Position numbers and translations under genes: made by a program. DNA of 64,000 bases. It comes from Flavobacterium aeripolare (GTDB lineage Bacteria; Bacteroidota; Bacteroidia; Flavobacteriales; Flavobacteriaceae). The stretch is from contig NZ_JABSNL010000010.1 in NCBI RefSeq assembly GCF_013294025.1, positions 124,001-188,000 on the forward strand, read 5' to 3'. Below the pieces are notes generated by a model, which saw only the letters and a program-made list of their open reading frames with translations, was not told where the DNA came from and searched no databases. Positions 1 to 64,000 of this stretch are shown piece by piece; within the stretch, counting starts at the first letter, position 1; each line of letters starts with the position of its first letter.

Positions 1-1
1 T

Positions 2-1159
2 TATCAGGTGGCCACTGGTGGTTTAGAGGCGGGATCGATTGCATACCCTATTCGTAAAGTAATTCAGGAGTATGATGATTGTTACTTTAGACTTACCTCT
101 GTTCAGGAAATAGACACTAAGAATAAGCAAATTATTACCGAAATAGGAACTCTCTCTTATGATTATCTTGTTATTGCCACAGGTTCTAAAACCAACTATT
201 TTGGCAATAGTGATATTAAAAGATACAGTATGTCAATGAAAACGATTCCGCAATCGTTGAATATTCGAAGTTTGATTTTAGAGAATTTCGAACAAGCTGT
301 TTTAACGCGAGATACTGCAGAGCAAAATAGCCTAATCAATTTTGTATTAGTAGGTGCGGGGCCTACAGGGGTTGAGCTTGCTGGAGCTTTAGCCGAAATG
401 AAAAAAGCCATCTTACAAAAAGATTACCCAGATCTAGATATTGCAAGAATGCAAATCAATTTGATTCAAAGCGGTGACCGTATTTTAAATACGATGAGTG
501 AGAAAGCTTCAATAGCAGCTGAGGATTTTTTAAAGAGTTTGGGAGTAACTATTTGGAAAAACGTACGCGTTACTAACTACGACGGCAAAACTGTTACTAC
601 AAATGCTGATATGAGTTTTGAAACTGCTACGATGATATGGACAGCAGGAGTAGAAGGGGCTCTAATTTCGGGACTTAGTGCAGACTCTTTAGTAGAGCGT
701 GTGGCTCGAATACGCGTTAATGAATACAGTCAAGTTCACGGTTATAATGATATTTTTGCTGTGGGAGATATTGCTTCAATGGAATCAGAGGACTTTCCGA
801 GAGGGCATCCGATGATGGCGCAACCGGCATTACAACAGGGAAAATTATTGGGACAAAATCTAATAAAGCTAATCCAGAATAAAAATATGGAGCCTTTTAA
901 ATACAACGATAAAGGATCAATGGCTACCATAGGTAGAAATAAAGCGGTAGTCGATTTACCTAATTACCATTTTAGCGGTGTTTTCGCTTGGTTCGTTTGG
1001 ATGTTTGTGCACTTATTTTCTTTAATAGGTTTTAAAAATAAAGCTGTAGTTTTCTTAAATTGGGTTTACAATTATATACGATTTGACCGCGAAGGCCGAC
1101 TGATTATTAGACCTTACAAAAAGAAAAGTTTTACCACTTTTACAACTGATGAAGTATAA
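2..1159 (+). CDS. ndh: Type II NADH dehydrogenase (NDH-2), 5' end cut by window
   Basis: This is a single-subunit, non-proton-pumping NADH:quinone oxidoreductase acting on the inner face of the cytoplasmic membrane. The reading frame is open from base 2 (codons for Y-Q-V-A-T-G-G-L), so the true start lies before the window and the GTG at base 8 is internal. Seen: a nucleotide-binding motif VLVGAGPTGVELAGA about 115 residues into the visible part, the FAD-contacting stretch AVGDIAS near residue 252, and a hydrophobic C-terminal segment (FAWFVWMFVHLFSLIGF) typical of NDH-2 membrane anchoring. About 385 residues are present of a usual 420-440. A rho-independent terminator follows. The family call is firm. 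Confidence 0.92.
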   Translation, partial: YQVATGGLEAGSIAYPIRKVIQEYDDCYFRLTSVQEIDTKNKQIITEIGTLSYDYLVIATGSKTNYFGNSDIKRYSMSMKTIPQSLNIRSLILENFEQAVLTRDTAEQNSLINFVLVGAGPTGVELAGALAEMKKAILQKDYPDLDIARMQINLIQSGDRILNTMSEKASIAAEDFLKSLGVTIWKNVRVTNYDGKTVTTNADMSFETATMIWTAGVEGALISGLSADSLVERVARIRVNEYSQVHGYNDIFAVGDIASMESEDFPRGHPMMAQPALQQGKLLGQNLIKLIQNKNMEPFKYNDKGSMATIGRNKAVVDLPNYHFSGVFAWFVWMFVHLFSLIGFKNKAVVFLNWVYNYIRFDREGRLIIRPYKKKSFTTFTTDEV

Positions 1160-1189
1160 TTATTTTGGTAAATAATTTATGAAAAACAA

Positions 1190-1232
1190 GATAAAAGTCG
1201 TCTGTCATTATACTGATAAACGACTTTTTATC
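1190..1232. terminator. Bidirectional terminator between ndh and the DUF3810 gene
   Basis: An inverted repeat (GATAAAAGTCGT ... ACGACTTTTTATC) with an 18-nt loop and A- and T-tracts on both sides sits between convergent genes, so it can end transcription from both strands. Confidence 0.75.
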
Positions 1233-1245
1233 TTACCTGTAATAT

Positions 1246-2307
1246 TTAAAGCGCTTCTGTTTTGTAGTAGTTAATCATTAAGTCAACAAATTTACTGTAA
1301 CTATTCATGCCGTCTTTTTGTTGGTTTAATTTCAGAAAATTATCGTAGAAAAGGTGAAAAGCGATTTCGATAGGAGACTGGTATTCTTCCCAGAAATCTT
1401 GGCTTTCTTCATAGTTCTTTAAAATTCCTTTGTGAACTGTAGTTATGATTATTTCGAATGCTTTTTCGTCTTTAAGTTTGATACTATTGAGACAATAGTT
1501 TAACGCAAAACTGTATCCGGAATATTTAAAGTATAAATTTTCATTGTTTACCGAGGCTAGGAAACCAATAAAATTGCATTCATTTTCACTTGCATATCCT
1601 ATTTGGTGTGCCATTTCATGAGTTACTGTGCTTGGTAAATTGTATTTTGGGATTAAACTGTTAATCTGTGCCTCATTGGTAAAAGGATTTAAATATCCGC
1701 TAAATCCCATATACGATAAAGGAACTCTCAATAAGGAGTTCTTGGTGTTCAATTCTTGAAATTGGAAAAATGGATAGCGAACAGCTATTTTCTCGTAGCC
1801 GTTCAAAGTCTCTTTATAGAGTTGTTCTGTACTAGTTGGTATGGTTACTTTTATACTGTCATTTATTACAAGTAGACTGTGTACAGCATTAGTCTTTGCA
1901 ATAAGTTTCTCGGTAAAATGGATTAAATCCTCAGTAGAATATTCGGTCTCGATATTCATTTTCTCTGATAGCGGTTGGCGGTAATAATTCAAAGCCCATA
2001 AAAAATGAAATAGAAAGTAAAATACCGAAATACCATTTACTATTTGTAATAAATGAGCGCGCCAAGCCACTTTCCAGGACTTTCTACTGTTCCATAACCA
2101 GCGGATAATTAATACAATTAGTAGTGTATAAATTACATCTCCCACAGAAAAAGGGAACAAACTAAAAACTTTTCTAGACCATATAGATAGCATAGGAAAA
2201 ATACCATTGCTGTAATATTGCTCTACGACTTCAGGAAAGTGAGCAAGAATCTTTAGGGTTATAATTTGTAAAACGAGACATAATGCTAGAAAATATTTAG
2301 ACTTCAC
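1246..2307 (-). CDS. DUF3810 membrane protein with a zinc-metalloprotease motif
   Basis: A 353-residue inner-membrane protein. Three hydrophobic segments lie in the N-terminal third (about residues 4-23, 53-72 and 85-109), followed by a soluble domain. That domain carries HEMAH at residues 230-234, a classic HExxH zinc site, with acidic residues at 241-244 (SENE) that could supply a third ligand. The family matches DUF3810 as I know it from Bacteroidota; its substrate is not known to me. The gene is monocistronic, convergent with ndh and separated from the upstream MFS gene by about 130 bp. The peptidase activity is inferred from the motif alone. Confidence 0.82.
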   Translation of the reverse strand: MKSKYFLALCLVLQIITLKILAHFPEVVEQYYSNGIFPMLSIWSRKVFSLFPFSVGDVIYTLLIVLIIRWLWNSRKSWKVAWRAHLLQIVNGISVFYFLFHFLWALNYYRQPLSEKMNIETEYSTEDLIHFTEKLIAKTNAVHSLLVINDSIKVTIPTSTEQLYKETLNGYEKIAVRYPFFQFQELNTKNSLLRVPLSYMGFSGYLNPFTNEAQINSLIPKYNLPSTVTHEMAHQIGYASENECNFIGFLASVNNENLYFKYSGYSFALNYCLNSIKLKDEKAFEIIITTVHKGILKNYEESQDFWEEYQSPIEIAFHLFYDNFLKLNQQKDGMNSYSKFVDLMINYYKTEAL

Positions 2308-2441
2308 TTGAAGGATTTTTATGGAGTTTCAAGAAGTAAATATAATCACTTTAATACAAATCTGTTCGCTATATAAAACTTAATGTTTACACAGCAAAAA
2401 GAGTGTCAAGGGATTAGCTTTGTGTATATTTATTACAGATT

Positions 2442-3692
2442 TTAGATGGCGGCAACTTCAGAGGCTTTCTTTCCAGTTTCTCTCAATAGCAAGGCAAATA
2501 CGATCGCCATACCAATACACACAACCCAAAACAATCCAGCACTTTGAAAATGCGTTTCTCTATCTACAGCAGTCAGTAAAGTATTCCCGTATAAGTAACT
2601 AAACAACGGGCCTAAGAGTGAAGTTACCCCAAAAGTTAAAAAATTAATAGCTCCAGTAGCGCTTCCTTTTACATTGTCAGGATTACTTTCTTTTATTACA
2701 GAATACGGAATCATCGCTGCTCCAGAGGCTACTCCTAATAAAAAGGTACTAATATAGGCTGGGTATAATGTAGGTAAGTACAATAGCTGTAGTAAATTGA
2801 TAATCATTAATGACGCGCCCACGATCAGTACTGGTTTTCTTCTACCTATTTTGTCGGCAATCCATCCCATCAACGGACAGCCAACTACCCATCCTAGGGC
2901 TACAAAAGCACTTGCTAATGTGGCACTTTCAAAATCCATGTTGCGGTCTTTCTGAAAAAAAGCAACACCCCAAGTCATTGCAAAAATAGTTGTTGGGGCA
3001 AATAACAACCCTGAGATTGCACCAGACAAATAGCTTTGTTTATTAGTGAATACAATTTTATAGGGATCTAACCAGCTGCTTTTATCTTCGCTGTGCTTTA
3101 GTGGTTTGATCTCATCTTTTGGAGTTACAAATAGGATAAAAACACCAATTAAAATAATAAGAGCACCTAAGCCTATCCATATAAAATGCAAGCTGTATCC
3201 ATCTCTTAGCGCTGGGCCTATCAAAAATTGTCCAGCAGATCCACCTAACATTCCAAGACACTGCGTTACACCAATGGCAGTAGCTAGTTTTCTAGGGGAA
3301 AAAGCTCTTGCTGCAAGATATACACAAGCAGGGAAAGCCATAGCTGAACCCGCGCCTTGTAGTAATCTACCAATATAACCGTCGTATATGCTTGCAACTG
3401 CAAATAAGATACAGCCTAGGCCTGCAATAATAGTACCTATAGATAAAGGATATTTTGCACCTAATTTGTCTAATGCAATTCCTGCAATTAAACTAGTGAC
3501 AGAATAGGTTAGATAATACATTCCAATCACCGATGTTACTCTTTTTGGGGAGGTTGCAAATGCAGTAGATAGCTCAGGAATCATAACGCTAGGAGCAGAG
3601 CGCACTGCGTATTCAAGTAAGTAAAATAATAGTCCGAATGCCCAAGCTAATATATATGGATTGCGTGGTGCGCTTTTAATATTTGTTCGCAT
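2442..3692 (-). CDS. Major facilitator superfamily transporter
   Basis: A 12-helix secondary carrier of about 416 residues. The reading frame extends 9 codons upstream to a TTG at 3719. The ATG at 3692 (M-R-T-N-I-K-S-A-P-R-N-P-Y) is preferred because the protein then starts with a short charged leader before the first helix. Seen: the MFS loop signature between helices 2 and 3 (ALDKLGAKYPL), an equivalent half-way loop (GWIADKIGRRKPV), and a conserved R-S-A-P-S-V-M-I-P region at the end of helix 1. Substrate cannot be deduced; organic acids or sugar acids are typical of related families. It is transcribed alone from a candidate promoter at 3761-3768. Confidence 0.85.
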   Translation of the reverse strand: MRTNIKSAPRNPYILAWAFGLLFYLLEYAVRSAPSVMIPELSTAFATSPKRVTSVIGMYYLTYSVTSLIAGIALDKLGAKYPLSIGTIIAGLGCILFAVASIYDGYIGRLLQGAGSAMAFPACVYLAARAFSPRKLATAIGVTQCLGMLGGSAGQFLIGPALRDGYSLHFIWIGLGALIILIGVFILFVTPKDEIKPLKHSEDKSSWLDPYKIVFTNKQSYLSGAISGLLFAPTTIFAMTWGVAFFQKDRNMDFESATLASAFVALGWVVGCPLMGWIADKIGRRKPVLIVGASLMIINLLQLLYLPTLYPAYISTFLLGVASGAAMIPYSVIKESNPDNVKGSATGAINFLTFGVTSLLGPLFSYLYGNTLLTAVDRETHFQSAGLFWVVCIGMAIVFALLLRETGKKASEVAAI

Positions 3693-3760
3693 AATAGTAA
3701 TAAGAATGGCTTCTTGCAAGACTATAAAAGTGTGCCAAAGACAAGAAGTAGTGAGTATAT

Positions 3761-3768
3761 CAAATTTA
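3761..3768 (-). promoter_or_regulatory. Candidate -7 element for the MFS gene
   Basis: The minus strand reads TAAATTTG, a perfect match to the Bacteroidota -7 consensus TAnnTTTG, giving a predicted 5' leader of about 60 nt before the ATG at 3692. No convincing -33 TTG is visible at the right spacing. Confidence 0.4.
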
Positions 3769-4185
3769 CGAATACTACTACTATAAGTGATCAGTCATTT
3801 TACGATTTACTTTAATTAACGTTTCTAGTCATTTAAAAAAGTGATACTATTTATTTGTTCTTGTTATGCTATTTTATTTTAGTTAAATAATCTTAATTTA
3901 ACTAAATAATCGCAAGATACAGCTTTGCCGTTTTGATACTTTAAGATGCTAGCGTGCAGGTTTTAGTCGGTTTTTAAGTAAAAGCGCAAGCTGTTGTTGT
4001 ATGTATTGTAATTTTATTTTTAAGCTTTACTGTTCGATTTTTCAAAAGGTACAGCTTAGTATTTTAAAAGTATAGCTTTGATTTTGTATTCGAATCGAAT
4101 AAAAGTGATTTGAATAATGTCTAAAATTGCAAACATATTAAGCGTATAAATTGCATTATAGTCAGGAAATCGAATATAAACTTTG
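3769..4185. other. AT-rich intergenic region between divergent MFS and pepD genes
   Basis: No open reading frame or RNA gene is recognisable. It contains a perfect 9-bp inverted repeat (TTAGTTAAA at 3879-3887, TTTAACTAA at 3897-3905) and a 9-bp direct repeat TAAATAATC at 3884-3892 and 3903-3911. In sequence this AT-rich such repeats may be chance. Confidence 0.5.
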
Positions 4186-4193
4186 TAACTTTG
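4186..4193 (+). promoter_or_regulatory. Candidate -7 element for pepD
   Basis: TAACTTTG matches TAnnTTTG 33 bp before the ATG at 4227, predicting a leader of about 27 nt. No TTG is present at the ideal -33 spacing. Confidence 0.45.
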
Positions 4194-4226
4194 AGTTTTA
4201 ATAAGTCGAACATCAAATAAATATAT

Positions 4227-5690
4227 ATGAGTCAAGAAATAAGAAACTTAGAGCCAAAAGAGCTTTGGAATAAATTTGCCGATTTAAATGCGGTACCAAG
4301 ACCTTCTAAGAAAGAAGATAGAGTTATTGCCTTCATGAAGAACTTTGGCGAAAGCTTAGGTTTAGAAACTTTTGAAGATGATATTCGAAATGTAATTATC
4401 CGTAAGCCAGCAACTCCAGGAATGGAAGATCGTAAAGCGATTGTAATGCAAGGCCATCTAGATATGGTACATCAAAAGAATGGAGACACGGTTTTTGATT
4501 TTGATATGCAGGGAATTGACATGTATGTTGATGAAGACTGGGTTCGTGCTAGAGGAACGACACTTGGTGCTGATAATGGTTTAGGAGTGGCTGCTATTAT
4601 GGCGGTACTGGAGAGTAAAGATATTCCGCATCCTGCTATTGAAGCGTTGTTTACTATAGACGAGGAAACTGGTATGACGGGTGCTTTGAATTTAAAAGGG
4701 GGTATTTTACAAGGACAAATTTTATTGAACTTGGATACCGAAGAAGATGACGAAATCGACATAGGTTGTGCAGGAGGAATTGATGTAACTGCATCTGCTG
4801 AATATGATGAAGAAGCGACTCCTGAAGGTTCTGTAGGGTATAAGATTACTGTAAAAGGCTTAAAAGGTGGGCATTCAGGAATGGATATTCACAAAGGATT
4901 AGGAAATGCTAATAAAATTATGAACCGTTTGTTATTTGATGGTTTTGATAATTTTGGTTTGCAAATTTCTGAAATTCAAGGAGGTAGTTTGCGTAATGCA
5001 ATTCCAAGAGAAAGTGTTGCTACAGTGATTATCGCTGAGGTATATGATGAGGCTTTTGTTTATGATATGCAACAAGTGGTCAATGAGGTTAAAACTGAAT
5101 TAAAAACCACAGAACCAAATTTAGAAGTTGTATTTGAAAAACTGGATATAACGCCTAAAAATGTAATGCCATCTATTGCGCAATTTTACTTTGTAAGAGC
5201 TATGTATGCAGCGCACAATGGTGTTTATGCAATGAGCGCTGACTTTGATGATCTTGTAGAAACATCTAATAATATTGCAAAAGTAGTTTTAGGTAGTGGA
5301 AATCTATCAGTGCAGTGTTTAACACGTTCGTCTGTTGAAACTGCAAAATTTGATTTGGCTAATAGTTTGCGTTCTGCATTTGAATTAATGGGATGTGAAG
5401 TAGAGTTGTCAGGGTCTTATCCTGGATGGACTCCAAACTCTGAGTCAGAGATTATGGATGTTTTAGTACCTATCTATGAAAAACAAACTGGAGAGAAACC
5501 AAGAGTAGTTGCATGTCACGCAGGATTAGAGTGTGGAATTTTAGGGACGAATTATCCAGATATGGATATGATCTCTTTTGGTCCAACAATTCACGGAGCG
5601 CATTCACCAGATGAAAGAGCGAGTATCTCTTCTTCTCATAAATTCTGGAAGTTCTTAGTTGAAATTTTAGCCAATATTCCAGTAAAATAA
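4227..5690 (+). CDS. pepD: Aminoacyl-histidine dipeptidase (M20C family)
   Basis: A cytosolic di-zinc exopeptidase that hydrolyses Xaa-His and other dipeptides during peptide catabolism. Its 487 residues are the usual length for PepD. Metal-site motifs are visible in order: GHLDMVHQ (76-83), ADNGLG (115-120), DEETG (145-149), a later LDTEEDDE segment and the C-terminal GPTIHGAHSPDE, giving the His-Asp-Glu-Asp-His ligand set of M20 peptidases. An inserted dimerisation/lid domain lies between about residues 205 and 390. The gene is single, with a strong terminator just downstream. Function is well supported by the family. Confidence 0.95.
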   Translation: MSQEIRNLEPKELWNKFADLNAVPRPSKKEDRVIAFMKNFGESLGLETFEDDIRNVIIRKPATPGMEDRKAIVMQGHLDMVHQKNGDTVFDFDMQGIDMYVDEDWVRARGTTLGADNGLGVAAIMAVLESKDIPHPAIEALFTIDEETGMTGALNLKGGILQGQILLNLDTEEDDEIDIGCAGGIDVTASAEYDEEATPEGSVGYKITVKGLKGGHSGMDIHKGLGNANKIMNRLLFDGFDNFGLQISEIQGGSLRNAIPRESVATVIIAEVYDEAFVYDMQQVVNEVKTELKTTEPNLEVVFEKLDITPKNVMPSIAQFYFVRAMYAAHNGVYAMSADFDDLVETSNNIAKVVLGSGNLSVQCLTRSSVETAKFDLANSLRSAFELMGCEVELSGSYPGWTPNSESEIMDVLVPIYEKQTGEKPRVVACHAGLECGILGTNYPDMDMISFGPTIHGAHSPDERASISSSHKFWKFLVEILANIPVK

Positions 5691-5706
5691 TAGTTGATTT
5701 ATAAAT

Positions 5707-5750
5707 AAGAATAGCGTTCCTTTTCTCATGAAATGGAACGCTATATTCTT
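5707..5750. terminator. Terminator after pepD
   Basis: A near-perfect hairpin (AAGAATAGCGTTCC ... GGAACGCTATATTCTT) lies 17 bp after the pepD stop. It is flanked by A- and T-rich sequence and could also serve the small gene converging from the other strand. Confidence 0.7.
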
Positions 5751-5767
5751 AATTAGCGATTTGCTTT

Positions 5768-5878
5768 TTAGTCTCTTTTAGGAGCATTTTTCTTCTCTCT
5801 TTTTTCGTCTTTCTTTTCTTTAGCCGTTTTTAACGGTTCTTTTTTTGCTGTTTTTTTAGCGTCTTGACTTTTTGCCAT
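5768..5878 (-). CDS. Small Lys-rich basic protein (36 aa)
   Basis: An ATG at 5878 opens a 37-codon frame beginning M-A-K-S-Q-D-A-K-K-T and ending N-A-P-K-R-D-stop. About 40 percent of the residues are lysine, with alternating Ala, Thr and Glu and no hydrophobic core. It resembles the low-complexity, probably disordered, nucleic-acid-binding tails or short basic proteins found in Flavobacteria. Its function is unknown to me. Support comes from a sensible start, a length-limited frame between two terminators, and no better gene on either strand. A-rich codons can produce such frames by chance, so confidence is moderate. Confidence 0.5.
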   Translation of the reverse strand: MAKSQDAKKTAKKEPLKTAKEKKDEKREKKNAPKRD

Positions 5879-5958
5879 GGTAGTACTTTTAATTATTTAT
5901 GCAATTGCTTGCAAGTAAATGTAGCTAAAATTCTGTTGTATTGGTACTTTTTAGAAAT

Positions 5959-5995
5959 AAAAAATCCTTGTTATACAACGTAGTATAACAAGGAT
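5959..5995 (-). terminator. Terminator of the CarboxypepD_reg gene
   Basis: A perfect 13-bp stem (ATCCTTGTTATAC / GTATAACAAGGAT) with a 6-nt loop is followed on the minus strand by a T-run. Confidence 0.8.
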
Positions 5996-6034
5996 AGGTT
6001 TTATAAAAATACTTGAAAGTAACTTTTAAGCTAA

Positions 6035-6802
6035 TTATCTTTTCTTTAATATTTTATATTCTTCATAACAGCCACTAATCGCATCCATTATTTGTAAGTC
6101 ATTTGCAGTTTGAATGAATGAGTCAGAATAGCTGCAACGTTGCAAGATTTCGGTGATTTCATTTTTATCTATTCCTAGTAGCACAGAGATCGTTTCTCTA
6201 TCAAACTTTGACTCTAAGAGGTTGCGTACCGTATCATCCTTTTTCATTTCTTTAAGCTTCTTTAATTCCCTTCCGTTTTTACCAAAGAAATTGTAGAGCA
6301 TGTCTGCGGGATTAAATATTGATCCTAATACACGTCCAAAAGCATCTGGTGAATAGCCTCCTGCTTCGTATCCATGTGTCAAGCCTGATATGCTGTATCT
6401 GTAGTTTTCTTGTACTGGAATAGTTTTAGAGTCAACCTCTAGATAACCTGTTAAATTAAAAGGTTTGATGACAACTTCCTCAAGAGCGATGGCTTTTTCA
6501 GTAAGGTAGATTTTAGCGACCTTATTTTTTATCCAGTCATTTGTTACTTTTACTCTTAATGATTGAAATCCTAAAAGAGAAAGATGTAGCGTGTCTGTTG
6601 GTTGTACGTCAATTTCGAAATAACCACTTGAGTCAGTTCTTGCACCACGTACTTTGTTAATATTGATAATATTTACATTATTCAATGGCATTTTGTCGTA
6701 GTCGTTGTAAATGTATCCCGTAATCTTTTCAGAAGCGGTTGTAGATTGTGCATTACTGATTACGGAAAGTGTTAAAAACAAGAAAACTGCAAAATATTTC
6801 AT
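6035..6802 (-). CDS. CarboxypepD_reg-like (beta-sandwich) exported protein
   Basis: 255 residues starting with a signal peptide (MKYFAVFLFLTLSVISNAQS). Residues about 25-110 form a carboxypeptidase D regulatory-like domain (G-Y-I-Y-N-D ... G-A-R-T-D-S-S-G-Y-F-E-I), the same beta-sandwich that begins SusC receptors, ending near L-E-E-V-V-I-K-P. Unlike SusC there is no TonB plug or barrel; the C-terminal 140 residues are charged and helical. Such proteins are periplasmic or outer-membrane associated in Bacteroidota and poorly characterised. The gene is monocistronic with its own terminator. Confidence 0.78.
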   Translation of the reverse strand: MKYFAVFLFLTLSVISNAQSTTASEKITGYIYNDYDKMPLNNVNIININKVRGARTDSSGYFEIDVQPTDTLHLSLLGFQSLRVKVTNDWIKNKVAKIYLTEKAIALEEVVIKPFNLTGYLEVDSKTIPVQENYRYSISGLTHGYEAGGYSPDAFGRVLGSIFNPADMLYNFFGKNGRELKKLKEMKKDDTVRNLLESKFDRETISVLLGIDKNEITEILQRCSYSDSFIQTANDLQIMDAISGCYEEYKILKKR

Positions 6803-6890
6803 ATACTGATTTAAAACTTTAAAAGTAGTAAATCAGGATTAAATATTTTGCAGTTTCTTTATATAATTACAAGAAAATTAACAAAGTAAC

Positions 6891-8816
6891 TTAGTCTCTT
6901 CTTGGTCTTCTTGGTCTTGGTGCATCACCAAAGCTTTCAGAACGTCTTGGAGCTCTATCTGAAGAACCTTCTGATCTTGATGAACTTCTTGGTCCAAATC
7001 CACCTTCTCTAGGAGCTGAACTTCTTCCACCGAAACCACCTTCTCTTGGAGCAGAGTTTCTGTCAGATCTAAATCCTCCACCAGAACCTTCACGTCTTGG
7101 AGCAAAGCTTCCTTCTCTTCTTCCGCCACCAGATCTACCTCCGCCGAAACCACCACCAGAACTTCTTCCGTTGTGATCACGTCTTCCGCCACCGTCATTT
7201 TTAGAAATTTCAACATTGATACGACGTCCTTCTAATTGTACGTTGTTCAATACTTCCATTACTTTATCAGTGTGCTCAGGATCAGTGTTAAAGAAAGAGA
7301 ATCCTTCTTTTACATCTACTTTAAAGACATCATCACGACCTAGATCTAATGTTTCTTTCAAGTAATCTTTTAATGACATCCAGTCAAAGTTATCTCTAGA
7401 ACCGATGTTCACAAAGTATCTTGTAGCACCATCACTACTATTACCTCTTGAAGCACCTTCTCTATTATCATCACGCTCGCGACGCTCACCTGATTGAGAA
7501 GAAATGTCTCTGTTTTTCTTATAGTAAGCAATAAAACGGTTGAATTCTACTGATACAATTTTCTTAATTAACTCATCTTTCGTCAAGTCTTCAAGAACGT
7601 TTGTGATAGCAGGTAAGTAGTTGTCAATTTCGTGATCAACTTCTGTATCTTTAATTTTATTAGCTAAGTGTAGTAATTGGATTTCGCAGATTTCAATTCC
7701 AGAAGGGATTGTTTTTTCTTCGAATTTTTGCTTGATGATTCTTTCGATAGAAGAAATCTTACGCAATTCACTTTTAGTTACAATAACGATAGAAGTACCT
7801 AATTTACCAGCACGACCAGTACGACCTGAACGGTGATTGTAAGTTTCTATTTCGTCAGGTAATTGATAGTTTACTACGTGAGTAATGTTATCAACGTCAA
7901 TTCCACGTGCAGCAACATCAGTAGCGACAAGCATTTGGATTTGGCGACCTCTAAAAGATTTCATAACACCATCACGTTGCGCTTGAGATAAATCTCCGTG
8001 CAATGCAGCAGCGCTGTATCCATCTTCAACCAATTTTTCAGCAACAGCTTGTGTATCACGTTTAGTTCTACAAAATACTACTGAGAAAATGTCTGGATTA
8101 GCATCAGCTAAACGTTTCAACGCTTCGTAACGATCACGAGCATTTACTAAGTAGAATTCATGAGATACTGTAGCAGAACCTGAGTTCTTAGCACCTACAG
8201 TAACTTCAACAGGGTCTGTCATAAATTGTTTTCCAATACGTGCTACTTCAGCAGGCATTGTTGCAGAAAACAACCATGTATTTTTGTCGTCTGGAGTAGT
8301 TGATAAAATGTTTACAATGTCTTCATAGAATCCCATGTTTAACATTTCATCTGCTTCGTCAAGGATACAATAGTTGATTCCAGTAATGTTTACTAAACCT
8401 CTATTGATCATGTCTTGCATTCTACCTGGAGTTGCTACAATAATTTGTGCTCCTCTTTTAATGTCTCTTGCTTGTTCTGTAATACTAGCCCCGCCGTAAA
8501 CTGCTACCACATTAATACCTTTTTCGTATTTTGAGTAGTTTTTAAGTTCGTTGGTAATCTGCAAACATAACTCACGCGTTGGAGATAAAATCAATGCCTG
8601 AGTGTTTCTGTTGTTGGCATCAATTTTTTGGATAACTGGAAAACCAAAAGCTGCCGTTTTCCCTGTCCCTGTTTGAGCCAACGCAACCATATCTGTATCT
8701 TTTTCCAATAATAGGGGAATCGCTTTCTCCTGTACTTCGCTCGGATTTTCAAATCCTAGATCTAAAATCGCTTTCAGTAACGATTCACTCAATCCTAATT
8801 GTTCAAATTTATTCAT
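6891..8816 (-). CDS. deaD: DEAD-box ATP-dependent RNA helicase, DeaD type
   Basis: A cytosolic RNA helicase for ribosome assembly and mRNA remodelling, often cold-induced. The Q motif region (FEQLGLSESLL) begins at residue 4, with AQTGTGKT (47-54), PTREL (79-83), DEAD (153-156), SAT (184-186) and HRSGRTGRAG (327-336). A DbpA-type RNA-binding domain lies around residues 465-545 and a Gly/Arg/Ser-rich tail from about 550 to 641. The frame extends upstream to a TTG at 8840. The ATG at 8816 is chosen because a -7 promoter element overlaps that TTG. The repetitive Gly/Arg tail creates a long antisense-like frame at 6878-7216 that is not a gene. Confidence 0.95.
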   Translation of the reverse strand: MNKFEQLGLSESLLKAILDLGFENPSEVQEKAIPLLLEKDTDMVALAQTGTGKTAAFGFPVIQKIDANNRNTQALILSPTRELCLQITNELKNYSKYEKGINVVAVYGGASITEQARDIKRGAQIIVATPGRMQDMINRGLVNITGINYCILDEADEMLNMGFYEDIVNILSTTPDDKNTWLFSATMPAEVARIGKQFMTDPVEVTVGAKNSGSATVSHEFYLVNARDRYEALKRLADANPDIFSVVFCRTKRDTQAVAEKLVEDGYSAAALHGDLSQAQRDGVMKSFRGRQIQMLVATDVAARGIDVDNITHVVNYQLPDEIETYNHRSGRTGRAGKLGTSIVIVTKSELRKISSIERIIKQKFEEKTIPSGIEICEIQLLHLANKIKDTEVDHEIDNYLPAITNVLEDLTKDELIKKIVSVEFNRFIAYYKKNRDISSQSGERRERDDNREGASRGNSSDGATRYFVNIGSRDNFDWMSLKDYLKETLDLGRDDVFKVDVKEGFSFFNTDPEHTDKVMEVLNNVQLEGRRINVEISKNDGGGRRDHNGRSSGGGFGGGRSGGGRREGSFAPRREGSGGGFRSDRNSAPREGGFGGRSSAPREGGFGPRSSSRSEGSSDRAPRRSESFGDAPRPRRPRRD

Positions 8817-8837
8817 ATGTATTTTTAAAATAGGGTG

Positions 8838-8845
8838 CAAAATTA
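8838..8845 (-). promoter_or_regulatory. Candidate -7 element for deaD
   Basis: The minus strand reads TAATTTTG (TAnnTTTG). The predicted transcript would start near 8831, about 15 nt before the ATG, which argues against translation from the upstream TTG. Confidence 0.45.
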
Positions 8846-9018
8846 CTCTAAATTATTGAGATAAACTAATGGTATTTTAAGTTTTAATAATTTAAGACTC
8901 TTTGATTATCAGAAAGTTATCGTTTTGTCATAGGAATGTTAAATTCTATTGTTGATTTTTATACGATATTATCTTGACTTATTTTAAATAAAGTGACGTA
9001 TTTTAAACTAAAAATGAT

Positions 9019-9600
9019 TTATGTTAGGCCGTTTAAAAAGGCTAGCAATTTTTGTGTTGCTAATCCGCGGTGACTAATTTGATTTTTGGTTGCTGCGCTT
9101 AGCTCTGCAAATGTTTCGTTGTAACCTGTAGGTCTAAATATAGGGTCGTAGCCAAATCCTTTATCTCCAGATTTATCATAAGTAATTTCTCCTTTTACAA
9201 TTCCTGTAAATAAAGTTTGCTGGCCTTTGTAGTTTAAGGTAATCACCGTTTTAAACTGCGCTTCTCTATCTTGATGTTCTTTTAAATTAGATAATACCTT
9301 GTTCATGTTGTCATTGGCATTTTTCTGTTCTCCTGCATACCGGGCAGAATATACTCCTGGCGCTCCATTTAATGCTTTTATCTCAAGACCTGTATCGTCA
9401 GCAAAACAATCTAGTCCGTAATTTTTACTAACATAATCTGCTTTCAAAATTGCGTTTCCTTCGATAGTGTCTGCTGTTTCGGGTATTTCTTCAAAGCAAC
9501 CTATTTCCTCTAAACTTACTATTTGGATACTATCTGGCAGTAATTGCTGAATTTCGGCTATTTTATTTTTATTGTTGGATGCAAAAACAATTTTTATCAT
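9019..9600 (-). CDS. rdgB: XTP/dITP pyrophosphatase (HAM1/RdgB family)
   Basis: A house-cleaning nucleotide pyrophosphatase that hydrolyses dITP, XTP and dITP-like deaminated purine nucleotides to monophosphates, keeping them out of nucleic acids. The length of 193 residues is standard. Visible signatures are F-A-S-N-N-K-N-K near the N-terminus, ADDTGLEIKAL and GVYSARYAGE in the middle, GFGYDPIF and the C-terminal SHRGLA. It starts 24 bp after the FMN-binding glutamate-synthase-like gene, so the two are probably co-transcribed. Confidence 0.95.
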   Translation of the reverse strand: MIKIVFASNNKNKIAEIQQLLPDSIQIVSLEEIGCFEEIPETADTIEGNAILKADYVSKNYGLDCFADDTGLEIKALNGAPGVYSARYAGEQKNANDNMNKVLSNLKEHQDREAQFKTVITLNYKGQQTLFTGIVKGEITYDKSGDKGFGYDPIFRPTGYNETFAELSAATKNQISHRGLATQKLLAFLNGLT

Positions 9601-9624
9601 TTCTATGAGGGAATAATGGTTTAT

Positions 9625-11133
9625 TTAAGTGTGTGACACATTTGTAAGGTTGTCTGGGAAATAACGATCAGATAAAGTAGTGAATTCATCTCCACGCATG
9701 AAGATACTGCTATCGACATCTGCAAAGCTTGTTTTTCCAGCTGCGGCTAATAGTTCGTTAGCAGAATGCAAAGTATTTTTATGAAAATGGTAAACGCGTT
9801 CTGATTTGTCAGTTACCACTAAGCCTTTCATGAGCATTTTATCTTGGGTAGCAACACCAGTTGGACAGCTATTGTTGTTACAACGCAATGCTTGTATGCA
9901 ACCTAATGAAAACATAAATCCTCTTGCACTGTTACAAATATCGGCACCCATAGCTACAGCACGTAGAATGGAATATCCTGATATTATTTTTCCGCTTGAA
10001 ATGATTTTAATATGGTCTCTAATTCCTAAATTAATCAATGTTTTATTTACAAAAATTAACGCCGGTTCAAATGGCATTCCTACACCGTCAGCAAATTCTA
10101 AGGGAGCTGCACCGGTACCTCCTTCGGCTCCATCAACTGTAACGAAATCAGGATAGCAATTTTGAACAACCATTTCTTGACAAATTAATTCGAACTCTAT
10201 TGTTTGACCAATACAAAGTTTAAAGCCAATGGGTTTACCATTTGACAATGTTCGTAATTGTGCAATAAAAGCAATCAGTCCCTTAGCATCAGAAAAAGCA
10301 GAATGGCTTGGGGGCGACAATATAGTGGTGTGGGGTTCAACTCCTCTAATTTTTGCAATTTCTTCGGTATTTTTGCTAGCAGGTAAAACACCTCCATGTC
10401 CTGGTTTTGCTCCTTGAGATAATTTTATTTCAATCATTTTTACTTCGGGATGCTTTGTTTTTTCGGCAAATTTTTCTGGATCGAAATTACCTTCTTTTGT
10501 ACGACACCCAAAATAACCAGTACCTATTTGCCAAGTAACATCACCACCCTGTAGATGAAACTGTGTTAATCCTCCTTCTCCGGTATTGTGATAAAAGCCC
10601 CCTTTTTTTGCTCCTTTATTTAAAGCCATTACCGCATTCTCGCTTAAAGAGCCAAAACTCATCGCAGAGATGTTTAGTAATGAAGCAGCATAAGGTTGTT
10701 TGCATTCAGGACCTCCAACCATAACTCGTGGTAAATCTTCATTTACTGCGGCTGGAAAAATCGAGTGTTTGATACCCTCATAAGTAGCGGTGTTGATGTT
10801 TAATTGCGTTCCAAAGGGAGTAGTGGAATCTATATTTTTAGCTCTTTGGTACACTAATGAGCGCTCATTTCTTGAAAATGGCTTACCGTCAGTACTACGC
10901 TCGATAAAATATTGTTGGATTTCGGGAGCAATTAATTCAAACAAGTATCTAAAATAACCTAACACGGGAAAATTGCGCAAAATTGCATGTTTGTGTTGGT
11001 TGGTGTTTATCAAGCCTACTGCCAGTAGAACAATTAATACAATAGTTAGAAAGTAAGCGGTGTGGAATAAAAAATTGATGGATAATGCAAAAATTAGTGC
11101 CACTAAACCAAATGCAAAAAATTTGTTTCTCAT
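9625..11133 (-). CDS. FMN-binding glutamate synthase-like membrane protein
   Basis: 502 residues. An N-terminal membrane segment or hairpin (about residues 5-45, F-F-A-F-G-L-V-A-L-I-F-A) precedes the FMN-binding alpha/beta barrel of the glutamate synthase large subunit (Glu_synthase), with markers such as GAKPGHGGVLPASK, DGAEGGTGAAP and an Fe-S-like cysteine cluster near CNNNSCPTG. The amidotransferase domain of true GltB is absent, so it cannot make glutamate from glutamine alone. Stand-alone proteins of this type exist across bacteria, and their reaction is not settled to my knowledge. It is the upstream partner of rdgB. Confidence 0.85.
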   Translation of the reverse strand: MRNKFFAFGLVALIFALSINFLFHTAYFLTIVLIVLLAVGLINTNQHKHAILRNFPVLGYFRYLFELIAPEIQQYFIERSTDGKPFSRNERSLVYQRAKNIDSTTPFGTQLNINTATYEGIKHSIFPAAVNEDLPRVMVGGPECKQPYAASLLNISAMSFGSLSENAVMALNKGAKKGGFYHNTGEGGLTQFHLQGGDVTWQIGTGYFGCRTKEGNFDPEKFAEKTKHPEVKMIEIKLSQGAKPGHGGVLPASKNTEEIAKIRGVEPHTTILSPPSHSAFSDAKGLIAFIAQLRTLSNGKPIGFKLCIGQTIEFELICQEMVVQNCYPDFVTVDGAEGGTGAAPLEFADGVGMPFEPALIFVNKTLINLGIRDHIKIISSGKIISGYSILRAVAMGADICNSARGFMFSLGCIQALRCNNNSCPTGVATQDKMLMKGLVVTDKSERVYHFHKNTLHSANELLAAAGKTSFADVDSSIFMRGDEFTTLSDRYFPDNLTNVSHT

Positions 11134-11269
11134 GTTAAGGGTTTTAAATAAGGGTTATACGTTTTGTATGAAAAATCTATTTGTTAATATGTGCTAGTGC
11201 ATGTAAAAGCTAAAGTTTTAAAAGCTATTTTTACTTTAATAAACCCCAGTATTGTTAGAAAGGTAACAC

Positions 11270-13651
11270 ATGATTGTAAAATTACAAAGCAAAATTGAAT
11301 TTTTAATAAAGGTAGTGATGTTATTAATTGTAACTAATTCCTACTCACAATATATTCTTAAAAGTGACTCGCTGCCTAGCAAGACTTCTTTACATAGCGT
11401 TACTGCTATAGTCAATTATGGAGCAACTAATTCTACACTTGAAGAAGTGGTTGCTAGCTTTGATAGTAAAGCTCCGCAGTTTTTAACAGTTCAAAATTAT
11501 GACTTAGGTTTTACTGAAGATAATTTTTGGGGCCGTCTATGCATCGTTAATACTAGCGCTACAGATTTGCAATACTTCTTAGAGATGGCTCGGCCTATAA
11601 CTAATGTGGTCGAACTATACTTAATTGACGACCTCACTAAGCAAGTTGTAAGGCAGCAAAGTGGGGACGCTATTCCTTTTAAGGATCGCAGTTTTTTAAG
11701 TAGAAAATCTATTTTTAATATCACTTTAAAATCAAATCGTTCCTATACAGTTTACTTCCATCTTAAAAGTGACGGTGAGGTGCTCTTGAGTCCGGTGACG
11801 CTTTATAGTGCCGAGGGGTATATTAATATGATCTCCTTTGAACAATTATTATATGGTGCTTTTTATGGTTTACTAGCGGTTACGGCAATTATATATTTTT
11901 TCTTTTTTGTCGCTTTAAGCGAAAAAATCTTTTTGTATTACACCTTATACGTGTTGTTTGTAGGATTGTTGCAATTTTCGTTAGACGGATTTTGGTTTAG
12001 GTATGTTACGCCGTCAGGAGGGTGGTTTTCTGATCATGCTGTACTTATTTTTGCCATTGTAGGTACCTTTTTATCGGGCAAATACAGTGAGGTCTTTTTA
12101 AATTTGAAGGAGAACAGCTCAGTGGTTTATAAAATATTTGTTTTTAGTTATGCTGTGCTGTTTACGATATTGTTCCTGGTGGTTTTTGTACCGTCTTTGC
12201 TAACGTTTTGTTATATAGCTATAAATGTAGTTGCGCTCCTATGCTTGCTATTAGTAGCTGCCGCAGTAATAAACTTGTACTTAAAGAAATGCAAAGTAAA
12301 TTTGTTTTTTACCATCGGAATATGCTGTCTGGTAGTCGGTTTTACTCTTTTTATCCTGAATAATGTTGGAATTATTCCGGGCTCCTTTATAGCTGCAAAT
12401 GGTACGAAACTAGGTACTACGCTTGAGGTGGTATTTCTATCTCTAGCTACTTCTAGTTTAATAAAAAACTTGAAGGATGAAAAAAACAGTTTAAATCGTT
12501 TAGCACTAGTGCGAGCAGAAGAAATGAATAGTTTAAAGTCCTACTTTTTATCAAATATTAGTCACGAGTTACGTACACCATTAAATGCGATTATGAATTT
12601 AATTGATTCTATCAGCAGCGATATAAAGGACGAGGGTATTAAGAAAAACTGTGAGGTTATAAAATATTCTTCTAGTAGCTTGCTGAATTCTGTAAACGAT
12701 ATTTTGGACTTTTCAAAAATAGAAAAGAAAGAGCTACACATTGACAGTGTGAAATTTAATCCTGCTCAGCTTGTTGAGAGATTGGCTAAAATCACTGCGT
12801 TAAGAGCAGAGGACAAACATTTGGATTTTATATTTGATAAACCTGAGAACATGCCTTTGCAATTCTTGGGAGACGAGATGCGACTGAATCAAATTATAAA
12901 TAACATTTTAAATAATGCGATTAAATTTACAAATGAGGGTTGCATTACCTTTAAGGTAACCGTAGTAATGCTGAATAAAAGTCGCGCTAAATTGATTATT
13001 AAAGTAGCAGATAGTGGAATAGGAATATCTGATTTGAAAAGGGAGAGTATTTTTGATTCCTTCACGCAAAATAATAGTGATAATAAGAGGAATTTTAACG
13101 GTTTAGGATTGGGGCTTTACATTGTAAAAAAATTAATAGACATGCAAAACGGATCAATAGAGATTGACAGTAAATTAGGAAAAGGAACGACTTGCACGGT
13201 TGCACTTGATTATGATGTTGTTGCTCAAGAAGAAGGAGTAAAGGCTGTAAATCAAGCTGTAGTATATGACTTGAAGGGTAAAACAATATTAGTAGTAGAA
13301 GATAATTCTATTAACCAGATGGTGATTAAGATGATTGCTAAAAAATGGTTGAATGCCTCAGTTATTTACGCAAACAATGGACAAGAAGGGTTAGAGGCGG
13401 TTATGAATAATAAAATTGACATCATATTAATGGATCTACAGATGCCAATAATGGATGGTTACGAAGCGACACAAGCCATACGTGACGGACTCGCAGGGGC
13501 CGAAAACGCAAACATTCCTATTATAGCTGTAACGGCTGATGTCATGGAAACAACAAAAGCGCACATTGCTACAATAGGAATGAATAACTATATTTCTAAA
13601 CCAATCCAGAAAGAAACTTTATTCCAGATGATTAAAGACTTGGTAGATTAA
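11270..13651 (+). CDS. 7TMR-DISM hybrid sensor histidine kinase with C-terminal receiver
   Basis: A membrane sensor of 793 residues. Order of domains: signal peptide or first helix, an extracellular 7TMR-DISMED2 beta-sandwich (about 45-180), seven transmembrane helices (about 190-400), a short linker, a HisKA domain with NISHELRTPLNAI (phospho-acceptor His432), a HATPase domain (NNAIKFTNEG, DSGIGI, GLGLGLYIVKKL), and a receiver domain from about 670 with Asp722 in LMDLQMPIMDGY. The DISMED domain is usually thought to bind carbohydrates or other small molecules, but the ligand is unknown. No cognate regulator gene is adjacent. Its stop codon overlaps that of the convergent NYN gene. Confidence 0.93.
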   Translation: MIVKLQSKIEFLIKVVMLLIVTNSYSQYILKSDSLPSKTSLHSVTAIVNYGATNSTLEEVVASFDSKAPQFLTVQNYDLGFTEDNFWGRLCIVNTSATDLQYFLEMARPITNVVELYLIDDLTKQVVRQQSGDAIPFKDRSFLSRKSIFNITLKSNRSYTVYFHLKSDGEVLLSPVTLYSAEGYINMISFEQLLYGAFYGLLAVTAIIYFFFFVALSEKIFLYYTLYVLFVGLLQFSLDGFWFRYVTPSGGWFSDHAVLIFAIVGTFLSGKYSEVFLNLKENSSVVYKIFVFSYAVLFTILFLVVFVPSLLTFCYIAINVVALLCLLLVAAAVINLYLKKCKVNLFFTIGICCLVVGFTLFILNNVGIIPGSFIAANGTKLGTTLEVVFLSLATSSLIKNLKDEKNSLNRLALVRAEEMNSLKSYFLSNISHELRTPLNAIMNLIDSISSDIKDEGIKKNCEVIKYSSSSLLNSVNDILDFSKIEKKELHIDSVKFNPAQLVERLAKITALRAEDKHLDFIFDKPENMPLQFLGDEMRLNQIINNILNNAIKFTNEGCITFKVTVVMLNKSRAKLIIKVADSGIGISDLKRESIFDSFTQNNSDNKRNFNGLGLGLYIVKKLIDMQNGSIEIDSKLGKGTTCTVALDYDVVAQEEGVKAVNQAVVYDLKGKTILVVEDNSINQMVIKMIAKKWLNASVIYANNGQEGLEAVMNNKIDIILMDLQMPIMDGYEATQAIRDGLAGAENANIPIIAVTADVMETTKAHIATIGMNNYISKPIQKETLFQMIKDLVD

Positions 13652-14451
13652 TTAAATCGCAAGCGTACATAGACGTGTTTAATTCCTTTTTTGTCAGAAT
13701 CTCTTTCATCTATTTCTAGTATATCAGTTAATGATTTGAGCATGGGTGTTAATTTTGCAAAACCATAATTTCTAGGGTCGAATTCTGGTTTTTTCTTAAC
13801 AATTAAATTCCCTACATCACCTAGGAACGCCCATCCGCTGTCGTCTGCAAGGTCATCAATAGAGTCCTCGATTAAGTCAATTGTGGGTTCGTCAATTTTA
13901 TTCAAAGGTTTTCTGATGTTTTTCTCAGGAGCTTTTTCAGTATTTTTTTCAACAACTTTCTTAGCTTCGGTGTTATTGTTTCTTTTAGGGGTGTTTTTCT
14001 TAATGGCACCATCTAATACTTCGATAAAAACAAAACGATCACATGCGCTGATGAAAGGTTTAGGTGTTTTTTGTTCTCCAATTCCGATTACTTTCATACC
14101 TGATTCACGCAATCTTATTGCTAGACGTGTGAAGTCGCTATCGCTAGAAACAATACAAAAACCGTCTAATTTACCAGAATATAGTAAATCCATGGCATCA
14201 ATAATTAATGCAGAGTCAGAAGAATTCTTACCCGTAGTGTAGCTGTATTGTTGAATAGGGGTAATGGCGTGCTCTAGTAAAACTCCTTTCCATCCATTTG
14301 CATTGGGACGTGTCCAATCGGCATAGATGCGTTTTGTAGTGGGAGTACCGTACTTTGTTATTTCCTCCATCATACCTTTTACGTTGCTGTATGGGACGTT
14401 ATCGGCATCAATTAAGACGGCTAATTTGAGTTCTCTAGTATTTTGTGACAT
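13648..14451 (-). CDS. NYN-domain (LabA/DUF88) protein with C-terminal OST-HTH/LOTUS domain
   Basis: 267 residues. The N-terminal 150 form a NYN/PIN-like nuclease domain: LIDADN at 13-18, a Y-A-D-W region, SDSALIIDAMDL and VSSDSDF, giving the conserved acidic metal site. A Lys/Asn-rich linker (about 155-185) leads to a C-terminal LOTUS/OST-HTH domain (W-A-F-L-G-D-V-G-N ... F-D-P-R-N-Y-G-F-A-K-L). LOTUS domains bind RNA, so the whole looks like an RNA-targeting endonuclease or RNA-turnover factor. No partner gene is adjacent. Family assignment is firm; the substrate is inferred. Confidence 0.88.
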   Translation of the reverse strand: MSQNTRELKLAVLIDADNVPYSNVKGMMEEITKYGTPTTKRIYADWTRPNANGWKGVLLEHAITPIQQYSYTTGKNSSDSALIIDAMDLLYSGKLDGFCIVSSDSDFTRLAIRLRESGMKVIGIGEQKTPKPFISACDRFVFIEVLDGAIKKNTPKRNNNTEAKKVVEKNTEKAPEKNIRKPLNKIDEPTIDLIEDSIDDLADDSGWAFLGDVGNLIVKKKPEFDPRNYGFAKLTPMLKSLTDILEIDERDSDKKGIKHVYVRLRFN

Positions 14452-14632
14452 ATAAATGATTGCATTATGTGATTTTTCAAAGATACAAAGTTTAATGTAA
14501 AAATGATCTCTAGCCCTGATAGGAACGGCATCCTTTTACTTTTTTCTTTAAAAAGTAAAAGATATAGTGGATAGCAGGAATAGCTACATAAAAATAATTT
14601 TAATTTCAATACCTTTATAAAATATAAATAAT

Positions 14633-14640
14633 TATTTTTG
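14633..14640 (+). promoter_or_regulatory. Candidate -7 element for the serine palmitoyltransferase gene
   Basis: TATTTTTG is a perfect TAnnTTTG match 38 bp before the ATG at 14678. The predicted leader is about 31 nt. Confidence 0.5.
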
Positions 14641-14677
14641 CAACCTCTTAAAATTAAAATTATTACTTAAATATATT

Positions 14678-15940
14678 ATGGTAAAGGATTTATTCGAAAG
14701 AATTCAAAACAATAAAGGACCGTTAGGAAAATGGGCTTCACAAGCTGAAGGTTATTTTGTTTTTCCAAAATTAGAAGGAGAATTAGGTCCTAGAATGAAA
14801 TTTCAAGGAAAAGACGTTTTGAACTGGAGTTTGAATGACTATCTAGGATTAGCTAATCACCCTGAGGTGAGAAAAGCTGATGCGGATGCGGCATTAAAAT
14901 ATGGTGCAGCTGCCCCAATGGGAGCAAGAATGATGAGTGGTCACACTAAATACCATGAACAATTAGAGAGTGAACTAGCTGCTTTTGTAATGAAAGAATC
15001 GGCTTATTTATTGAATTTTGGTTACCAAGGGATGGTATCTATTATTGATGCTTTAGTTACTAGAAACGATGTAATTGTATATGATGTTGATGGGCATGCT
15101 TGTATTATTGATGGTGTTCGTTTACACAGCGGAAAACGTTTTACATACAGACACAATGACATTGAAAGCATGGAGAAAAACCTGCAACGTGCTACTAAAA
15201 TAGCTGAAGTTACTGGAGGAGGAATCCTTTTTATAACTGAAGGTGTTTTTGGAATGCGTGGTCAACAAGGAAAGTTGAAAGAAATTGTAGAAATGAAAAA
15301 GAAATACAATTTCCGTTTACTTGTAGATGATGCACACGGTTTTGGTACGCTTGGTAAAACAGGAGCTGGAGCAGGTGAGGAGCAAGGTGTACAAGATGAA
15401 ATTGATGTTTACTTTTCTACTTTTGCTAAATCAATGGCTAATATTGGTGCATTTGTAGCTGCTGATAAAGATATTATTGATTATTTAAAATACAATTTAC
15501 GTTCTCAAATGTTTGCAAAATCATTGCCTATGATTCAAACTGTAGGTTCGTTAAAACGTTTAGAGTTATTGCGTAATCATCCAGAATTGAAAGATAAACT
15601 TTGGGAAAACGTTAATACATTACAAAACGGATTAAAAGAAAAAGGATTTAACATAGGTGATACAAATACTTGTGTTACTCCAGTATATCTTGAAGGAAGT
15701 GTACCTGAAGCGATGGTGATGGTAAATGACTTGAGAGAGAATTACGGAATTTTCTTGTCTATTGTGATTTATCCTGTTATCCCAAAAGGAATGATTTTAT
15801 TGCGTGTAATTCCTACTGCTTCTCATACTTTGTCTGATATTGATGAGACATTAGTAGCATTTGAAGCTATTCGTGAGAAATTAGAAAATGGTACATATAA
15901 AGAGATTGCTTCTACAACTAAAGTTGATTTAGACGCTTAA
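14678..15940 (+). CDS. spt: Serine palmitoyltransferase-type alpha-oxoamine synthase
   Basis: A PLP-dependent condensing enzyme of 420 residues. In Bacteroidota, proteins of this kind condense serine with an acyl-CoA to 3-ketosphinganine, the first committed step of sphingolipid synthesis. Seen: aminotransferase class I/II fold, DDAHGFGTLGKTGAG (about 212-226) with the cofactor-pyridine Asp and His, and the Schiff-base lysine Lys251 in S-T-F-A-K-S-M-A-N-I-G. Glycine C-acetyltransferase (Kbl) and BioF are close relatives. The phylum's known sphingolipids and the absence of threonine dehydrogenase or biotin genes nearby favour Spt. A GNAT-fold gene that may carry out the next step lies about 600 bp further on. 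Confidence 0.85.
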   Translation: MVKDLFERIQNNKGPLGKWASQAEGYFVFPKLEGELGPRMKFQGKDVLNWSLNDYLGLANHPEVRKADADAALKYGAAAPMGARMMSGHTKYHEQLESELAAFVMKESAYLLNFGYQGMVSIIDALVTRNDVIVYDVDGHACIIDGVRLHSGKRFTYRHNDIESMEKNLQRATKIAEVTGGGILFITEGVFGMRGQQGKLKEIVEMKKKYNFRLLVDDAHGFGTLGKTGAGAGEEQGVQDEIDVYFSTFAKSMANIGAFVAADKDIIDYLKYNLRSQMFAKSLPMIQTVGSLKRLELLRNHPELKDKLWENVNTLQNGLKEKGFNIGDTNTCVTPVYLEGSVPEAMVMVNDLRENYGIFLSIVIYPVIPKGMILLRVIPTASHTLSDIDETLVAFEAIREKLENGTYKEIASTTKVDLDA

Positions 15941-15964
15941 ACTTTTACTTTTATACAATAATAG

Positions 15965-15999
15965 AAATCCGTTTGTCTTGTAGATAAACGGATTTTTTT
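15965..15999 (+). terminator. Terminator after spt
   Basis: A perfect 10-bp stem AAATCCGTTT / AAACGGATTT with an 11-nt loop is followed by a T-run. Confidence 0.85.
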
Positions 16000-16040
16000 A
16001 TTATCAAATAGTAGATAGACCTATTTAAAAAGGACATACA

Positions 16041-16505
16041 ATGAATAAACAATTATTGAGTTTACTGGTAGTTTTGTTGTGTTTTGTGGCTTGTAAAAAG
16101 GAGCCGGAGAACAATGGACTAGAAGATGTGCAAGGGATTGAAAATAGTATTGTTAATGAAGAATGTTACATGGCCTATAGTCAAAAAGACACGGTATTGT
16201 TGCATTTAAAAATAGCAAACAAGAATCAAGTAGCAGGATCGTTGCAGTATAAGTTTAATGAAAAGGACCGTAATGGCGGCACATTTAAGGGGGTACTTAA
16301 AGGAGATAGTTTAATTGCAAATTATTCTTTTTTGTCAGAAGGGGTTGTGAGTTCAAGAGATATGGTATTCTTGAAAAGAGGAGAAGCTTATCTAGAGGGC
16401 TATGGAGAAATAATCCAAAGTGCAAATGGAAGTGTGCGTTTTAAAAATCACAAAAACCTTAGGTTTGACGATAGCATATTGTTGTTAAAAACGGACTGCG
16501 AATAG
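16041..16505 (+). CDS. Small hypothetical lipoprotein
   Basis: 154 residues with a lipoprotein signal peptide: a hydrophobic stretch ending L-C-F-V-A-C, so Cys19 is the likely lipidated residue, followed by K-K-E-P. The mature part is rich in beta-strand patterns (G-S-L-Q-Y-K-F-N, G-T-F-K-G-V-L-K-G-D-S-L), as in lipocalin-like or short META-like folds, but I do not recognise a family. An AGGA sequence lies upstream of the ATG, unusual here where most genes lack a Shine-Dalgarno. The gene lies between spt and the GNAT gene on its own transcript, bounded by terminators. Confidence 0.72.
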   Translation: MNKQLLSLLVVLLCFVACKKEPENNGLEDVQGIENSIVNEECYMAYSQKDTVLLHLKIANKNQVAGSLQYKFNEKDRNGGTFKGVLKGDSLIANYSFLSEGVVSSRDMVFLKRGEAYLEGYGEIIQSANGSVRFKNHKNLRFDDSILLLKTDCE

Positions 16506-16514
16506 TATAAAAAG

Positions 16515-16556
16515 AAAGCACCAATGCATTTAGAATAATTGCGTTGGTGCTTTTTC
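16515..16556. terminator. Bidirectional terminator between the lipoprotein and GNAT genes
   Basis: A 13-bp hairpin AAAGCACCAATGC / GCGTTGGTGCTTT (one G-T wobble) has an A-tract before it and a T-tract after it, between convergent genes. Confidence 0.82.
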
Positions 16557-16561
16557 AATTT

Positions 16562-17680
16562 TTATAAATCCAGTTTAAATGTTTTTCTTTTGCAAATAAC
16601 CTTTGGATCAAAATTTTTCCAGATGGCGTGAATAGCATGATTATCGGCTAATTCTGGTGTTCGTATACAGTTTTCGATTCCTTTTTCGGTAAACGTAGTG
16701 TGGTACTCTTTAAAAATAATTGCATGAGCACCTTTACTTTGGTAATCAGGATGAACTCCTATTAAATAGAAACAAACATCTTTACTGTTATTTCGAGCAT
16801 TTAATAAATGATAAAATCCAAAAGGAAATAATTTTCCATTTGCTTTTTGAAGTGCTTTTGAAAAGCTTGGCATTACAATAGCGAAGGCAACTAAATTTTG
16901 GTCTTTATCTTCTACAAATTTGATGTATTCAGGATTGATAAAGCTAATGTATTTTTTCTTGAAGTACTCTTTCTGAATGTCGGTTATAGGGACAAAAGAA
17001 GATAAACTCGCGTAAGAGGCGTTAAATAAATCAAACATTTTATCGACGTAAGGCATAACATCCTTAGTCTTCTTGAAATTCAATGGTTTTAATTGGTACC
17101 TCTTTTTTATTATTTCCTGCGCTTTATCAAAGTACTCTAATTTTACATTTTTAAAAGGGAACTTGCTTTCTATATATTCCTTCTCTGTTTGAAAACCCAA
17201 TTGTTCAAAGTGAGTGGCGTAGTAGGGGTGGTTGTACCAAGTAATCATAGTTCCTAATTCGTCAAACCCCTCAGTTAGCACACCTACTTTGTCTAAGTTA
17301 GAAAATCCCATAGGACCTTCTACGTGTTCTAAATTATTTTTACGACCTAATTCGTATACTTTTTCGAGCAAGGCTTTAGTAACTTCGATATCGTCAATAA
17401 CGTCAAACCATCCAAAACGGACCTTCTTTTTCTGTTGGTCGTTTACTTCACTCCAGTTAATTATAGCGGTCACTCTCCCTACAACTTCGTCGTTCTTATA
17501 AGCCAGGTAGAAATAAGCTTCGGCGTTTTCAAATGCTGGGTTTTTAGTTTTGTCAAATGATTCTAATTCATCTGCAATAATGGGTGGGACCCAGTATTCA
17601 TTGTTTTTATATAAAGAAAAAGGGAATTTTATATAAGTAGTTAATTCCTTTTTTGTTTTTACTTCTTTTACTGTAATCAT
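16562..17680 (-). CDS. GNAT-fold acyltransferase, possible bacterial ceramide synthase
   Basis: 372 residues, soluble, with a double-GNAT-like layout. The N-terminal half opens M-I-T-V-K-E-V and contains N-E-Y-W-V-P-P (27-33) and VVGRVTAIIN. The C-terminal half ends in an acetyl-CoA-type region (CFYLIGVHPDYQSKGAHA). The family is often labelled N-acetyltransferase or wrongly GTP cyclohydrolase. The known bacterial ceramide synthase is GNAT-like, not related to eukaryotic CerS, and this gene lies about 600 bp beyond serine palmitoyltransferase. N-acylation of the sphingoid base is therefore an attractive inference. The sequence alone does not prove the acyl acceptor. Confidence 0.7.
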   Translation of the reverse strand: MITVKEVKTKKELTTYIKFPFSLYKNNEYWVPPIIADELESFDKTKNPAFENAEAYFYLAYKNDEVVGRVTAIINWSEVNDQQKKKVRFGWFDVIDDIEVTKALLEKVYELGRKNNLEHVEGPMGFSNLDKVGVLTEGFDELGTMITWYNHPYYATHFEQLGFQTEKEYIESKFPFKNVKLEYFDKAQEIIKKRYQLKPLNFKKTKDVMPYVDKMFDLFNASYASLSSFVPITDIQKEYFKKKYISFINPEYIKFVEDKDQNLVAFAIVMPSFSKALQKANGKLFPFGFYHLLNARNNSKDVCFYLIGVHPDYQSKGAHAIIFKEYHTTFTEKGIENCIRTPELADNHAIHAIWKNFDPKVICKRKTFKLDL

Positions 17681-17744
17681 GGTATTTTTAAGGTTGTGAG
17701 CATTGCGGTATTTAATGCGATGGCTCTTATGGTATTTTTAAATT

Positions 17745-18638
17745 TTATTTTAGATCGGTAGGCTTGAATATTTTAACGTCTCTGTGTTTTGCGTCGTAGC
17801 GCCAAGAGAAACCAATACCTCCATATAGAATTGACGGAGTATCTTTTAAACTAGAGCTTATTGAAGCATCTATTTGCATGTCGTCATTCAATAAATAGGC
17901 AGCTCCTCCTCTTATAATGGCATCGCTATAAAAGTCGCTTTTATATCCTTGATTTTCAACAAAACCAGACCATTCACGATTGAAAGCTTTAGTTAGTGTA
18001 ATTATGTAGCTGTAACTAGGATCGTCAGTTGCGATATAATCTGCAATGATGTTTGTTACAAATACCCAGCTGCCATCTCCAAAATGATTTTGAGTGATTA
18101 ACATGAATTTGGGCGAAATTTCAGCGTTAGGAGTATAATAGTAAGGATTGTTTTTACCTACAATATTTGCCCCAGCAAAAATACTTACTGCGGGTATAAA
18201 TTGCTCCCAATTAAAACTATGATTTGCTTTCCAGCTGTATAAGTTGATTCTGTCGGCACTGTTTTTATAAGGGTCGAAAACTAAGTATTTAGCGCCAAGA
18301 ACCGTTTGTCTTAAAGCTGAATTTGTTTTTTCAGTGAATCTAGCAGTATATTTTTCATACTGATATTGAAGATCTGCAATGACTTCTAATCGCTCTTTGA
18401 GTACTCCCCAACGTATGCTTGCGTCTAAACCAACACCTGTTTTATCATAATCTAGTAAGGCGTGATGCTGTTTTATGGCATAAGTCCCCACTTCACCCTG
18501 AATCACTTTTTTTCCTACCGCATAAGCAGACATGCTTTCACCTGGTCTATTAGAATTAATGATATCAGTATGTTGAGCAAAAAATAGAGTGGGTACCATT
18601 AAAAATGCAGAATACAGTGCTGATTTGATTTTTGACAT
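17745..18638 (-). CDS. Outer-membrane beta-barrel protein, transporter-like (phenol MetA-type)
   Basis: About 297 residues from the ATG at 18638 (M-S-K-I-K-S-A-L-Y-S), which is directly followed by a signal peptide ending F-F-A-Q. The frame extends 12 codons further to a TTG at 18674, but that adds a polar leader before the signal peptide and is rejected. The mature part is a series of alternating hydrophobic strands ending in a C-terminal aromatic/basic strand, as expected of an outer-membrane barrel. It resembles the 'phenol degradation protein meta' transporter family. Substrate unknown. It lies about 65 bp upstream of the GNAT gene on the same strand, so the two could share a transcript. 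Confidence 0.72.
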   Translation of the reverse strand: MSKIKSALYSAFLMVPTLFFAQHTDIINSNRPGESMSAYAVGKKVIQGEVGTYAIKQHHALLDYDKTGVGLDASIRWGVLKERLEVIADLQYQYEKYTARFTEKTNSALRQTVLGAKYLVFDPYKNSADRINLYSWKANHSFNWEQFIPAVSIFAGANIVGKNNPYYYTPNAEISPKFMLITQNHFGDGSWVFVTNIIADYIATDDPSYSYIITLTKAFNREWSGFVENQGYKSDFYSDAIIRGGAAYLLNDDMQIDASISSSLKDTPSILYGGIGFSWRYDAKHRDVKIFKPTDLK

Positions 18639-18745
18639 AGCTATTTTGGTGTTAAAAGTAATATTGCATTTCAAATGTACTATAATTTATTATTAATTTA
18701 AGAAGGATAGTTCACATTTGTCCTTAAGTTTCGAGTTGGTTTTAT

Positions 18746-18753
18746 TATTTTTG
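18746..18753 (+). promoter_or_regulatory. Candidate -7 element for the DUF4834 gene
   Basis: TATTTTTG matches TAnnTTTG 16 bp before the ATG at 18769, so the leader would be only about 9 nt. Confidence 0.45.
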
Positions 18754-18768
18754 TAAAAAAAAATAATT

Positions 18769-19050
18769 ATGCAAACTGCTTCTTTTGTAAGTTTTATACG
18801 AACACTATTTTTTATAATAGCTTTCTATTACGTCTTTAAGTTTTTGGCTAAATTATTCCTTCCACTTTTATTGAAAAAAGTAGTGCAAAAAGCAGAGAAT
18901 AATTTCAAGCAACAACACCAGCAAGGGCGTGATCAGTCTTGGAATAACGCACAATCTGATCAAGAAGTATTCTACAAACCACCAGTTTCAAAACAATTTC
19001 ATGAAACCAAAAAAGTAGGTGATTATGTGGATTACGAAGAAATAGATTAA
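18769..19050 (+). CDS. DUF4834 family small membrane protein
   Basis: 93 residues: one long hydrophobic segment (about 8-37, F-I-R-T-L-F-F-I-I-A-F-Y-Y) followed by a polar, Gln-rich tail ending V-D-Y-E-E-I-D. DUF4834 proteins are short Bacteroidota membrane proteins of unknown role, usually found just upstream of YfhO-like genes, exactly as here (44 bp gap). Confidence 0.85.
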   Translation: MQTASFVSFIRTLFFIIAFYYVFKFLAKLFLPLLLKKVVQKAENNFKQQHQQGRDQSWNNAQSDQEVFYKPPVSKQFHETKKVGDYVDYEEID

Positions 19051-19094
19051 GTTTGCCGAAGTTATCAAATATATACTCTTAAATAAGCGCTACA

Positions 19095-21515
19095 TTGAAA
19101 GTTATTACTAAATTATATCCTCACGCCATTGCCATTTTAGGCTTTGTAATTGTTTCCCTTTTTTACTTCTATCCTGTATTACAAGGAAAACAAATTTTTC
19201 AATCAGATATTGTACAATATACTGGAATGGCAAAGGAGCAAAATGATTTTAGAGCTTCAGATCACGTAGAGCCTTACTGGACTAATAGCTCTTTTGGAGG
19301 GATGCCTACGTATCAATTAGGAGCAAAATATCCTCATGATTATATAGGTGCGATTGACGATGCTTTACGATTTTTACCGCGTCCTGCTGATTATTTATTT
19401 TTATACTTTTTAGGTTTTTATGGTTTATTGCTAGTGTTAAAAGTAGACCCGTTAAAGGCCTTTTTTGGTGCCATAGCTTTTGGTTTCTCGACCTATTTGA
19501 TTATTATTTTGGGAGTGGGGCATAATGCAAAAGCACACGCAATTGCTTACATGCCTTTAGTTATTGCTGGAGTAATCTTAGTGTTCCAGCGTCGCTATGT
19601 GATTGGTGGACTACTAACGATGTTTGCCGCTGCCTTAGAAATTAATGCGAATCACTTTCAGATGACGTATTATTTACTATTATTTTTATTAATATTAGGA
19701 GGGTATTTTACATACCAATTCTTAAAAAATAAAGAATATAAGCCACTTTTAAAAGCGTTTGGGTTTCTTGCCATTGCAGGGATTCTAGCGATAGGGGCAA
19801 ACGCTACTAATTTAATGGCTACTGCAGAATATGCAAGCTTTAGTATTCGATCAAAAAGCGAACTAACATATAATCCTGATGGAACTCCAAACACTACGAG
19901 TAGTGCAATGACTAAGGATTACATAACAGAATATAGTTATGGAGTAATGGAAAGTTTTAATTTGATTGCACCTAGAATTTTTGGTGGGTCAAATAGTGAA
20001 AACGTAGGTAAGGATAGTGAAATGTATGAGATGATGATTGGGAACGGCGTTCCTGATGCTCAAGCTGCTGATTTTGTTTCAGGTATGCCTACTTATTGGG
20101 GTGACCAACCTATTGTTGCCGCTCCTGCTTACATAGGAGTTATTGTTTTCTTTCTAGGAATTTTAGCTTTATTCGTTGATAATCGAAAAATTAAATACGT
20201 CTTCCTATCGGGAGCGGTTGCCTCATTACTACTTTCTTGGGGTAAAAACTTCCCTATTTTAACTGATTTCTTCATCGACTTTATCCCTATGTATGATAAG
20301 TTTAGAGCGGTTTCTTCAATACAAGTAATTCTTGAATTGTGTTTTCCGGTACTTGCTATTATGGGACTTCAATCATTTTTTAAATTAGATAGAGAACAAC
20401 AGTTTAAACCATTGTGGCAGGCTGCTGCTATAAGTTTTGGTACTATTGCTATTTTGTTTTTAAGTAAAGGAATGTTCAGCTTTGCAGGAGCAAATGATGG
20501 GTATTACTTAGAAAGCTATGGTCCGCAATTTGTAGATGCGTTAAAAAGTGACCGTAAAAGCTTGTTCAATGCTGATTTATTGCGTTCTGCATTTTTAATT
20601 GTTCTGGCTGCTGGAGTTTTATGGTTGTATGTAAAAAATAAATTGGCACACACGACTGCTATAGTCTTAGTGGGATTATTTATGGTCTCTGATTTGTTCT
20701 TTGTAGACAAGAAATATGTATCTACAAAAGATTTTGTTTCTAGCCGTCAAGTAGAGGTTCCTTTTCAAGAAACGCCTGCTGATATAGAAATTGCAAAAGA
20801 TCCTGGAATTTTCAGGGTATTTGAAGTGCAAAATTTAATGGGAGCTCGTACTTCTTATTTTCATAAATCAATAGGTGGTTACAGTGCAGTTAGACCGCGT
20901 AGAGTACAACAGTTATTTGACTACCAATTAGCCAAAAATAATTTAGAGGTACTTAATATGTTGAATGTTAAATATGTAATTCAACAAGATAAAGAAGGTA
21001 AGGACTTTCCAGCCATAAACCCTGATGCTAATGGAAATGCTTGGTTTGTAAGAGATGTGAAATTGGTTAATAAAGCCAATAACGAAATGAAATTGTTAGA
21101 TAGATTCGATACAAAGCACGCAGCTATTTTTAATATTCATTTATACGGTGACAAGTTTAAAAATGCCCGCTTAAAACGCAATCTTGATGATAGCGGAACT
21201 ATTAAATTAGAGGTGTACAAACCCAATTATCTAAAATATACGTCTAAAACAAAAAAAGAAGGACTGGCTGTTTTTTCTGAAATTTACTATGAAAAAGGGT
21301 GGAATGCCTATGTAGACGGAGTTAAAACAGATCATTTCCCTGTAGATTATGTTCTTAGAGCAATGATGGTACCTGCTGGTGATCACACGATCGAATTTAA
21401 ATTTGAACCACAGGTCGTGAAAACAGGGAGCACAATTACATTGATTAGTACTGCTTTAATGTTACTACTTTTAATAGGAGGTATCTACTTTGAAAGAAAA
21501 GGTAAAGAAATTTAA
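19095..21515 (+). CDS. YfhO-like large polytopic membrane protein (glycosyltransferase-C-like)
   Basis: 806 residues, about 12 transmembrane helices up to residue 545, then a periplasmic beta-rich domain (about 550-780) and a final helix before R-K-G-K-E-I. The family (YfhO) resembles GT-C glycosyltransferases that use lipid-linked sugars and is implicated in lipoteichoic acid glycosylation in Firmicutes; its role in Bacteroidota is not established. The start is a TTG at 19095: no ATG or GTG is available in frame upstream, and the first in-frame ATG downstream would remove the first helix. It lies between DUF4834 and a cytosolic glycosyltransferase gene, so a surface glycan role is likely. 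Confidence 0.85.
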   Translation: MKVITKLYPHAIAILGFVIVSLFYFYPVLQGKQIFQSDIVQYTGMAKEQNDFRASDHVEPYWTNSSFGGMPTYQLGAKYPHDYIGAIDDALRFLPRPADYLFLYFLGFYGLLLVLKVDPLKAFFGAIAFGFSTYLIIILGVGHNAKAHAIAYMPLVIAGVILVFQRRYVIGGLLTMFAAALEINANHFQMTYYLLLFLLILGGYFTYQFLKNKEYKPLLKAFGFLAIAGILAIGANATNLMATAEYASFSIRSKSELTYNPDGTPNTTSSAMTKDYITEYSYGVMESFNLIAPRIFGGSNSENVGKDSEMYEMMIGNGVPDAQAADFVSGMPTYWGDQPIVAAPAYIGVIVFFLGILALFVDNRKIKYVFLSGAVASLLLSWGKNFPILTDFFIDFIPMYDKFRAVSSIQVILELCFPVLAIMGLQSFFKLDREQQFKPLWQAAAISFGTIAILFLSKGMFSFAGANDGYYLESYGPQFVDALKSDRKSLFNADLLRSAFLIVLAAGVLWLYVKNKLAHTTAIVLVGLFMVSDLFFVDKKYVSTKDFVSSRQVEVPFQETPADIEIAKDPGIFRVFEVQNLMGARTSYFHKSIGGYSAVRPRRVQQLFDYQLAKNNLEVLNMLNVKYVIQQDKEGKDFPAINPDANGNAWFVRDVKLVNKANNEMKLLDRFDTKHAAIFNIHLYGDKFKNARLKRNLDDSGTIKLEVYKPNYLKYTSKTKKEGLAVFSEIYYEKGWNAYVDGVKTDHFPVDYVLRAMMVPAGDHTIEFKFEPQVVKTGSTITLISTALMLLLLIGGIYFERKGKEI

Positions 21516-21586
21516 TCAGACAACAATTATCTAAAATTGCTGTTTGATATAGTAACTTTTACGATACAAATTTAATCAGTCTCTCA

Positions 21587-22879
21587 GTGGAACCCGAAAA
21601 GAAGAAAATTTTAATTATTACCTATTATTGGCCGCCTGCAGGAGGACCTGGAGTACAACGCTGGTTAAAATTTGTAAAATATTTACCAGAATTTGGCGTT
21701 CAGCCCATTATTTATGTACCAGAAAATCCTACCTATCCTATAGTTGATCATGACTTAGAAAAAGAGGTTTCTGATAGTGCTATAATTTTAAGAAACAAAA
21801 TTTTTGAGCCGTACCAACTGGCTTCATTCTTTTCGAAAAATAAAACAAAAAAAATAAGCTCAGGAATTATTCCCAACTCTAAGAAGCAGTCCTTGTTAGA
21901 CAAAGTATTTCTATGGATCAGAGGAAATTTGTTTATTCCTGATGCCCGCGTATTCTGGGTGAAGCCTTCAGTGCTTTATTTAGAGAAGTATATCAAAGAG
22001 CATAATATTGATACGATTATTACTTCGGGACCACCGCATAGTTTACACTTAATAGGTCTAGATTTAAAAAAACGTTTAGATGTTAAATGGTTTGCAGATT
22101 TTAGAGATCCCTGGACTACTATAGGCTATCATAAATCACTGCGTTTGTCTAGTTATGCTGCTGCAAAGCACAAGCGCTTAGAGAAAGAGGTCATGCAAAC
22201 TGCAGATGAGATTATTGTGACTAGTAAAACTACTAAGAGTGAATTTCAAGCGATCAGCGTTAAGCCTATTACTGTAATTACAAATGGTTATGATGTGGTT
22301 TCAATTCCTGCTCAGGAGTTAGATTCTAAATTTAGCTTAGCACATATAGGTTCTTTCTTGTCTGAGAGAAATCCGCAAGTTTTGTGGACTGCTATTCAAG
22401 AATTATTAGTTGAAATCCCTTCTTTTAAAAGTGATTTAGAGATTAAATTAATAGGAGCGATAAGCCAAGAAGTACTAACATCATTATCTGAAAATAAATT
22501 AGATACGTACTTAAATAATTTGGGATACGTTTCTCATTTAGAGGCGATAGCACATCAAAAAAAGTCTCAGGTTTTACTCTTGATCGAAATAGATTCAGAA
22601 GATACTAAGAGCATTATTCCCGGTAAATTGTTTGAATATATGGTTTCAAATAGGCCTATAATAGCCATAGGGCCTAAAGGCTCTGATTTTGCGGATATTA
22701 TCACCCAAACTAATACGGGTTTGTTTTTTGAATACACCGAAAAAGAGCGACTTAAAAAAGTGATCTTTGACTATTACAAGTTGTACCTAGAGGGTCAACT
22801 TAACGCAAATGGAGTTGGTTTAGCACAATATTCTAGAAAAAATCTAACAAAGCAATTAGTGCAACTGCTTAATAAATAA
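21587..22879 (+). CDS. Glycosyltransferase, GT4-like (GT-B fold)
   Basis: 430 residues, starting at GTG 21587 because no ATG fits; the first strand I-L-I-I-T-Y-Y-W-P-P-A-G-G-P-G-V follows at once, a glycine-rich acceptor-side loop typical of GT4 enzymes. The C-terminal half has donor-side features (E-Y-M-V-S-N-R-P-I-I-A-I near 350), with an Ile-Pro-Gly-Lys-Leu-Phe-Glu motif that places the nucleotide-sugar-contacting glutamate. It would add a sugar to a lipid-linked or nucleotide acceptor on the cytoplasmic face. The gene lies 71 bp after yfhO and 35 bp before a flippase gene, so the three probably form one operon. Donor and acceptor are unknown. Confidence 0.88.
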   Translation: MEPEKKKILIITYYWPPAGGPGVQRWLKFVKYLPEFGVQPIIYVPENPTYPIVDHDLEKEVSDSAIILRNKIFEPYQLASFFSKNKTKKISSGIIPNSKKQSLLDKVFLWIRGNLFIPDARVFWVKPSVLYLEKYIKEHNIDTIITSGPPHSLHLIGLDLKKRLDVKWFADFRDPWTTIGYHKSLRLSSYAAAKHKRLEKEVMQTADEIIVTSKTTKSEFQAISVKPITVITNGYDVVSIPAQELDSKFSLAHIGSFLSERNPQVLWTAIQELLVEIPSFKSDLEIKLIGAISQEVLTSLSENKLDTYLNNLGYVSHLEAIAHQKKSQVLLLIEIDSEDTKSIIPGKLFEYMVSNRPIIAIGPKGSDFADIITQTNTGLFFEYTEKERLKKVIFDYYKLYLEGQLNANGVGLAQYSRKNLTKQLVQLLNK

Positions 22880-22914
22880 TTTACGGGCACCGCCTTACTT
22901 GATAACCTCCACTT

Positions 22915-24384
22915 ATGGGAATAGTTTTAAATCAATCTTTAAAGAATACTGTAATTACCTATCTTGGTTTTGGCATAGGTGCTATAAACACGCTTTATTT
23001 ATACCCTGTATTTCTAGGTGCTACTTATTATGCGGTGACAAATTACATTTTATCGGCAGCAAATGTGATCATGCCGCTTTTTGCGATTGGAATGCAAAAT
23101 ACCTTAGTAAAATTTTACAGTCAGTATAAAACAGAGGAAGAACGCGAACGCTTTTTATCGTTTACCGTTTTGTTTCCCGTTTTACTGTGTATTCCTCTCG
23201 CGGTTATAGGACTGTTTTTCTTTGATGATTTGGTATATTTTGTATCAAAGAAGAATCCTATCGTTAAAACATTTATTTGGTTGATTCCATTCACTGGTTT
23301 GTGTATGGCTTATTTCGAAATATTCTATGCGTGGGCAAGAGTGCATATGCATTCAGTATTTGGGAATTTTGTTAAAGAAGTTGGATTAAGACTCTTTTCT
23401 CTTTTCGCTATTGTTGCTGTCTATTTTAACTGGATTTCGATTATTGATTTCGTTTACGTTACTTCTGGTATATACTTTTTAGCACTGATTATTACAATGT
23501 TATATGCCTTTAAAATCAAGAAGCCTAATTTTCAGTTTTATATTCCGACCAATGTTAAAGATATTCTAGAGTATACTTTCTACATTATTCTATCCGGTAG
23601 TGTAGCTAATTTATTGCTAGATGGAGACAAGTTAATGTTGAATCAATACATGGTAATCGAGAATATTGCTTATTACTCTGTAGCGACTTACATTGCTTTA
23701 GTGATATCTGTCCCTAGTCGCGCGATGCATCAAATTGTTTATCCCATTACGGCCAAATTAATGCATGAAGACAAATATGAAGAATTAAATGGATTGTATA
23801 AAAAGACGTCTATAAACTTGCAAGTAGTAGGTGGTTTTGTAATGCTTTGCATCTTTGTAAATATTAGCCAACTGTATGAGATTGTTCCCAAGGAGTATAG
23901 TGGCGGAATCGCAGTAGTTTTTATGATAGGACTGTCAAAATATTTTGATCTTATTTTAGGGAATAACAATGCTATTATCTTTAATTCTAAATATTATCGA
24001 ATGGTATTATTTCTAGGATTGTTTCTGGTTGTAGTGACTATTTTATTAAATATGATTTTTATACCGCTTTATGGTATCATGGGGTCTGCTTTTGCAACAC
24101 TTCTATCGATAACATTATACAGTTTAGCTAAACTATTATTTGTAGTAAAGCGCATGCATTTGTATCCCTTTACTAAGGAAACAGTTACTTCCCTAATTGT
24201 GACTGCGGTGCTGTTTTTAGCATTTTACTTTTGGGAATTTCCATTGTACCCTTTAATTGGAATCGCCTTAAAATCGATAATATTAACAGTGGTTTATTTG
24301 TATGTTAATTATAAATTAGTGGTGTCTAAAGAAATAAATGACATCATAAACAAGATGCTTTTTAAATTTCGATTAAAATCTTAG
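22915..24384 (+). CDS. Polysaccharide/oligosaccharide flippase (Wzx/MVF-like)
   Basis: 489 residues with about 14 hydrophobic helices and short charged loops, typical of the polysaccharide biosynthesis (Wzx/MATE-MVF) superfamily. It would turn a lipid-linked glycan across the inner membrane. The lack of other O-antigen genes nearby and the adjoining GT-C-like and GT4-like proteins suggest a small dedicated surface-glycan or lipoprotein-glycan pathway. Family is clear from the topology and from the sequence pattern of the first helices (I-T-Y-L-G-F-G-I-G-A-I-N-T-L-Y-L-Y-P). Confidence 0.87.
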   Translation: MGIVLNQSLKNTVITYLGFGIGAINTLYLYPVFLGATYYAVTNYILSAANVIMPLFAIGMQNTLVKFYSQYKTEEERERFLSFTVLFPVLLCIPLAVIGLFFFDDLVYFVSKKNPIVKTFIWLIPFTGLCMAYFEIFYAWARVHMHSVFGNFVKEVGLRLFSLFAIVAVYFNWISIIDFVYVTSGIYFLALIITMLYAFKIKKPNFQFYIPTNVKDILEYTFYIILSGSVANLLLDGDKLMLNQYMVIENIAYYSVATYIALVISVPSRAMHQIVYPITAKLMHEDKYEELNGLYKKTSINLQVVGGFVMLCIFVNISQLYEIVPKEYSGGIAVVFMIGLSKYFDLILGNNNAIIFNSKYYRMVLFLGLFLVVVTILLNMIFIPLYGIMGSAFATLLSITLYSLAKLLFVVKRMHLYPFTKETVTSLIVTAVLFLAFYFWEFPLYPLIGIALKSIILTVVYLYVNYKLVVSKEINDIINKMLFKFRLKS

Positions 24385-24475
24385 TGAAGGATTAAAATAG
24401 TGACTAGTTGGGTTTCAGATTTTACTTCGAAAATTATATAGATGATAATTTTATAACACAACTTAATTTAACCGT

Positions 24476-24536
24476 AACATTTGCGGGGGTAAATAGTAGT
24501 ATTTTTGGCGCAAATGTTCAAAAGGGTCCAAAAATA
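24476..24536. repeat. Two interleaved perfect inverted repeats (H-type pseudoknot topology)
   Basis: Arm A AACATTTGCG (24476-24485) pairs with A' CGCAAATGTT (24509-24518). Arm B TATTTTTGG (24500-24508) pairs with B' CCAAAAATA (24528-24536). The order is A-B-A'-B', with B directly abutting A'. If transcribed on the plus strand it could form an H-type pseudoknot or two mutually exclusive hairpins. B also contains a TATTTTTG promoter-like element, with a TTTG 16 bp upstream. It lies between the flippase and the next small gene. Confidence 0.55.
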
Positions 24537-24572
24537 ATTGTTAATTAAGTGAAATATCACTAAAAGTGGGTA

Positions 24573-24603
24573 TTGCAAGTGATTGATTAAGGACTTAATT
24601 TTG
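24573..24603 (+). promoter_or_regulatory. Candidate promoter of the 106-aa membrane protein gene
   Basis: TTG at 24573-24575 and TAATTTTG at 24596-24603 are separated by 20 bp, fitting both parts of the Bacteroidota promoter consensus. It predicts a leader of about 24 nt before the ATG at 24634. Confidence 0.6.
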
Positions 24604-24633
24604 TGCTTCACTGTTGTCTAGATTTATAGTTCG

Positions 24634-24954
24634 ATGTTGAAATTAAACCCTACCATTATTATGAATAGTCAATTGATTACTAATGATGAGAATTCTAAGA
24701 AGTTCTCTCAAATCCTTAAGGATAAACTGAGTAAAGGTTTTGTAATTGAAGAGAGGAATGATAAGTTGCCTTTCGCTGTATTGTCTAAGAAGAGGAAGAT
24801 CAATCACAATATTTATTTTGTGATATCATGTGTAACACTAGGATTAGGATCTATTCCTTGGATTTACAAAAGCTTTCTTTCATCTAAAGAAAAACGCATT
24901 TTAGTTGCTCTTGATGAAGATGGTAACGCATTTGAAGACAAATGTTATAGCTAA
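24634..24954 (+). CDS. Small hypothetical membrane protein
   Basis: 106 residues. A charged N-terminal half (K-K-F-S-Q-I-L-K-D-K-L-S-K-G-F) is followed by one or two closely spaced hydrophobic segments (about residues 63-85, I-Y-F-V-I-S-C-V-T-L-G-L-G-S-I-P-W-I) and a short polar tail with S-S-K-E-K-R. The ATG at 24634 is favoured over one at 24661 because of the promoter spacing. I do not recognise the family. It stands alone between the flippase and uvrA. Confidence 0.65.
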   Translation: MLKLNPTIIMNSQLITNDENSKKFSQILKDKLSKGFVIEERNDKLPFAVLSKKRKINHNIYFVISCVTLGLGSIPWIYKSFLSSKEKRILVALDEDGNAFEDKCYS

Positions 24955-24978
24955 TTGCAAATGGCTTTTAGTTGAAAG

Positions 24979-25020
24979 AAAATAGCCTACTACATTCTAT
25001 ATGTACTAGGCTATTTTTTT
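24979..25020. terminator. Bidirectional terminator between the small membrane protein gene and uvrA
   Basis: An 11-bp perfect stem AAAATAGCCTA / TAGGCTATTTT is extended inward by a second paired stretch and followed by a T-run, with an A-run on the other side. Confidence 0.85.
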
Positions 25021-25025
25021 TATTA

Positions 25026-27809
25026 TTACAATTTGTCAATTAAATAATGACCGGTAATAGATTTTTTGTTCTTTGCTACTTGCTCTGGCGTACCCGTTGC
25101 TAAAAGCTGTCCTCCATTTTCCCCACCTTCTGGGCCCAAGTCGATCACCCAGTCAGCACATTTTATTAGGTCTAAATTGTGCTCAATTACTAGAATAGAG
25201 TGTCCTTTTTCTATCAAGGCATCAAAGGACGCTAGCAATTTTTTTATATCGTGAAAGTGCAAACCAGTTGTGGGTTCGTCAAATACAAACAAAGCTTTGT
25301 CTTTTGTGGCACCTTTAACTAAGAACGAGGCTAGTTTAATTCGCTGTGCCTCACCTCCTGATAATGTTGAAGAGGACTGTCCTAACTGTACATAGCCTAA
25401 ACCAACGTCGTGTAATGGTTGTAGTTTTTGAGTGATTTTAGTCTGCTTGTTTTTTTCAAAAAAGGCTAAAGCATCATCTATGGTTAATGTTAGAATATCA
25501 TGAATGTTTTTCCCTTCAAAATCGACCTCAAGAATTTCCTTCTTGAAACGTTTGCCGTGACAGGTTTCACAAGGTAATTGCACATCGGCCATGAAAACCA
25601 TTTCTACATTTATAGTTCCTTCTCCTTTACAGGTTTCGCAGCGACCGCCATCAACATTAAATGAAAAATGTTTAGGTAGATAACCTCTTACTTTTGATAG
25701 CTTTTCTTTAGCAAATAAGTCTCTTATGTCATCATAAGCTTTGATGTATGTTACAGGATTAGATCGCGAACTTCTACCTATCGGATTTTGATCTACGTAT
25801 TCAATGTGTTTAATTTGAGAGAACGAACCACTCATTTCAGTGAATTGTCCTGCTTTTTCTCCTGCGTTTTCCAACTTCTTTTGCATCGCTGGAAACAATA
25901 TTTTCTTGATCAATGTACTTTTTCCGCTACCTGAAACTCCGGTAATTACTGTAAGCACATCTAATGGAAATATTACATCAATATTTTGTAAATTGTTTTC
26001 ACGAGCTCCTTTTATTTCGATAAAATTTTTATAAGGACGGCGTTTTTTAGGGACACTAATTTCTAGGTCACCATTTAAATATTGGGCGGTAAGTGAACTG
26101 GATTTTAGTATTTCATCATAAGTTCCTTGTGCTACTAGTTCTCCTCCATGCGTACCTGCTTCGGGCCCTATATCGATAATCATATCTGAAGCCTTCATGA
26201 TATCCTCATCGTGCTCCACTACAATTACGGTGTTACCTAAATCTCTTAGCGACAGCAATACTTTGATTAACCTCTCAGTGTCTTTTGGGTGTAAACCTAT
26301 ACTTGGTTCATCTAAGATATACATCGATCCTACTAGGCTGCTTCCTAGTGAAGTGGCTAAGTTGATACGCTGTGATTCTCCTCCTGATAAGGTGGCTGAA
26401 TTTCGGTTTAATGTAAGGTAGTCAAGTCCTACTTCTGTTAAAAATGACAATCTGTTATTGATTTCGATCAATAATCTTTTGGCAATTTGCTGTTCATAAA
26501 CATCAAGATCGATATTTTTAAAAAAATCAACCAAATGTCTAATTGGTAAATCAACTAATTCAGATACTGTTTTAGAATTGATTTTTACATAAGAAGCTTC
26601 GACTCTTAATCTTTTACCTTTACAAGCATGGCACTTAGTCTTACCGCGGTATCGCGACAACATTACCCTGTTTTGTATTTTATAATTTTTTTCTTCAAGC
26701 TCTTTAAAGAAATCATTTAGACCTTGAAAATAGCTGTTTCCAGTCCAAATTAACTCTTTCTGCTCCTCTGATAATTCAAAATACGGTTTGTGAATAGGGA
26801 AATCAAATTGATATGCCTTTTTTATTAACTCGTCCTTATACCAGCTCATGCTTTCACCACGCCACGGGTAAATTGCATTTTCATAAACGGATAAAGTAGT
26901 ATTAGGAACAACCAGCTCTGCATCAATACCTATTATGTTTCCGTAGCCTTCGCATACTGGGCAGGCTCCGTAGGGATTGTTAAAACTAAATAAATGTACG
27001 TTTGGTTCAAGAAAGGTAATTCCGTCAAGCTCAAAGTTATTTGAATAACTCATTCTCTTGTGTGTTTTTACCTCTTGCAAATAACAAATTCCTTTACCTT
27101 CAAAGAAAGCAGTTTGCACAGCATCAGCTAATCTATTGTAGAATTCTTCTTCGTCTTTAACAACAATTCTATCTACTATTAAATACAATTCTTTTTTAGT
27201 AAGTCCTTTAGGTAAATCGTCTAGACGTACCATTTCGTTATCAACTAATATTCTGGCAAAACCTTGCTGCAATAAGACATTTAGTTTATCCTCTAATTTT
27301 CTCCCTTTCTCTAGATGAATAGGAGCTAGTAGTAACCACTTGCTATCTATAGGTAATTCTTTTACATCCTTCACAACATCTGTAACGGTATTTTTCTTTA
27401 CCTCTTGACCAGAAATAGGAGAGAAGGTGCGTCCTATTCTTGCATACAGTAATTTTATATAGTCGTAAATTTCGGTACTTGTCCCTACAGTCGATCGCGC
27501 ATTTGTAGTATTTACTTTTTGCTCGATTGCGATAGCAGGTGCAATCCCTTTAATGTATTCAACTTTTGGTTTATCTAATCGCCCCAAGAATTGCCTCGCA
27601 TACGACGACAAACTCTCTACATAGCGACGTTGTCCTTCTGCATAAAGTGTATCGAATGCCAAGCTTGATTTTCCAGAACCCGAAAGTCCTGTGATAACCA
27701 CTAATTTATTTCTTGGGATGGCGACATCTACACTTTTTAAATTGTGTACCTGCGCACCCTTTATGATGATATTTTTCTTTGGATCTAATTTGGAAAAGGC
27801 AACTTGCAT
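25026..27809 (-). CDS. uvrA: Excinuclease ABC subunit A
   Basis: The damage-recognition ATPase of nucleotide excision repair, 927 residues, normal length. Two ABC ATPase halves are visible: Walker A GLSGSGKSS (about 43-51) and GVSGSGKST in the second half, signatures LSGGESQRINLA and LSGGEAQRIKLA, and Walker B regions MYILDEPSIGLH and LFVFDEPTTGLH. Zinc-binding CxxC pairs are present (CPVCEGYG, CHACKGKR, CETCKGEG with CETCHGKR). The gene is single and followed by a strong terminator. A -7 element lies at 27828-27835. Confidence 0.97.
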   Translation of the reverse strand: MQVAFSKLDPKKNIIIKGAQVHNLKSVDVAIPRNKLVVITGLSGSGKSSLAFDTLYAEGQRRYVESLSSYARQFLGRLDKPKVEYIKGIAPAIAIEQKVNTTNARSTVGTSTEIYDYIKLLYARIGRTFSPISGQEVKKNTVTDVVKDVKELPIDSKWLLLAPIHLEKGRKLEDKLNVLLQQGFARILVDNEMVRLDDLPKGLTKKELYLIVDRIVVKDEEEFYNRLADAVQTAFFEGKGICYLQEVKTHKRMSYSNNFELDGITFLEPNVHLFSFNNPYGACPVCEGYGNIIGIDAELVVPNTTLSVYENAIYPWRGESMSWYKDELIKKAYQFDFPIHKPYFELSEEQKELIWTGNSYFQGLNDFFKELEEKNYKIQNRVMLSRYRGKTKCHACKGKRLRVEASYVKINSKTVSELVDLPIRHLVDFFKNIDLDVYEQQIAKRLLIEINNRLSFLTEVGLDYLTLNRNSATLSGGESQRINLATSLGSSLVGSMYILDEPSIGLHPKDTERLIKVLLSLRDLGNTVIVVEHDEDIMKASDMIIDIGPEAGTHGGELVAQGTYDEILKSSSLTAQYLNGDLEISVPKKRRPYKNFIEIKGARENNLQNIDVIFPLDVLTVITGVSGSGKSTLIKKILFPAMQKKLENAGEKAGQFTEMSGSFSQIKHIEYVDQNPIGRSSRSNPVTYIKAYDDIRDLFAKEKLSKVRGYLPKHFSFNVDGGRCETCKGEGTINVEMVFMADVQLPCETCHGKRFKKEILEVDFEGKNIHDILTLTIDDALAFFEKNKQTKITQKLQPLHDVGLGYVQLGQSSSTLSGGEAQRIKLASFLVKGATKDKALFVFDEPTTGLHFHDIKKLLASFDALIEKGHSILVIEHNLDLIKCADWVIDLGPEGGENGGQLLATGTPEQVAKNKKSITGHYLIDKL

Positions 27810-27827
27810 AAAAAAATATTGTTTCTA

Positions 27828-27835
27828 CAAAAGTA
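27828..27835 (-). promoter_or_regulatory. Candidate -7 element for uvrA
   Basis: The minus strand reads TACTTTTG, matching TAnnTTTG, 19 bp before the start codon; the predicted leader is about 12 nt. Confidence 0.45.
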
Positions 27836-27875
27836 ATGAATTTTGAACAGAAGATTGGCTATCAACAAATCACAA

Positions 27876-27924
27876 TTTTAAGTTATAAACGACTTAAAAA
27901 TAGCCAAAAATACTTTCGCGAAAG
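27876..27924. other. Intergenic repeats between uvrA and the PUL regulator
   Basis: An 8-bp inverted repeat (TTTTAAGT 27876-27883, ACTTAAAA 27892-27899) is followed by a perfect 12-bp palindrome CTTTCGCGAAAG at 27913-27924, G+C-rich for this AT-rich region. Nothing else is recognisable in 27836-28088. Confidence 0.45.
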
Positions 27925-28088
27925 CGGATATAAATCAAGATATTAGCTTTTGTTTTCGAAATAAATCTGTTGAGCATTGGCTTGCTAGCGAACTTTAAAA
28001 TGTACCGCTCACGTTGAATATTTGTGTTTAGAAAAGTTGGGTATGAAGTACATTTTAGCTGCCAAATCCAATACTCATAAAAATTAAA

Positions 28089-30929
28089 ATGTACATTTAC
28101 ACACTCACTAAATCAACCTACTACAATTTGAAAACAGTAATAACCTTTGTCTTCACGTTGCTTTGCGCTTTCTTATCTGCGCAGGAACTGCCACCCATTG
28201 TTAAATATGGTACCGCAACTTACAATGCCGGTAACCAGAACTGGATGATTTCTCAAGGTCAAAACAAGTTTGTCTACTTTGCAAATAACGAAGGCCTCTT
28301 AGAATTTAACGGTGCTAGTTGGCAACTGTATCCATCTGTAAATGAAACGATCATTAGGTCAGTCAAAGTCATTGATGAAAGTATTTATACGGGATGCTAT
28401 ATGGAGTTTGGTTTTTGGAAACGAAAAACAGATGGTAAACTTGCTTATCACTCACTTAGCAAAACAATCAAAGGGAAGATCTTAGATGATGAACAATTTT
28501 GGAACATCTTGAATTACGAACATTGGGTAGTTTTTCAATCATTGAATCGAATATATATCTATGATTTAGAGAAAAAAAATATAAAAATTATCAGTCCTCC
28601 AACAGGAATTTTCAGATCGTATCAAACAAAAAATGCTATTTATTATCAATCAGGTAGTGGTGAGCTATTTGAAATAGAAGGGGGCAAAAGTAAATTAGTA
28701 AGCAATGCTACGGAGTTTAAAAATAATAGAATTATAAATATTTTCGGCACGCTACAGGGGTTATTGATTCAAACCCAAAAACAAGGATTTTACAAGCTCA
28801 CAGCAGGTAAAATTGAAAAATTCATTACCCAAGTCGATAGTCAACTCGCAAGTAGTAGTGTTTATAGCAGCCAATTATTAAAAGATGGCACTTATGCTAT
28901 AGGTACCGTGTCTAATGGGATTTTTATACTTACAAATACGGGCAAGCTAAAATACCATATTTCGCAAAATCAAGGTTTGAGTAACAATACCGCGCTATCA
29001 CTATTTGAAGATAAAGAACGAAATTTATGGGTTGGTCTTGATAATGGTATTAATTGCATCAACATGCAATCACCCATACAAAGTTATGTCGATGATACTG
29101 GAGTTCTAGGAACGGTTTATTGTGCCAAGTTATATGAGGGTAAATTATACATAGGAACAAATCAAGGATTATTTTACAAAACCATTAATTCTAACGAGAA
29201 TTTCACACCTTTAAAAGGGACTAAAGGACAAGTGTGGTCGCTTTATGAGCATGATGGTACATTGTTTTGTGGTCATGATCTAGGAACATTTATTATCAAT
29301 GGTGCTACTGCAAGCAGTATTTTTTCACAGTCTGGTACTTGGAAATTTGAGAAGTTGCCTGGTAACAATGCTATACTGGTCCAAGGGAATTACTACGGAC
29401 TCTCTATTTTAAAGAAAGAAAACGGTCAATGGGTTTTTAAAAATAAAATTGCGGGTTTTGATTATTCTTCTAAGTATTTTGAGTTAGCAACAAACAATGA
29501 GATTTTTGTTAGTCATGAGTATAAAGGCATATATGGACTCAGCTGTGATTCGGGATTGACTAATGTGCTTAAGGTAAAAAGTTATGCCGCTCCCACTAAA
29601 GGTAAAAATGCGTCCTTAGCAAAGTATAATGGACAAATTTATTATGCCTATAAAGAAGGTGTGTATCAATTAAATAGCAAATTAAGAACATTTGTAAAAG
29701 ATACCTTATTGAGTTCAGTATTTGAAAATGATGAATACACATCAGGAAAGATAATTGTCGATAATTCTAACAAAATATGGCTGTTTTCAAAAAATTATAT
29801 CAGCTATTTTTCATCGAGTAAGCTAAGCACTCAGTTAAAGAAAAATAGTATTCCTATTCCGGTGTCACTTACTAACTCTATGCTAGGGTACGAGAATATA
29901 GCACAACTATCACCATACGAATATTTATTTGGCACAACAGATGGTTATTATATCATGAATATAAATGATTTAAGTTTTATAGACTATGCGGTATCATTAA
30001 CAACTGTAGTAACAAATACTTTAAATGGTACCCCAGAATTTGCTAGTTTAAATACAGAAGCTTCGTTTAAAGCTACTGATAATAACATCACATTTAATTA
30101 TACGGTCCCTGAATACAATAAATACATTAGCGCCGAATTTCAGTATTTATTAGACGGTTTTCAGGAAGAGTGGAGCGATTGGAATGCAAAATCTACTGTT
30201 AGTTTCAAGAATTTGCCTCCAGGGGATTATGTTTTTAAAGTAAAAGCTCGTTTTGCTAATGCAACATTAGAAAATACAATTGCCTATACTTTTACCATTT
30301 TAAAGCCATGGTACTATACAAACCTAGCTGTTTTTTTATATTTTGTAATAGCGTTAATAGTGGCGCGACTAGTGCATAAAAAGTATAAAAGTTATTACAA
30401 GGAGCAAGAAGAGAAACTAATTGATGAGAATAACCTTTTACTCGAAATCAAAGAATTAGAAAATCAACAACAGTTGATGCATTTGCGCAATGAGCAATTG
30501 TCTCAAGATGTAGACATTAAGAGCAAGGAACTTGCAGCATCTACTATGGATTTAAATAGTAAAAACGAATTGCTTGAAATCATTAAAGAAGATTTGAAGA
30601 AGACAAATATAGATGAGAATAGAAGCATAAAATCGGTGATTACTACTATTAATAAAAACATTACCGGTACTGATTCTTGGAGTGTTTTTAAGGATGCATT
30701 TGAAAGCAAAGATAAAGATTTCTTCAAAAAGATTAAGGAATTACATCCCTCTTTGACTTCAAATGATTTGCGATTGTGTGCTTACTTGAGGTTGAATTTA
30801 ACTTCTAAAGAGATTGCACCTATGTTAAATATTTCAGTACGTAGTGTCGAAATAAAAAGGTATCGTTTGCGTAAAAAACTCGAATTAGCGCACGAACAAG
30901 GATTAACCGAGTACATTTTAACTGTATAG
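28089..30929 (+). CDS. Membrane-tethered PUL regulator: propeller, Y_Y_Y domain, LuxR-type HTH
   Basis: 946 residues. A signal peptide ends near A-F-L-S-A-Q, followed by two-component-regulator-propeller repeats (about 35-640; typical are N-L-W-V-G-L-D-N-G-I and L-Y-I-G-T-N-Q-G-L-F), a Y_Y_Y domain (about 675-740, LDGFQEEWSDW ... LPPGDYVFKVKA), one transmembrane helix (about 752-775), a coiled coil (about 780-850) and a C-terminal GerE/LuxR-like helix-turn-helix (L-T-S-K-E-I-A-P-M-L-N-I-S-V-R-S-V-E-I). No kinase or receiver is present, so a periplasmic sugar signal would act directly on a DNA-binding domain held at the membrane. It lies just upstream of and in line with susC, and is the presumed activator of this beta-glucan locus. 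Confidence 0.9.
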   Translation: MYIYTLTKSTYYNLKTVITFVFTLLCAFLSAQELPPIVKYGTATYNAGNQNWMISQGQNKFVYFANNEGLLEFNGASWQLYPSVNETIIRSVKVIDESIYTGCYMEFGFWKRKTDGKLAYHSLSKTIKGKILDDEQFWNILNYEHWVVFQSLNRIYIYDLEKKNIKIISPPTGIFRSYQTKNAIYYQSGSGELFEIEGGKSKLVSNATEFKNNRIINIFGTLQGLLIQTQKQGFYKLTAGKIEKFITQVDSQLASSSVYSSQLLKDGTYAIGTVSNGIFILTNTGKLKYHISQNQGLSNNTALSLFEDKERNLWVGLDNGINCINMQSPIQSYVDDTGVLGTVYCAKLYEGKLYIGTNQGLFYKTINSNENFTPLKGTKGQVWSLYEHDGTLFCGHDLGTFIINGATASSIFSQSGTWKFEKLPGNNAILVQGNYYGLSILKKENGQWVFKNKIAGFDYSSKYFELATNNEIFVSHEYKGIYGLSCDSGLTNVLKVKSYAAPTKGKNASLAKYNGQIYYAYKEGVYQLNSKLRTFVKDTLLSSVFENDEYTSGKIIVDNSNKIWLFSKNYISYFSSSKLSTQLKKNSIPIPVSLTNSMLGYENIAQLSPYEYLFGTTDGYYIMNINDLSFIDYAVSLTTVVTNTLNGTPEFASLNTEASFKATDNNITFNYTVPEYNKYISAEFQYLLDGFQEEWSDWNAKSTVSFKNLPPGDYVFKVKARFANATLENTIAYTFTILKPWYYTNLAVFLYFVIALIVARLVHKKYKSYYKEQEEKLIDENNLLLEIKELENQQQLMHLRNEQLSQDVDIKSKELAASTMDLNSKNELLEIIKEDLKKTNIDENRSIKSVITTINKNITGTDSWSVFKDAFESKDKDFFKKIKELHPSLTSNDLRLCAYLRLNLTSKEIAPMLNISVRSVEIKRYRLRKKLELAHEQGLTEYILTV

Positions 30930-30963
30930 TTTTTTACTTCTACGCTCGTTTTACCTATACATT

Positions 30964-30991
30964 ACCACAACATTAACGTTATCGCTGTGGT
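30964..30991. promoter_or_regulatory. 28-bp near-palindrome, possible operator for the PUL
   Basis: ACCACA at 30964-30969 pairs with TGTGGT at 30986-30991 around a TAACGTTA centre (30974-30981); 11 of 14 symmetric positions match. No T-run follows, so it is not a terminator. It lies between the regulator gene and susC, where an operator is expected. Confidence 0.5.
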
Positions 30992-31127
30992 TCCATGTTA
31001 CTTAGGGATACTCTTAATTTATATTTAACAGGCCGTTTTTAGCGTTTTATTATAAGATTAAGAATTAATTGTGCTTTTTTTTGTATTGTATGTTTTTTGT
31101 AGAGGTTGATTTTAGTAATAGTTTATT

Positions 31128-31137
31128 ATACTAGTAT
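31128..31137. promoter_or_regulatory. 10-bp palindrome upstream of susC
   Basis: ATACTAGTAT is a perfect palindrome 30 bp before the susC ATG. No TAnnTTTG element is visible in 30930-31167, so the promoter of the locus is either weak and activator-dependent or not of the standard type. Confidence 0.3.
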
Positions 31138-31167
31138 TAATTTTATAATTCACAAAAAACATAAATT

Positions 31168-34100
31168 ATGAAATCAAATTATCTATTAATCATTTTCCTT
31201 TTGTTCTCTACTTTTGGTTTTTCTCAAAGTATTACAGTAGGAGGAGTAGTAAAGGAGAAAGCTACCGGCTTACCTATTCCGGGAGCAAATGTTCAAGTAA
31301 AAAATTCAAATACTGGAACTGTAACTGACTTTGACGGACTGTTTACTTTAAAAGCTGTCTCTCCAGGAGCAACTGTAGTAGTCTCTTATATTGGTTATAG
31401 AAATTTTGAATTCAAGGCCAGTGCTGCAACTACTACTTTCACAATTACTTTAGAAGAAGATGCTAAAACATTGGATGAAGTTGTAGTGATAGGGTACGGA
31501 TCTCAAAAACGTAGAGAGGTAACTGGAGCTGTTTCAGTAGTAGATAATAAAACACTTGAAATATTAAAGCCTGTTAAAATTGAGCAGGCATTACAAGGAA
31601 CTGTTTCTGGTGTAAATGTGACTACACAATCAGGTTCGCCTGGTGCGGCTCTAGATATTCGTATTAGAGGTATTGCAACTAATGGGGAAAACAGGCCAAC
31701 AACAATTATTGATGGTTATGTAGGAGAACTAGGTTTGCTTAACCCTAATGATATCGAGTCTATAACAGTATTAAAAGATGCACAAGCAGCTATATACGGA
31801 ACAATTGGTGCCAATGGAGTAATTTTGGTGACAACCAAATCAGGGAAGAAAAATGCTAAAGCAAGAATCTCTTACAATACTTATGTAGGGTTTCAAGAAG
31901 CATCAAAAAAATTGAACCTATTAAATGCTACTGAGTACGCTCTTTTATTAAATGAAAGTTATGCAAACGGTGGTAATGCCTTGCCTTATACAAACGTCAC
32001 AGGTTTAGGAAAAGGAACTAACTGGCAAGACGAAGTAATTAGTAATAGTGTGCCTATCATTAACCATGATATATCCATTTCTGGAGGATCAGATAAGGTG
32101 ACTTATGCAGTTAGTGGATCACACTTAGATCAAGAAGGTATCGTAGGGGAACAAAAATCAGGTTTTTTAAGAAATACAGCTAGAGTCTCTTTAACAGCAG
32201 ATGTAAGTGAAAAGTTAAAATTAAAAACAAACGTAATCTATACTTATTTTAATCGAAAAACATTAAGTGAAAATGGTTTAGGATCTGTATTGTTTAATGC
32301 ATTAAATATTCCTTCTGTCCTTTCTCCACGTAACGATTCTGGAGCATACACAGTTGTTCCCAACACAACAGGATTAGGTAACGAAATCATTAATCCACTG
32401 GCTCAAATTGAAAATACTAATAACGATTACAACTTCAAGAAGCTAAATGGAAACTTTGGTCTAGAATACAAATTCATCGATGGTTTAACTTTATCAAGTT
32501 CGATGGGATTCAATACCTCAAATTCAAAGTCTAGAGATTTCGCAAAAGCGGTAAGTTATGGAGGTAAAGTATTTGATGTGGTAAGGAGTTCTGTTACACA
32601 AAATGCTATCAATGATAATGATTATTCCTTTGATGCTTTTGCTACTTATAAAAAGTCCATTGCTGACGATCACAATTTTGAAGTTACTCTAGGAAACACC
32701 ATTTACAAGCAATGGGGAAATGGTTTGTATGCCACTGGATACGACGTACCTAATAATTCTTGGGATTTTGCAGACATTGGTTTGACGACAGGGGTTTTAG
32801 AAGCAAAAACAAATAGCTCTTATTCTTATGACGAAAGACGTCTTTCTTATTTTGGAAGAATGCAATACGATTACAAAGGGAAATATTTGTTATCTGCTAT
32901 GATAAGACGTGATGCTTCAACAAAATTTGGACCTGGAAACAAAGTAGGATACTTTCCTTCATTTACTGCAGGGTGGGTAGTTTCTGACGAAGGCTTCTTT
33001 GGCGAAGACAAAAAAGTAAACTTCATGAAATTGAGAGCAAGTTACGGAACGCTAGGAAACGATCAAATCCCGAATAACGGTTATGTAGGTTTACTATCTG
33101 GAGAAGGAACTTATGTTTTAGATGGCTCGCTAGTAAATGGTACGGCAACAGGACAACTTGCAAATCCTGATTTAAAATGGGAGGAAGCTAAGAAATTTGA
33201 TGTTGGTATGGATGTGAATTTATTTAATAATAAACTTTCTCTTGTTGCAGATTATTTCATTGATACGCGTTCTGATTTATTAATTCCAAATATTCCAGTA
33301 TCTGGAATTACAGGGGTTTATGCGCCTGGAGCTTCTGCACCAACAGTGAATGCAGGGACAGTGCGTAATTCAGGTTTGGAATTTTCTGCAAATTATAAAC
33401 ATGATTTTTCTGAAAATTTCAATATGACTGTAGGCTACAATGTAACCTTCCTTAAAAATGAAGTTTTAGAAGTAAATAATGGAACTGGGTTTATCCCAAA
33501 TGGTTCTTTTGGTGTTGGGCAACCGGCGCCTTCGAGAATGGAAGAAGGTTTACCAATAGGATATTTTTATGGATACAAAACAGACGGAGTTTTTCAAAAC
33601 CAAGCAGAAGTTGATGCACATCCTTCTCAATTAGCGTTAGGTGCAAATGCTGCTCCTGGTGATATAAAATTTGTTGATACTAATACAGATGGTAAAATAG
33701 ATGCAGATGATCGTACTAATATTGGAGACCCAATTCCTCAAGCGACAATGGGGTTCAACTTACAGATGAATTATAAAAATTTAGATTTTGCTGTTTACAC
33801 TTTTGCTTCTGTAGGAAATGATATGGTACGTAATTATGAAAGAACACTATCTGATGCTAATCGTCTCAACTATGTATTAGATCGCTGGACTGGTGAAGGA
33901 ACAAGTAATTATGTGCCGCGTGTAACTACTGGAGCTACTGCAAATAACGTTTTCTCTGATTATTTTGTTGAAGACGCTTCTTACCTAAGAATTCAAAATA
34001 TTCAATTGGGGTATACTTTAAACCCTAAAGTTTCTGAATTAGCTAAAATAACAAAATTGCGTTTTTATGCAGGAGTGAATAATTTGTACACGTTTACAAA

Positions 34101-34215
34101 ATACAAAGGATTTGATCCAGGTGCTTCAAATGGAAACCCTATAGGTGGTGGAATTGACTACGGTTTCTATCCTATTCCTAGAACATACTTGTTAGGTTTA
34201 AACATTAATTTTTAA
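31168..34215 (+). CDS. susC: SusC-like TonB-dependent outer-membrane glycan importer
   Basis: 1015 residues. Signal peptide ending F-G-F-S-Q-S, CarboxypepD_reg-like domain (about 24-105), a plug domain beginning V-V-V-I-G-Y-G-S-Q-K-R-R-E-V-T-G-A-V (a canonical SusC start), then the beta-barrel, ending in a strand rich in aromatics and closing L-L-G-L-N-I-N-F. It imports oligosaccharides across the outer membrane with energy from TonB, together with the SusD lid. It is the first structural gene of the locus, 11 bp before susD. The enzymes in the operon point to beta-1,3-glucan (laminarin) oligosaccharides. Confidence 0.95.
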   Translation: MKSNYLLIIFLLFSTFGFSQSITVGGVVKEKATGLPIPGANVQVKNSNTGTVTDFDGLFTLKAVSPGATVVVSYIGYRNFEFKASAATTTFTITLEEDAKTLDEVVVIGYGSQKRREVTGAVSVVDNKTLEILKPVKIEQALQGTVSGVNVTTQSGSPGAALDIRIRGIATNGENRPTTIIDGYVGELGLLNPNDIESITVLKDAQAAIYGTIGANGVILVTTKSGKKNAKARISYNTYVGFQEASKKLNLLNATEYALLLNESYANGGNALPYTNVTGLGKGTNWQDEVISNSVPIINHDISISGGSDKVTYAVSGSHLDQEGIVGEQKSGFLRNTARVSLTADVSEKLKLKTNVIYTYFNRKTLSENGLGSVLFNALNIPSVLSPRNDSGAYTVVPNTTGLGNEIINPLAQIENTNNDYNFKKLNGNFGLEYKFIDGLTLSSSMGFNTSNSKSRDFAKAVSYGGKVFDVVRSSVTQNAINDNDYSFDAFATYKKSIADDHNFEVTLGNTIYKQWGNGLYATGYDVPNNSWDFADIGLTTGVLEAKTNSSYSYDERRLSYFGRMQYDYKGKYLLSAMIRRDASTKFGPGNKVGYFPSFTAGWVVSDEGFFGEDKKVNFMKLRASYGTLGNDQIPNNGYVGLLSGEGTYVLDGSLVNGTATGQLANPDLKWEEAKKFDVGMDVNLFNNKLSLVADYFIDTRSDLLIPNIPVSGITGVYAPGASAPTVNAGTVRNSGLEFSANYKHDFSENFNMTVGYNVTFLKNEVLEVNNGTGFIPNGSFGVGQPAPSRMEEGLPIGYFYGYKTDGVFQNQAEVDAHPSQLALGANAAPGDIKFVDTNTDGKIDADDRTNIGDPIPQATMGFNLQMNYKNLDFAVYTFASVGNDMVRNYERTLSDANRLNYVLDRWTGEGTSNYVPRVTTGATANNVFSDYFVEDASYLRIQNIQLGYTLNPKVSELAKITKLRFYAGVNNLYTFTKYKGFDPGASNGNPIGGGIDYGFYPIPRTYLLGLNINF

Positions 34216-34226
34216 TTTAAATTAAG

Positions 34227-35705
34227 ATGAAAAAAAATATATATAAAATAGTAACCGCGACATTACTCTTTTCTTTGATTGCTACTTCATGTAGTGATGA
34301 ATTTGTAGATCGCGATCCCGTTTATTCAATAGATTCTGAGAATTATTTTAATTCTAAAACAGATTATGAAAATGCTTTAATTGCTGCTTACGATCCGTTA
34401 CAATCTACTTATGTAAATGTTTTGTTAGGCGAAATAGCATCAGACAACACCCTGGCAGGAGGGGAAAGTCAAACTGACGTAATAGGTTTTCAACAGGTAG
34501 ATGATATGATTCACACGCCCGTTAATAGCAATGTGCGAGATTTATGGAACTGGATGTTTGGGGGTGTTAGTAGAGCTAATTATATTCTTGAATTTCAAGA
34601 TAAAACCGACTTTGAAGGGAAGGCCCAAATTATTGCCGAAGCTCGTTTTTTAAGAGCTTACTATCATTTTGAACTTGTAAAATGGTTTGGAGCAATTCCT
34701 TTAAAAGGGGATGCTCGATTTAATATTGGAGACGAGAAAACAATAGCACGTTCACCAGTGGCCGATGTATATGCCTCAATAGAAGCTGATCTACTATTTT
34801 CTTCAGAGAATCTGGCTGCTGTGCCTTCGCAAAAAGGAAGAGCTACTAAAGGAGCAGCATTAGCTTTATTAGGTAAGGCATACTTATACCAAGATAATTT
34901 TGCAAAAGCTGCAACGACTTTGCAGTCACTAGTTACAGCAAAAAATTACTCATTAGTTACAGACTATAACAGCATATTTGAGGCTGAAGGAGAAAACGGA
35001 GCAGAATCTGTTTTTGAAGTACAATATACTGATGTTGAAGGAGCCGGTTTTGGTTGTTTACAATGTAGCGAAGGAAATGTAGCAGTAGGTTTTAGTGGAC
35101 CTCGTAACTATTCTGGAACGCTATTTACTTCTGGTTTTAGTTTTAATATACCTACCGCTAAAATTGTGAATGCATTTGAAGTAGGCGACAATCGTAAAGA
35201 CGTGGCTATCTTAGATATGAATGCGTGGGGATTAGCAACTGGTGCTACTTATGGTAAAGGATATGAAAATACAGGTTATTTTAATCGAAAATACATTCCT
35301 AGAAAAAGAAGTAGTACTGCTGCAGGTGATTTGAATTTAACAAACCCAAATAATTATAGAGCTATACGTTATGCTGATGTTTTATTGATGGCTGCAGAGG
35401 CGTACAATAGAGGAGGAATTGACGACGCTAAGGCAAGAGGTTTCTTGAATGAGGTTAGACGTCGTGCTTTTGGAGATACAAATCACGATATTACTGCTTC
35501 TGGAGCTGCCCTAACCGATTTTATTTGGGCTGAACGTAGAGTGGAGTTAGTAGGTGAGGGACACCGCTTCTTTGATTTGGTTAGAACCAAGAAAGCCGCA
35601 CAAGAAATCACTGGATTTACAGCTGGAAAAAACGAATTGTTCCCTATTCCAATTGAGGAAATTCAATTTTCTAATGGTAATTGGACACAAAACCCTGGAT
35701 ACTAA
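34227..35705 (+). CDS. susD: SusD-like glycan-binding lipoprotein (RagB/SusD)
   Basis: 492 residues, the usual size. A lipoprotein signal ends L-I-A-T-S-C, so Cys22 is lipidated and the protein sits on the outer-membrane surface as the lid of SusC. The N-terminal SusD region (S-E-N-Y-F-N-S-K-T-D-Y-E-N-A-L-I) and TPR-like helices (A-R-F-L-R-A-Y-Y-H-F-E-L-V-K-W-F-G) are visible, as is the closing segment with E-R-R-V-E-L-V-G-E-G-H-R-F-F-D-L-V-R, a hallmark of the family. It is translationally close to susC (11 bp) and to the next lipoprotein gene. Confidence 0.95.
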   Translation: MKKNIYKIVTATLLFSLIATSCSDEFVDRDPVYSIDSENYFNSKTDYENALIAAYDPLQSTYVNVLLGEIASDNTLAGGESQTDVIGFQQVDDMIHTPVNSNVRDLWNWMFGGVSRANYILEFQDKTDFEGKAQIIAEARFLRAYYHFELVKWFGAIPLKGDARFNIGDEKTIARSPVADVYASIEADLLFSSENLAAVPSQKGRATKGAALALLGKAYLYQDNFAKAATTLQSLVTAKNYSLVTDYNSIFEAEGENGAESVFEVQYTDVEGAGFGCLQCSEGNVAVGFSGPRNYSGTLFTSGFSFNIPTAKIVNAFEVGDNRKDVAILDMNAWGLATGATYGKGYENTGYFNRKYIPRKRSSTAAGDLNLTNPNNYRAIRYADVLLMAAEAYNRGGIDDAKARGFLNEVRRRAFGDTNHDITASGAALTDFIWAERRVELVGEGHRFFDLVRTKKAAQEITGFTAGKNELFPIPIEEIQFSNGNWTQNPGY

Positions 35706-35713
35706 TAAAAAAC

Positions 35714-37345
35714 ATGATCATGAAAAATATAAAATACATAACAAGTTTTATCGTGGCAGCGTTAGTTTTTAGTTGCACATCTGAGAATGATTTAATTGAC
35801 TTAGACACTCTTAGTGCACCTACAAATATATCGGCATTAACTACTGTAACGCAAGACAATACAGGATTGGTTACTTTTTTGCCACGTGGGGAAGGGGTGA
35901 CGCAGTACGAAATTTATTTTGGTGATGGTACCACAGAACCAGCTTACGTAGCTGCAGGTGCAACAGTAAACCATGTTTACAAAGAAGGAATCTATGATGC
36001 AAAAATAGTAGGTACTACGCTTAATGGTAAAAGAACTGAAGTAATTCAAAGTGTGGTTGTTTCTTTTAAGGCTCCTGAGAATTTAGTGGTGACAATAACA
36101 AATGATTTAGCTGTTTCAAAACAAGTTAATGTCACAGCAACAGCTGATTATGCGCTGTTTTATGATGTGTATTTTGGAGAAGCAGGAAAACCAGATCCTA
36201 TTGCAGCTAATAATGGAGAAACTTTGTCGTATACCTATGCTAATGCTGGTGTGTACACCATAAGAGTAGTCTCTAAGAGCGCTGCAATCAAAACCACAGA
36301 ATATAGTAAGGAATTTACCGTAACTGTAGTTAACAAACCATTTACTTCTGCAGCAACACCACCTAATAGACAGGCATCTGATGTTATTTCTATTTATGGA
36401 TCTAAATATACTGCTGTTGCAGGAACAAATTATTTTCCTGATTGGGGACAAGGTGGACAAGGAAGCAGCTGGTCTGAATTTGATTTAAACGGCGACAAAA
36501 TGCTGAATTATATTAAATTAAGCTATCAAGGAATTGCCTTAGCTGATAATACAACAATTGATGTTTCTGGAATGGAATTCATCCACATGGATGTTTGGAC
36601 AGCAGATTTAGAAAAAATTGAAACTTCGTTAATCAGTAAAATTAGTGGTGAAAAACCAGTAGTAAAGAGCTTAGTTGCAAATCAATGGAATAGCATTGAT
36701 ATTCCTATTTCGGCATTTACGAGTCAAGGTATGACAGTTGCAGATATTATTCAGTTAAAGTTTGTGGGAACACCATGGGCTACAGGTAGTGTGTTTATTG
36801 ACAATATCTATTTTTATAAAAGTCCTGCTTCATTAATTGAATTGCCTCTTGATTTTGAGTCTACATCATTGACGTATCCTTGGACTGGCTTTGGTTCTGC
36901 TAGCTTTTCAGCTATTCCAGTTTCAGTGATTACTAATCCTGATAAGTCAGGAACTAATCTATCTAATAAAGTCGTTAAAGTTGAAAAAACTGATGGAGCG
37001 CAGGTATGGGCTGGAGTAAGCTTAGATTTAGATAAAAAAATAGATTTTAGTAAAGGTAGCAAGGTAAAAGTTGCCGTGTGGTCTCCTAAAGTGGGTGCAA
37101 CAATTCTATTTAAAACAGAGGTTTCAACTTCTCCTAAAGATGGGAATGGGAATCCAACAGTTTTTGTAGAAGTGCAGAGTCAGACTACAGTAGCTAATGC
37201 GTGGGAAGTCCTAACTTTTGATTTGACGAGCTCAGCTGCATTTAGTACTGCTAATGCTTATGATCGTGTCATTTTATTTCCAGATTTTAATGTAGCTGGT
37301 ACAGGAACGACTTACTATTTTGACGACATAAAACAAGCTAATTAA
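35714..37345 (+). CDS. PKD-like surface glycan-binding lipoprotein (SusE-position)
   Basis: About 543 residues from ATG 35714 (a further ATG at 35720 is equally good; the frame also runs back to a TTG inside susD, rejected). A lipobox A-L-V-F-S-C follows the short signal, with Cys17-19 lipidated depending on the start. Two PKD/Ig-like repeats cover about 35-205 (Y-E-I-Y-F-G-D-G-T-T, Y-D-V-Y-F-G-E-A-G-K), then a long beta-sandwich resembling a carbohydrate-binding module (Y-I-K-L-S-Y-Q-G-I-A, V-F-I-D-N-I-Y-F-Y-K). A second similar sandwich (about 380-540) ends Y-F-D-D-I-K-Q-A-N. It probably captures beta-glucan at the surface for the SusCD pair. The ligand is inferred from context. Confidence 0.82.
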   Translation: MIMKNIKYITSFIVAALVFSCTSENDLIDLDTLSAPTNISALTTVTQDNTGLVTFLPRGEGVTQYEIYFGDGTTEPAYVAAGATVNHVYKEGIYDAKIVGTTLNGKRTEVIQSVVVSFKAPENLVVTITNDLAVSKQVNVTATADYALFYDVYFGEAGKPDPIAANNGETLSYTYANAGVYTIRVVSKSAAIKTTEYSKEFTVTVVNKPFTSAATPPNRQASDVISIYGSKYTAVAGTNYFPDWGQGGQGSSWSEFDLNGDKMLNYIKLSYQGIALADNTTIDVSGMEFIHMDVWTADLEKIETSLISKISGEKPVVKSLVANQWNSIDIPISAFTSQGMTVADIIQLKFVGTPWATGSVFIDNIYFYKSPASLIELPLDFESTSLTYPWTGFGSASFSAIPVSVITNPDKSGTNLSNKVVKVEKTDGAQVWAGVSLDLDKKIDFSKGSKVKVAVWSPKVGATILFKTEVSTSPKDGNGNPTVFVEVQSQTTVANAWEVLTFDLTSSAAFSTANAYDRVILFPDFNVAGTGTTYYFDDIKQAN

Positions 37346-37356
37346 AAATATACAAG

Positions 37357-39009
37357 ATGAAAAATATAGTAATAAATACAATTGCCATTTTTACACTTCT
37401 TTTAATGGTCAATTGTTCGAAAGACGATTATAGCTTTGGAGACTTAACAGCTCCATCAAACATTGAAGTAGCGTATGAAATAATTGGTGCTACGGCGGCA
37501 ACTCCTGATGGAGACGGTACAGGAATGGTCAAATTTACGGTTAAAGCCGATAATGCTATTTCGTACAAATTTAATTTCACTGATGGTAGCTCTGAAAGTG
37601 TGCCAAGTGGTGTATATGAAAAACGATTTACAAAAGTAGGAGTTAATACGTACACTGTTACTGTACTTGCTTCAGGGAAAGGTGGTTTAACTTCGAATAC
37701 TACTGTTGACGTAAAAGTGTTAAGCACCTTTAGTGATGATGAAGCAGTACAACTATTAACGGGAGGTACCGCTAAAAAATGGTATTTCTCTGCCTCTGAG
37801 GTAGGACACTTAGGTGTAGGTCCAAACAATGCTAACGCAGATCAAAATTATTTTGGGTTTTACTATCAAGCAACAGCTTTTGAAAAAGCAGGAGCAGCAA
37901 GTAGTAGTTGCTTGTATGATAATGTACTGACATTCTCAAATGTAAATGGAGATTTAAAATACAACTTAGATAATGGTGGAAAAACATTTTTTAACGCCGC
38001 TTTCTTAGGTGTTGCTGGTGGTTTAGGTAGCGATGATTCTTGTTTAAATTACACTGCTACTGGTACAAAATCAGTTTCATTAAGCCCATCGGCCTCTTTT
38101 GTAACTAAGAATCCAAATGCAGCGACACAAACAAGAGGTACATTAATGACAATTGCTGACGGCGGATTTATGGGGTACTATATAGGTCAAAGTACATATG
38201 AAATTCTATCACTAACAGAAAATAGAATGGTAGTACGAGCTGCGATGGGTAATGATCCAAGTTTAGTGTGGTACCATACATTTACAACTACAAAGCCATT
38301 TCAAGCTGCTCCAACAGCTGATTATACTAAGTTGGTTTTCTCTGATGAATTCAATACTGACGGTGCTCCTGATACTTCAAAATGGGGATACGATTTAGGT
38401 ACTGGTGAAAATGGTTGGGGGAACGCTGAGGAGCAAACCTATACTAATGCTGCTGATAATGTGATTGTTTCTGGCGGAAGCTTGAAAATTACAGCTAAAA
38501 AAGTAGGCACAGGCTATACTTCAGCTAGACTGAAGTCAGAAAATAAGTTTGAATTTACATATGGTAAAATCGAAATAAAAGCAAAGTTAACAACGGGTAA
38601 TGGTACCTGGCCAGCTTTATGGATGCTTGGAGAGGATTATGCTACAAACACTTGGCCAGGTTGTGGCGAGATTGACATCATGGAATATAAAGGCAGCCAG
38701 CCTACAACGATCTATGGTACTTTACATTACCCTGGTAATTCAGCAGGTAATGGGAATGGTGGTTCTACTACGATTGCTAATGCAGCAACTCAATTTCATG
38801 TTTACAAAGCAATATGGAGCCCTGCCTCGGTAAAGCTATATGTTGATGATGTGTTGTTTCATACGGTTGCAAATACAGCTACGTTACCCTTCAATAAAGA
38901 TTTTTTCTTGATTATGAATGTGGCAATGGGAGGCACATTTGGAGGAGCAATTGATAGCGGATTTACACAATCATCTATGGAAGTAGATTACATTAGAGTG
39001 TATCAATAA
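37357..39009 (+). CDS. PKD-like/GH16 fusion lipoprotein, surface beta-glucanase
   Basis: 550 residues. A lipobox L-L-M-V-N-C places lipidated Cys20, then a PKD-like domain (about 32-125) resembling the one in the preceding gene, an uncharacterised beta-rich domain (about 130-310), and a C-terminal GH16 domain (about 325-550). The catalytic motif GEIDIMEY carries Glu438, Asp440 and Glu443, matching the E-x-D-x-x-E signature of laminarinases and related endo-beta-glucanases. It probably cuts polymer at the cell surface while its N-terminal domains hold substrate. It is followed by a hairpin, so GH3 and the second GH16 may have lower or separate expression. Confidence 0.92.
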   Translation: MKNIVINTIAIFTLLLMVNCSKDDYSFGDLTAPSNIEVAYEIIGATAATPDGDGTGMVKFTVKADNAISYKFNFTDGSSESVPSGVYEKRFTKVGVNTYTVTVLASGKGGLTSNTTVDVKVLSTFSDDEAVQLLTGGTAKKWYFSASEVGHLGVGPNNANADQNYFGFYYQATAFEKAGAASSSCLYDNVLTFSNVNGDLKYNLDNGGKTFFNAAFLGVAGGLGSDDSCLNYTATGTKSVSLSPSASFVTKNPNAATQTRGTLMTIADGGFMGYYIGQSTYEILSLTENRMVVRAAMGNDPSLVWYHTFTTTKPFQAAPTADYTKLVFSDEFNTDGAPDTSKWGYDLGTGENGWGNAEEQTYTNAADNVIVSGGSLKITAKKVGTGYTSARLKSENKFEFTYGKIEIKAKLTTGNGTWPALWMLGEDYATNTWPGCGEIDIMEYKGSQPTTIYGTLHYPGNSAGNGNGGSTTIANAATQFHVYKAIWSPASVKLYVDDVLFHTVANTATLPFNKDFFLIMNVAMGGTFGGAIDSGFTQSSMEVDYIRVYQ

Positions 39010-39020
39010 ATAAAATAAAT

Positions 39021-39050
39021 AGTAAAGGTCGGTTCCGCCGGCCTTTTACT
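39021..39050 (+). terminator. Hairpin between the GH16 fusion and GH3 genes
   Basis: AGTAAAGGTCGG / CCGGCCTTTTACT with a short loop, G+C-rich at its tip, forms a likely attenuator or terminator within the operon. There is no long T-run, so read-through is likely. Confidence 0.55.
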
Positions 39051-39071
39051 TATAAATCATAAAAGGAGCAA

Positions 39072-41375
39072 ATGAGAAATACTATTTTATTTACGTCATT
39101 AACATTGTCAGCTGTGCTATTTTTTGGCTGTAGCCAAAAAGTAATTGCCCCTATGACAGCAATTTCTGCAACGAGTATGCTAGACAAAAAAGTAGATTCA
39201 GTTTTAAAACTAATGACACTAGAAGAAAAAGTAGGTCAGTTAAATCAATACAATGGTTTTTGGGAAATCACTGGGCCTACGCCAAAGGAAGGACAGGCTG
39301 CTAAGAAATACAACGATCTAAAAAAAGGTCTAGTAGGTTCTATGCTGAATGTAAAAGGGGTTAAAGATGTTAAGGCACTACAAAAAATAGCTGTAGAAGA
39401 AACGCGTCTTGGCATTCCATTAATCTTTGGTTTTGACGTTATTCACGGCTATAAAACAATTAGTCCTATTCCTTTAGCCGAAGCGGCAAGTTGGGATCTA
39501 GAGGCGATTAAAAAATCAGCTGAAATTGCTGCAGAGGAGGCTTCTGCGGTAGGATTAAACTGGACTTTTGCACCTATGGTTGATGTTGCTCGAGATGCGA
39601 GATGGGGTAGAGTAATGGAAGGTGCTGGTGAAGATCCTTTTTTAGGCAGTAAAATTGCAGTAGCGAGAGTACAAGGCTTTCAAGGTGATGATTTAGCAGC
39701 TAGAAATACGATACTAGCTTGTGCTAAACATTTTGCAGGGTATGCTTTTGCAGAGGCTGGTAGAGATTATAATACGGTAGATGTAAGCGAATCAGTATTG
39801 CAAAATATCATACTACCTCCTTTTAAAGCCGCCGCCGATGCAGGAGTACGTACTTTTATGAATTCGTTTAACGAATTAAATGGAGTTCCTGCAACCGGAA
39901 GCAAATACTTGCAGAGGGATATTTTAAAAGGAGATTGGAAATTTGATGGATTCATCGTTTCTGATTGGGGCTCTATTAATGAAATGATTGCTCACGGTTT
40001 TGCAAAGGACAGTAAGCAAGCTGCAGAAATTGCCATAAATGCAGGATCAGATATGGATATGGAATCGAGCGCTTATGTTGAACATTTAGTGGCATTAGTT
40101 CAAGAAGGTAAAGTAGAGCAGCGCTTAATAGACGATGCTGCAAGACGTATTTTGAAAGTGAAATTTGAATTGGGTTTGTTTGACAATCCATACAAATACT
40201 GCGATGAGGTTTACGAAAAAGAAACAGTAGGAAAAGCAGCTTTTCAAGAGGCAGTTTTAGATATGGCCAAAAAGTCTATTGTGCTATTAAAGAACGAAAA
40301 GGAGCTATTGCCTTTGAAGAAATCAGGGCAAAAGATCACTATCATAGGTGCACTAGCAAATGATAAAACAAGTCCTTTAGGTAGCTGGCGAATCGCTGCA
40401 GATGACAATACAGCTGTCTCAGTCCTTGAAGGGATGAACATGTATAAAGGCAACCAAATCACCTATAGAAAAGGGGCTGATGTTGCTACAGGTAGAACGC
40501 AGTTTGTGTGGGAAACTAAAATCAATGAAGATGATAAAAGCGAATTTGCTGCTGCTGTTGCAGCTGCAAAAGATGCTGATGTTGTTGTAATGGTATTAGG
40601 GGAGCATGGTCTACAATCAGGTGAGGGTAGAAGTAGAACTGATTTGGGCTTACCGGGTGTACAGCAAGAATTACTTGAGGAAGTTTATAAGGTAAATAAA
40701 AACATAGTTTTAGTTTTAAACAATGGTCGCCCCCTGACTATTCCATGGGCTGCTGACACAATCCCAGCAATTGTAGAAGCATGGCAATTAGGGACGCAAA
40801 GTGGTAACGCAATCGCTCAAGTTTTATATGGCGATTATAACCCTAGTGGTAAATTACCAATGACTTTTCCTAGAAATGTAGGGCAGTTGCCTATGTATTA
40901 CAATTACAAAAATACAGGAAGACCAATCATGAACGAGCCAGAAAGTGTTTTTTGGTCCCATTATATTGATGAGAAAAATACGCCTCAATTTGCATTCGGA
41001 TATGGGTTGAGCTATAGTAAATTTGAATATTCTAATCTTGAGTTAAGCAGTGACACATTTGCTAAAAGCGGAAAAATAAAAGTGACCGTGCAAGTAAAAA
41101 ACACAAGTAAAGTGGCTGGAAAAGAAGTGGTACAATTGTATATTAGAGACATTATAGGAAGCGTTACTCGTCCCGTAAAAGAATTGAAAGGATTTGAAAT
41201 GGTCGAATTAAAAGCTGGAGAAATGAAGGAAGTAAGTTTCCAAATTGACCAGAAAACGATTGCTTATTACACTGCAAATAATATTTGGGAAACTGAGGCA
41301 GGTGATTTCAATGTTTTTATTGGAGGTAGCTCTGATAAAACATTAGAAGCAAATTTTACTTTTACAAATAAATAA
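39072..41375 (+). CDS. bglX: GH3 beta-glucosidase, lipoprotein
   Basis: 767 residues, the size of BglX-type GH3. A signal ending L-F-F-G-C predicts lipidated Cys20, so the enzyme faces the periplasm or surface. The N-terminal TIM-barrel has V-D-V-A-R-D-A-R-W-G-R and the nucleophile Asp298 in I-V-S-D-W-G-S. The alpha/beta sandwich has M-V-L-G-E-H-G-L-Q-S-G-E-G-R-S, which supplies the acid/base region, and a C-terminal fibronectin-III-like domain is present. It releases glucose from laminari-oligosaccharides imported by SusCD. AAAGGAG upstream of the ATG is an unusually good Shine-Dalgarno for this genome. Confidence 0.93.
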   Translation: MRNTILFTSLTLSAVLFFGCSQKVIAPMTAISATSMLDKKVDSVLKLMTLEEKVGQLNQYNGFWEITGPTPKEGQAAKKYNDLKKGLVGSMLNVKGVKDVKALQKIAVEETRLGIPLIFGFDVIHGYKTISPIPLAEAASWDLEAIKKSAEIAAEEASAVGLNWTFAPMVDVARDARWGRVMEGAGEDPFLGSKIAVARVQGFQGDDLAARNTILACAKHFAGYAFAEAGRDYNTVDVSESVLQNIILPPFKAAADAGVRTFMNSFNELNGVPATGSKYLQRDILKGDWKFDGFIVSDWGSINEMIAHGFAKDSKQAAEIAINAGSDMDMESSAYVEHLVALVQEGKVEQRLIDDAARRILKVKFELGLFDNPYKYCDEVYEKETVGKAAFQEAVLDMAKKSIVLLKNEKELLPLKKSGQKITIIGALANDKTSPLGSWRIAADDNTAVSVLEGMNMYKGNQITYRKGADVATGRTQFVWETKINEDDKSEFAAAVAAAKDADVVVMVLGEHGLQSGEGRSRTDLGLPGVQQELLEEVYKVNKNIVLVLNNGRPLTIPWAADTIPAIVEAWQLGTQSGNAIAQVLYGDYNPSGKLPMTFPRNVGQLPMYYNYKNTGRPIMNEPESVFWSHYIDEKNTPQFAFGYGLSYSKFEYSNLELSSDTFAKSGKIKVTVQVKNTSKVAGKEVVQLYIRDIIGSVTRPVKELKGFEMVELKAGEMKEVSFQIDQKTIAYYTANNIWETEAGDFNVFIGGSSDKTLEANFTFTNK

Positions 41376-41379
41376 TCTG

Positions 41380-42135
41380 ATGAAAAATACAATACTATTA
41401 TTGCTAGTTAGTACGGTGTGTTTTGCACAGCAAGGTACGAGAAAATTAGTATGGGAAGAAAATTTCAACGATAAGGAACTAAGCGATAAAATATGGAACT
41501 TTGAACTAGGAGATGGTTGCCCCAATTGTGGTTGGGGCAATAATGAAAGGCAACTTTATACTAAGGAGAACCATGTTATGAAAGAGGGAAAATTAGTAAT
41601 TACTGCAAAAAAGGAAGCTGATAATTATACGTCAACGCGTATAACAACTAAGGGAAAGAAAGAATTTAAATATGGTTACTTTGAGTCTAGAGCTAAACTA
41701 CCGCTAGGAAAAGGTATTTGGCCTGCGTTCTGGATGTTAGGTTCAAATATTGACGCTGTGGGTTGGCCCAAATGCGGCGAAATTGATATTTTGGAATATG
41801 TAGGTAAGGAGAGAAATACCGTTTTTAATTCTTTACATACTCAGGCAAGTCACGGTAATACTATTAATACTAAAAAAACAGAAATTAAGGGAATTGAATC
41901 TGGATTTCATGTATATGCAGTTGACTGGACTAAGGATCACATCGACTTTTTTGTAGATGGTCAATTAATGTACCGTTTCAATCCTGAGGATAAAAATGAG
42001 GCTACGTGGCCTTTTAACCAGCCATTTTACTTTTTAATTAATATGGCAATAGGTGGCAACTTTGGTGGTCCCAATGTAGACGACACAATATTTCCTCAAA
42101 ATTTTGAAATTGATTACATTAAAGTGTATCAATAA
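41380..42135 (+). CDS. Secreted GH16 endo-beta-glucanase (laminarinase type)
   Basis: 251 residues: a 17-residue signal peptide (M-K-N-T-I-L-L-L-L-V-S-T-V-C-F-A-Q) and a single GH16 domain with GEIDILEY containing Glu134, Asp136 and Glu139. It starts 5 bp after GH3 and is clearly its operon partner. With no lipobox and no sorting domain it is expected to be periplasmic or released, in contrast to the lipid-anchored GH16 upstream. Having two GH16 enzymes in one locus suggests division of labour between polymer and oligosaccharide. Confidence 0.93.
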   Translation: MKNTILLLLVSTVCFAQQGTRKLVWEENFNDKELSDKIWNFELGDGCPNCGWGNNERQLYTKENHVMKEGKLVITAKKEADNYTSTRITTKGKKEFKYGYFESRAKLPLGKGIWPAFWMLGSNIDAVGWPKCGEIDILEYVGKERNTVFNSLHTQASHGNTINTKKTEIKGIESGFHVYAVDWTKDHIDFFVDGQLMYRFNPEDKNEATWPFNQPFYFLINMAIGGNFGGPNVDDTIFPQNFEIDYIKVYQ

Positions 42136-42158
42136 ATAGCTATTTATATAGTGAAAAG

Positions 42159-42213
42159 TAACATTTGTACCCCTAAACGCTGTTTTACATACGGTTAAGT
42201 GGTACAAATGTTA
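42159..42213. repeat. 13-bp perfect inverted repeat with partly paired spacer, end of the PUL
   Basis: TAACATTTGTACC (42159-42171) and GGTACAAATGTTA (42201-42213) pair perfectly. The spacer continues the stem with CCTAAACG against CGGTTAAG (about 6 of 8), leaving a 12-nt loop. It lies 24 bp after the last PUL gene and before the sigma-factor promoter. It could be a terminator, a transcript-end stabiliser or an operator. Confidence 0.55.
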
Positions 42214-42229
42214 AATTTTCTTAATTTTA

Positions 42230-42262
42230 TTTGCTGGTTAAAAAAAATAATCACTATTTTTG
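42230..42262 (+). promoter_or_regulatory. Promoter of the sigma-factor gene
   Basis: TTTG at 42230-42233 and TATTTTTG at 42255-42262 are separated by 21 bp, fitting both consensus elements. The predicted leader is about 87 nt, longer than for other genes in the window. Confidence 0.65.
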
Positions 42263-42355
42263 AATCCGATACTAACCATAAATCAATAGAAGCCTATATC
42301 ATAACATTACTTTTTTACTGGAAATTATTCCAATTTTAATAAGAAATTAATAAGT

Positions 42356-42946
42356 ATGACTATGGCTACTTTAGAACTCCCTGATGGATTATTGGTTCAA
42401 AACTATATTGCAGGAAACGAAAACTCTTTAGCAATATTAATTAAAAGACACGAATCTCGTATTTACGGATTTATATACTCCAAAGTGTCTGATAGAGATA
42501 TATCCAATGATATTTTTCAAGATACCTTTATTAAAGTCATTAAGACCTTAAAATCGAACGCTTACAATGAAGAAGGTAAATTTTTACCTTGGGTAATGCG
42601 TATCGCGCACAATCTTATCATCGATCACTTTAGAAGAAATAAAAAAATGCCATTGTATAGAGAGACTGAAGAGTTTTCTATATTTTCTATAATGTCTGAT
42701 GATTCTCTTACAATCGAAAACAAAATAATTGCTGAACAAGTAGAGGTAGATGTGCGAAGGTTGCTAGAAGAACTACCTGTGGACCAGAAAGAAGTTTTGG
42801 TTATGCGCATGTATCAAGACATGAGTTTTAAAGAAATTTCAGAGGTAACGGGAGTAAGTATAAACACATCACTAGGAAGAATGCGCTATGCCTTAATGAA
42901 TTTAAGAAAGGTAATTGATAAGCATCAAATTGTTTTGACTAACTAA
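42356..42946 (+). CDS. RNA polymerase sigma-70 factor, ECF type
   Basis: 196 residues. Sigma region 2 (about 20-95, F-I-Y-S-K-V-S-D-R-D-I-S-N-D-I-F-Q-D-T-F) includes the W-V-M-R-I-A-H-N-L-I-I-D core-binding and -10 region, and sigma region 4 (about 135-190) contains L-P-V-D-Q-K-E-V-L-V-M-R and the F-K-E-I-S-E-V-T-G-V-S helix-turn-helix. The absence of regions 1 and 3 marks it as group 4. No anti-sigma gene of the FecR type follows; a 47-aa protein does. An ATG two codons inside (42362) is an equal start. Its regulon is unknown. Confidence 0.92.
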   Translation: MTMATLELPDGLLVQNYIAGNENSLAILIKRHESRIYGFIYSKVSDRDISNDIFQDTFIKVIKTLKSNAYNEEGKFLPWVMRIAHNLIIDHFRRNKKMPLYRETEEFSIFSIMSDDSLTIENKIIAEQVEVDVRRLLEELPVDQKEVLVMRMYQDMSFKEISEVTGVSINTSLGRMRYALMNLRKVIDKHQIVLTN

Positions 42947-42997
42947 CAATATAAGATATAATTGCTCGTTGTTATAGTATTAAAATACCTTAATGAC

Positions 42998-43141
42998 ATG
43001 GCAAAAATTTACTCTAAAAAATCATTGACTTCTATTGCAATGAAACCTGAGAAAGAAGTAGTTTCTTTTTTATTAAATTATTCTAAAGCGTTGCATGTTT
43101 TGAAAACGAATCAAAGTCTTTTCGAAATTAACGCTAACTAG
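42998..43141 (+). CDS. Conserved-looking 47-aa small protein downstream of the sigma factor
   Basis: ATG 42998 opens a 48-codon frame ending TAG 43139-43141, too short for ordinary gene finders. It begins M-A-K-I-Y-S-K-K-S-L-T-S-I-A-M-K-P and ends L-F-E-I-N-A-N. It has a basic N-terminus and an amphipathic centre (V-V-S-F-L-L-N-Y-S-K-A-L). I recall similar short proteins beginning with a K-I-Y-S-K-K-S-L-T-S-I segment in other Flavobacteria, so it is likely real. It lies 51 bp after the sigma-factor stop and before a terminator, so it is probably co-transcribed. Role unknown; a sigma-factor partner is one possibility. Confidence 0.65.
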   Translation: MAKIYSKKSLTSIAMKPEKEVVSFLLNYSKALHVLKTNQSLFEINAN

Positions 43142-43149
43142 AAAAAAAA

Positions 43150-43186
43150 ACTCTACTACTAAATTTTAGTAGTGGAGTTTTTTTTT
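43150..43186. terminator. Bidirectional terminator after the 47-aa gene
   Basis: CTCTACTACTAAA / TTTAGTAGTGGAG (one G-T wobble) with A- and T-runs on either side lies between the sigma-factor unit and the convergent antiporter gene. Confidence 0.88.
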
Positions 43187-43201
43187 ATCCTAAATTTTTA
43201 A

Positions 43202-44428
43202 TTATTCCGTTATTGGCGTTTCTTTCATTGTTTTTTCCTTAGCCTTACGCTTTTCCTCAAGAATAGCTTCCTGTTGCTTAGCGGTTACCATTAATCCAAT
43301 CATCATGATCACAGCTGTCAATAATATCACTTGAATAATCAACGATTTGTTTACCTCTGGAATCGTACTGAGTGGGTCTATAGACAAGAACAGTAAAATA
43401 GTAATTAAACCTCTAGGCGCTACAAATAGTAATGGAAACATAGGTATTTTTGATAATTTCAATTGAAGGTATCTAAATCCAAATAATGCTATAACGATAC
43501 CTATTGCCCAAACAAGTGTATCGGTATTTATTATTTCGGCTGTTTCTATTAAGTAACCAAAAAGTAAAAAGAATAATGCACGTACTAAGAAAGTACCTTC
43601 TACCATTAATTCTTTAAATTTTACCACCTCTTTATTTAATAAATCTAATCTAAAGCGCTGCGCCCATTTAAAATGATTTAATTCGTCTAAGTTACCAATC
43701 GATAGTCCAAATACTAAAATAAAGATTAGCGCTGGTAAATGGAATATTTTTGAGATCTCATATATTAATATCACAAGTAATATGATAGGAACAAATTTTA
43801 TGTGATGATCAATCTTGTTCAATAAGAAAGATAATAAGATCGTTGCTACAAATGAGATAGCTATAATAATAAGTATTTCAAGACAGAAGTAACCAAAAGT
43901 TTCTAGACCAAAGTTGGTGTTAAACGCAATGAAATTAAAGAAAACAACACCAAAAATATCTGATAAACTGCTTTCATAAATAATAAATTCTTTTTGACTT
44001 GAACTTAAATTACGCACACTAGGTATAGCTATGGCACTACTAATCACACAGAACGGAATGGCATTAGTAAGGCAATCTTTAAAAGAATATCCGCCGTAAT
44101 AATGGAAAGCGTAAGCTAGTGAGAAGGCTAGTCCTATTAAGGGTACAAATGCTCCTAGAGATGATTTTTTTATAAGGCCAATTTTGGATTTATTCAATTC
44201 TAGCTCTAGAGAACCTTCTAATACAATCAAAATTAGACCTATAGTTCCTAAAATGGGTAATGTTGAAGTTAAGTCTGGGATCTCTAATTCGAAAAAAACA
44301 GTCACTTGACGCACAAGCCATCCCAAAACAAGTAATAAAATTACCGAAGGAATCTTTGTCATAGAAGCTGTCAAATCAAACAGATACGCTACCAGAAGTA
44401 ATAAACAAAGCGAAATTATTATAGTCAT
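43202..44428 (-). CDS. Cation/proton antiporter (CPA family)
   Basis: 408 residues with about 12 transmembrane helices and a charged C-terminal tail (K-E-K-T-M-K-E-T-P-I-T-E), shaped like monovalent cation:proton antiporters of the CPA superfamily (Na+/H+ exchanger fold). The conserved unwound-helix region is suggested by P-F-C-V-I-S-S-A-I-A-I-P (about 122-133). Ion specificity (Na+, K+ or both) cannot be read from the sequence. Single gene, with a -7 promoter element at 44456-44463. Confidence 0.85.
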   Translation of the reverse strand: MTIIISLCLLLLVAYLFDLTASMTKIPSVILLLVLGWLVRQVTVFFELEIPDLTSTLPILGTIGLILIVLEGSLELELNKSKIGLIKKSSLGAFVPLIGLAFSLAYAFHYYGGYSFKDCLTNAIPFCVISSAIAIPSVRNLSSSQKEFIIYESSLSDIFGVVFFNFIAFNTNFGLETFGYFCLEILIIIAISFVATILLSFLLNKIDHHIKFVPIILLVILIYEISKIFHLPALIFILVFGLSIGNLDELNHFKWAQRFRLDLLNKEVVKFKELMVEGTFLVRALFFLLFGYLIETAEIINTDTLVWAIGIVIALFGFRYLQLKLSKIPMFPLLFVAPRGLITILLFLSIDPLSTIPEVNKSLIIQVILLTAVIMMIGLMVTAKQQEAILEEKRKAKEKTMKETPITE

Positions 44429-44455
44429 ATTATATCAATTATTTAATACTGAATA

Positions 44456-44463
44456 CAAAAGTA
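44456..44463 (-). promoter_or_regulatory. Candidate -7 element for the antiporter gene
   Basis: The minus strand reads TACTTTTG (TAnnTTTG), giving a leader of about 21 nt. The remainder of 44464-44702 shows only AT-rich sequence with a weak 7-bp inverted repeat at about 44616-44634. Confidence 0.45.
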
Positions 44464-44702
44464 GCTAAAGCAACTATTTGTACCATGCAGGCAAGATACT
44501 ACTTTAGGCCAACAAAATGGTATATATTTAGTAGTACAAACGGTATAATGTTGTTAAAATTCCATCAGTACAATAGAAATCCATATTTAATTCTAACAAT
44601 CTGTCTCCTTTCAAATTTTTTTAATTTGAGATAAATTTTTCAATAACTTCTATTATAAGTTAGCTAATTAATTTTTTTACAGTTACGATTATCTATAAAG
44701 TA

Positions 44703-45089
44703 TTAAATCATCAATTCTTTTAACTTGTCAATAGTTATAGGCTTAACAATGTAATTACTAACAGCGTCATATGATTTAGCCTTTTCAATATCTTCAGGAT
44801 CTACAGAGCTGGTTATGATGTAAATTGTAATTTCAGTTTTGTTAGGTATTTGAATAAATTCATCTAGAAATTGCCAACCGTCCCATACTGGCATATTTAG
44901 ATCAAGCAAGATGATGTCAGGTAATTTTTCTTTATTTATAATGATCGCTTTTAGATTTTCATAGGCTTCTTTCCCATTATGGAAAATCATGAAGCCTTCA
45001 CAAAAATTTGTCAATTGCATTATTCTCTTAGTACCAAAAATAAAAATGGGATCATCATCGATGATACAGGCTATATTAATTTTTTTCAT
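44703..45089 (-). CDS. Single-domain response regulator (CheY-like)
   Basis: 128 residues, receiver domain only. Seen: an acidic pocket I-I-D-D-D near residues 9-13, phospho-acceptor Asp63 in I-L-L-D-L-N-M-P-V-W-D-G-W, and the conserved K of V-K-P-I-T near 115. No output domain, so it acts by protein interaction or in a phosphorelay. Its start overlaps the end of the upstream kinase gene by 14 bp, so kinase and regulator are translationally coupled partners. Confidence 0.93.
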   Translation of the reverse strand: MKKINIACIIDDDPIFIFGTKRIMQLTNFCEGFMIFHNGKEAYENLKAIIINKEKLPDIILLDLNMPVWDGWQFLDEFIQIPNKTEITIYIITSSVDPEDIEKAKSYDAVSNYIVKPITIDKLKELMI

Positions 45090-48000
45090 ATCTAAAATAT
45101 ACTTTAAAGGTTGTTCCTATGTTTTCTTTACTCGCGACTTCTATTTTCCCGTTAATGGCTTCCACTTGATTTTTAGTAATAAAAAGACCTATTCCTCTTG
45201 CGTCTTTATTATTATGAAAAGTTTTGTACATACCAAAAATTTTGAATCCATTTTTCTTTAAGTCGATGCCAATACCGTTATCTTCAATAGATAATACGAT
45301 ATAATCTCCTTTAATTTCTGTGCTAATTTTAATTATTGGATCTCTATCTTCTGAACGATATTTAACAGCATTAGTCATGAGATTTAATAAAATACTTTCT
45401 AAGTAAGCTGCTAATGCTAATACTGTAACATCCTTGTCAATTGTATTTATAATTTCAACATTTGAATTAAAAAGTATTGAATGCATGTTTTGAATTGTGT
45501 CGGCTATAGAGTCATATAAATTAATGCTGTGCAAATTTTCATTGACGGCACTATTCATGAGGACTACCTCGTTGAGGTGCATAATAGTTTCTTGAAGATT
45601 TGTTGAAGCAGTTTTAAGCATACTGATTAATTCATTTTCTAATAAATCAGGTTGCTCATGTACGGCGAGGTCCATCATCATGGTAATATTTCCCGAGTGC
45701 GATCTTAAATTATGAGAAACAATGTGGGCAAAATTCTTTAATCTTTCATTCTGACCTTTGGCTACATTTAATAATGTATGAATTTCTCTCTCTGTTTCTT
45801 TTATGTATGAAATGTCTACAGCAACTCCTAGATAACCGGTAATTCTCTCATTTTTCTTTACAGTTGTAACCGTCAATTGCACTGGGAACTTTGTTTTGTC
45901 TTTCTTAATGTAAGTCCATTCTCTTGTGTCATATAGTCCCATTTGTGCCGGTAAAGTAAACACATCAAAATCATTGACAGCATGATTATATGTTAACGAT
46001 AATTCGCTTGCTCTACTACTTATTTCCTCCTGTGAATGAAATGTTAATGGTGTTTTTTTTAATATCATTTCCTCTCTACTGTAACCAAGCAGGTTTTCGG
46101 CTCCTTTGTTGAAGGTGCAAATTAGACCATTTACATCTGTTTCAATAATTGCAACCTGTGTGCTGGAGTCAATTAATCCTTCTAATCGCGACATTGATTC
46201 AGATAATTCATTCTTTGCCTTTTTTTGTTCCGTTGTGTCTACTATTTGAATGATGAAATATAGAGGCTCTTGGTTTTCATCTCTAACTATTGAAGTAGAT
46301 AAAATGGCACTAATTATCGTATTGTCTTTTTTAATAAACCTTTTTTCTAATTGGTAGTACGAGCGCTTGCCTGCAACGAGTTCATAGATCAAGGCTAAAT
46401 CGCTATCAAGATCTTCTACATGGGTCAAGTTTTTTACACTCTGCTTTACAAACTCCTCTGTTGTATAGCCTAATAATTTTGCTAAGCTGTTGTTTACTTT
46501 TAGCCATTTTCCATGAACATCTAGCAATCCCATTCCTATGGCTGCATGTTCAAAATTACCTCTAAAAGTCTCTTCGCTCAAGCGTAATTTTTCTTCAATT
46601 TCTTTTCTTTGGCTAATATCATCGGAGTATATAATGACACCAGCGACAGCGCCATTATCAGCATACCATGGTTTTATTTCCCACTTTAACCACATGTTTG
46701 AACCGTCTTTTCTAATAAAAAGGCAGTCTTTACCTTGGCTTGCAATTCCTTGAAGCGATTTTTTGTAAATATCAACCCATTCTACAGCTATGTTAGGAAA
46801 TAAATCATATTGTGATACTCCTACAATCTTTTCTTCAGTCAAATGATAATCTTCCTTCCATTTTTTAGAAGCTACTAGATAACGCATCTCTTTATCAAAC
46901 ATGGCAATGGCAGTAGGAGTCTGCTCTATAAATAACATATTACGCTGGTTGATTTTTTTTTGTTCAGTAATGTCATAATGCGTTCCAAACATCATTAGTG
47001 GTTCATTATTCTCAGTCCAAGTAATCACCTTTCCTTTATCTAAAATCCATATCCAGTGTCCGTTTTTATGTTTCATCCGGTATTCAGCTTCATAATATTC
47101 TGACTTTCGATCAAAATACTCTGAAATTTTTAGCTTCGAAAACTCAACGTCATCTGGATGCACTAACTGCTCCCATTTTTGAGTGGTAATAGGTTGTAAT
47201 TCTGCTAAAGTGTAGCCAAGAATTTCTGTCCACATTTCACTATGATCAGTTTCATTTGTTTGGATATTCCACTCCCATGTTCCAATGTTAGAGCCTTTTA
47301 AAACGCTTAAAAGTTTCTCTTTTTCTATTGTGAGTGCAATATTACTTTCCTTAAATACTGTAATGTCCTGAAAAGTACCGGAAACTCTAGTGCAAATACC
47401 ATTAACGAATGTAGGACGGCCAATTGATCGCACCCATTTACTGTTGCCTTTACCGGTAACTATTTGTAGTTCGTGATCAAAGTTTCTCCCTTCTGATACT
47501 GCTAGTGCAAAGGATTTCTCAATGACTATTCTGCTCTCGCCATCTTTGTAAAAATTGATCGCTGTATCAATTTTGGGACTGTAATCTGGAGCAGTTTCAT
47601 GAATTGTTTTAGTAACATCGCTCCAGTAAAGTAAGTCGCTTTCAATATCAACTTCCCAATAACCTATGTTAGCAGCCTTATTACATTCGTCTAAAAATGC
47701 CTCTTTCTTTTGTAGCAGTTCAAAATGTTCTTTTATCTCTTGAATATCGTGTTGCTCACTAGTGTTTTTTGCTTTTTTATAGGCTTTTAAGACCGCATAC
47801 ACTTCATCGTTATTGTCATAAATAAAATGAAGTTTGCATGTCGTTTTAACAATTTGGCCATCTGTACATTTGAATGTTACTTCTTGAGTATCAATCTCTC
47901 CTTTTGCTGTTTTAATTAGTGGAAAAAAATCAACGATAAAGGGATCAAGTGCCACCGAATCTGCTGGTGGAAGATCATTTTTTAACAAAGTTTGCAAGGC

Positions 48001-48135
48001 AGGATTAACCCAGTTCAAATCTGGAGCACTTATATTAGAGTATGATAAACCATCTAGTGCATGCTCTTGAATAAAATCAAAAATAGCACTGTCGTTTTTT
48101 ACTAATTGGTAAAGTTCCTCCTTGAGATAAATCAT
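45076..48135 (-). CDS. Multi-PAS cytosolic sensor histidine kinase
   Basis: About 1019 residues from ATG 48135 (the frame extends 13 codons to a TTG at 48174, not needed). No transmembrane segment or signal peptide. An N-terminal PAS-like region is followed by about five PAS/PAC units (for example G-Y-W-E-V-D, G-T-W-E-W-N-I, H-A-A-I-G-M-G-L-L), then a kinase core with His808 in I-V-S-H-N-L-R-S-H-S-G-N, N-box L-M-T-N-A-V-K-Y and the G1/G2 boxes DNGIGIDL and RGIGLFITKNQV. Signals are unknown; the repeated PAS units could bind small ligands or cofactors. Its partner is the CheY-like protein that overlaps its 3' end. Confidence 0.92.
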   Translation of the reverse strand: MIYLKEELYQLVKNDSAIFDFIQEHALDGLSYSNISAPDLNWVNPALQTLLKNDLPPADSVALDPFIVDFFPLIKTAKGEIDTQEVTFKCTDGQIVKTTCKLHFIYDNNDEVYAVLKAYKKAKNTSEQHDIQEIKEHFELLQKKEAFLDECNKAANIGYWEVDIESDLLYWSDVTKTIHETAPDYSPKIDTAINFYKDGESRIVIEKSFALAVSEGRNFDHELQIVTGKGNSKWVRSIGRPTFVNGICTRVSGTFQDITVFKESNIALTIEKEKLLSVLKGSNIGTWEWNIQTNETDHSEMWTEILGYTLAELQPITTQKWEQLVHPDDVEFSKLKISEYFDRKSEYYEAEYRMKHKNGHWIWILDKGKVITWTENNEPLMMFGTHYDITEQKKINQRNMLFIEQTPTAIAMFDKEMRYLVASKKWKEDYHLTEEKIVGVSQYDLFPNIAVEWVDIYKKSLQGIASQGKDCLFIRKDGSNMWLKWEIKPWYADNGAVAGVIIYSDDISQRKEIEEKLRLSEETFRGNFEHAAIGMGLLDVHGKWLKVNNSLAKLLGYTTEEFVKQSVKNLTHVEDLDSDLALIYELVAGKRSYYQLEKRFIKKDNTIISAILSTSIVRDENQEPLYFIIQIVDTTEQKKAKNELSESMSRLEGLIDSSTQVAIIETDVNGLICTFNKGAENLLGYSREEMILKKTPLTFHSQEEISSRASELSLTYNHAVNDFDVFTLPAQMGLYDTREWTYIKKDKTKFPVQLTVTTVKKNERITGYLGVAVDISYIKETEREIHTLLNVAKGQNERLKNFAHIVSHNLRSHSGNITMMMDLAVHEQPDLLENELISMLKTASTNLQETIMHLNEVVLMNSAVNENLHSINLYDSIADTIQNMHSILFNSNVEIINTIDKDVTVLALAAYLESILLNLMTNAVKYRSEDRDPIIKISTEIKGDYIVLSIEDNGIGIDLKKNGFKIFGMYKTFHNNKDARGIGLFITKNQVEAINGKIEVASKENIGTTFKVYFRYEKN

Positions 48136-48313
48136 AGCTGTACTGGAATTGTAATGTGCCTTTGTTGATAGCAAGTTGTTAATTTCTAATCGAAAATAGT
48201 AAAGTAGTAGGTAGTAAATATACTATTATTTTATTAGAAGTATTTTTGAGCCAAACAATGACTATAAATTAAATGACAAAACAGACAATGGGGAGAAAAT
48301 AATGTTTTGTAAA

Positions 48314-48604
48314 TTAGTGGTATAGCCGCAGACTATTTTTTGCAGCATTTAATTCTTGTTCTAGCATATCGATTTTCTCTAGTAAGTTAAGCACAACTGC
48401 AATTCCTTCGGTGTTAATATCAAGATCTTTGTGAATTCGAATCACTTTTTCTACTTTAATAATCATATCGTGTTCTAAATAATACTCTTCATTTACAGTA
48501 ATTATTTCTATGATTCCCAAGTCATTTAAATTTTCGAAAAAAATAATCTCCAGTTCGTAGTGACTTGCTATTGATTTGATTGCTATTAAATTTTCTAAAT
48601 TCAT
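48314..48604 (-). CDS. cbpM: CbpM-like co-chaperone modulator
   Basis: 96 residues, helical. The N-terminal 45 resemble the MerR-like helix-turn-helix fold of CbpM, and the C-terminus is a coiled coil (L-L-E-K-I-D-M-L-E-Q-E-L-N-A-A-K-N-S-L). CbpM in Enterobacteria binds the J-domain of CbpA and blocks its interaction with DnaK. Here the gene follows the CbpA-like gene with a 4-bp overlap, which is strong support for the pair. Confidence 0.85.
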   Translation of the reverse strand: MNLENLIAIKSIASHYELEIIFFENLNDLGIIEIITVNEEYYLEHDMIIKVEKVIRIHKDLDINTEGIAVVLNLLEKIDMLEQELNAAKNSLRLYH

Positions 48605-49506
48605 GGTGTACTTATTTTAGAAAGTTCGTTAAATAATTCTTTTTCTTTATCAGATAATTGTTTTGGAATAGAAATAGTATACGTTATATACAGGTCACCA
48701 AAAGCGCCTTCTTTTTTATAAAGAGGGAATCCTTTTCCTTTTAATTTGACTTTAGCATTGTTTTGAGTTCCAGCGGCAATAGTCAATTTTACTTTTCCAT
48801 CAAATGTATTTACGGTAATCTCTCCACCTAAAACGGCAGTGTATAATGGTAATTCGACCAGGGTGTAGAGGTTGTCTTTGTCTCGTTTAAAATCAGCATC
48901 GTTGTCTACAGAAAATGTAATGTATAAATCTCCCTTAGGACCACCAGAAACTCCTTCGCCACCATATCCCGGAATTTTTATCACTTGTCCGTTTTCTACT
49001 CCGGCAGCTATGGTGATTCTGATGTTTTTACCGTTCACATTAAGTGTTCGTTTATGACTAGTGTACGCTTCTTTTAAACTTAAGTGTAGCGCTGTGGTAA
49101 AATCTTGTCCTTTATATTGTTGACTGCGACGTTGACCACCTCCACCACCAGATTGATTGAACATTGATTCAAAAAAATCAGAATAATCAGCTCCTTCAAA
49201 GCCATTAAAGCCTCCTTGTGGGCCACTGCTTTGTTGCCGTTGTTTCTGTTGCTGTTGTCTTGATTTTTCGTATTCTTCACCATGTTCCCAATTCTCACCA
49301 TACTGATCGTACTTTTTCCTGTTCTCAGGGTTGCTCAATACTTCATTAGCTTCGTTAAGTTCTTTAAACTTTAATTCGGCTTGTTTGTCATTTGGGTTTA
49401 AATCAGGATGGTGTTTTCGGGCCATTTTGCGGTAGGCCTTTTTAATTTCAGTCTCTGTTGCTTTTTTATCTACACCAAGGACTTTGTAATAATCTATAAA
49501 TGCCAT
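48601..49506 (-). CDS. cbpA: CbpA/DnaJ class II co-chaperone
   Basis: 301 residues. The J domain (1-70) has the HPD motif at 34-36 in K-H-H-P-D-L-N-P-N, then a Gly/Phe and Gln-rich linker (about 75-125) and two beta-sandwich C-terminal domains with the G-G-P-K-G-D-L-Y-I and G-D-L-Y-I-T-Y signatures. The zinc-finger cysteines of DnaJ are absent, making it the CbpA type. It stimulates DnaK ATPase and binds curved DNA or nucleoid in E. coli. A TAAATTTG element at 49586-49593 (minus strand) predicts a leader of about 73 nt. Confidence 0.92.
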   Translation of the reverse strand: MAFIDYYKVLGVDKKATETEIKKAYRKMARKHHPDLNPNDKQAELKFKELNEANEVLSNPENRKKYDQYGENWEHGEEYEKSRQQQQKQRQQSSGPQGGFNGFEGADYSDFFESMFNQSGGGGGQRRSQQYKGQDFTTALHLSLKEAYTSHKRTLNVNGKNIRITIAAGVENGQVIKIPGYGGEGVSGGPKGDLYITFSVDNDADFKRDKDNLYTLVELPLYTAVLGGEITVNTFDGKVKLTIAAGTQNNAKVKLKGKGFPLYKKEGAFGDLYITYTISIPKQLSDKEKELFNELSKISTP

Positions 49507-49585
49507 GTTTACATTTTTTTTATAATTACTTAATTACACATTTGACTACCTAGTTATTGTTAAGCAGAGAACAAATATGCTCTCT

Positions 49586-49593
49586 CAAATTTA
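49586..49593 (-). promoter_or_regulatory. Candidate -7 element for cbpA-cbpM
   Basis: TAAATTTG on the minus strand matches TAnnTTTG. No good -33 element is visible. Confidence 0.35.
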
Positions 49594-49696
49594 CTCAAAT
49601 TTCAGCAGATAAGTCCTCATAACATTTTTTATTTTAGGTGTTTAATTGTTTTTTATAAACCAATTACTAATCATAATTATAAATGACATTTTCAAT

Positions 49697-50533
49697 TTAA
49701 GTCGACTTTTCTTTATTTTTTTTTCTAAAATCACTTGGTCGCAGCTTGGCAATTTCAAAGAAAGTATTGCTGAATGTAGCCAAGCTATTGTAACCGGAAG
49801 CGTAGGCTATTTCGCTAATAGATAGATCGGTTTGCAATAGTTTTTCCATGCTTAAGATAATACGCGTAAGTTTTACATATTGTAAAAACGAAATGTTTAG
49901 ATTTTCTCTAAATAAGCGCGATAAACTGCGACTACTTAAACTGAATTTTTCGGCAATATCTTTTAATTGTAAGGTTTGATCAACATTAAAATAAATATGT
50001 CTAAGAATGGGGCGTAACCTAATATTTGTAGTGGTAGGAAGCACAACTGCTAGTGCCGTTTTATTTGTTGAGGCGATTACATTTCCTAGCGTTTTTACAT
50101 ACAAATATTTCTCAGATTCTTTTTTCATGATGTTTTCACTCCAATTTTCAGTAAACGAGATCATCTCTAAAACCAATGTTGACACAGGATAAATTCCCAT
50201 TTTAGAATGAAAGCTGTTTGACGCTAATGCCTGTGGAGGAATATAAATGTTGCGCATCATAGTAATAGATGTTCGCAATTCTATAAAATGATCTAGCCCT
50301 GCTGGAATCCATACAAAGTGGCGTGCAGGCAAGAAATAGGAATTCTCCTTAGTTTGAAGGTATGCTACACCACCCTCAATATAGGTTAGCTGGTGCTTGC
50401 TGTGGTTGTGCATGTCTAGTCGTACTTCCACATTACTATGGTACACATAACTAGATCGTGGAAATTGATCCACTTTTTCTAGAAATGATAGCTCTTGAGA
50501 AGGTGTTTTATGGTTGTTTTGCTTCTGGCTCAT
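49697..50533 (-). CDS. AraC-family transcriptional regulator
   Basis: 278 residues: an N-terminal cupin-like ligand-binding domain (about 40-150; H-N-H-S-K-H-Q-L-T-Y-I-E-G-G-V-A-Y) and the paired AraC helix-turn-helix motifs at about 178-275 (L-K-D-I-A-E-K-F-S-L-S-S-R-S-L and I-S-E-I-A-Y-A-S-G-Y-N-S-L). Divergently transcribed from the TolC-HlyD-MFS operon across only 80 bp of ATG-to-ATG space, so it is the presumed regulator of drug efflux. A minus-strand TATATTTG element at 50539-50546 would give an almost leaderless transcript. Confidence 0.92.
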   Translation of the reverse strand: MSQKQNNHKTPSQELSFLEKVDQFPRSSYVYHSNVEVRLDMHNHSKHQLTYIEGGVAYLQTKENSYFLPARHFVWIPAGLDHFIELRTSITMMRNIYIPPQALASNSFHSKMGIYPVSTLVLEMISFTENWSENIMKKESEKYLYVKTLGNVIASTNKTALAVVLPTTTNIRLRPILRHIYFNVDQTLQLKDIAEKFSLSSRSLSRLFRENLNISFLQYVKLTRIILSMEKLLQTDLSISEIAYASGYNSLATFSNTFFEIAKLRPSDFRKKNKEKST

Positions 50534-50549
50534 ATTGACAAATATATGG

Positions 50550-50567
50550 CTTATTTGGTAAAATAAG
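50550..50567. promoter_or_regulatory. Inverted repeat in the AraC/efflux intergenic region
   Basis: CTTATTT (50550-50556) and AAATAAG (50561-50567) form a perfect 7-bp repeat across GGTA, between divergent promoters. It could be the binding site of the AraC-type protein or of another regulator, though AraC proteins usually bind direct repeats. Confidence 0.35.
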
Positions 50568-50612
50568 ACTTGAAAATATGTCGCAATTTTGCTCTTTAAT
50601 TTTTATCTAAAT

Positions 50613-51953
50613 ATGTATTCCAAATTTTTCATGAAAAAGATATTGTTATTTGTAGTAATAACTCTTCCTTTTATAGCACATTCTCAGGGTATTATAAAGG
50701 ATAGTATACCCATCACACTCCATCAAGTTTGGGAGAAAACATTCGAAAATAGTAAGCAAATAAAAGTCAATCATTTGCAAGTTTCTGCAGGTGAAGAAGC
50801 TATAAAACAGGCTAAAAGCAAACAACTACCAGAAATAGGTTTTAATGCAAACTATGGTAAACTAGCTAATATTCCAGTATTTACTAATGGTATTTTGCAT
50901 GATGCAAATTTCATTCCGCTTGAAGATCATTCAATCTATGGCGCTACACTAGACGCTTACTTTGATATCTATAACGGACACAAATTAAAAACCAATATTC
51001 AAAAAGAGGTTGTCAAAAAAGAGTTAGCACATTATATAGAGGAGGAAACAACTGAGACAATTCATTATCAAGTTGCGACATCCTACTTAAAATTACAGTT
51101 GTACTTACAGCTAGAAAAGTTAGTAAAGCAGAACATAAAGCAAAATGAAGAACGACTAAAGCAAATTGAAAAGTTGCACAACGCGGGCGTCGTTTTAAAA
51201 AGTGATTTGCTTAGAGCGCAGTTGCAGCTATCAAAACAAAAAACGGCACTAACGACAATTGTTAATGACCAGCAGCTAGCCATGCAGGAAATTAACATTT
51301 TTATGGGCGATCCTGATGATCAGGTTTTGAAACCAATAGATCCTATAGATTTAGAACTAAACCGTGTAGCCCTAAGTTATGATCAATATGTGGCAGCCGC
51401 GATAATTAAATCACCATTGCAGAAAATTGAAGAGCAAAAGCTAGCTTTAAGTGAATTAAATATTAAAGCACTAGAAGCTGATAAATTGCCTAGAATAGGT
51501 TTGTTTGGGGATTACAACTACTCCTACCCTCAGATAAAATTGTATCCTTATGCAAATGCGCCTTATTTATTAGGAGTTGTGGGCATAAAAATGTCTTATG
51601 ATATTTCATCAATATACCACGATGTTCATAAAGACGCTGTCGCAAAAATTCAGTTGGAGCAGCAAAAAGTAGCGCAACAAGATGTGCAAGATCAATTGCG
51701 CAAAGACATAAACAGAGCCTACAAAAGATACCAAGAGGATAGAGAGAAAATTGAGGAATTAGAGTTGAATATTAAACAGGCAGCAGAAAATTATCGCATA
51801 TTAAATCAAACTTATTTCAACCAACTCTCTTTAATCACTGAATTGCTTGACGCAGATACGCAGTTGTTGCAAGCACAGTATGATTTGGCTTCAGCTAAAA
51901 TATCAGAACAATTACATTATTACCAATTACTTAAAAATACCGGAAACTTATAA
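50613..51953 (+). CDS. TolC-like outer-membrane efflux channel
   Basis: 446 residues from the ATG at 50613 (M-Y-S-K-F-F-M-K-K-I-L; a second ATG at 50631 is possible; the frame also extends to a TTG at 50589, which overlaps a promoter-like CAATTTTG and is rejected). Signal peptide ending I-A-H-S-Q. Two OEP (outer-membrane efflux) repeats with long helical stretches are clear. It ends 1 bp before the HlyD start codon. Together with the next two genes it makes a tripartite pump. Confidence 0.92.
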   Translation: MYSKFFMKKILLFVVITLPFIAHSQGIIKDSIPITLHQVWEKTFENSKQIKVNHLQVSAGEEAIKQAKSKQLPEIGFNANYGKLANIPVFTNGILHDANFIPLEDHSIYGATLDAYFDIYNGHKLKTNIQKEVVKKELAHYIEEETTETIHYQVATSYLKLQLYLQLEKLVKQNIKQNEERLKQIEKLHNAGVVLKSDLLRAQLQLSKQKTALTTIVNDQQLAMQEINIFMGDPDDQVLKPIDPIDLELNRVALSYDQYVAAAIIKSPLQKIEEQKLALSELNIKALEADKLPRIGLFGDYNYSYPQIKLYPYANAPYLLGVVGIKMSYDISSIYHDVHKDAVAKIQLEQQKVAQQDVQDQLRKDINRAYKRYQEDREKIEELELNIKQAAENYRILNQTYFNQLSLITELLDADTQLLQAQYDLASAKISEQLHYYQLLKNTGNL

Positions 51954-51954
51954 A

Positions 51955-53016
51955 ATGGCAACAAATACTGAAAAACACGAACGCATCGATAGAATTACTG
52001 TAAAAATCACCTACGGTATTGGGATACTTGTCCTTGCCTCATTATTGATTTATGGATCAATTACTTTGTACACCATGTATCAATATGAAGAAACAAATGA
52101 CGCTCAGGTAGAAGAATATATCAACCCAATTTTAAGCAGAACAACTGGTTTTGTGCAAGAGATTAAATTTAAAGATCATCAGCGAGTACACAAAGGAGAC
52201 ACCTTATTAGTTATTGATAACAATGAATCATTAATGCAATTGCAAGAAGCGCTGGCAATGGTAAGCGCTGCAAAAGCGTCTCTATTAGTCTTGCAAAGTA
52301 ATACGATGACCTCTGTGAGTAGTGCCTCGATTAGTCAAGCTAATATTGCTGGTGCAAAAGCCAGACTGTGGCAACAGCAGCAAGAATTTAACCGTTATGA
52401 AAAACTGTTAAAAGAAGAAGCGGTGACTCCGCAGCATTTTGAAATGATCAAAACTAATCTTGATATCGCTAAAGCAGATTACCAAGCATTGCAGAATTCA
52501 TATAAAACAGCTCAAGGCAAAATTAATGATGTTGATACACAAGTAGCTGTAGCCAAAGCAACGGTGCAACAAAGAGAAGCTATCGTGGCAACTATTCAAC
52601 TGAATTTATCTTATGCAGTGATTACAGCTCCAGCAGATGGAGTGATGGGAGACAAAACATTGCAAGTAGGGCAGCTAGTACAAAAAGGGCAAACATTAGG
52701 GTTCATTGTAGATCAAGATCAAGGTAAATGGATTGTTGCTAATTTTAAAGAAACTCAAATTGCTTCAATGCAAGAAGGTCAAGAGGTAGAGATTACAGTT
52801 GATGCTTATGACAATCAAACGTTTCACGGTAAAATTCAGTCGCTAGCACCTGCTACAGGATCTCGTTTTTCATTGCTTCCTCCTGATAATGCTACAGGTA
52901 ATTTTGTGAAAATAATTCAGCGTTTTCCGGTGCGAATTGCACTTACAGATGATGCTAACAAAACTAAAAATCTACGCGCAGGGATGAATGCTGAAGTATT
53001 AGTATCAAAAAAATAA
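51955..53016 (+). CDS. HlyD/EmrA-family periplasmic adaptor
   Basis: 353 residues from ATG 51955, just after the TolC stop; a longer frame starting inside tolC at 51847 is a shadow. One N-terminal membrane helix (about 17-42), a barrel-sandwich lipoyl-like region (V-H-K-G-D-T-L-L-V-I-D), an alpha-helical hairpin (about 85-205), and a beta-barrel domain (K-W-I-V-A-N-F-K-E-T-Q-I). It links the MFS carrier to the TolC channel. Confidence 0.92.
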   Translation: MATNTEKHERIDRITVKITYGIGILVLASLLIYGSITLYTMYQYEETNDAQVEEYINPILSRTTGFVQEIKFKDHQRVHKGDTLLVIDNNESLMQLQEALAMVSAAKASLLVLQSNTMTSVSSASISQANIAGAKARLWQQQQEFNRYEKLLKEEAVTPQHFEMIKTNLDIAKADYQALQNSYKTAQGKINDVDTQVAVAKATVQQREAIVATIQLNLSYAVITAPADGVMGDKTLQVGQLVQKGQTLGFIVDQDQGKWIVANFKETQIASMQEGQEVEITVDAYDNQTFHGKIQSLAPATGSRFSLLPPDNATGNFVKIIQRFPVRIALTDDANKTKNLRAGMNAEVLVSKK

Positions 53017-53022
53017 TACAGC

Positions 53023-54615
53023 ATGAATCAGCCATCATTAATTTTTAAAGATTGGATGCCCAAGTGGCTTATAAAAGTAGTGATCTTCCTAACCATTTTG
53101 CCCGTAATCTGCATGTTAGCTGGATATATAGGTGGGATTGCTAGTGCGGCTAGTTATTACGGTTTAGATCCCACTGATATTCAGTTTTCAATTGTGCTTT
53201 ACTACATTGGGATCGCTAGTTTCTTTCCCTTAGAACGCAGATTCTATACGTACTTTGCTTCTCGAAGTTATTTCTTATTGAGTGTATTGCTGTTCACGGC
53301 AATTAATGTCACCCTATACAGCACAAGCAATCAAATGACTTTTATGATTTGTCGCTATTTAGGTGGCGTGGTCAGTGTTTCTTTAATAAGCATTATTTTG
53401 AATCTTATTTTTGCTCAATACCATTCTAATAGGGCAAGGATTTTAGGGTATGCAGTGTTCTATGGTACACTTTTAATTTCGAATGCATTTTCGTATTTAT
53501 TCGATGCGTATATTTTTCAAAATTATGATTTCAATGTACTGTATCTAGCAATTATTTATGTACAAATACCCGGTGTTTTGCTATTGTTTTTTAGCCTTCG
53601 AAAAAACATTAGACTGCATGAAAAAAGAATACCGCTGTTTAAACTGGATTGGTCAAGTTATATTATTTACACTACCATCTTGATTACGATTGCTTATGTA
53701 ATTCTTTATGGGTTTTATTATGACTGGTATAATAGCGGCCGCATTTGGTTTTGCTCAGTTGTAATTGTACTGATGGTTGCTGTTTTTATCATTAAGCAGC
53801 GACACAGCAAACGACCATTTATAGATTTAGAAATTTATAAATACCGCAATTTCAAGTTAGGTGCCGTTTTATTAATGTTGTACTATGTTTGTAAAGGAGA
53901 TTTAAGTGTGGCTAATTCATTTTTTCTTGATGAGATGCATTTAGATTCTTATAACTATGCCTACATCATGTTTGTAAATGCGGTAGGCATTGTCATAGGA
54001 ATCAGTGTTACTGCTCGCTTTATTCTTTTAAAACATCCTATGCGGCTAATTTGGATTACAGGATTTGCGTTTCTATTGGTTTACCATATCCAGATGTTCT
54101 TTGTTTTTGGCTCAGAGGCCAATGTGCGATCGGTGTTATTGCCGCTGTTTTTTCAAGGGTTAGGAAACGGAATATTGATGCTATCCATCGTGCTTTTTCT
54201 AATCACATCAGTACCAGAGTCTAAAAGCTTTTCAGCTTCGCTAAGTGGGGTTTCTTTTCGGTTTTTTGCTTTTACTTGCAGTCTAGCTTTAGTGTCTTTT
54301 ATGAATTTTAGACAGGTAAGTGTTCATTATGAGGTGTTAGGTAGAACTGTAAACACGTTAAATACCGCAGCCACACAACGCTTGCAATTTTATGAGAGTA
54401 CAGCAGCGTTGAACGGTGCATCACCATTAAAGGCTAAGGTTATGGCCAAGAAATTATTAGGTAAAGCGGTGTCTAGCCATACTAATTTACTATTTGCTAG
54501 AGATTACTATTACTACATGGGAATAGCGATTGCTTTCATCATGTTAGGAATTACTCTATTACCACACTTGCATTACCATTTTAGAAAAATTGGTTCCAAA
54601 ATAATTCCTATATAG
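53023..54615 (+). CDS. EmrB-like MFS multidrug transporter
   Basis: 530 residues with about 14 hydrophobic helices, matching the DHA2/EmrB arrangement. It lies 6 bp after the adaptor gene. It would export hydrophobic drugs or toxic compounds with proton exchange through the TolC-type channel. The substrate is unknown; regulation by the divergent AraC gene is inferred. A strong terminator ends the operon. Confidence 0.88.
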   Translation: MNQPSLIFKDWMPKWLIKVVIFLTILPVICMLAGYIGGIASAASYYGLDPTDIQFSIVLYYIGIASFFPLERRFYTYFASRSYFLLSVLLFTAINVTLYSTSNQMTFMICRYLGGVVSVSLISIILNLIFAQYHSNRARILGYAVFYGTLLISNAFSYLFDAYIFQNYDFNVLYLAIIYVQIPGVLLLFFSLRKNIRLHEKRIPLFKLDWSSYIIYTTILITIAYVILYGFYYDWYNSGRIWFCSVVIVLMVAVFIIKQRHSKRPFIDLEIYKYRNFKLGAVLLMLYYVCKGDLSVANSFFLDEMHLDSYNYAYIMFVNAVGIVIGISVTARFILLKHPMRLIWITGFAFLLVYHIQMFFVFGSEANVRSVLLPLFFQGLGNGILMLSIVLFLITSVPESKSFSASLSGVSFRFFAFTCSLALVSFMNFRQVSVHYEVLGRTVNTLNTAATQRLQFYESTAALNGASPLKAKVMAKKLLGKAVSSHTNLLFARDYYYYMGIAIAFIMLGITLLPHLHYHFRKIGSKIIPI

Positions 54616-54620
54616 AACGA

Positions 54621-54655
54621 AAAAAAGCCATCAAAAATAATTTTGATGGCTTTTT
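54621..54655. terminator. Bidirectional terminator after the efflux operon
   Basis: A perfect stem AAAAAGCCATCAAAA / TTTTGATGGCTTTTT with a tiny loop, shared with the convergent nuclease gene. Confidence 0.9.
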
Positions 54656-54678
54656 AATTTAGGTTTAAAAACGGTATT

Positions 54679-57600
54679 TTACTTTTTAATCAAGTATTTT
54701 ACGTTTCTGTTTTTACCATTAATAACGGTTTTAAGGAAGTAAAACCCTCTGCGTAATTTTGATAATTCTAAGTTGGTTACTGATTTACCAGCGGCAATCT
54801 CTTGCGAAGATTGACTTACTAGTTGCCCGTAGATATTGTAGATGTAAAAATCAGCTTTGGCTACAGCCGTACTGTTAATACTCACATTAACATTACTTAC
54901 AAATGGATTAGGATAAACGACCACATTTGTAATTACACAAGAATTATCCGGTGTACTGTTATCGCAGCCTCCTAATGTGTCTCCATGTGCTAAGTGTGCT
55001 CTTACAGCATACTCATCTACACATATTGTTTTTCCTTTATGGCAAATTTCAACTTTAGGATAACGTCTGTTATTGCCACAAGAAACATCTTGTACATTTA
55101 CGGTACGTTCTGTAGTTGCTGTACAACCCACTGCGTCAGTAACGGTAAGTGTGTAAGTTGTTGTTTGGTCAGGGCAAACTTTTATTGAAGCCGTTTTAGC
55201 ACCGTTGCTCCATTCGTACGTAAATGGGAGTACACCTCCTGTAATAGTACCTGTTTTTAAAGTGGCATACGCTTGTGGGCTGTATCCTTTATAAACAGTT
55301 ACTTCATCTGCTGATGGGATTTGGATCTCCTTAGACTCTTCAATAGTAAACGTTGATGTTACCGTTTGTTTAACAGCATCCTCAATCACTACGGTATATT
55401 TTCCTGCAGCTAAATTTGTGATTTCTGAAGTCGTTGCTCCCGTATTCCACGTATAGGTATACGGACTAATACCTCCAGAAACGGTTACGTTTGCAAAACC
55501 ATCTTCGTTACCAAAACAGATAGTATTTGAACTAGAAACAGATTCGATTTTTAAATCTTTTAATTTTAAACGTATCGAAACTGGGAAGTGGTCTGAAGCT
55601 GTTTTAGTATAAGTGGCCGAGTAGAATTCATAATGTACTCGTGCTGTTTCTGGAATATAAGAAGTGGCTAATTCATTAGAAAGTGTGATGTGATCAATCA
55701 TATTCTCATAAGTAGCATACGATCTAAATCCACCATCACTTAATGATTTTGTAGGTATCGAATAACGCGTAGTATCAGCAACATAAGCACTATATGATGA
55801 GGCAGTAGTAGTAACATCAGAAACCGTGAAATCTACATCGTCATTGTAATCACCTAAAAGAATTAAATTAGCGTCTGGGTATTGCGTGTCTAAACTGTCT
55901 TTAAGCATTTCGACATCAAATTTACGCATATCGTATTTTTCTTGTGCTCCACCAGAAGTATTTGCTCTCGCATGTAAATCAATGATGTTAATTTGTTTTT
56001 CGGTACCATCGATGGTCACATTAGCGGTAAGCATAAAAGGCATTCTTCCGCTAGCAAAAAAGCGTGTTTTATCTGCAGTAGGGTAATTGGCTAAAGCCGA
56101 AACATCACCACCATTGTAGTACGGGTGTACTGTTTCTAATAACACCTTAGTACTTACCGGTTTTACCGTTTTATTCTTATATATGAATCCTACCTTTTGA
56201 GAATCTGTTGTAGTATCGTTAGGATAAGAAGTAGCTTTAGATAACACATAGCTATAATCGTTCATTTCGCTTACCATTTGTTTGAACAAAGGTTCGTCTG
56301 AAATTTCTTCAACGGCGTAGATGTCAGCATCTAGGCTTTGTAATACAGTTTTTACAGCCTCTTTCTGGATCTCATCAGCATTTACTTGACCTGCAGTAGG
56401 AGCGTTTTTCTCATCACCAAACCAAGCAATATTCCAAGTAACGATATCTAGGGTTTTGTCTTTAGAAATAGCCAAGTCTGTACCCGCTTGTTGGTATTTT
56501 GCTGCACATGGAAAATCACTTTGCATTCTAGGTAGCAATTGCTGTGTGGCATAAAAATTAGAAACAACACCTATTACTTCTGAACAATTCTCTGGTTGAC
56601 TAAAACCAGTTAAGTCTGCTACATCAGCATCTAATCTAAATTGTGCTTTTGCAGTAGCATCAGTAATATCGACACTTGAATTACCAAAAATAATAGCTCC
56701 AGGCTTAGCAAATACTGGGTTTTGAATACGAACTAATTCTCCTGGGTGTGCACTCATTTCAGATAAAGTGATCGTAAGCGGACTAATCAATTGTGCCGCT
56801 TGACCGTTACTTTTTACAGCACTAACTGGGCTAATTTGGATTTGCTCATTGTAAGTACTTTTGTTTCCTGTAATAGTTAGTGATTCTCCTATTTTAAATA
56901 AACCAGTTCCATGAACCGTTTTATCAAAAACGGCAACAGCTCCTGTAGCATCTTGAATATAGGCAGATCCTCCTAATTGGTCAGAGACCGTTAATGTTCC
57001 TGTTATGGTTACAATTTCACCGTCTGCTTTTGCTCTTGCTTCAGCGATAGGTAAAACGATAAGTGTATCGGCTACATCTTTAAAGAATTGCCCTGAATTA
57101 ATAGCTCCTGAAGTTGCTGTGGCAGCTTGCCAAGTAAAATCGCTATATTTAAATCCAGCACCAGTTAATTGTAGCGAACTGCCAATGGCCGCAGTGCTCG
57201 CTTCAGCGATACCAATATCTGTACTGGTAATTCCGTTTGCAGGACCGTTAGTAGCAGTAAAACTTCCTTCGTAGCTTAAAAATTGAACCACTTTTCCTTC
57301 TGGATTTACTAATGCAAGTGCATCAGGGGAACCATTTTGTAAACCTGGAATGGCAACATATACTGTTCCGTACCCATTACTTTGATTAGGAATAGAACCT
57401 GACAAAGTACCAATAGGTGTATAACTAGCACCGTTAGATCCATTGTAAGGCACAATAGTCCAGTTAGTTAAATCAGTCCCAGCATATCCAGCAATTTCGA
57501 CGCCTTCATTCTCATCTGTTCCAGCGTTGTCATAATGAATCTCGTTTATAAAAACCAGATCTCCAAAATTTTGTCCTGCGTTCACAGCACCAAAGGTACT

Positions 57601-59925
57601 CGTTGCTGCTTCCCATGTAAAGTCGGTATATGTAGTTCCTTTTCCAACTAATTGTAAAGAGGTTCCAATTGTTGCTGTACTTGTTTCAGCAACTCCTATA
57701 TCTGTGCTTGTCAATCCGTTTGCAGGACCATTTGTCGCTGTAAAACTCCCTTCGTAGCTTAAAAATTGAATAACATTATCATTGTTATCTACTAAGGCAA
57801 TTCCGTCCGGAGCTCCATTTTGTAAACCAGCAATAGCTATTGATACTGTTCCATACCCATTTGATTGATCCGGAATTACTCCTGATAAAACACCAATAGG
57901 AGTGTAGCTTGCACCACCGCTTCCATTGTAAGGGATAATTTTCCAATTAGTAATATCAGTTCCTGCAGGTCCCGCGATTTCTACACCTTCGTCAAGATCT
58001 GTACCAGCATTGTCATAGTGAATTTCGTTAATAAAAACAGTAGCAGTAGTCGTCGTTGCTGTTCCTTTTAAAGTAGTTACAGTAATAGCGGCACTAGGAT
58101 CTGAACTGTTATCTGCTTCATCGATTGCTCTTACCGTAAAATTATAGGTGGTGTTTTCTTTTAAATTTGATAAAGTAGCGCTATTGGTTGTAACCGTCTG
58201 CAATTCTTCATCATTATTGTAAATAGTGTAAGCAGTTCCGTTTGACGGCTCCCACGATAAAGTGACAGCAGTAGTAGTAAGGTTTGAAGCAACTACGTTT
58301 GTAGGAGGGACTAATTTAACCGCTACTTTAGTAAAAGACTGTCCTAAATTGACCGCTCCATAAGTGCTAGTTGTGGCTGCTTGCCAAGTAAAGTTGGCGT
58401 AGCTGTTACCAGTACCTACAAGTTGTAACGACAAGCCTGCAGCATCAAGGCCGTTTTGTATAACGCCTATGTCTGTGCTTGTCATTCCGTTTGCAGGACC
58501 ATTTGTGGCAACAAAACTCCCTTCATAGCTTAAAAACTGAACCACTTCTCCAAGGTTGTTTATTAGTGCTAAACCATCAGGCGCACCATTTTGAAGTCCA
58601 ATGATAGGAACAAATACAGTCCCAAAACCATTTGACTGCTCTGGGATTGTACCAGAAAGCACTCCCACTGGAGTATAACTAGCGCCACCATTACCATTGT
58701 ATGGAATAATAGACCAATTGCTTAAATCAGTACCTGCCGTTCCGGCGATTTCGACACCTTCTCCTACGTCAGTTCCAGCATTGTCATAATGAATTTCGTT
58801 AATAAATACCGTTGCAATAGGATTAGGCGCAGTTGTAGTGGCAGTAGTTGTAAATGTAACAGTATTGCTAGCTAGAGAATTGTTTCCTGCAGCATCAAAA
58901 GCTTTAATAGTAAGTGTGTAGCTAGTATTAGCGGTTAAGCCGACTAGGTTATAGCTATTATTTTGGGATGAAGCTAAGAAGTTAGTTCCGTTAAAAATAC
59001 GGTATCCTAAAACAGCAACATCATCTGTGCTTGCAGTCCAGTTTAGTATTGCAGTATCTTGCGTAACGCTGTTGACAACTAGGTTACTAGGGGTTGTAGG
59101 AGCCTGAGTATCTGCAGTGGTATTTCCGGTGAAGCGATTTTCGGCTTGAGGACCGCCCCAAATTGTTGTTGCAAATGCAGGATTATCAATAAAAGGATTT
59201 CGATTACCTTGAACTCCCTCTAAAATTGTGTTTCGATTTAATTCAAATTGAGATACAGGATCTTCAATGTTCCACAGTAGTAAAATATCGGTAATATCAT
59301 TGTTAAAAGTACGCGGTCCTACGGTAACGTTTGCAGGAAGGCATTGTTCACCATAGCGCAAATACATGTACATCAGCATTCGAGCAACATCACCTTTCCA
59401 CTCATCACCAGGATAGAAAAAAGTGTTGTTAAAAAGACCGGCATTTCCTGATCCAGCTCCATAAGGATAATTACTTCTTGTGGCGTTAAAAGCAATATCA
59501 GAAGCTCTTAAATGATGTGCATCACTTCCAGGTCCCGAAGTCCCTAAGTTAGGTACGCCTAAAGATTTGGCATAAACGTGTTCGCGATTCCATTGACCAG
59601 CATTTCCACCATTTGCATCCTTTGAACGAGTTCGATCATTGCTAGTATCTGTATCCGTGTCGTTGTATCCATAAACAAGCAATACATTGTTAGGATTTGC
59701 AGGATCAATGTCAGTTAGTTTAAGAGCATCCCAAACGCCTGGAGTATAACTTAAAGAGGTAGTGTTTGCGCTAATTAATTGAGATAATGTTGTCTTTAAT
59801 GTGTTGCCAGTTTGATTGAGATTTGTTCCATTATAATAGGATGGAATTTGAGCGAATGCCGCGCCACTAATTAGCAGCAGGGTCCCCAGCAATTTTAGTT
59901 GTTTTCGAATGTAAAGTTGTTTCAT
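54679..59925 (-). CDS. Giant secreted dual nuclease with lamin-tail repeats and T9SS signal
   Basis: 1748 residues. Signal peptide (ends A-A-F-A-Q), then an EndA/endonuclease I domain (about 25-255) with N-R-E-H-V-Y-A-K-S-L-G and G-S-D-A-H-H-L-R-A-S-D, a fibronectin-III domain (about 275-360), three lamin-tail (LTD) domains starting near 374, 630 and 792 with a second FN3 between the first two, an OB-fold-like region (about 955-1140), an exonuclease/endonuclease/phosphatase domain (about 1155-1455; I-V-T-W-N-I-A-W-F-G and S-D-H-F-P-V-S-I), SprB-like and PKD-like repeats (about 1475-1610), a Cys/His module (1624-1656), and a T9SS type A sorting domain from about 1672 ending Y-L-I-K-K. It is expected to be secreted or surface-anchored by gliding-type T9SS and to degrade extracellular DNA. 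Single gene, no immunity partner. Confidence 0.88.
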   Translation of the reverse strand: MKQLYIRKQLKLLGTLLLISGAAFAQIPSYYNGTNLNQTGNTLKTTLSQLISANTTSLSYTPGVWDALKLTDIDPANPNNVLLVYGYNDTDTDTSNDRTRSKDANGGNAGQWNREHVYAKSLGVPNLGTSGPGSDAHHLRASDIAFNATRSNYPYGAGSGNAGLFNNTFFYPGDEWKGDVARMLMYMYLRYGEQCLPANVTVGPRTFNNDITDILLLWNIEDPVSQFELNRNTILEGVQGNRNPFIDNPAFATTIWGGPQAENRFTGNTTADTQAPTTPSNLVVNSVTQDTAILNWTASTDDVAVLGYRIFNGTNFLASSQNNSYNLVGLTANTSYTLTIKAFDAAGNNSLASNTVTFTTTATTTAPNPIATVFINEIHYDNAGTDVGEGVEIAGTAGTDLSNWSIIPYNGNGGASYTPVGVLSGTIPEQSNGFGTVFVPIIGLQNGAPDGLALINNLGEVVQFLSYEGSFVATNGPANGMTSTDIGVIQNGLDAAGLSLQLVGTGNSYANFTWQAATTSTYGAVNLGQSFTKVAVKLVPPTNVVASNLTTTAVTLSWEPSNGTAYTIYNNDEELQTVTTNSATLSNLKENTTYNFTVRAIDEADNSSDPSAAITVTTLKGTATTTTATVFINEIHYDNAGTDLDEGVEIAGPAGTDITNWKIIPYNGSGGASYTPIGVLSGVIPDQSNGYGTVSIAIAGLQNGAPDGIALVDNNDNVIQFLSYEGSFTATNGPANGLTSTDIGVAETSTATIGTSLQLVGKGTTYTDFTWEAATSTFGAVNAGQNFGDLVFINEIHYDNAGTDENEGVEIAGYAGTDLTNWTIVPYNGSNGASYTPIGTLSGSIPNQSNGYGTVYVAIPGLQNGSPDALALVNPEGKVVQFLSYEGSFTATNGPANGITSTDIGIAEASTAAIGSSLQLTGAGFKYSDFTWQAATATSGAINSGQFFKDVADTLIVLPIAEARAKADGEIVTITGTLTVSDQLGGSAYIQDATGAVAVFDKTVHGTGLFKIGESLTITGNKSTYNEQIQISPVSAVKSNGQAAQLISPLTITLSEMSAHPGELVRIQNPVFAKPGAIIFGNSSVDITDATAKAQFRLDADVADLTGFSQPENCSEVIGVVSNFYATQQLLPRMQSDFPCAAKYQQAGTDLAISKDKTLDIVTWNIAWFGDEKNAPTAGQVNADEIQKEAVKTVLQSLDADIYAVEEISDEPLFKQMVSEMNDYSYVLSKATSYPNDTTTDSQKVGFIYKNKTVKPVSTKVLLETVHPYYNGGDVSALANYPTADKTRFFASGRMPFMLTANVTIDGTEKQINIIDLHARANTSGGAQEKYDMRKFDVEMLKDSLDTQYPDANLILLGDYNDDVDFTVSDVTTTASSYSAYVADTTRYSIPTKSLSDGGFRSYATYENMIDHITLSNELATSYIPETARVHYEFYSATYTKTASDHFPVSIRLKLKDLKIESVSSSNTICFGNEDGFANVTVSGGISPYTYTWNTGATTSEITNLAAGKYTVVIEDAVKQTVTSTFTIEESKEIQIPSADEVTVYKGYSPQAYATLKTGTITGGVLPFTYEWSNGAKTASIKVCPDQTTTYTLTVTDAVGCTATTERTVNVQDVSCGNNRRYPKVEICHKGKTICVDEYAVRAHLAHGDTLGGCDNSTPDNSCVITNVVVYPNPFVSNVNVSINSTAVAKADFYIYNIYGQLVSQSSQEIAAGKSVTNLELSKLRRGFYFLKTVINGKNRNVKYLIKK

Positions 59926-59941
59926 ATAAGTTTTGGTTATT

Positions 59942-60378
59942 TTGACGTAAAAATAAAGATAATGTTAAGAAAAATAGGCTGTATGTATTAATAAATTGTT
60001 AAATTGGGTTGGTAGTTTATTTTCGTTTTTATTAAGTGAAAATCCTTTGGTTGTTATTTATGTGTTTGAATTACAATATTTTAGAATGGTGTGTCAGTTT
60101 TGTGTTTTAAATTTTGTAAAATAGTGACTATTCTAATTAGCTATAATCAGTAGAAAATAGAGCTACTATCTCAACATTGTTATTAAAAGCAGAAGATCTA
60201 AGAGAGATATAGACTTTTAATTACTGCTTTTTAAATTATTAAAGATTACTTTTAGTATTCAATAAATATACTGTCAATAACCGTTATTATTCCTATTATT
60301 AACAGCAGCTATACTTTTTTTAAGTAGGTTTACACTATTATAAGTTGGCTCTTTCAAAAACATAACCCCACTATCCGA
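59942..60378. other. AT-rich intergenic region between divergent nuclease and sensor-kinase genes
   Basis: No open frame or RNA gene is recognisable. A possible hairpin lies at 60183-60234: TTAAAAGCAG against CTGCTTTTTAA, with one bulge and a 31-nt loop, followed by AT-rich sequence. No clear TAnnTTTG match is visible near either start; TACTTTTT at 60313-60320 is a weak one before the kinase gene. Confidence 0.45.
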
Positions 60379-63126
60379 ATGAAGAAATTTCCACAACCTA
60401 CTAATGAGCTCGAACGCATTAAAGCATTAAAAAAATACGCTATCATGGACTCTTTACCTGAGGAAGAGTATGATGCAATAACAAAATTAGCCTCTTTTAT
60501 ATGTGGCACACCTATCTCGCTAGTGAGTTTGCTTGATGAAGATCGGCAGTGGTTTAAATCTACTGTAGGAATTGATGCTAAAGAAACCCGCAGAGAGATT
60601 TCGTTTTGTCAATATGCCATTATGAGTGACGATGTCTATGAGATTAATAATGCCTTAGAAGACGGGAAATTTGTAGACAATCCATTAGTAACCGGTGATC
60701 CCAACATTAGATTTTATGCCGGGGCACCTATAAAAGATGAGAATGGATTCAATTTAGGAACACTGTGCGTTATCGATACTGTGCCACGAAAATTAAGTGA
60801 GCAACAAAAGGAATCTTTAAAACTGTTGAGTAATCAAGTGGTTAGTCTTCTTAAATTACGAAATAAGAATACCGTTCTAGAGACGGCTCAAAAAGAATTT
60901 ATAAACTTTGTCGCACTCTCAAAGGATCTTGTTTGTATTGCTAATATTGACGGTAATTTTTACAAAGTAAATCCTGCATTTACTACCGTTTTAGGTTATG
61001 AGATTGATGAAGTAGAGGGGCAGTCATTCTTTAAGTTTTTACATCCTGATGACCATGAAAAAACGATTTTGGAAGTCGAAAAATTAGCTAATGGTCAGCA
61101 ATCTATCAGTTTCGAAAATCGATTTTACTGCAAGGACAGGACTATAGTATTCTTGAGTTGGAATACATCACCAGATCCTGAAACAGGAAACTTATATTGT
61201 ATTGCTAGGGACATGACGGCTGAGAAAAAGCAGCAAGAGATTCTTTTTAATCTAACCACAGATCTAACAGCCATATTAAACTCTGCCGAATTTTCTATTA
61301 TTGCCACTGATATTAATGGAACAATAAAACAGTTTAATCAAGGGGCAGAGAAGCTTCTGGGTTATAAATCAGAGGAGGTTATTGGTTTACAATATCCGTT
61401 TAGCTTTCATTTAGAGTCAGAAATTAAAGAAGATGCTGAGGCCTTGACAAAGGAGTATGGTGTAGCAGTAGCAACGCCATTTGAAACCTTAGTCTATAAA
61501 GCAAAAACGCTTAAAGCAGCTAACTCGCAAGAGTGGACTTATGTCAATAAGAATGGAACCATCTTCCCTATACAATTATCCATGACTGCTATTCACGATG
61601 AAATAGGAGAAACGATTGGCTATTTAGGAATTGCTAAAGATATTACTAAAGAGAAGGAAGCAGAAGATAATTTGATTAAAAATAAATTACTTCTCGATGA
61701 GTCCCAACGCATTGCAAAAATAGGTAGTTGGAAATATGATGTTAGCTCAAAAGAATTAATATGGTCTAAGGGACATTATTTAATTTTTGAACTAGGCGAA
61801 CTTCCAGCTGCAGAGTTGAATGCTGCGTACCGAGCTAGAATTCATCCAGAGGATTTGGTGATGCTTGATCAACTCGAAAATAACTTTGCAAAAAGCAAGG
61901 AAGATTTTAAAATCAATTATCGTATTTTATTTCCTGACGGGCGTATGAAGTACATTCTCGAAATTGGAAGTGCATTTACTGATGACAATGAAAATGTTAT
62001 AGGGATGCAAGGGAATATTCAAGATGTTACTGATATCCAAATTGCTCAAAATAAAATCGCAGATAAAGCTAAGGAGATTAACGATATTAGAGCCGCTCTT
62101 GATGAGGCTGCAATTGTGAATATAAGTGATGAGGCTGGAGTCTTAACTTATGTGAATGATAAGTTTTGCAAACTATCGCAATATTCTGAAACCGAATTGC
62201 TAGGGCAACGTTTATACAGCAACGATTTAGGAACAGAAGCTAGTGTATTAGTTAGGAAGATCTGGTTGTACATTATCAATGGTAAAACATGGAAAGGCCA
62301 GTTACAACAATTAGCAAAGGATGGCTCATTATACTGGGTTGAAACTACAATTGTTCCCTTCATTGATAAAACAGGTAAGCCATACCAATATGTGGCGATT
62401 AGTTTTGATATTACAGAGAAAAAATTAGCAGAAGTAAACCTAACAGACGCTTTGATCGACTTAGAGAAGAACAATAAGGAACTGGATCAATTTGCTTATG
62501 TAGTTTCTCATGACTTAAAAGCGCCATTGAGAGCGATTAATAATTTGGCTGAATGGATCGTTGAGGATATGCCAGAAATGCCCGATGATGTTCGTAAAAA
62601 TTTAAGCTTGTTGAGAGGTCGCATTTTAAGAATGGAAAATCTTATAAATGGTGTGTTAGATTATTCAAGAATTGGTCGAACAAAAATCGAAAAAGAATCC
62701 ATTGATTTAAATGAACTTGTAGGCCACATTGTAGAGTCTTTGATACCTGTAGAGAATTATAAAGTCACTGTTAGCAATTTGCCTGTTGTGTTTAATGCTA
62801 AGATATTATTGTATCAAGTCTTTAGTAACTTATTTAGTAATGCCGTTAAATATAATGACAAGGAGCAGGGGATAATCGACTGCTCATATACGGATACAGA
62901 AGATTTTCATCAATTTACCATAGCCGACAATGGACCTGGAATCGAGCCAGAATATCGTGACAAAGTTTTTGGCGTTTTTCAAACTATTCAGGCAAGAGAT
63001 AAAAAAGAAAGCACAGGAATAGGCTTGTCGATTGTTAAAAAGATAATTGATGAGGGTGGTGGTTCTATTCACATCGAAACAAATAATAAAGGAGGCGCTA
63101 GCTTCGTATTTACAGTACCTAAATAA
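60379..63126 (+). CDS. GAF/multi-PAS cytosolic sensor histidine kinase
   Basis: 915 residues, no transmembrane segment. GAF domain (about 18-155; P-I-S-L-V-S-L-L-D-E-D-R-Q-W-F-K), about four PAS/PAC units (175-690), a phytochrome-like kinase core with His711 in V-V-S-H-D-L-K-A-P-L-R-A, N-box F-S-N-A-V-K-Y, D-N-G-P-G-I and S-T-G-I-G-L-S-I-V. The core is of the type paired with Rcp1-like regulators, and such a regulator is two genes downstream. The GAF domain lacks an obvious chromophore-binding Cys, so light sensing is not indicated. Confidence 0.9.
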   Translation: MKKFPQPTNELERIKALKKYAIMDSLPEEEYDAITKLASFICGTPISLVSLLDEDRQWFKSTVGIDAKETRREISFCQYAIMSDDVYEINNALEDGKFVDNPLVTGDPNIRFYAGAPIKDENGFNLGTLCVIDTVPRKLSEQQKESLKLLSNQVVSLLKLRNKNTVLETAQKEFINFVALSKDLVCIANIDGNFYKVNPAFTTVLGYEIDEVEGQSFFKFLHPDDHEKTILEVEKLANGQQSISFENRFYCKDRTIVFLSWNTSPDPETGNLYCIARDMTAEKKQQEILFNLTTDLTAILNSAEFSIIATDINGTIKQFNQGAEKLLGYKSEEVIGLQYPFSFHLESEIKEDAEALTKEYGVAVATPFETLVYKAKTLKAANSQEWTYVNKNGTIFPIQLSMTAIHDEIGETIGYLGIAKDITKEKEAEDNLIKNKLLLDESQRIAKIGSWKYDVSSKELIWSKGHYLIFELGELPAAELNAAYRARIHPEDLVMLDQLENNFAKSKEDFKINYRILFPDGRMKYILEIGSAFTDDNENVIGMQGNIQDVTDIQIAQNKIADKAKEINDIRAALDEAAIVNISDEAGVLTYVNDKFCKLSQYSETELLGQRLYSNDLGTEASVLVRKIWLYIINGKTWKGQLQQLAKDGSLYWVETTIVPFIDKTGKPYQYVAISFDITEKKLAEVNLTDALIDLEKNNKELDQFAYVVSHDLKAPLRAINNLAEWIVEDMPEMPDDVRKNLSLLRGRILRMENLINGVLDYSRIGRTKIEKESIDLNELVGHIVESLIPVENYKVTVSNLPVVFNAKILLYQVFSNLFSNAVKYNDKEQGIIDCSYTDTEDFHQFTIADNGPGIEPEYRDKVFGVFQTIQARDKKESTGIGLSIVKKIIDEGGGSIHIETNNKGGASFVFTVPK

Positions 63127-63132
63127 ACAGCA

Positions 63133-63846
63133 ATGTTAGTATCACACAAAAAACATTCAAATGAATACGAAACTCTAAAAAAGGAGTACGAGGATTTTAT
63201 ATACATCGTTTCACATGATTTAAAAAGTCCCATGAGGGCGATAAGCAATATCACCACTTGGATTGAAGAAGACCTAGTAGATGAAAATACGAATGATATT
63301 TCAGAAAATTTTAAATTATTAAAGAATAGGGTAGGGCGTTTAGAGAATATGATGAACGCATTATTAGAACTTTCTCGAGTGAATAAGCTAGAGAGTGAGC
63401 AAAGAATGGTTGACTTAAAGCAATTTATAGATGATGTAACAGTTATAGCTTTAGGGAAATCATCGGCAACAGTAATAGTGAATTACAATTTACCGCAAAT
63501 TGAAGTTGCCATAGTGGGCAATAAAATACAAAAAGTACTAACTGAATTAATAGAAAATGCAATAAGGTTTAATACTAACGAAAAAAAGAATATTTTTGTT
63601 ACAGTAGAAGAAACAAGCTCCAATTATCAAATTATCATAGCCGATAACGGGCCTGGAATTTTGAAAGAAATCGAAGATAAAATTTTCAATATTTTTTATA
63701 CTGCAAGTTCAAAAGATCATTTTGAGACCACTGGTGCAGGATTAACAATTAGTAAAAAAATTATGCAGTCAATTAATGGAGATCTCGTTTATGATTCAAA
63801 TGAATTGACTACTTTTAAAATGATATGGCCTAAAATTAACCTATAA
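63133..63846 (+). CDS. Short orphan histidine kinase without sensor domain
   Basis: 237 residues: a coiled-coil N-terminus then a HisKA domain with His28 in I-V-S-H-D-L-K-S-P-M-R-A and a HATPase domain (L-I-E-N-A-I-R-F-N, D-N-G-P-G-I, T-G-A-G-L-T-I-S-K-K). The core is clearly paralogous to that of the upstream kinase, from which it is separated by 6 bp, so it probably arose by partial duplication and may form heterodimers or feed the same regulator. No membrane segment. Confidence 0.88.
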   Translation: MLVSHKKHSNEYETLKKEYEDFIYIVSHDLKSPMRAISNITTWIEEDLVDENTNDISENFKLLKNRVGRLENMMNALLELSRVNKLESEQRMVDLKQFIDDVTVIALGKSSATVIVNYNLPQIEVAIVGNKIQKVLTELIENAIRFNTNEKKNIFVTVEETSSNYQIIIADNGPGILKEIEDKIFNIFYTASSKDHFETTGAGLTISKKIMQSINGDLVYDSNELTTFKMIWPKINL

Positions 63847-63858
63847 ATACCTAATACA

Positions 63859-64000
63859 ATGAATGACAAATTAGTAAATATATTATTAGTTGAAGACGAT
63901 GAAGTAGATGTGATGAATGTCAAAAGAGCGTTTTCTAAAAATAATATTAAAAACCCTCTTTTTATAGCTGGTAATGGTGTTGAAGCACTAGAACTATTAG
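63859..64000 (+). CDS. Rcp1-like response regulator, 3' end beyond window
   Basis: Only the first 47 codons are present, opening M-N-D-K-L-V-N-I-L-L-V-E-D-D-E-V-D. The E-D-D acidic pocket and the following helix with R-A-F-S-K-N-N-I-K-N-P fit a CheY-like Rcp1 receiver, as usual after phytochrome-type kinases. The phospho-acceptor Asp lies beyond the edge. It starts 12 bp after the short kinase and is the third gene of this operon. Confidence 0.85.
   Translation, partial: MNDKLVNILLVEDDEVDVMNVKRAFSKNNIKNPLFIAGNGVEALELL

What the first reader, a model, noticed from the sequence alone, without database searches (positions are those of the whole stretch)
54679..59925. One secreted protein carrying two different nuclease folds
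An endonuclease I (EndA-like) domain and an exonuclease/endonuclease/phosphatase domain are joined in one T9SS-exported chain, separated by three lamin-tail domains and an OB-fold-like region. The combination would let a single surface protein nick, bind and degrade extracellular DNA, for phosphate scavenging, biofilm turnover or defence against competitors. Lamin-tail domains occur in secreted bacterial nucleases, but this double-nuclease layout is unusual.
Basis: partly seen in the sequence, partly recalled or inferred. Interest (0 to 1): 0.65.

Follow-up and report, generated by a model that had tools for sequence, protein, structure and literature searches.

The report
Secreted DNA-degrading protein with two nucleases
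A Flavobacterium gene encodes one protein, marked for export, that joins two DNA-cutting enzymes which other bacteria, such as the cholera germ, secrete as two separate proteins; it probably digests DNA outside the cell for food, and is an unusual assembly of known parts.

Summary
The 1748-aa minus-strand ORF 54679-59925 carries Endonuclease_1 (163 bits), two fn3, three lamin-tail domains (LTD), an OB/DUF5689-like region, Exo_endo_phos (39.7 bits, cut-off 24.5), SprB repeats and a type IX sorting domain.

The protein is a modular join. Its C-terminal part is a type-IX-tagged relative of the Vibrio Xds / Shewanella ExeM layout (LTD-OB-EEP). An EndoI-fn3 block sits between signal peptide and first LTD; in Lutibacter the same architecture occurs with and without it. 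The double-nuclease form is in nine named Flavobacterium genomes, one Lutibacter MAG and one other genus, probably two more, and, seemingly independently, in one genome of another class. It is rare in the genus (2 of 101).

In V. cholerae the separate counterparts, Dns and Xds, are both needed for best growth on DNA as phosphate source (PMC3212620, passages). Most likely this is an extracellular DNA-scavenging enzyme. I have no expression, activity or phosphate-regulation evidence for it. New variant of a known kind.

The parts
54679..59925 (-). whole double-nuclease gene, 1748 aa
59851..59925 (-). residues 1-25, putative signal peptide ending ...GAAFA before Q26 (judged by eye, no predictor used)
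   Evidence: similar N-termini in orthologues
59179..59811 (-). Endonuclease_1 domain, residues 39-249; NREH motif at 113-116, D135, N147, R150
   Evidence: 163 bits; invariant in 31 aligned rows; numbering
58840..59112 (-). first fn3 domain, about residues 272-362
   Evidence: (fn3, two stretches) and PDB chitinase A1 match at 274-359
58330..58815 (-). lamin-tail domain 1, residues 371-532
58078..58308 (-). second fn3 domain, residues 540-616
57559..58044 (-). lamin-tail domain 2, residues 628-789
57076..57561 (-). lamin-tail domain 3, residues 789-950
56485..57054 (-). OB/DUF5689-like region, about residues 958-1147
   Evidence: homology to DUF5689 in relatives; beta-rich in the AF2 model; no direct Pfam hit in the window protein
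55588..56442 (-). EEP (DNase I-like) nuclease domain, residues 1162-1446; N1165, E1207, H1318, D1359, N1361, D1411, H1412, S1444, D1445, H1446
   Evidence: invariant in 30 aligned rows; Foldseek best match DNase I 2dnj, E 5.1e-10; numbering
55081..55539 (-). SprB repeat (1463-1498) and a second SprB-like stretch (about 1500-1615)
   Evidence: two stretches; coordinates
54958..55062 (-). small Cys/His motif region EICHKGK...HLAHGDTLGGC, residues 1622-1656, no Pfam hit
54682..54918 (-). type IX secretion type A sorting domain, residues 1670-1748
   Evidence: 41.4 bits vs 27; 35.6 bits vs 23

Best explanation
This is an exported DNA-digesting enzyme made by joining two secreted nucleases of known kinds: an Endonuclease I module (the family of Dns/EndA) and a flavobacterial, type-IX-tagged relative of the Xds/ExeM layout (LTD-OB-EEP). 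Proposed working: after Sec and T9SS export (sequence signals shown, export inferred), the EndoI domain cuts long DNA internally (inferred from family) and creates ends; the DNase I-like EEP domain, helped by the OB region, degrades those pieces further (inferred from Xds/ExeM, where OB plus EEP are needed for activity). fn3 and LTD domains act as spacers and perhaps attachment. The most likely use is scavenging nucleotides and phosphate from environmental DNA. The EndoI-fn3 module is gained or lost as a block between signal peptide and first LTD.
For: Both domains pass Pfam cut-offs. Motif residues invariant: EndoI NREH, D135, N147, R150 in 31 of 31 aligned rows; EEP N, E, H, D-x-N, DH and SDH residues in 30 of 30. 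dN/dS 0.02-0.11 for both domains against three orthologues. AF2 of OB+EEP (pLDDT 74) matches DNase I best. The EndoI profile aligns to five solved Endonuclease I sequences (best 8.8e-13). T9SS sorting domain and SprA in the same genome. Presence/absence of the EndoI+fn3 block in Lutibacter (L094 against L095). Unfused EndoI-LTD proteins and unfused LTD-DUF5689-EEP-SprB proteins exist in the family. A further fusion in another class looks independent. In V. cholerae each of Dns and Xds alone permits growth on DNA as phosphate source, but both are needed for best growth (PMC3212620, passages). Lutibacter incorporated DNA-derived carbon in sediment (PMC8289736, abstract and passages).
Against: No activity, expression or localisation data for this protein or any fused relative were found. 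EndoI structure prediction failed (pLDDT 32) and its NREH part was not covered by the PDB alignments, so the match of NREH to the solved active site rests on family motif knowledge (recalled). In 14 of the 16 strong EEP homologues with an intact 5' end there is no EndoI in the same chain, so fusion is not essential. Exo- versus endonuclease action of the EEP domain cannot be predicted: Xds is an exonuclease but ExeM is reported as an endonuclease. No phosphate genes among the seven neighbours scanned.
Confidence: 0.75

Rival explanations
1. Only one of the two nuclease domains is catalytically relevant; the other is a decaying or purely DNA-binding passenger.
For: Many relatives have only one of the two in the chain; the Pfam score of the EEP domain is modest (39.7 bits).
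Against: The motif residues of both domains are invariant across the aligned relatives, and both domains show dN/dS of 0.02-0.11, in the range of the other conserved domains (LTD3, OB) and below the fn3 domains.
Confidence: 0.1
2. The protein works mainly in biofilm remodelling or against DNA released by, or taken up by, competitors, rather than in feeding.
For: Dns and Xds shape V. cholerae biofilms (PMC6746945 abstract and passages; PMC3212620 passages); fn3, LTD and SprB repeats could serve attachment (inference).
Against: Pfam scans of seven neighbours showed efflux, sensor-kinase, AraC and DnaJ genes, none pointing to biofilm matrix or immunity (no defence library was searched). Not mutually exclusive with feeding.
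Confidence: 0.25
3. The EEP domain is a phosphatase or phosphodiesterase for non-DNA substrates, so the protein is not a double nuclease.
For: The EEP superfamily includes phosphatases; a Bacteroides mannosyl-6-phosphatase (4c1r) is among the structural matches, at rank 32.
Against: DNase I is the best structural match; the LTD-OB-EEP order equals that of the DNases Xds and ExeM.
Confidence: 0.07

Closest known systems
Xds of Vibrio cholerae / ExeM of Shewanella oneidensis (LTD-OB-EEP extracellular nucleases)
   Same: Order LTD, OB-like, EEP nuclease; signal peptide; conserved EEP residues (mapped by motif)
   Different: Three LTDs and fn3 domains, an added EndoI domain, and a type IX sorting domain with SprB repeats in place of the C-terminal hydrophobic anchor with rhombosortase site described for ExeM
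Dns/VcEndA, Vvn, EndA (Endonuclease I family, PF04231; names other than Dns/VcEndA recalled)
   Same: Endonuclease_1 by Pfam and by profile alignment to PDB 1oup/1ouo/2g7e/2vnd/2pu3
   Different: The solved chains are stand-alone enzymes of 210-231 aa; here it is the N-terminal module of a 1748-aa chain
Flavobacteriaceae EndoI-fn3-LTD proteins with type IX sorting domains (e.g. L130, L131, L133 here)
   Same: EndoI of the same subtype (63-68% identical by BLAST) followed by fn3 and LTD
   Different: No OB-EEP half
Flavobacteriaceae LTD-DUF5689-EEP-SprB-CTD proteins (e.g. L073, L093, L095 here)
   Same: The C-terminal two thirds
   Different: No EndoI-fn3 module
1,049-aa lamin-tail nuclease of Candidatus Izemoplasmatales (PMC8289736)
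   Different: Former Tenericutes host; no second nuclease mentioned in the passages seen

Membership tests
Endonuclease I (PF04231) | Score above curated Pfam cut-off over the full profile | tested here: met
   163.1 bits vs 25, profile 1-234 of 235
Endonuclease I (PF04231) | Catalytic motif residues (E-H pair and Asn; motif assignment recalled) | tested here: met
   NREH 113-116, N147, R150 invariant in 31 rows including the second EndoI protein of the same genome; the NREH part was not covered by the PDB alignments
Endonuclease I (PF04231) | Endonuclease I fold | tested here: inconclusive
   AF2 model of pLDDT 32 is uninformative
EEP / DNase I-like superfamily (PF03372) | Score above curated cut-off, full profile | tested here: met
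   39.7 bits vs 24.5, profile 1-225 of 225
EEP / DNase I-like superfamily (PF03372) | Metal-binding and catalytic residues | tested here: met
   N1165, E1207, H1318, D1359, N1361, D1411, S1444, D1445, H1446 invariant in 30 rows; pattern as named for Xds E532, D711, N713, D787, H837, mapped by motif, not by a direct alignment
EEP / DNase I-like superfamily (PF03372) | Fold | tested here: met
   Foldseek DNase I 2dnj E 5.1e-10, TM 0.66 by target length, on a model of moderate confidence; by sequence alone the profile reached only E 0.021 to DNase I
Xds/ExeM-type nuclease | Order LTD - OB - EEP | tested here: met
   OB only by homology to DUF5689 of relatives
Xds/ExeM-type nuclease | C-terminal hydrophobic anchor with rhombosortase (GG) site, as in ExeM | tested here: not met
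   Por_Secre_tail at the C-terminus instead; hence described as a type IX relative, not as Xds/ExeM proper
T9SS type A cargo | C-terminal type A sorting domain | tested here: met
   41.4 bits vs 27, 35.6 vs 23
T9SS type A cargo | T9SS machinery in the same genome | tested here: met
   SprA, 2784.9 bits; other components not tested
T9SS type A cargo | Export actually T9SS-dependent | not testable with these tools
   needs a mutant

The most novel reading that the evidence does not exclude
Joining the two nucleases in cis is adaptive: endonucleolytic cuts by the EndoI domain feed fresh ends directly to the OB-EEP degrading domain of the same molecule, a 'cut and chew' DNA-digesting machine that unites the Dns/Xds division of labour, and this has been selected at least twice independently in T9SS bacteria.
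Probability: 0.3. Interest if true: 0.5.

Novelty: new variant of a known kind. Interest (0 to 1): 0.36.

Why it matters
[quoted passage not shown] A single protein uniting counterparts of the two nucleases that V. cholerae secretes separately is a natural test of whether their cooperation benefits from being in one molecule. It could be a marker gene for DNA-feeding flavobacteria and a ready-made dual nuclease, possibly cold-adapted (inference from species names such as F. frigidarium and F. frigoris; habitats were not looked up).

Tried and rejected
Chance or artefact: rejected, EndoI and OB-EEP lie in one ORF in nine named Flavobacterium assemblies. Degenerate nuclease: rejected by conserved motifs and low dN/dS. 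Functional hint from neighbours: an OEP/HlyD/MFS efflux set on one side is shared with L085, L086 and L090, the PAS-domain sensor kinase on the other side with L085 and L086 only; a DnaJ-like gene further out is near the nuclease in 8 of 9 named Flavobacterium loci (not L097). None suggests a function. EndoI structure prediction failed. PDB phmmer with the full protein gave only fn3-region matches; the profile searches did better for EndoI (8.8e-13) but reached only E 0.021 for EEP. Phosphate regulation was not tested in this genome; in F. johnsoniae an 'Endo/exonuclease/phosphatase' gene (Fjoh_0074) is tabled with a small change under phosphate depletion (PMC8115612, table passage); its relation to this protein was not tested. 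Literature: a 2015 survey of the bacterial DNaseI family names five kinds of extra domain, lamin tail among them and Endonuclease I not (PMC4486849, passages). The searches listed no paper whose title or abstract start describes an EndoI plus EEP fusion; listings were capped (for example 20 of 8,850), one search found none, and the library lacks most subscription journals. I recall (no call) that some database entries carry names like 'ribonuclease/nuclease fusion protein', so annotators may have seen it.

Full report
Check of the observation. The minus-strand ORF 54679-59925 is open over 1748 codons. Pfam gives Endonuclease_1 (residues 39-249, 163 bits), two fn3 stretches, three LTD stretches, Exo_endo_phos (1162-1446, 39.7 bits against a cut-off of 24.5), two SprB stretches and Por_Secre_tail; NCBIfam confirms the T9SS type A sorting domain. 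The OB-like region gives no direct Pfam hit in this protein; it is named from its relatives, where the same stretch matches DUF5689.

Catalytic residues. In a 31-row alignment of the EndoI domain (window plus 30 of the 33 loci with BLAST hits; L089, the same genome as L062, and L139 and L140 were left out) the NREH motif (113-116), D135, N147 and R150 are invariant, also in the second EndoI protein of the same genome, at 36% identity. In a 30-row alignment of the OB-EEP region (window plus 29 of the 35 loci) N1165, E1207, H1318, D1359, N1361, D1411, H1412, S1444, D1445 and H1446 are invariant. Left out there were L072, L089, L090, L091, L096 and L097; all of these but L072 are in the alignment, where the same ten positions are invariant. 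The Xds study names E532, D711, N713, D787 and H837 as active-site residues, and D787A and H837A impaired activity (PMC6746945, abstract and passages); I map these to E1207, D1359, N1361, D1411 and H1446 by motif, not by a direct alignment. An AF2 model of OB-EEP (14 sequences, mean pLDDT 74) has DNase I as best PDB match (2dnj, E 5.1e-10). The EndoI profile matches five solved Endonuclease I sequences (best 8.8e-13), but only over its C-terminal half, and the AF2 model of the EndoI domain failed (pLDDT 32).

Selection. Nei-Gojobori comparison with three orthologues (L085, L086, L091) gives dN/dS 0.023-0.100 for EndoI and 0.052-0.111 for EEP, against up to 0.31 for the second fn3; LTD3 and OB are in the same low range. 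Both nuclease domains are kept by purifying selection. dS is high (0.74-1.56 for these two domains) and could not be computed for a few other domains, so ratios are rough.

Where the layout occurs. Among 101 genomes of the genus, 78 have an EndoI match, but only two, the window's genome and G029 (the F. glaciei assembly by its contig), have it in an open frame above 1700 aa (matches weaker than about 4e-12 were not listed, and genes cut by contig edges would be missed). Named relatives found with the OB-EEP piece (14 loci, one of them, L098 in an Acidobacteria MAG, only a weak partial match): EndoI is in the same ORF in nine Flavobacterium loci (frigidarium, frigoris two assemblies, degerlachei, glaciei, kayseriense, gillisiae, sp. 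28A, sp. 11) and in one Lutibacter MAG (L094), absent in Lutibacter sp. B1 (L093) and L. citreus (L095), and undecidable in one contig cut at its end (L096). The nearest named genome is F. frigidarium, 93% identical over the OB-EEP piece.

Family level. In 299 genomes of the family, 20 have a strong OB-EEP homologue (over 300 bits). Of these, 2 carry EndoI in the same intact frame (the window and G317), 14 have an intact 5' end without EndoI, and 4 are cut by a contig edge (G103, G392, G396, G157). For G396 and G157 a same-subtype EndoI gene runs off another contig edge inside an LTD repeat, which suggests a fused gene broken by the assembly, not proven. In G317 (L064) Pfam found EndoI, fn3, DUF5689, EEP and SprB, but no LTD at E 0.001 and a sorting domain below its cut-off (22.4 vs 27).

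Origin. The ten closest unfused EndoI domains are 62-69% identical, and no EEP was found by BLAST in any of the 20 loci. Of seven of these proteins scanned by Pfam, five are EndoI-fn3-LTD chains with a sorting domain (below its cut-off in L130; L138 also has a MAM domain), L135 lacks fn3, and L143 is cut by a contig edge. Of the five unfused or fused EEP relatives scanned, L093 and L073 begin with an LTD after the signal peptide; L067 has no LTD hit. Aligning L094 with L095 shows the same chain with or without an EndoI+fn3 block between signal peptide and first LTD; L093 is also without the block but differs in its LTD region. The neighbour sizes of L094 and L093 (511 aa upstream; 344 and 795/796 aa downstream) suggest the same locus, by ORF length only. 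In the tree of 33 EndoI rows, 18 rows labelled unfused (one of them, L143, cut) group together (support 85/77), apart from all fused or probably fused ones; in the tree of 32 OB-EEP rows (L082 and L083 left out, and duplicates) fused and unfused rows are mixed. This fits one old EndoI lineage that was added and lost, or moved between EEP genes; support is modest and I do not choose.

An apparently independent case. In 345 genomes sampled from the phylum, 127 match the OB-EEP profile at 1e-20, some only over the OB part. I tested 22 of these plus 6 for EndoI, chosen mostly for long frames. One of 28, G531 (another class by its kinship label), has both in one frame: EndoI (78 bits)-Calx-beta-LTD-like stretch-Ig-like-DUF5689-EEP-sorting domain, 1293 aa (the LTD-like stretch is read by eye and was not called by Pfam). 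Its EndoI scores best by BLAST against stand-alone EndoI proteins of G403 and G408 (89 and 85 bits; best fused one, L094, 60.5; all about 30% identical); no tree was made, so independence is likely but not proven. In G403 the separate EndoI and EEP genes lie about 4 kb apart with three oppositely oriented genes between; in G408 the matches of both kinds lie about 8 kb apart.

Mechanism. In V. cholerae, Dns (EndA type) is an endonuclease and Xds an exonuclease on linear DNA; each alone permits growth on DNA as phosphate source, both are needed for the best growth, and both genes were induced at lower phosphate (PMC3212620 and PMC6746945, passages). In ExeM the OB-like and EEP parts are essential, while without the LTD activity was slower in vitro and almost normal on plates (PMC6085458, passages); in Xds truncations of the LTD stayed active but those reaching the OB part did not. 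The present protein puts the counterparts of both in one T9SS-tagged chain; SprA is present in the genome. So I propose that EndoI makes internal cuts and OB-EEP degrades the fragments. Shown: domains, residues, selection, sorting signal, modular history. Inferred: activities, order of action, export, nutritional role. ExeM was reported to be an endonuclease, so 'exo' for the EEP part is a guess.

Verdict. Real and correctly read at the domain level, and uncommon, but an assembly of known secreted parts found in a group of Flavobacterium species and some relatives. The recurrent fusion, once apparently independent, is the most interesting point.

Noticed in passing
window 54958-55062 (-), residues 1622-1656: Small conserved Cys/His motif (EICHKGK..CV..AV..HL.HGD.LG.C) between SprB repeats and sorting domain; no Pfam hit, no second copy found in the genome, conserved in the three Lutibacter relatives aligned.
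   Followed up: partly
window 58840-59850 (-): Possible mosaic gene: the first fn3 is synonymously far closer to Flavobacterium sp. 28A (L086, dS 0.23) than to F. frigidarium (L085, dS 1.07), and EndoI and LTD1 lean the same way (0.74 vs 0.93; 0.59 vs 0.70), while LTD2, LTD3, OB and EEP are closer to F. frigidarium, suggesting recombination between orthologues.
   Followed up: partly
L175 3352-14292: In G403 separate EndoI and EEP nuclease genes, both with a sorting domain, lie about 4 kb apart on the same strand.
   Followed up: partly
G020 contig C105 4485-11913: Six EndoI matches in a row on one strand in one genome of the same genus.
   Followed up: no
G060, G592 and similar genomes: EEP proteins in frames of about 1140-1190 aa in other Flavobacterium genomes, matching only the EEP part of the profile; none of the ten tested has EndoI in that frame.
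   Followed up: partly
L054-L061: Proteins of about 550-620 aa in several Flavobacteriaceae match only the OB/DUF5689 part of the query.
   Followed up: no
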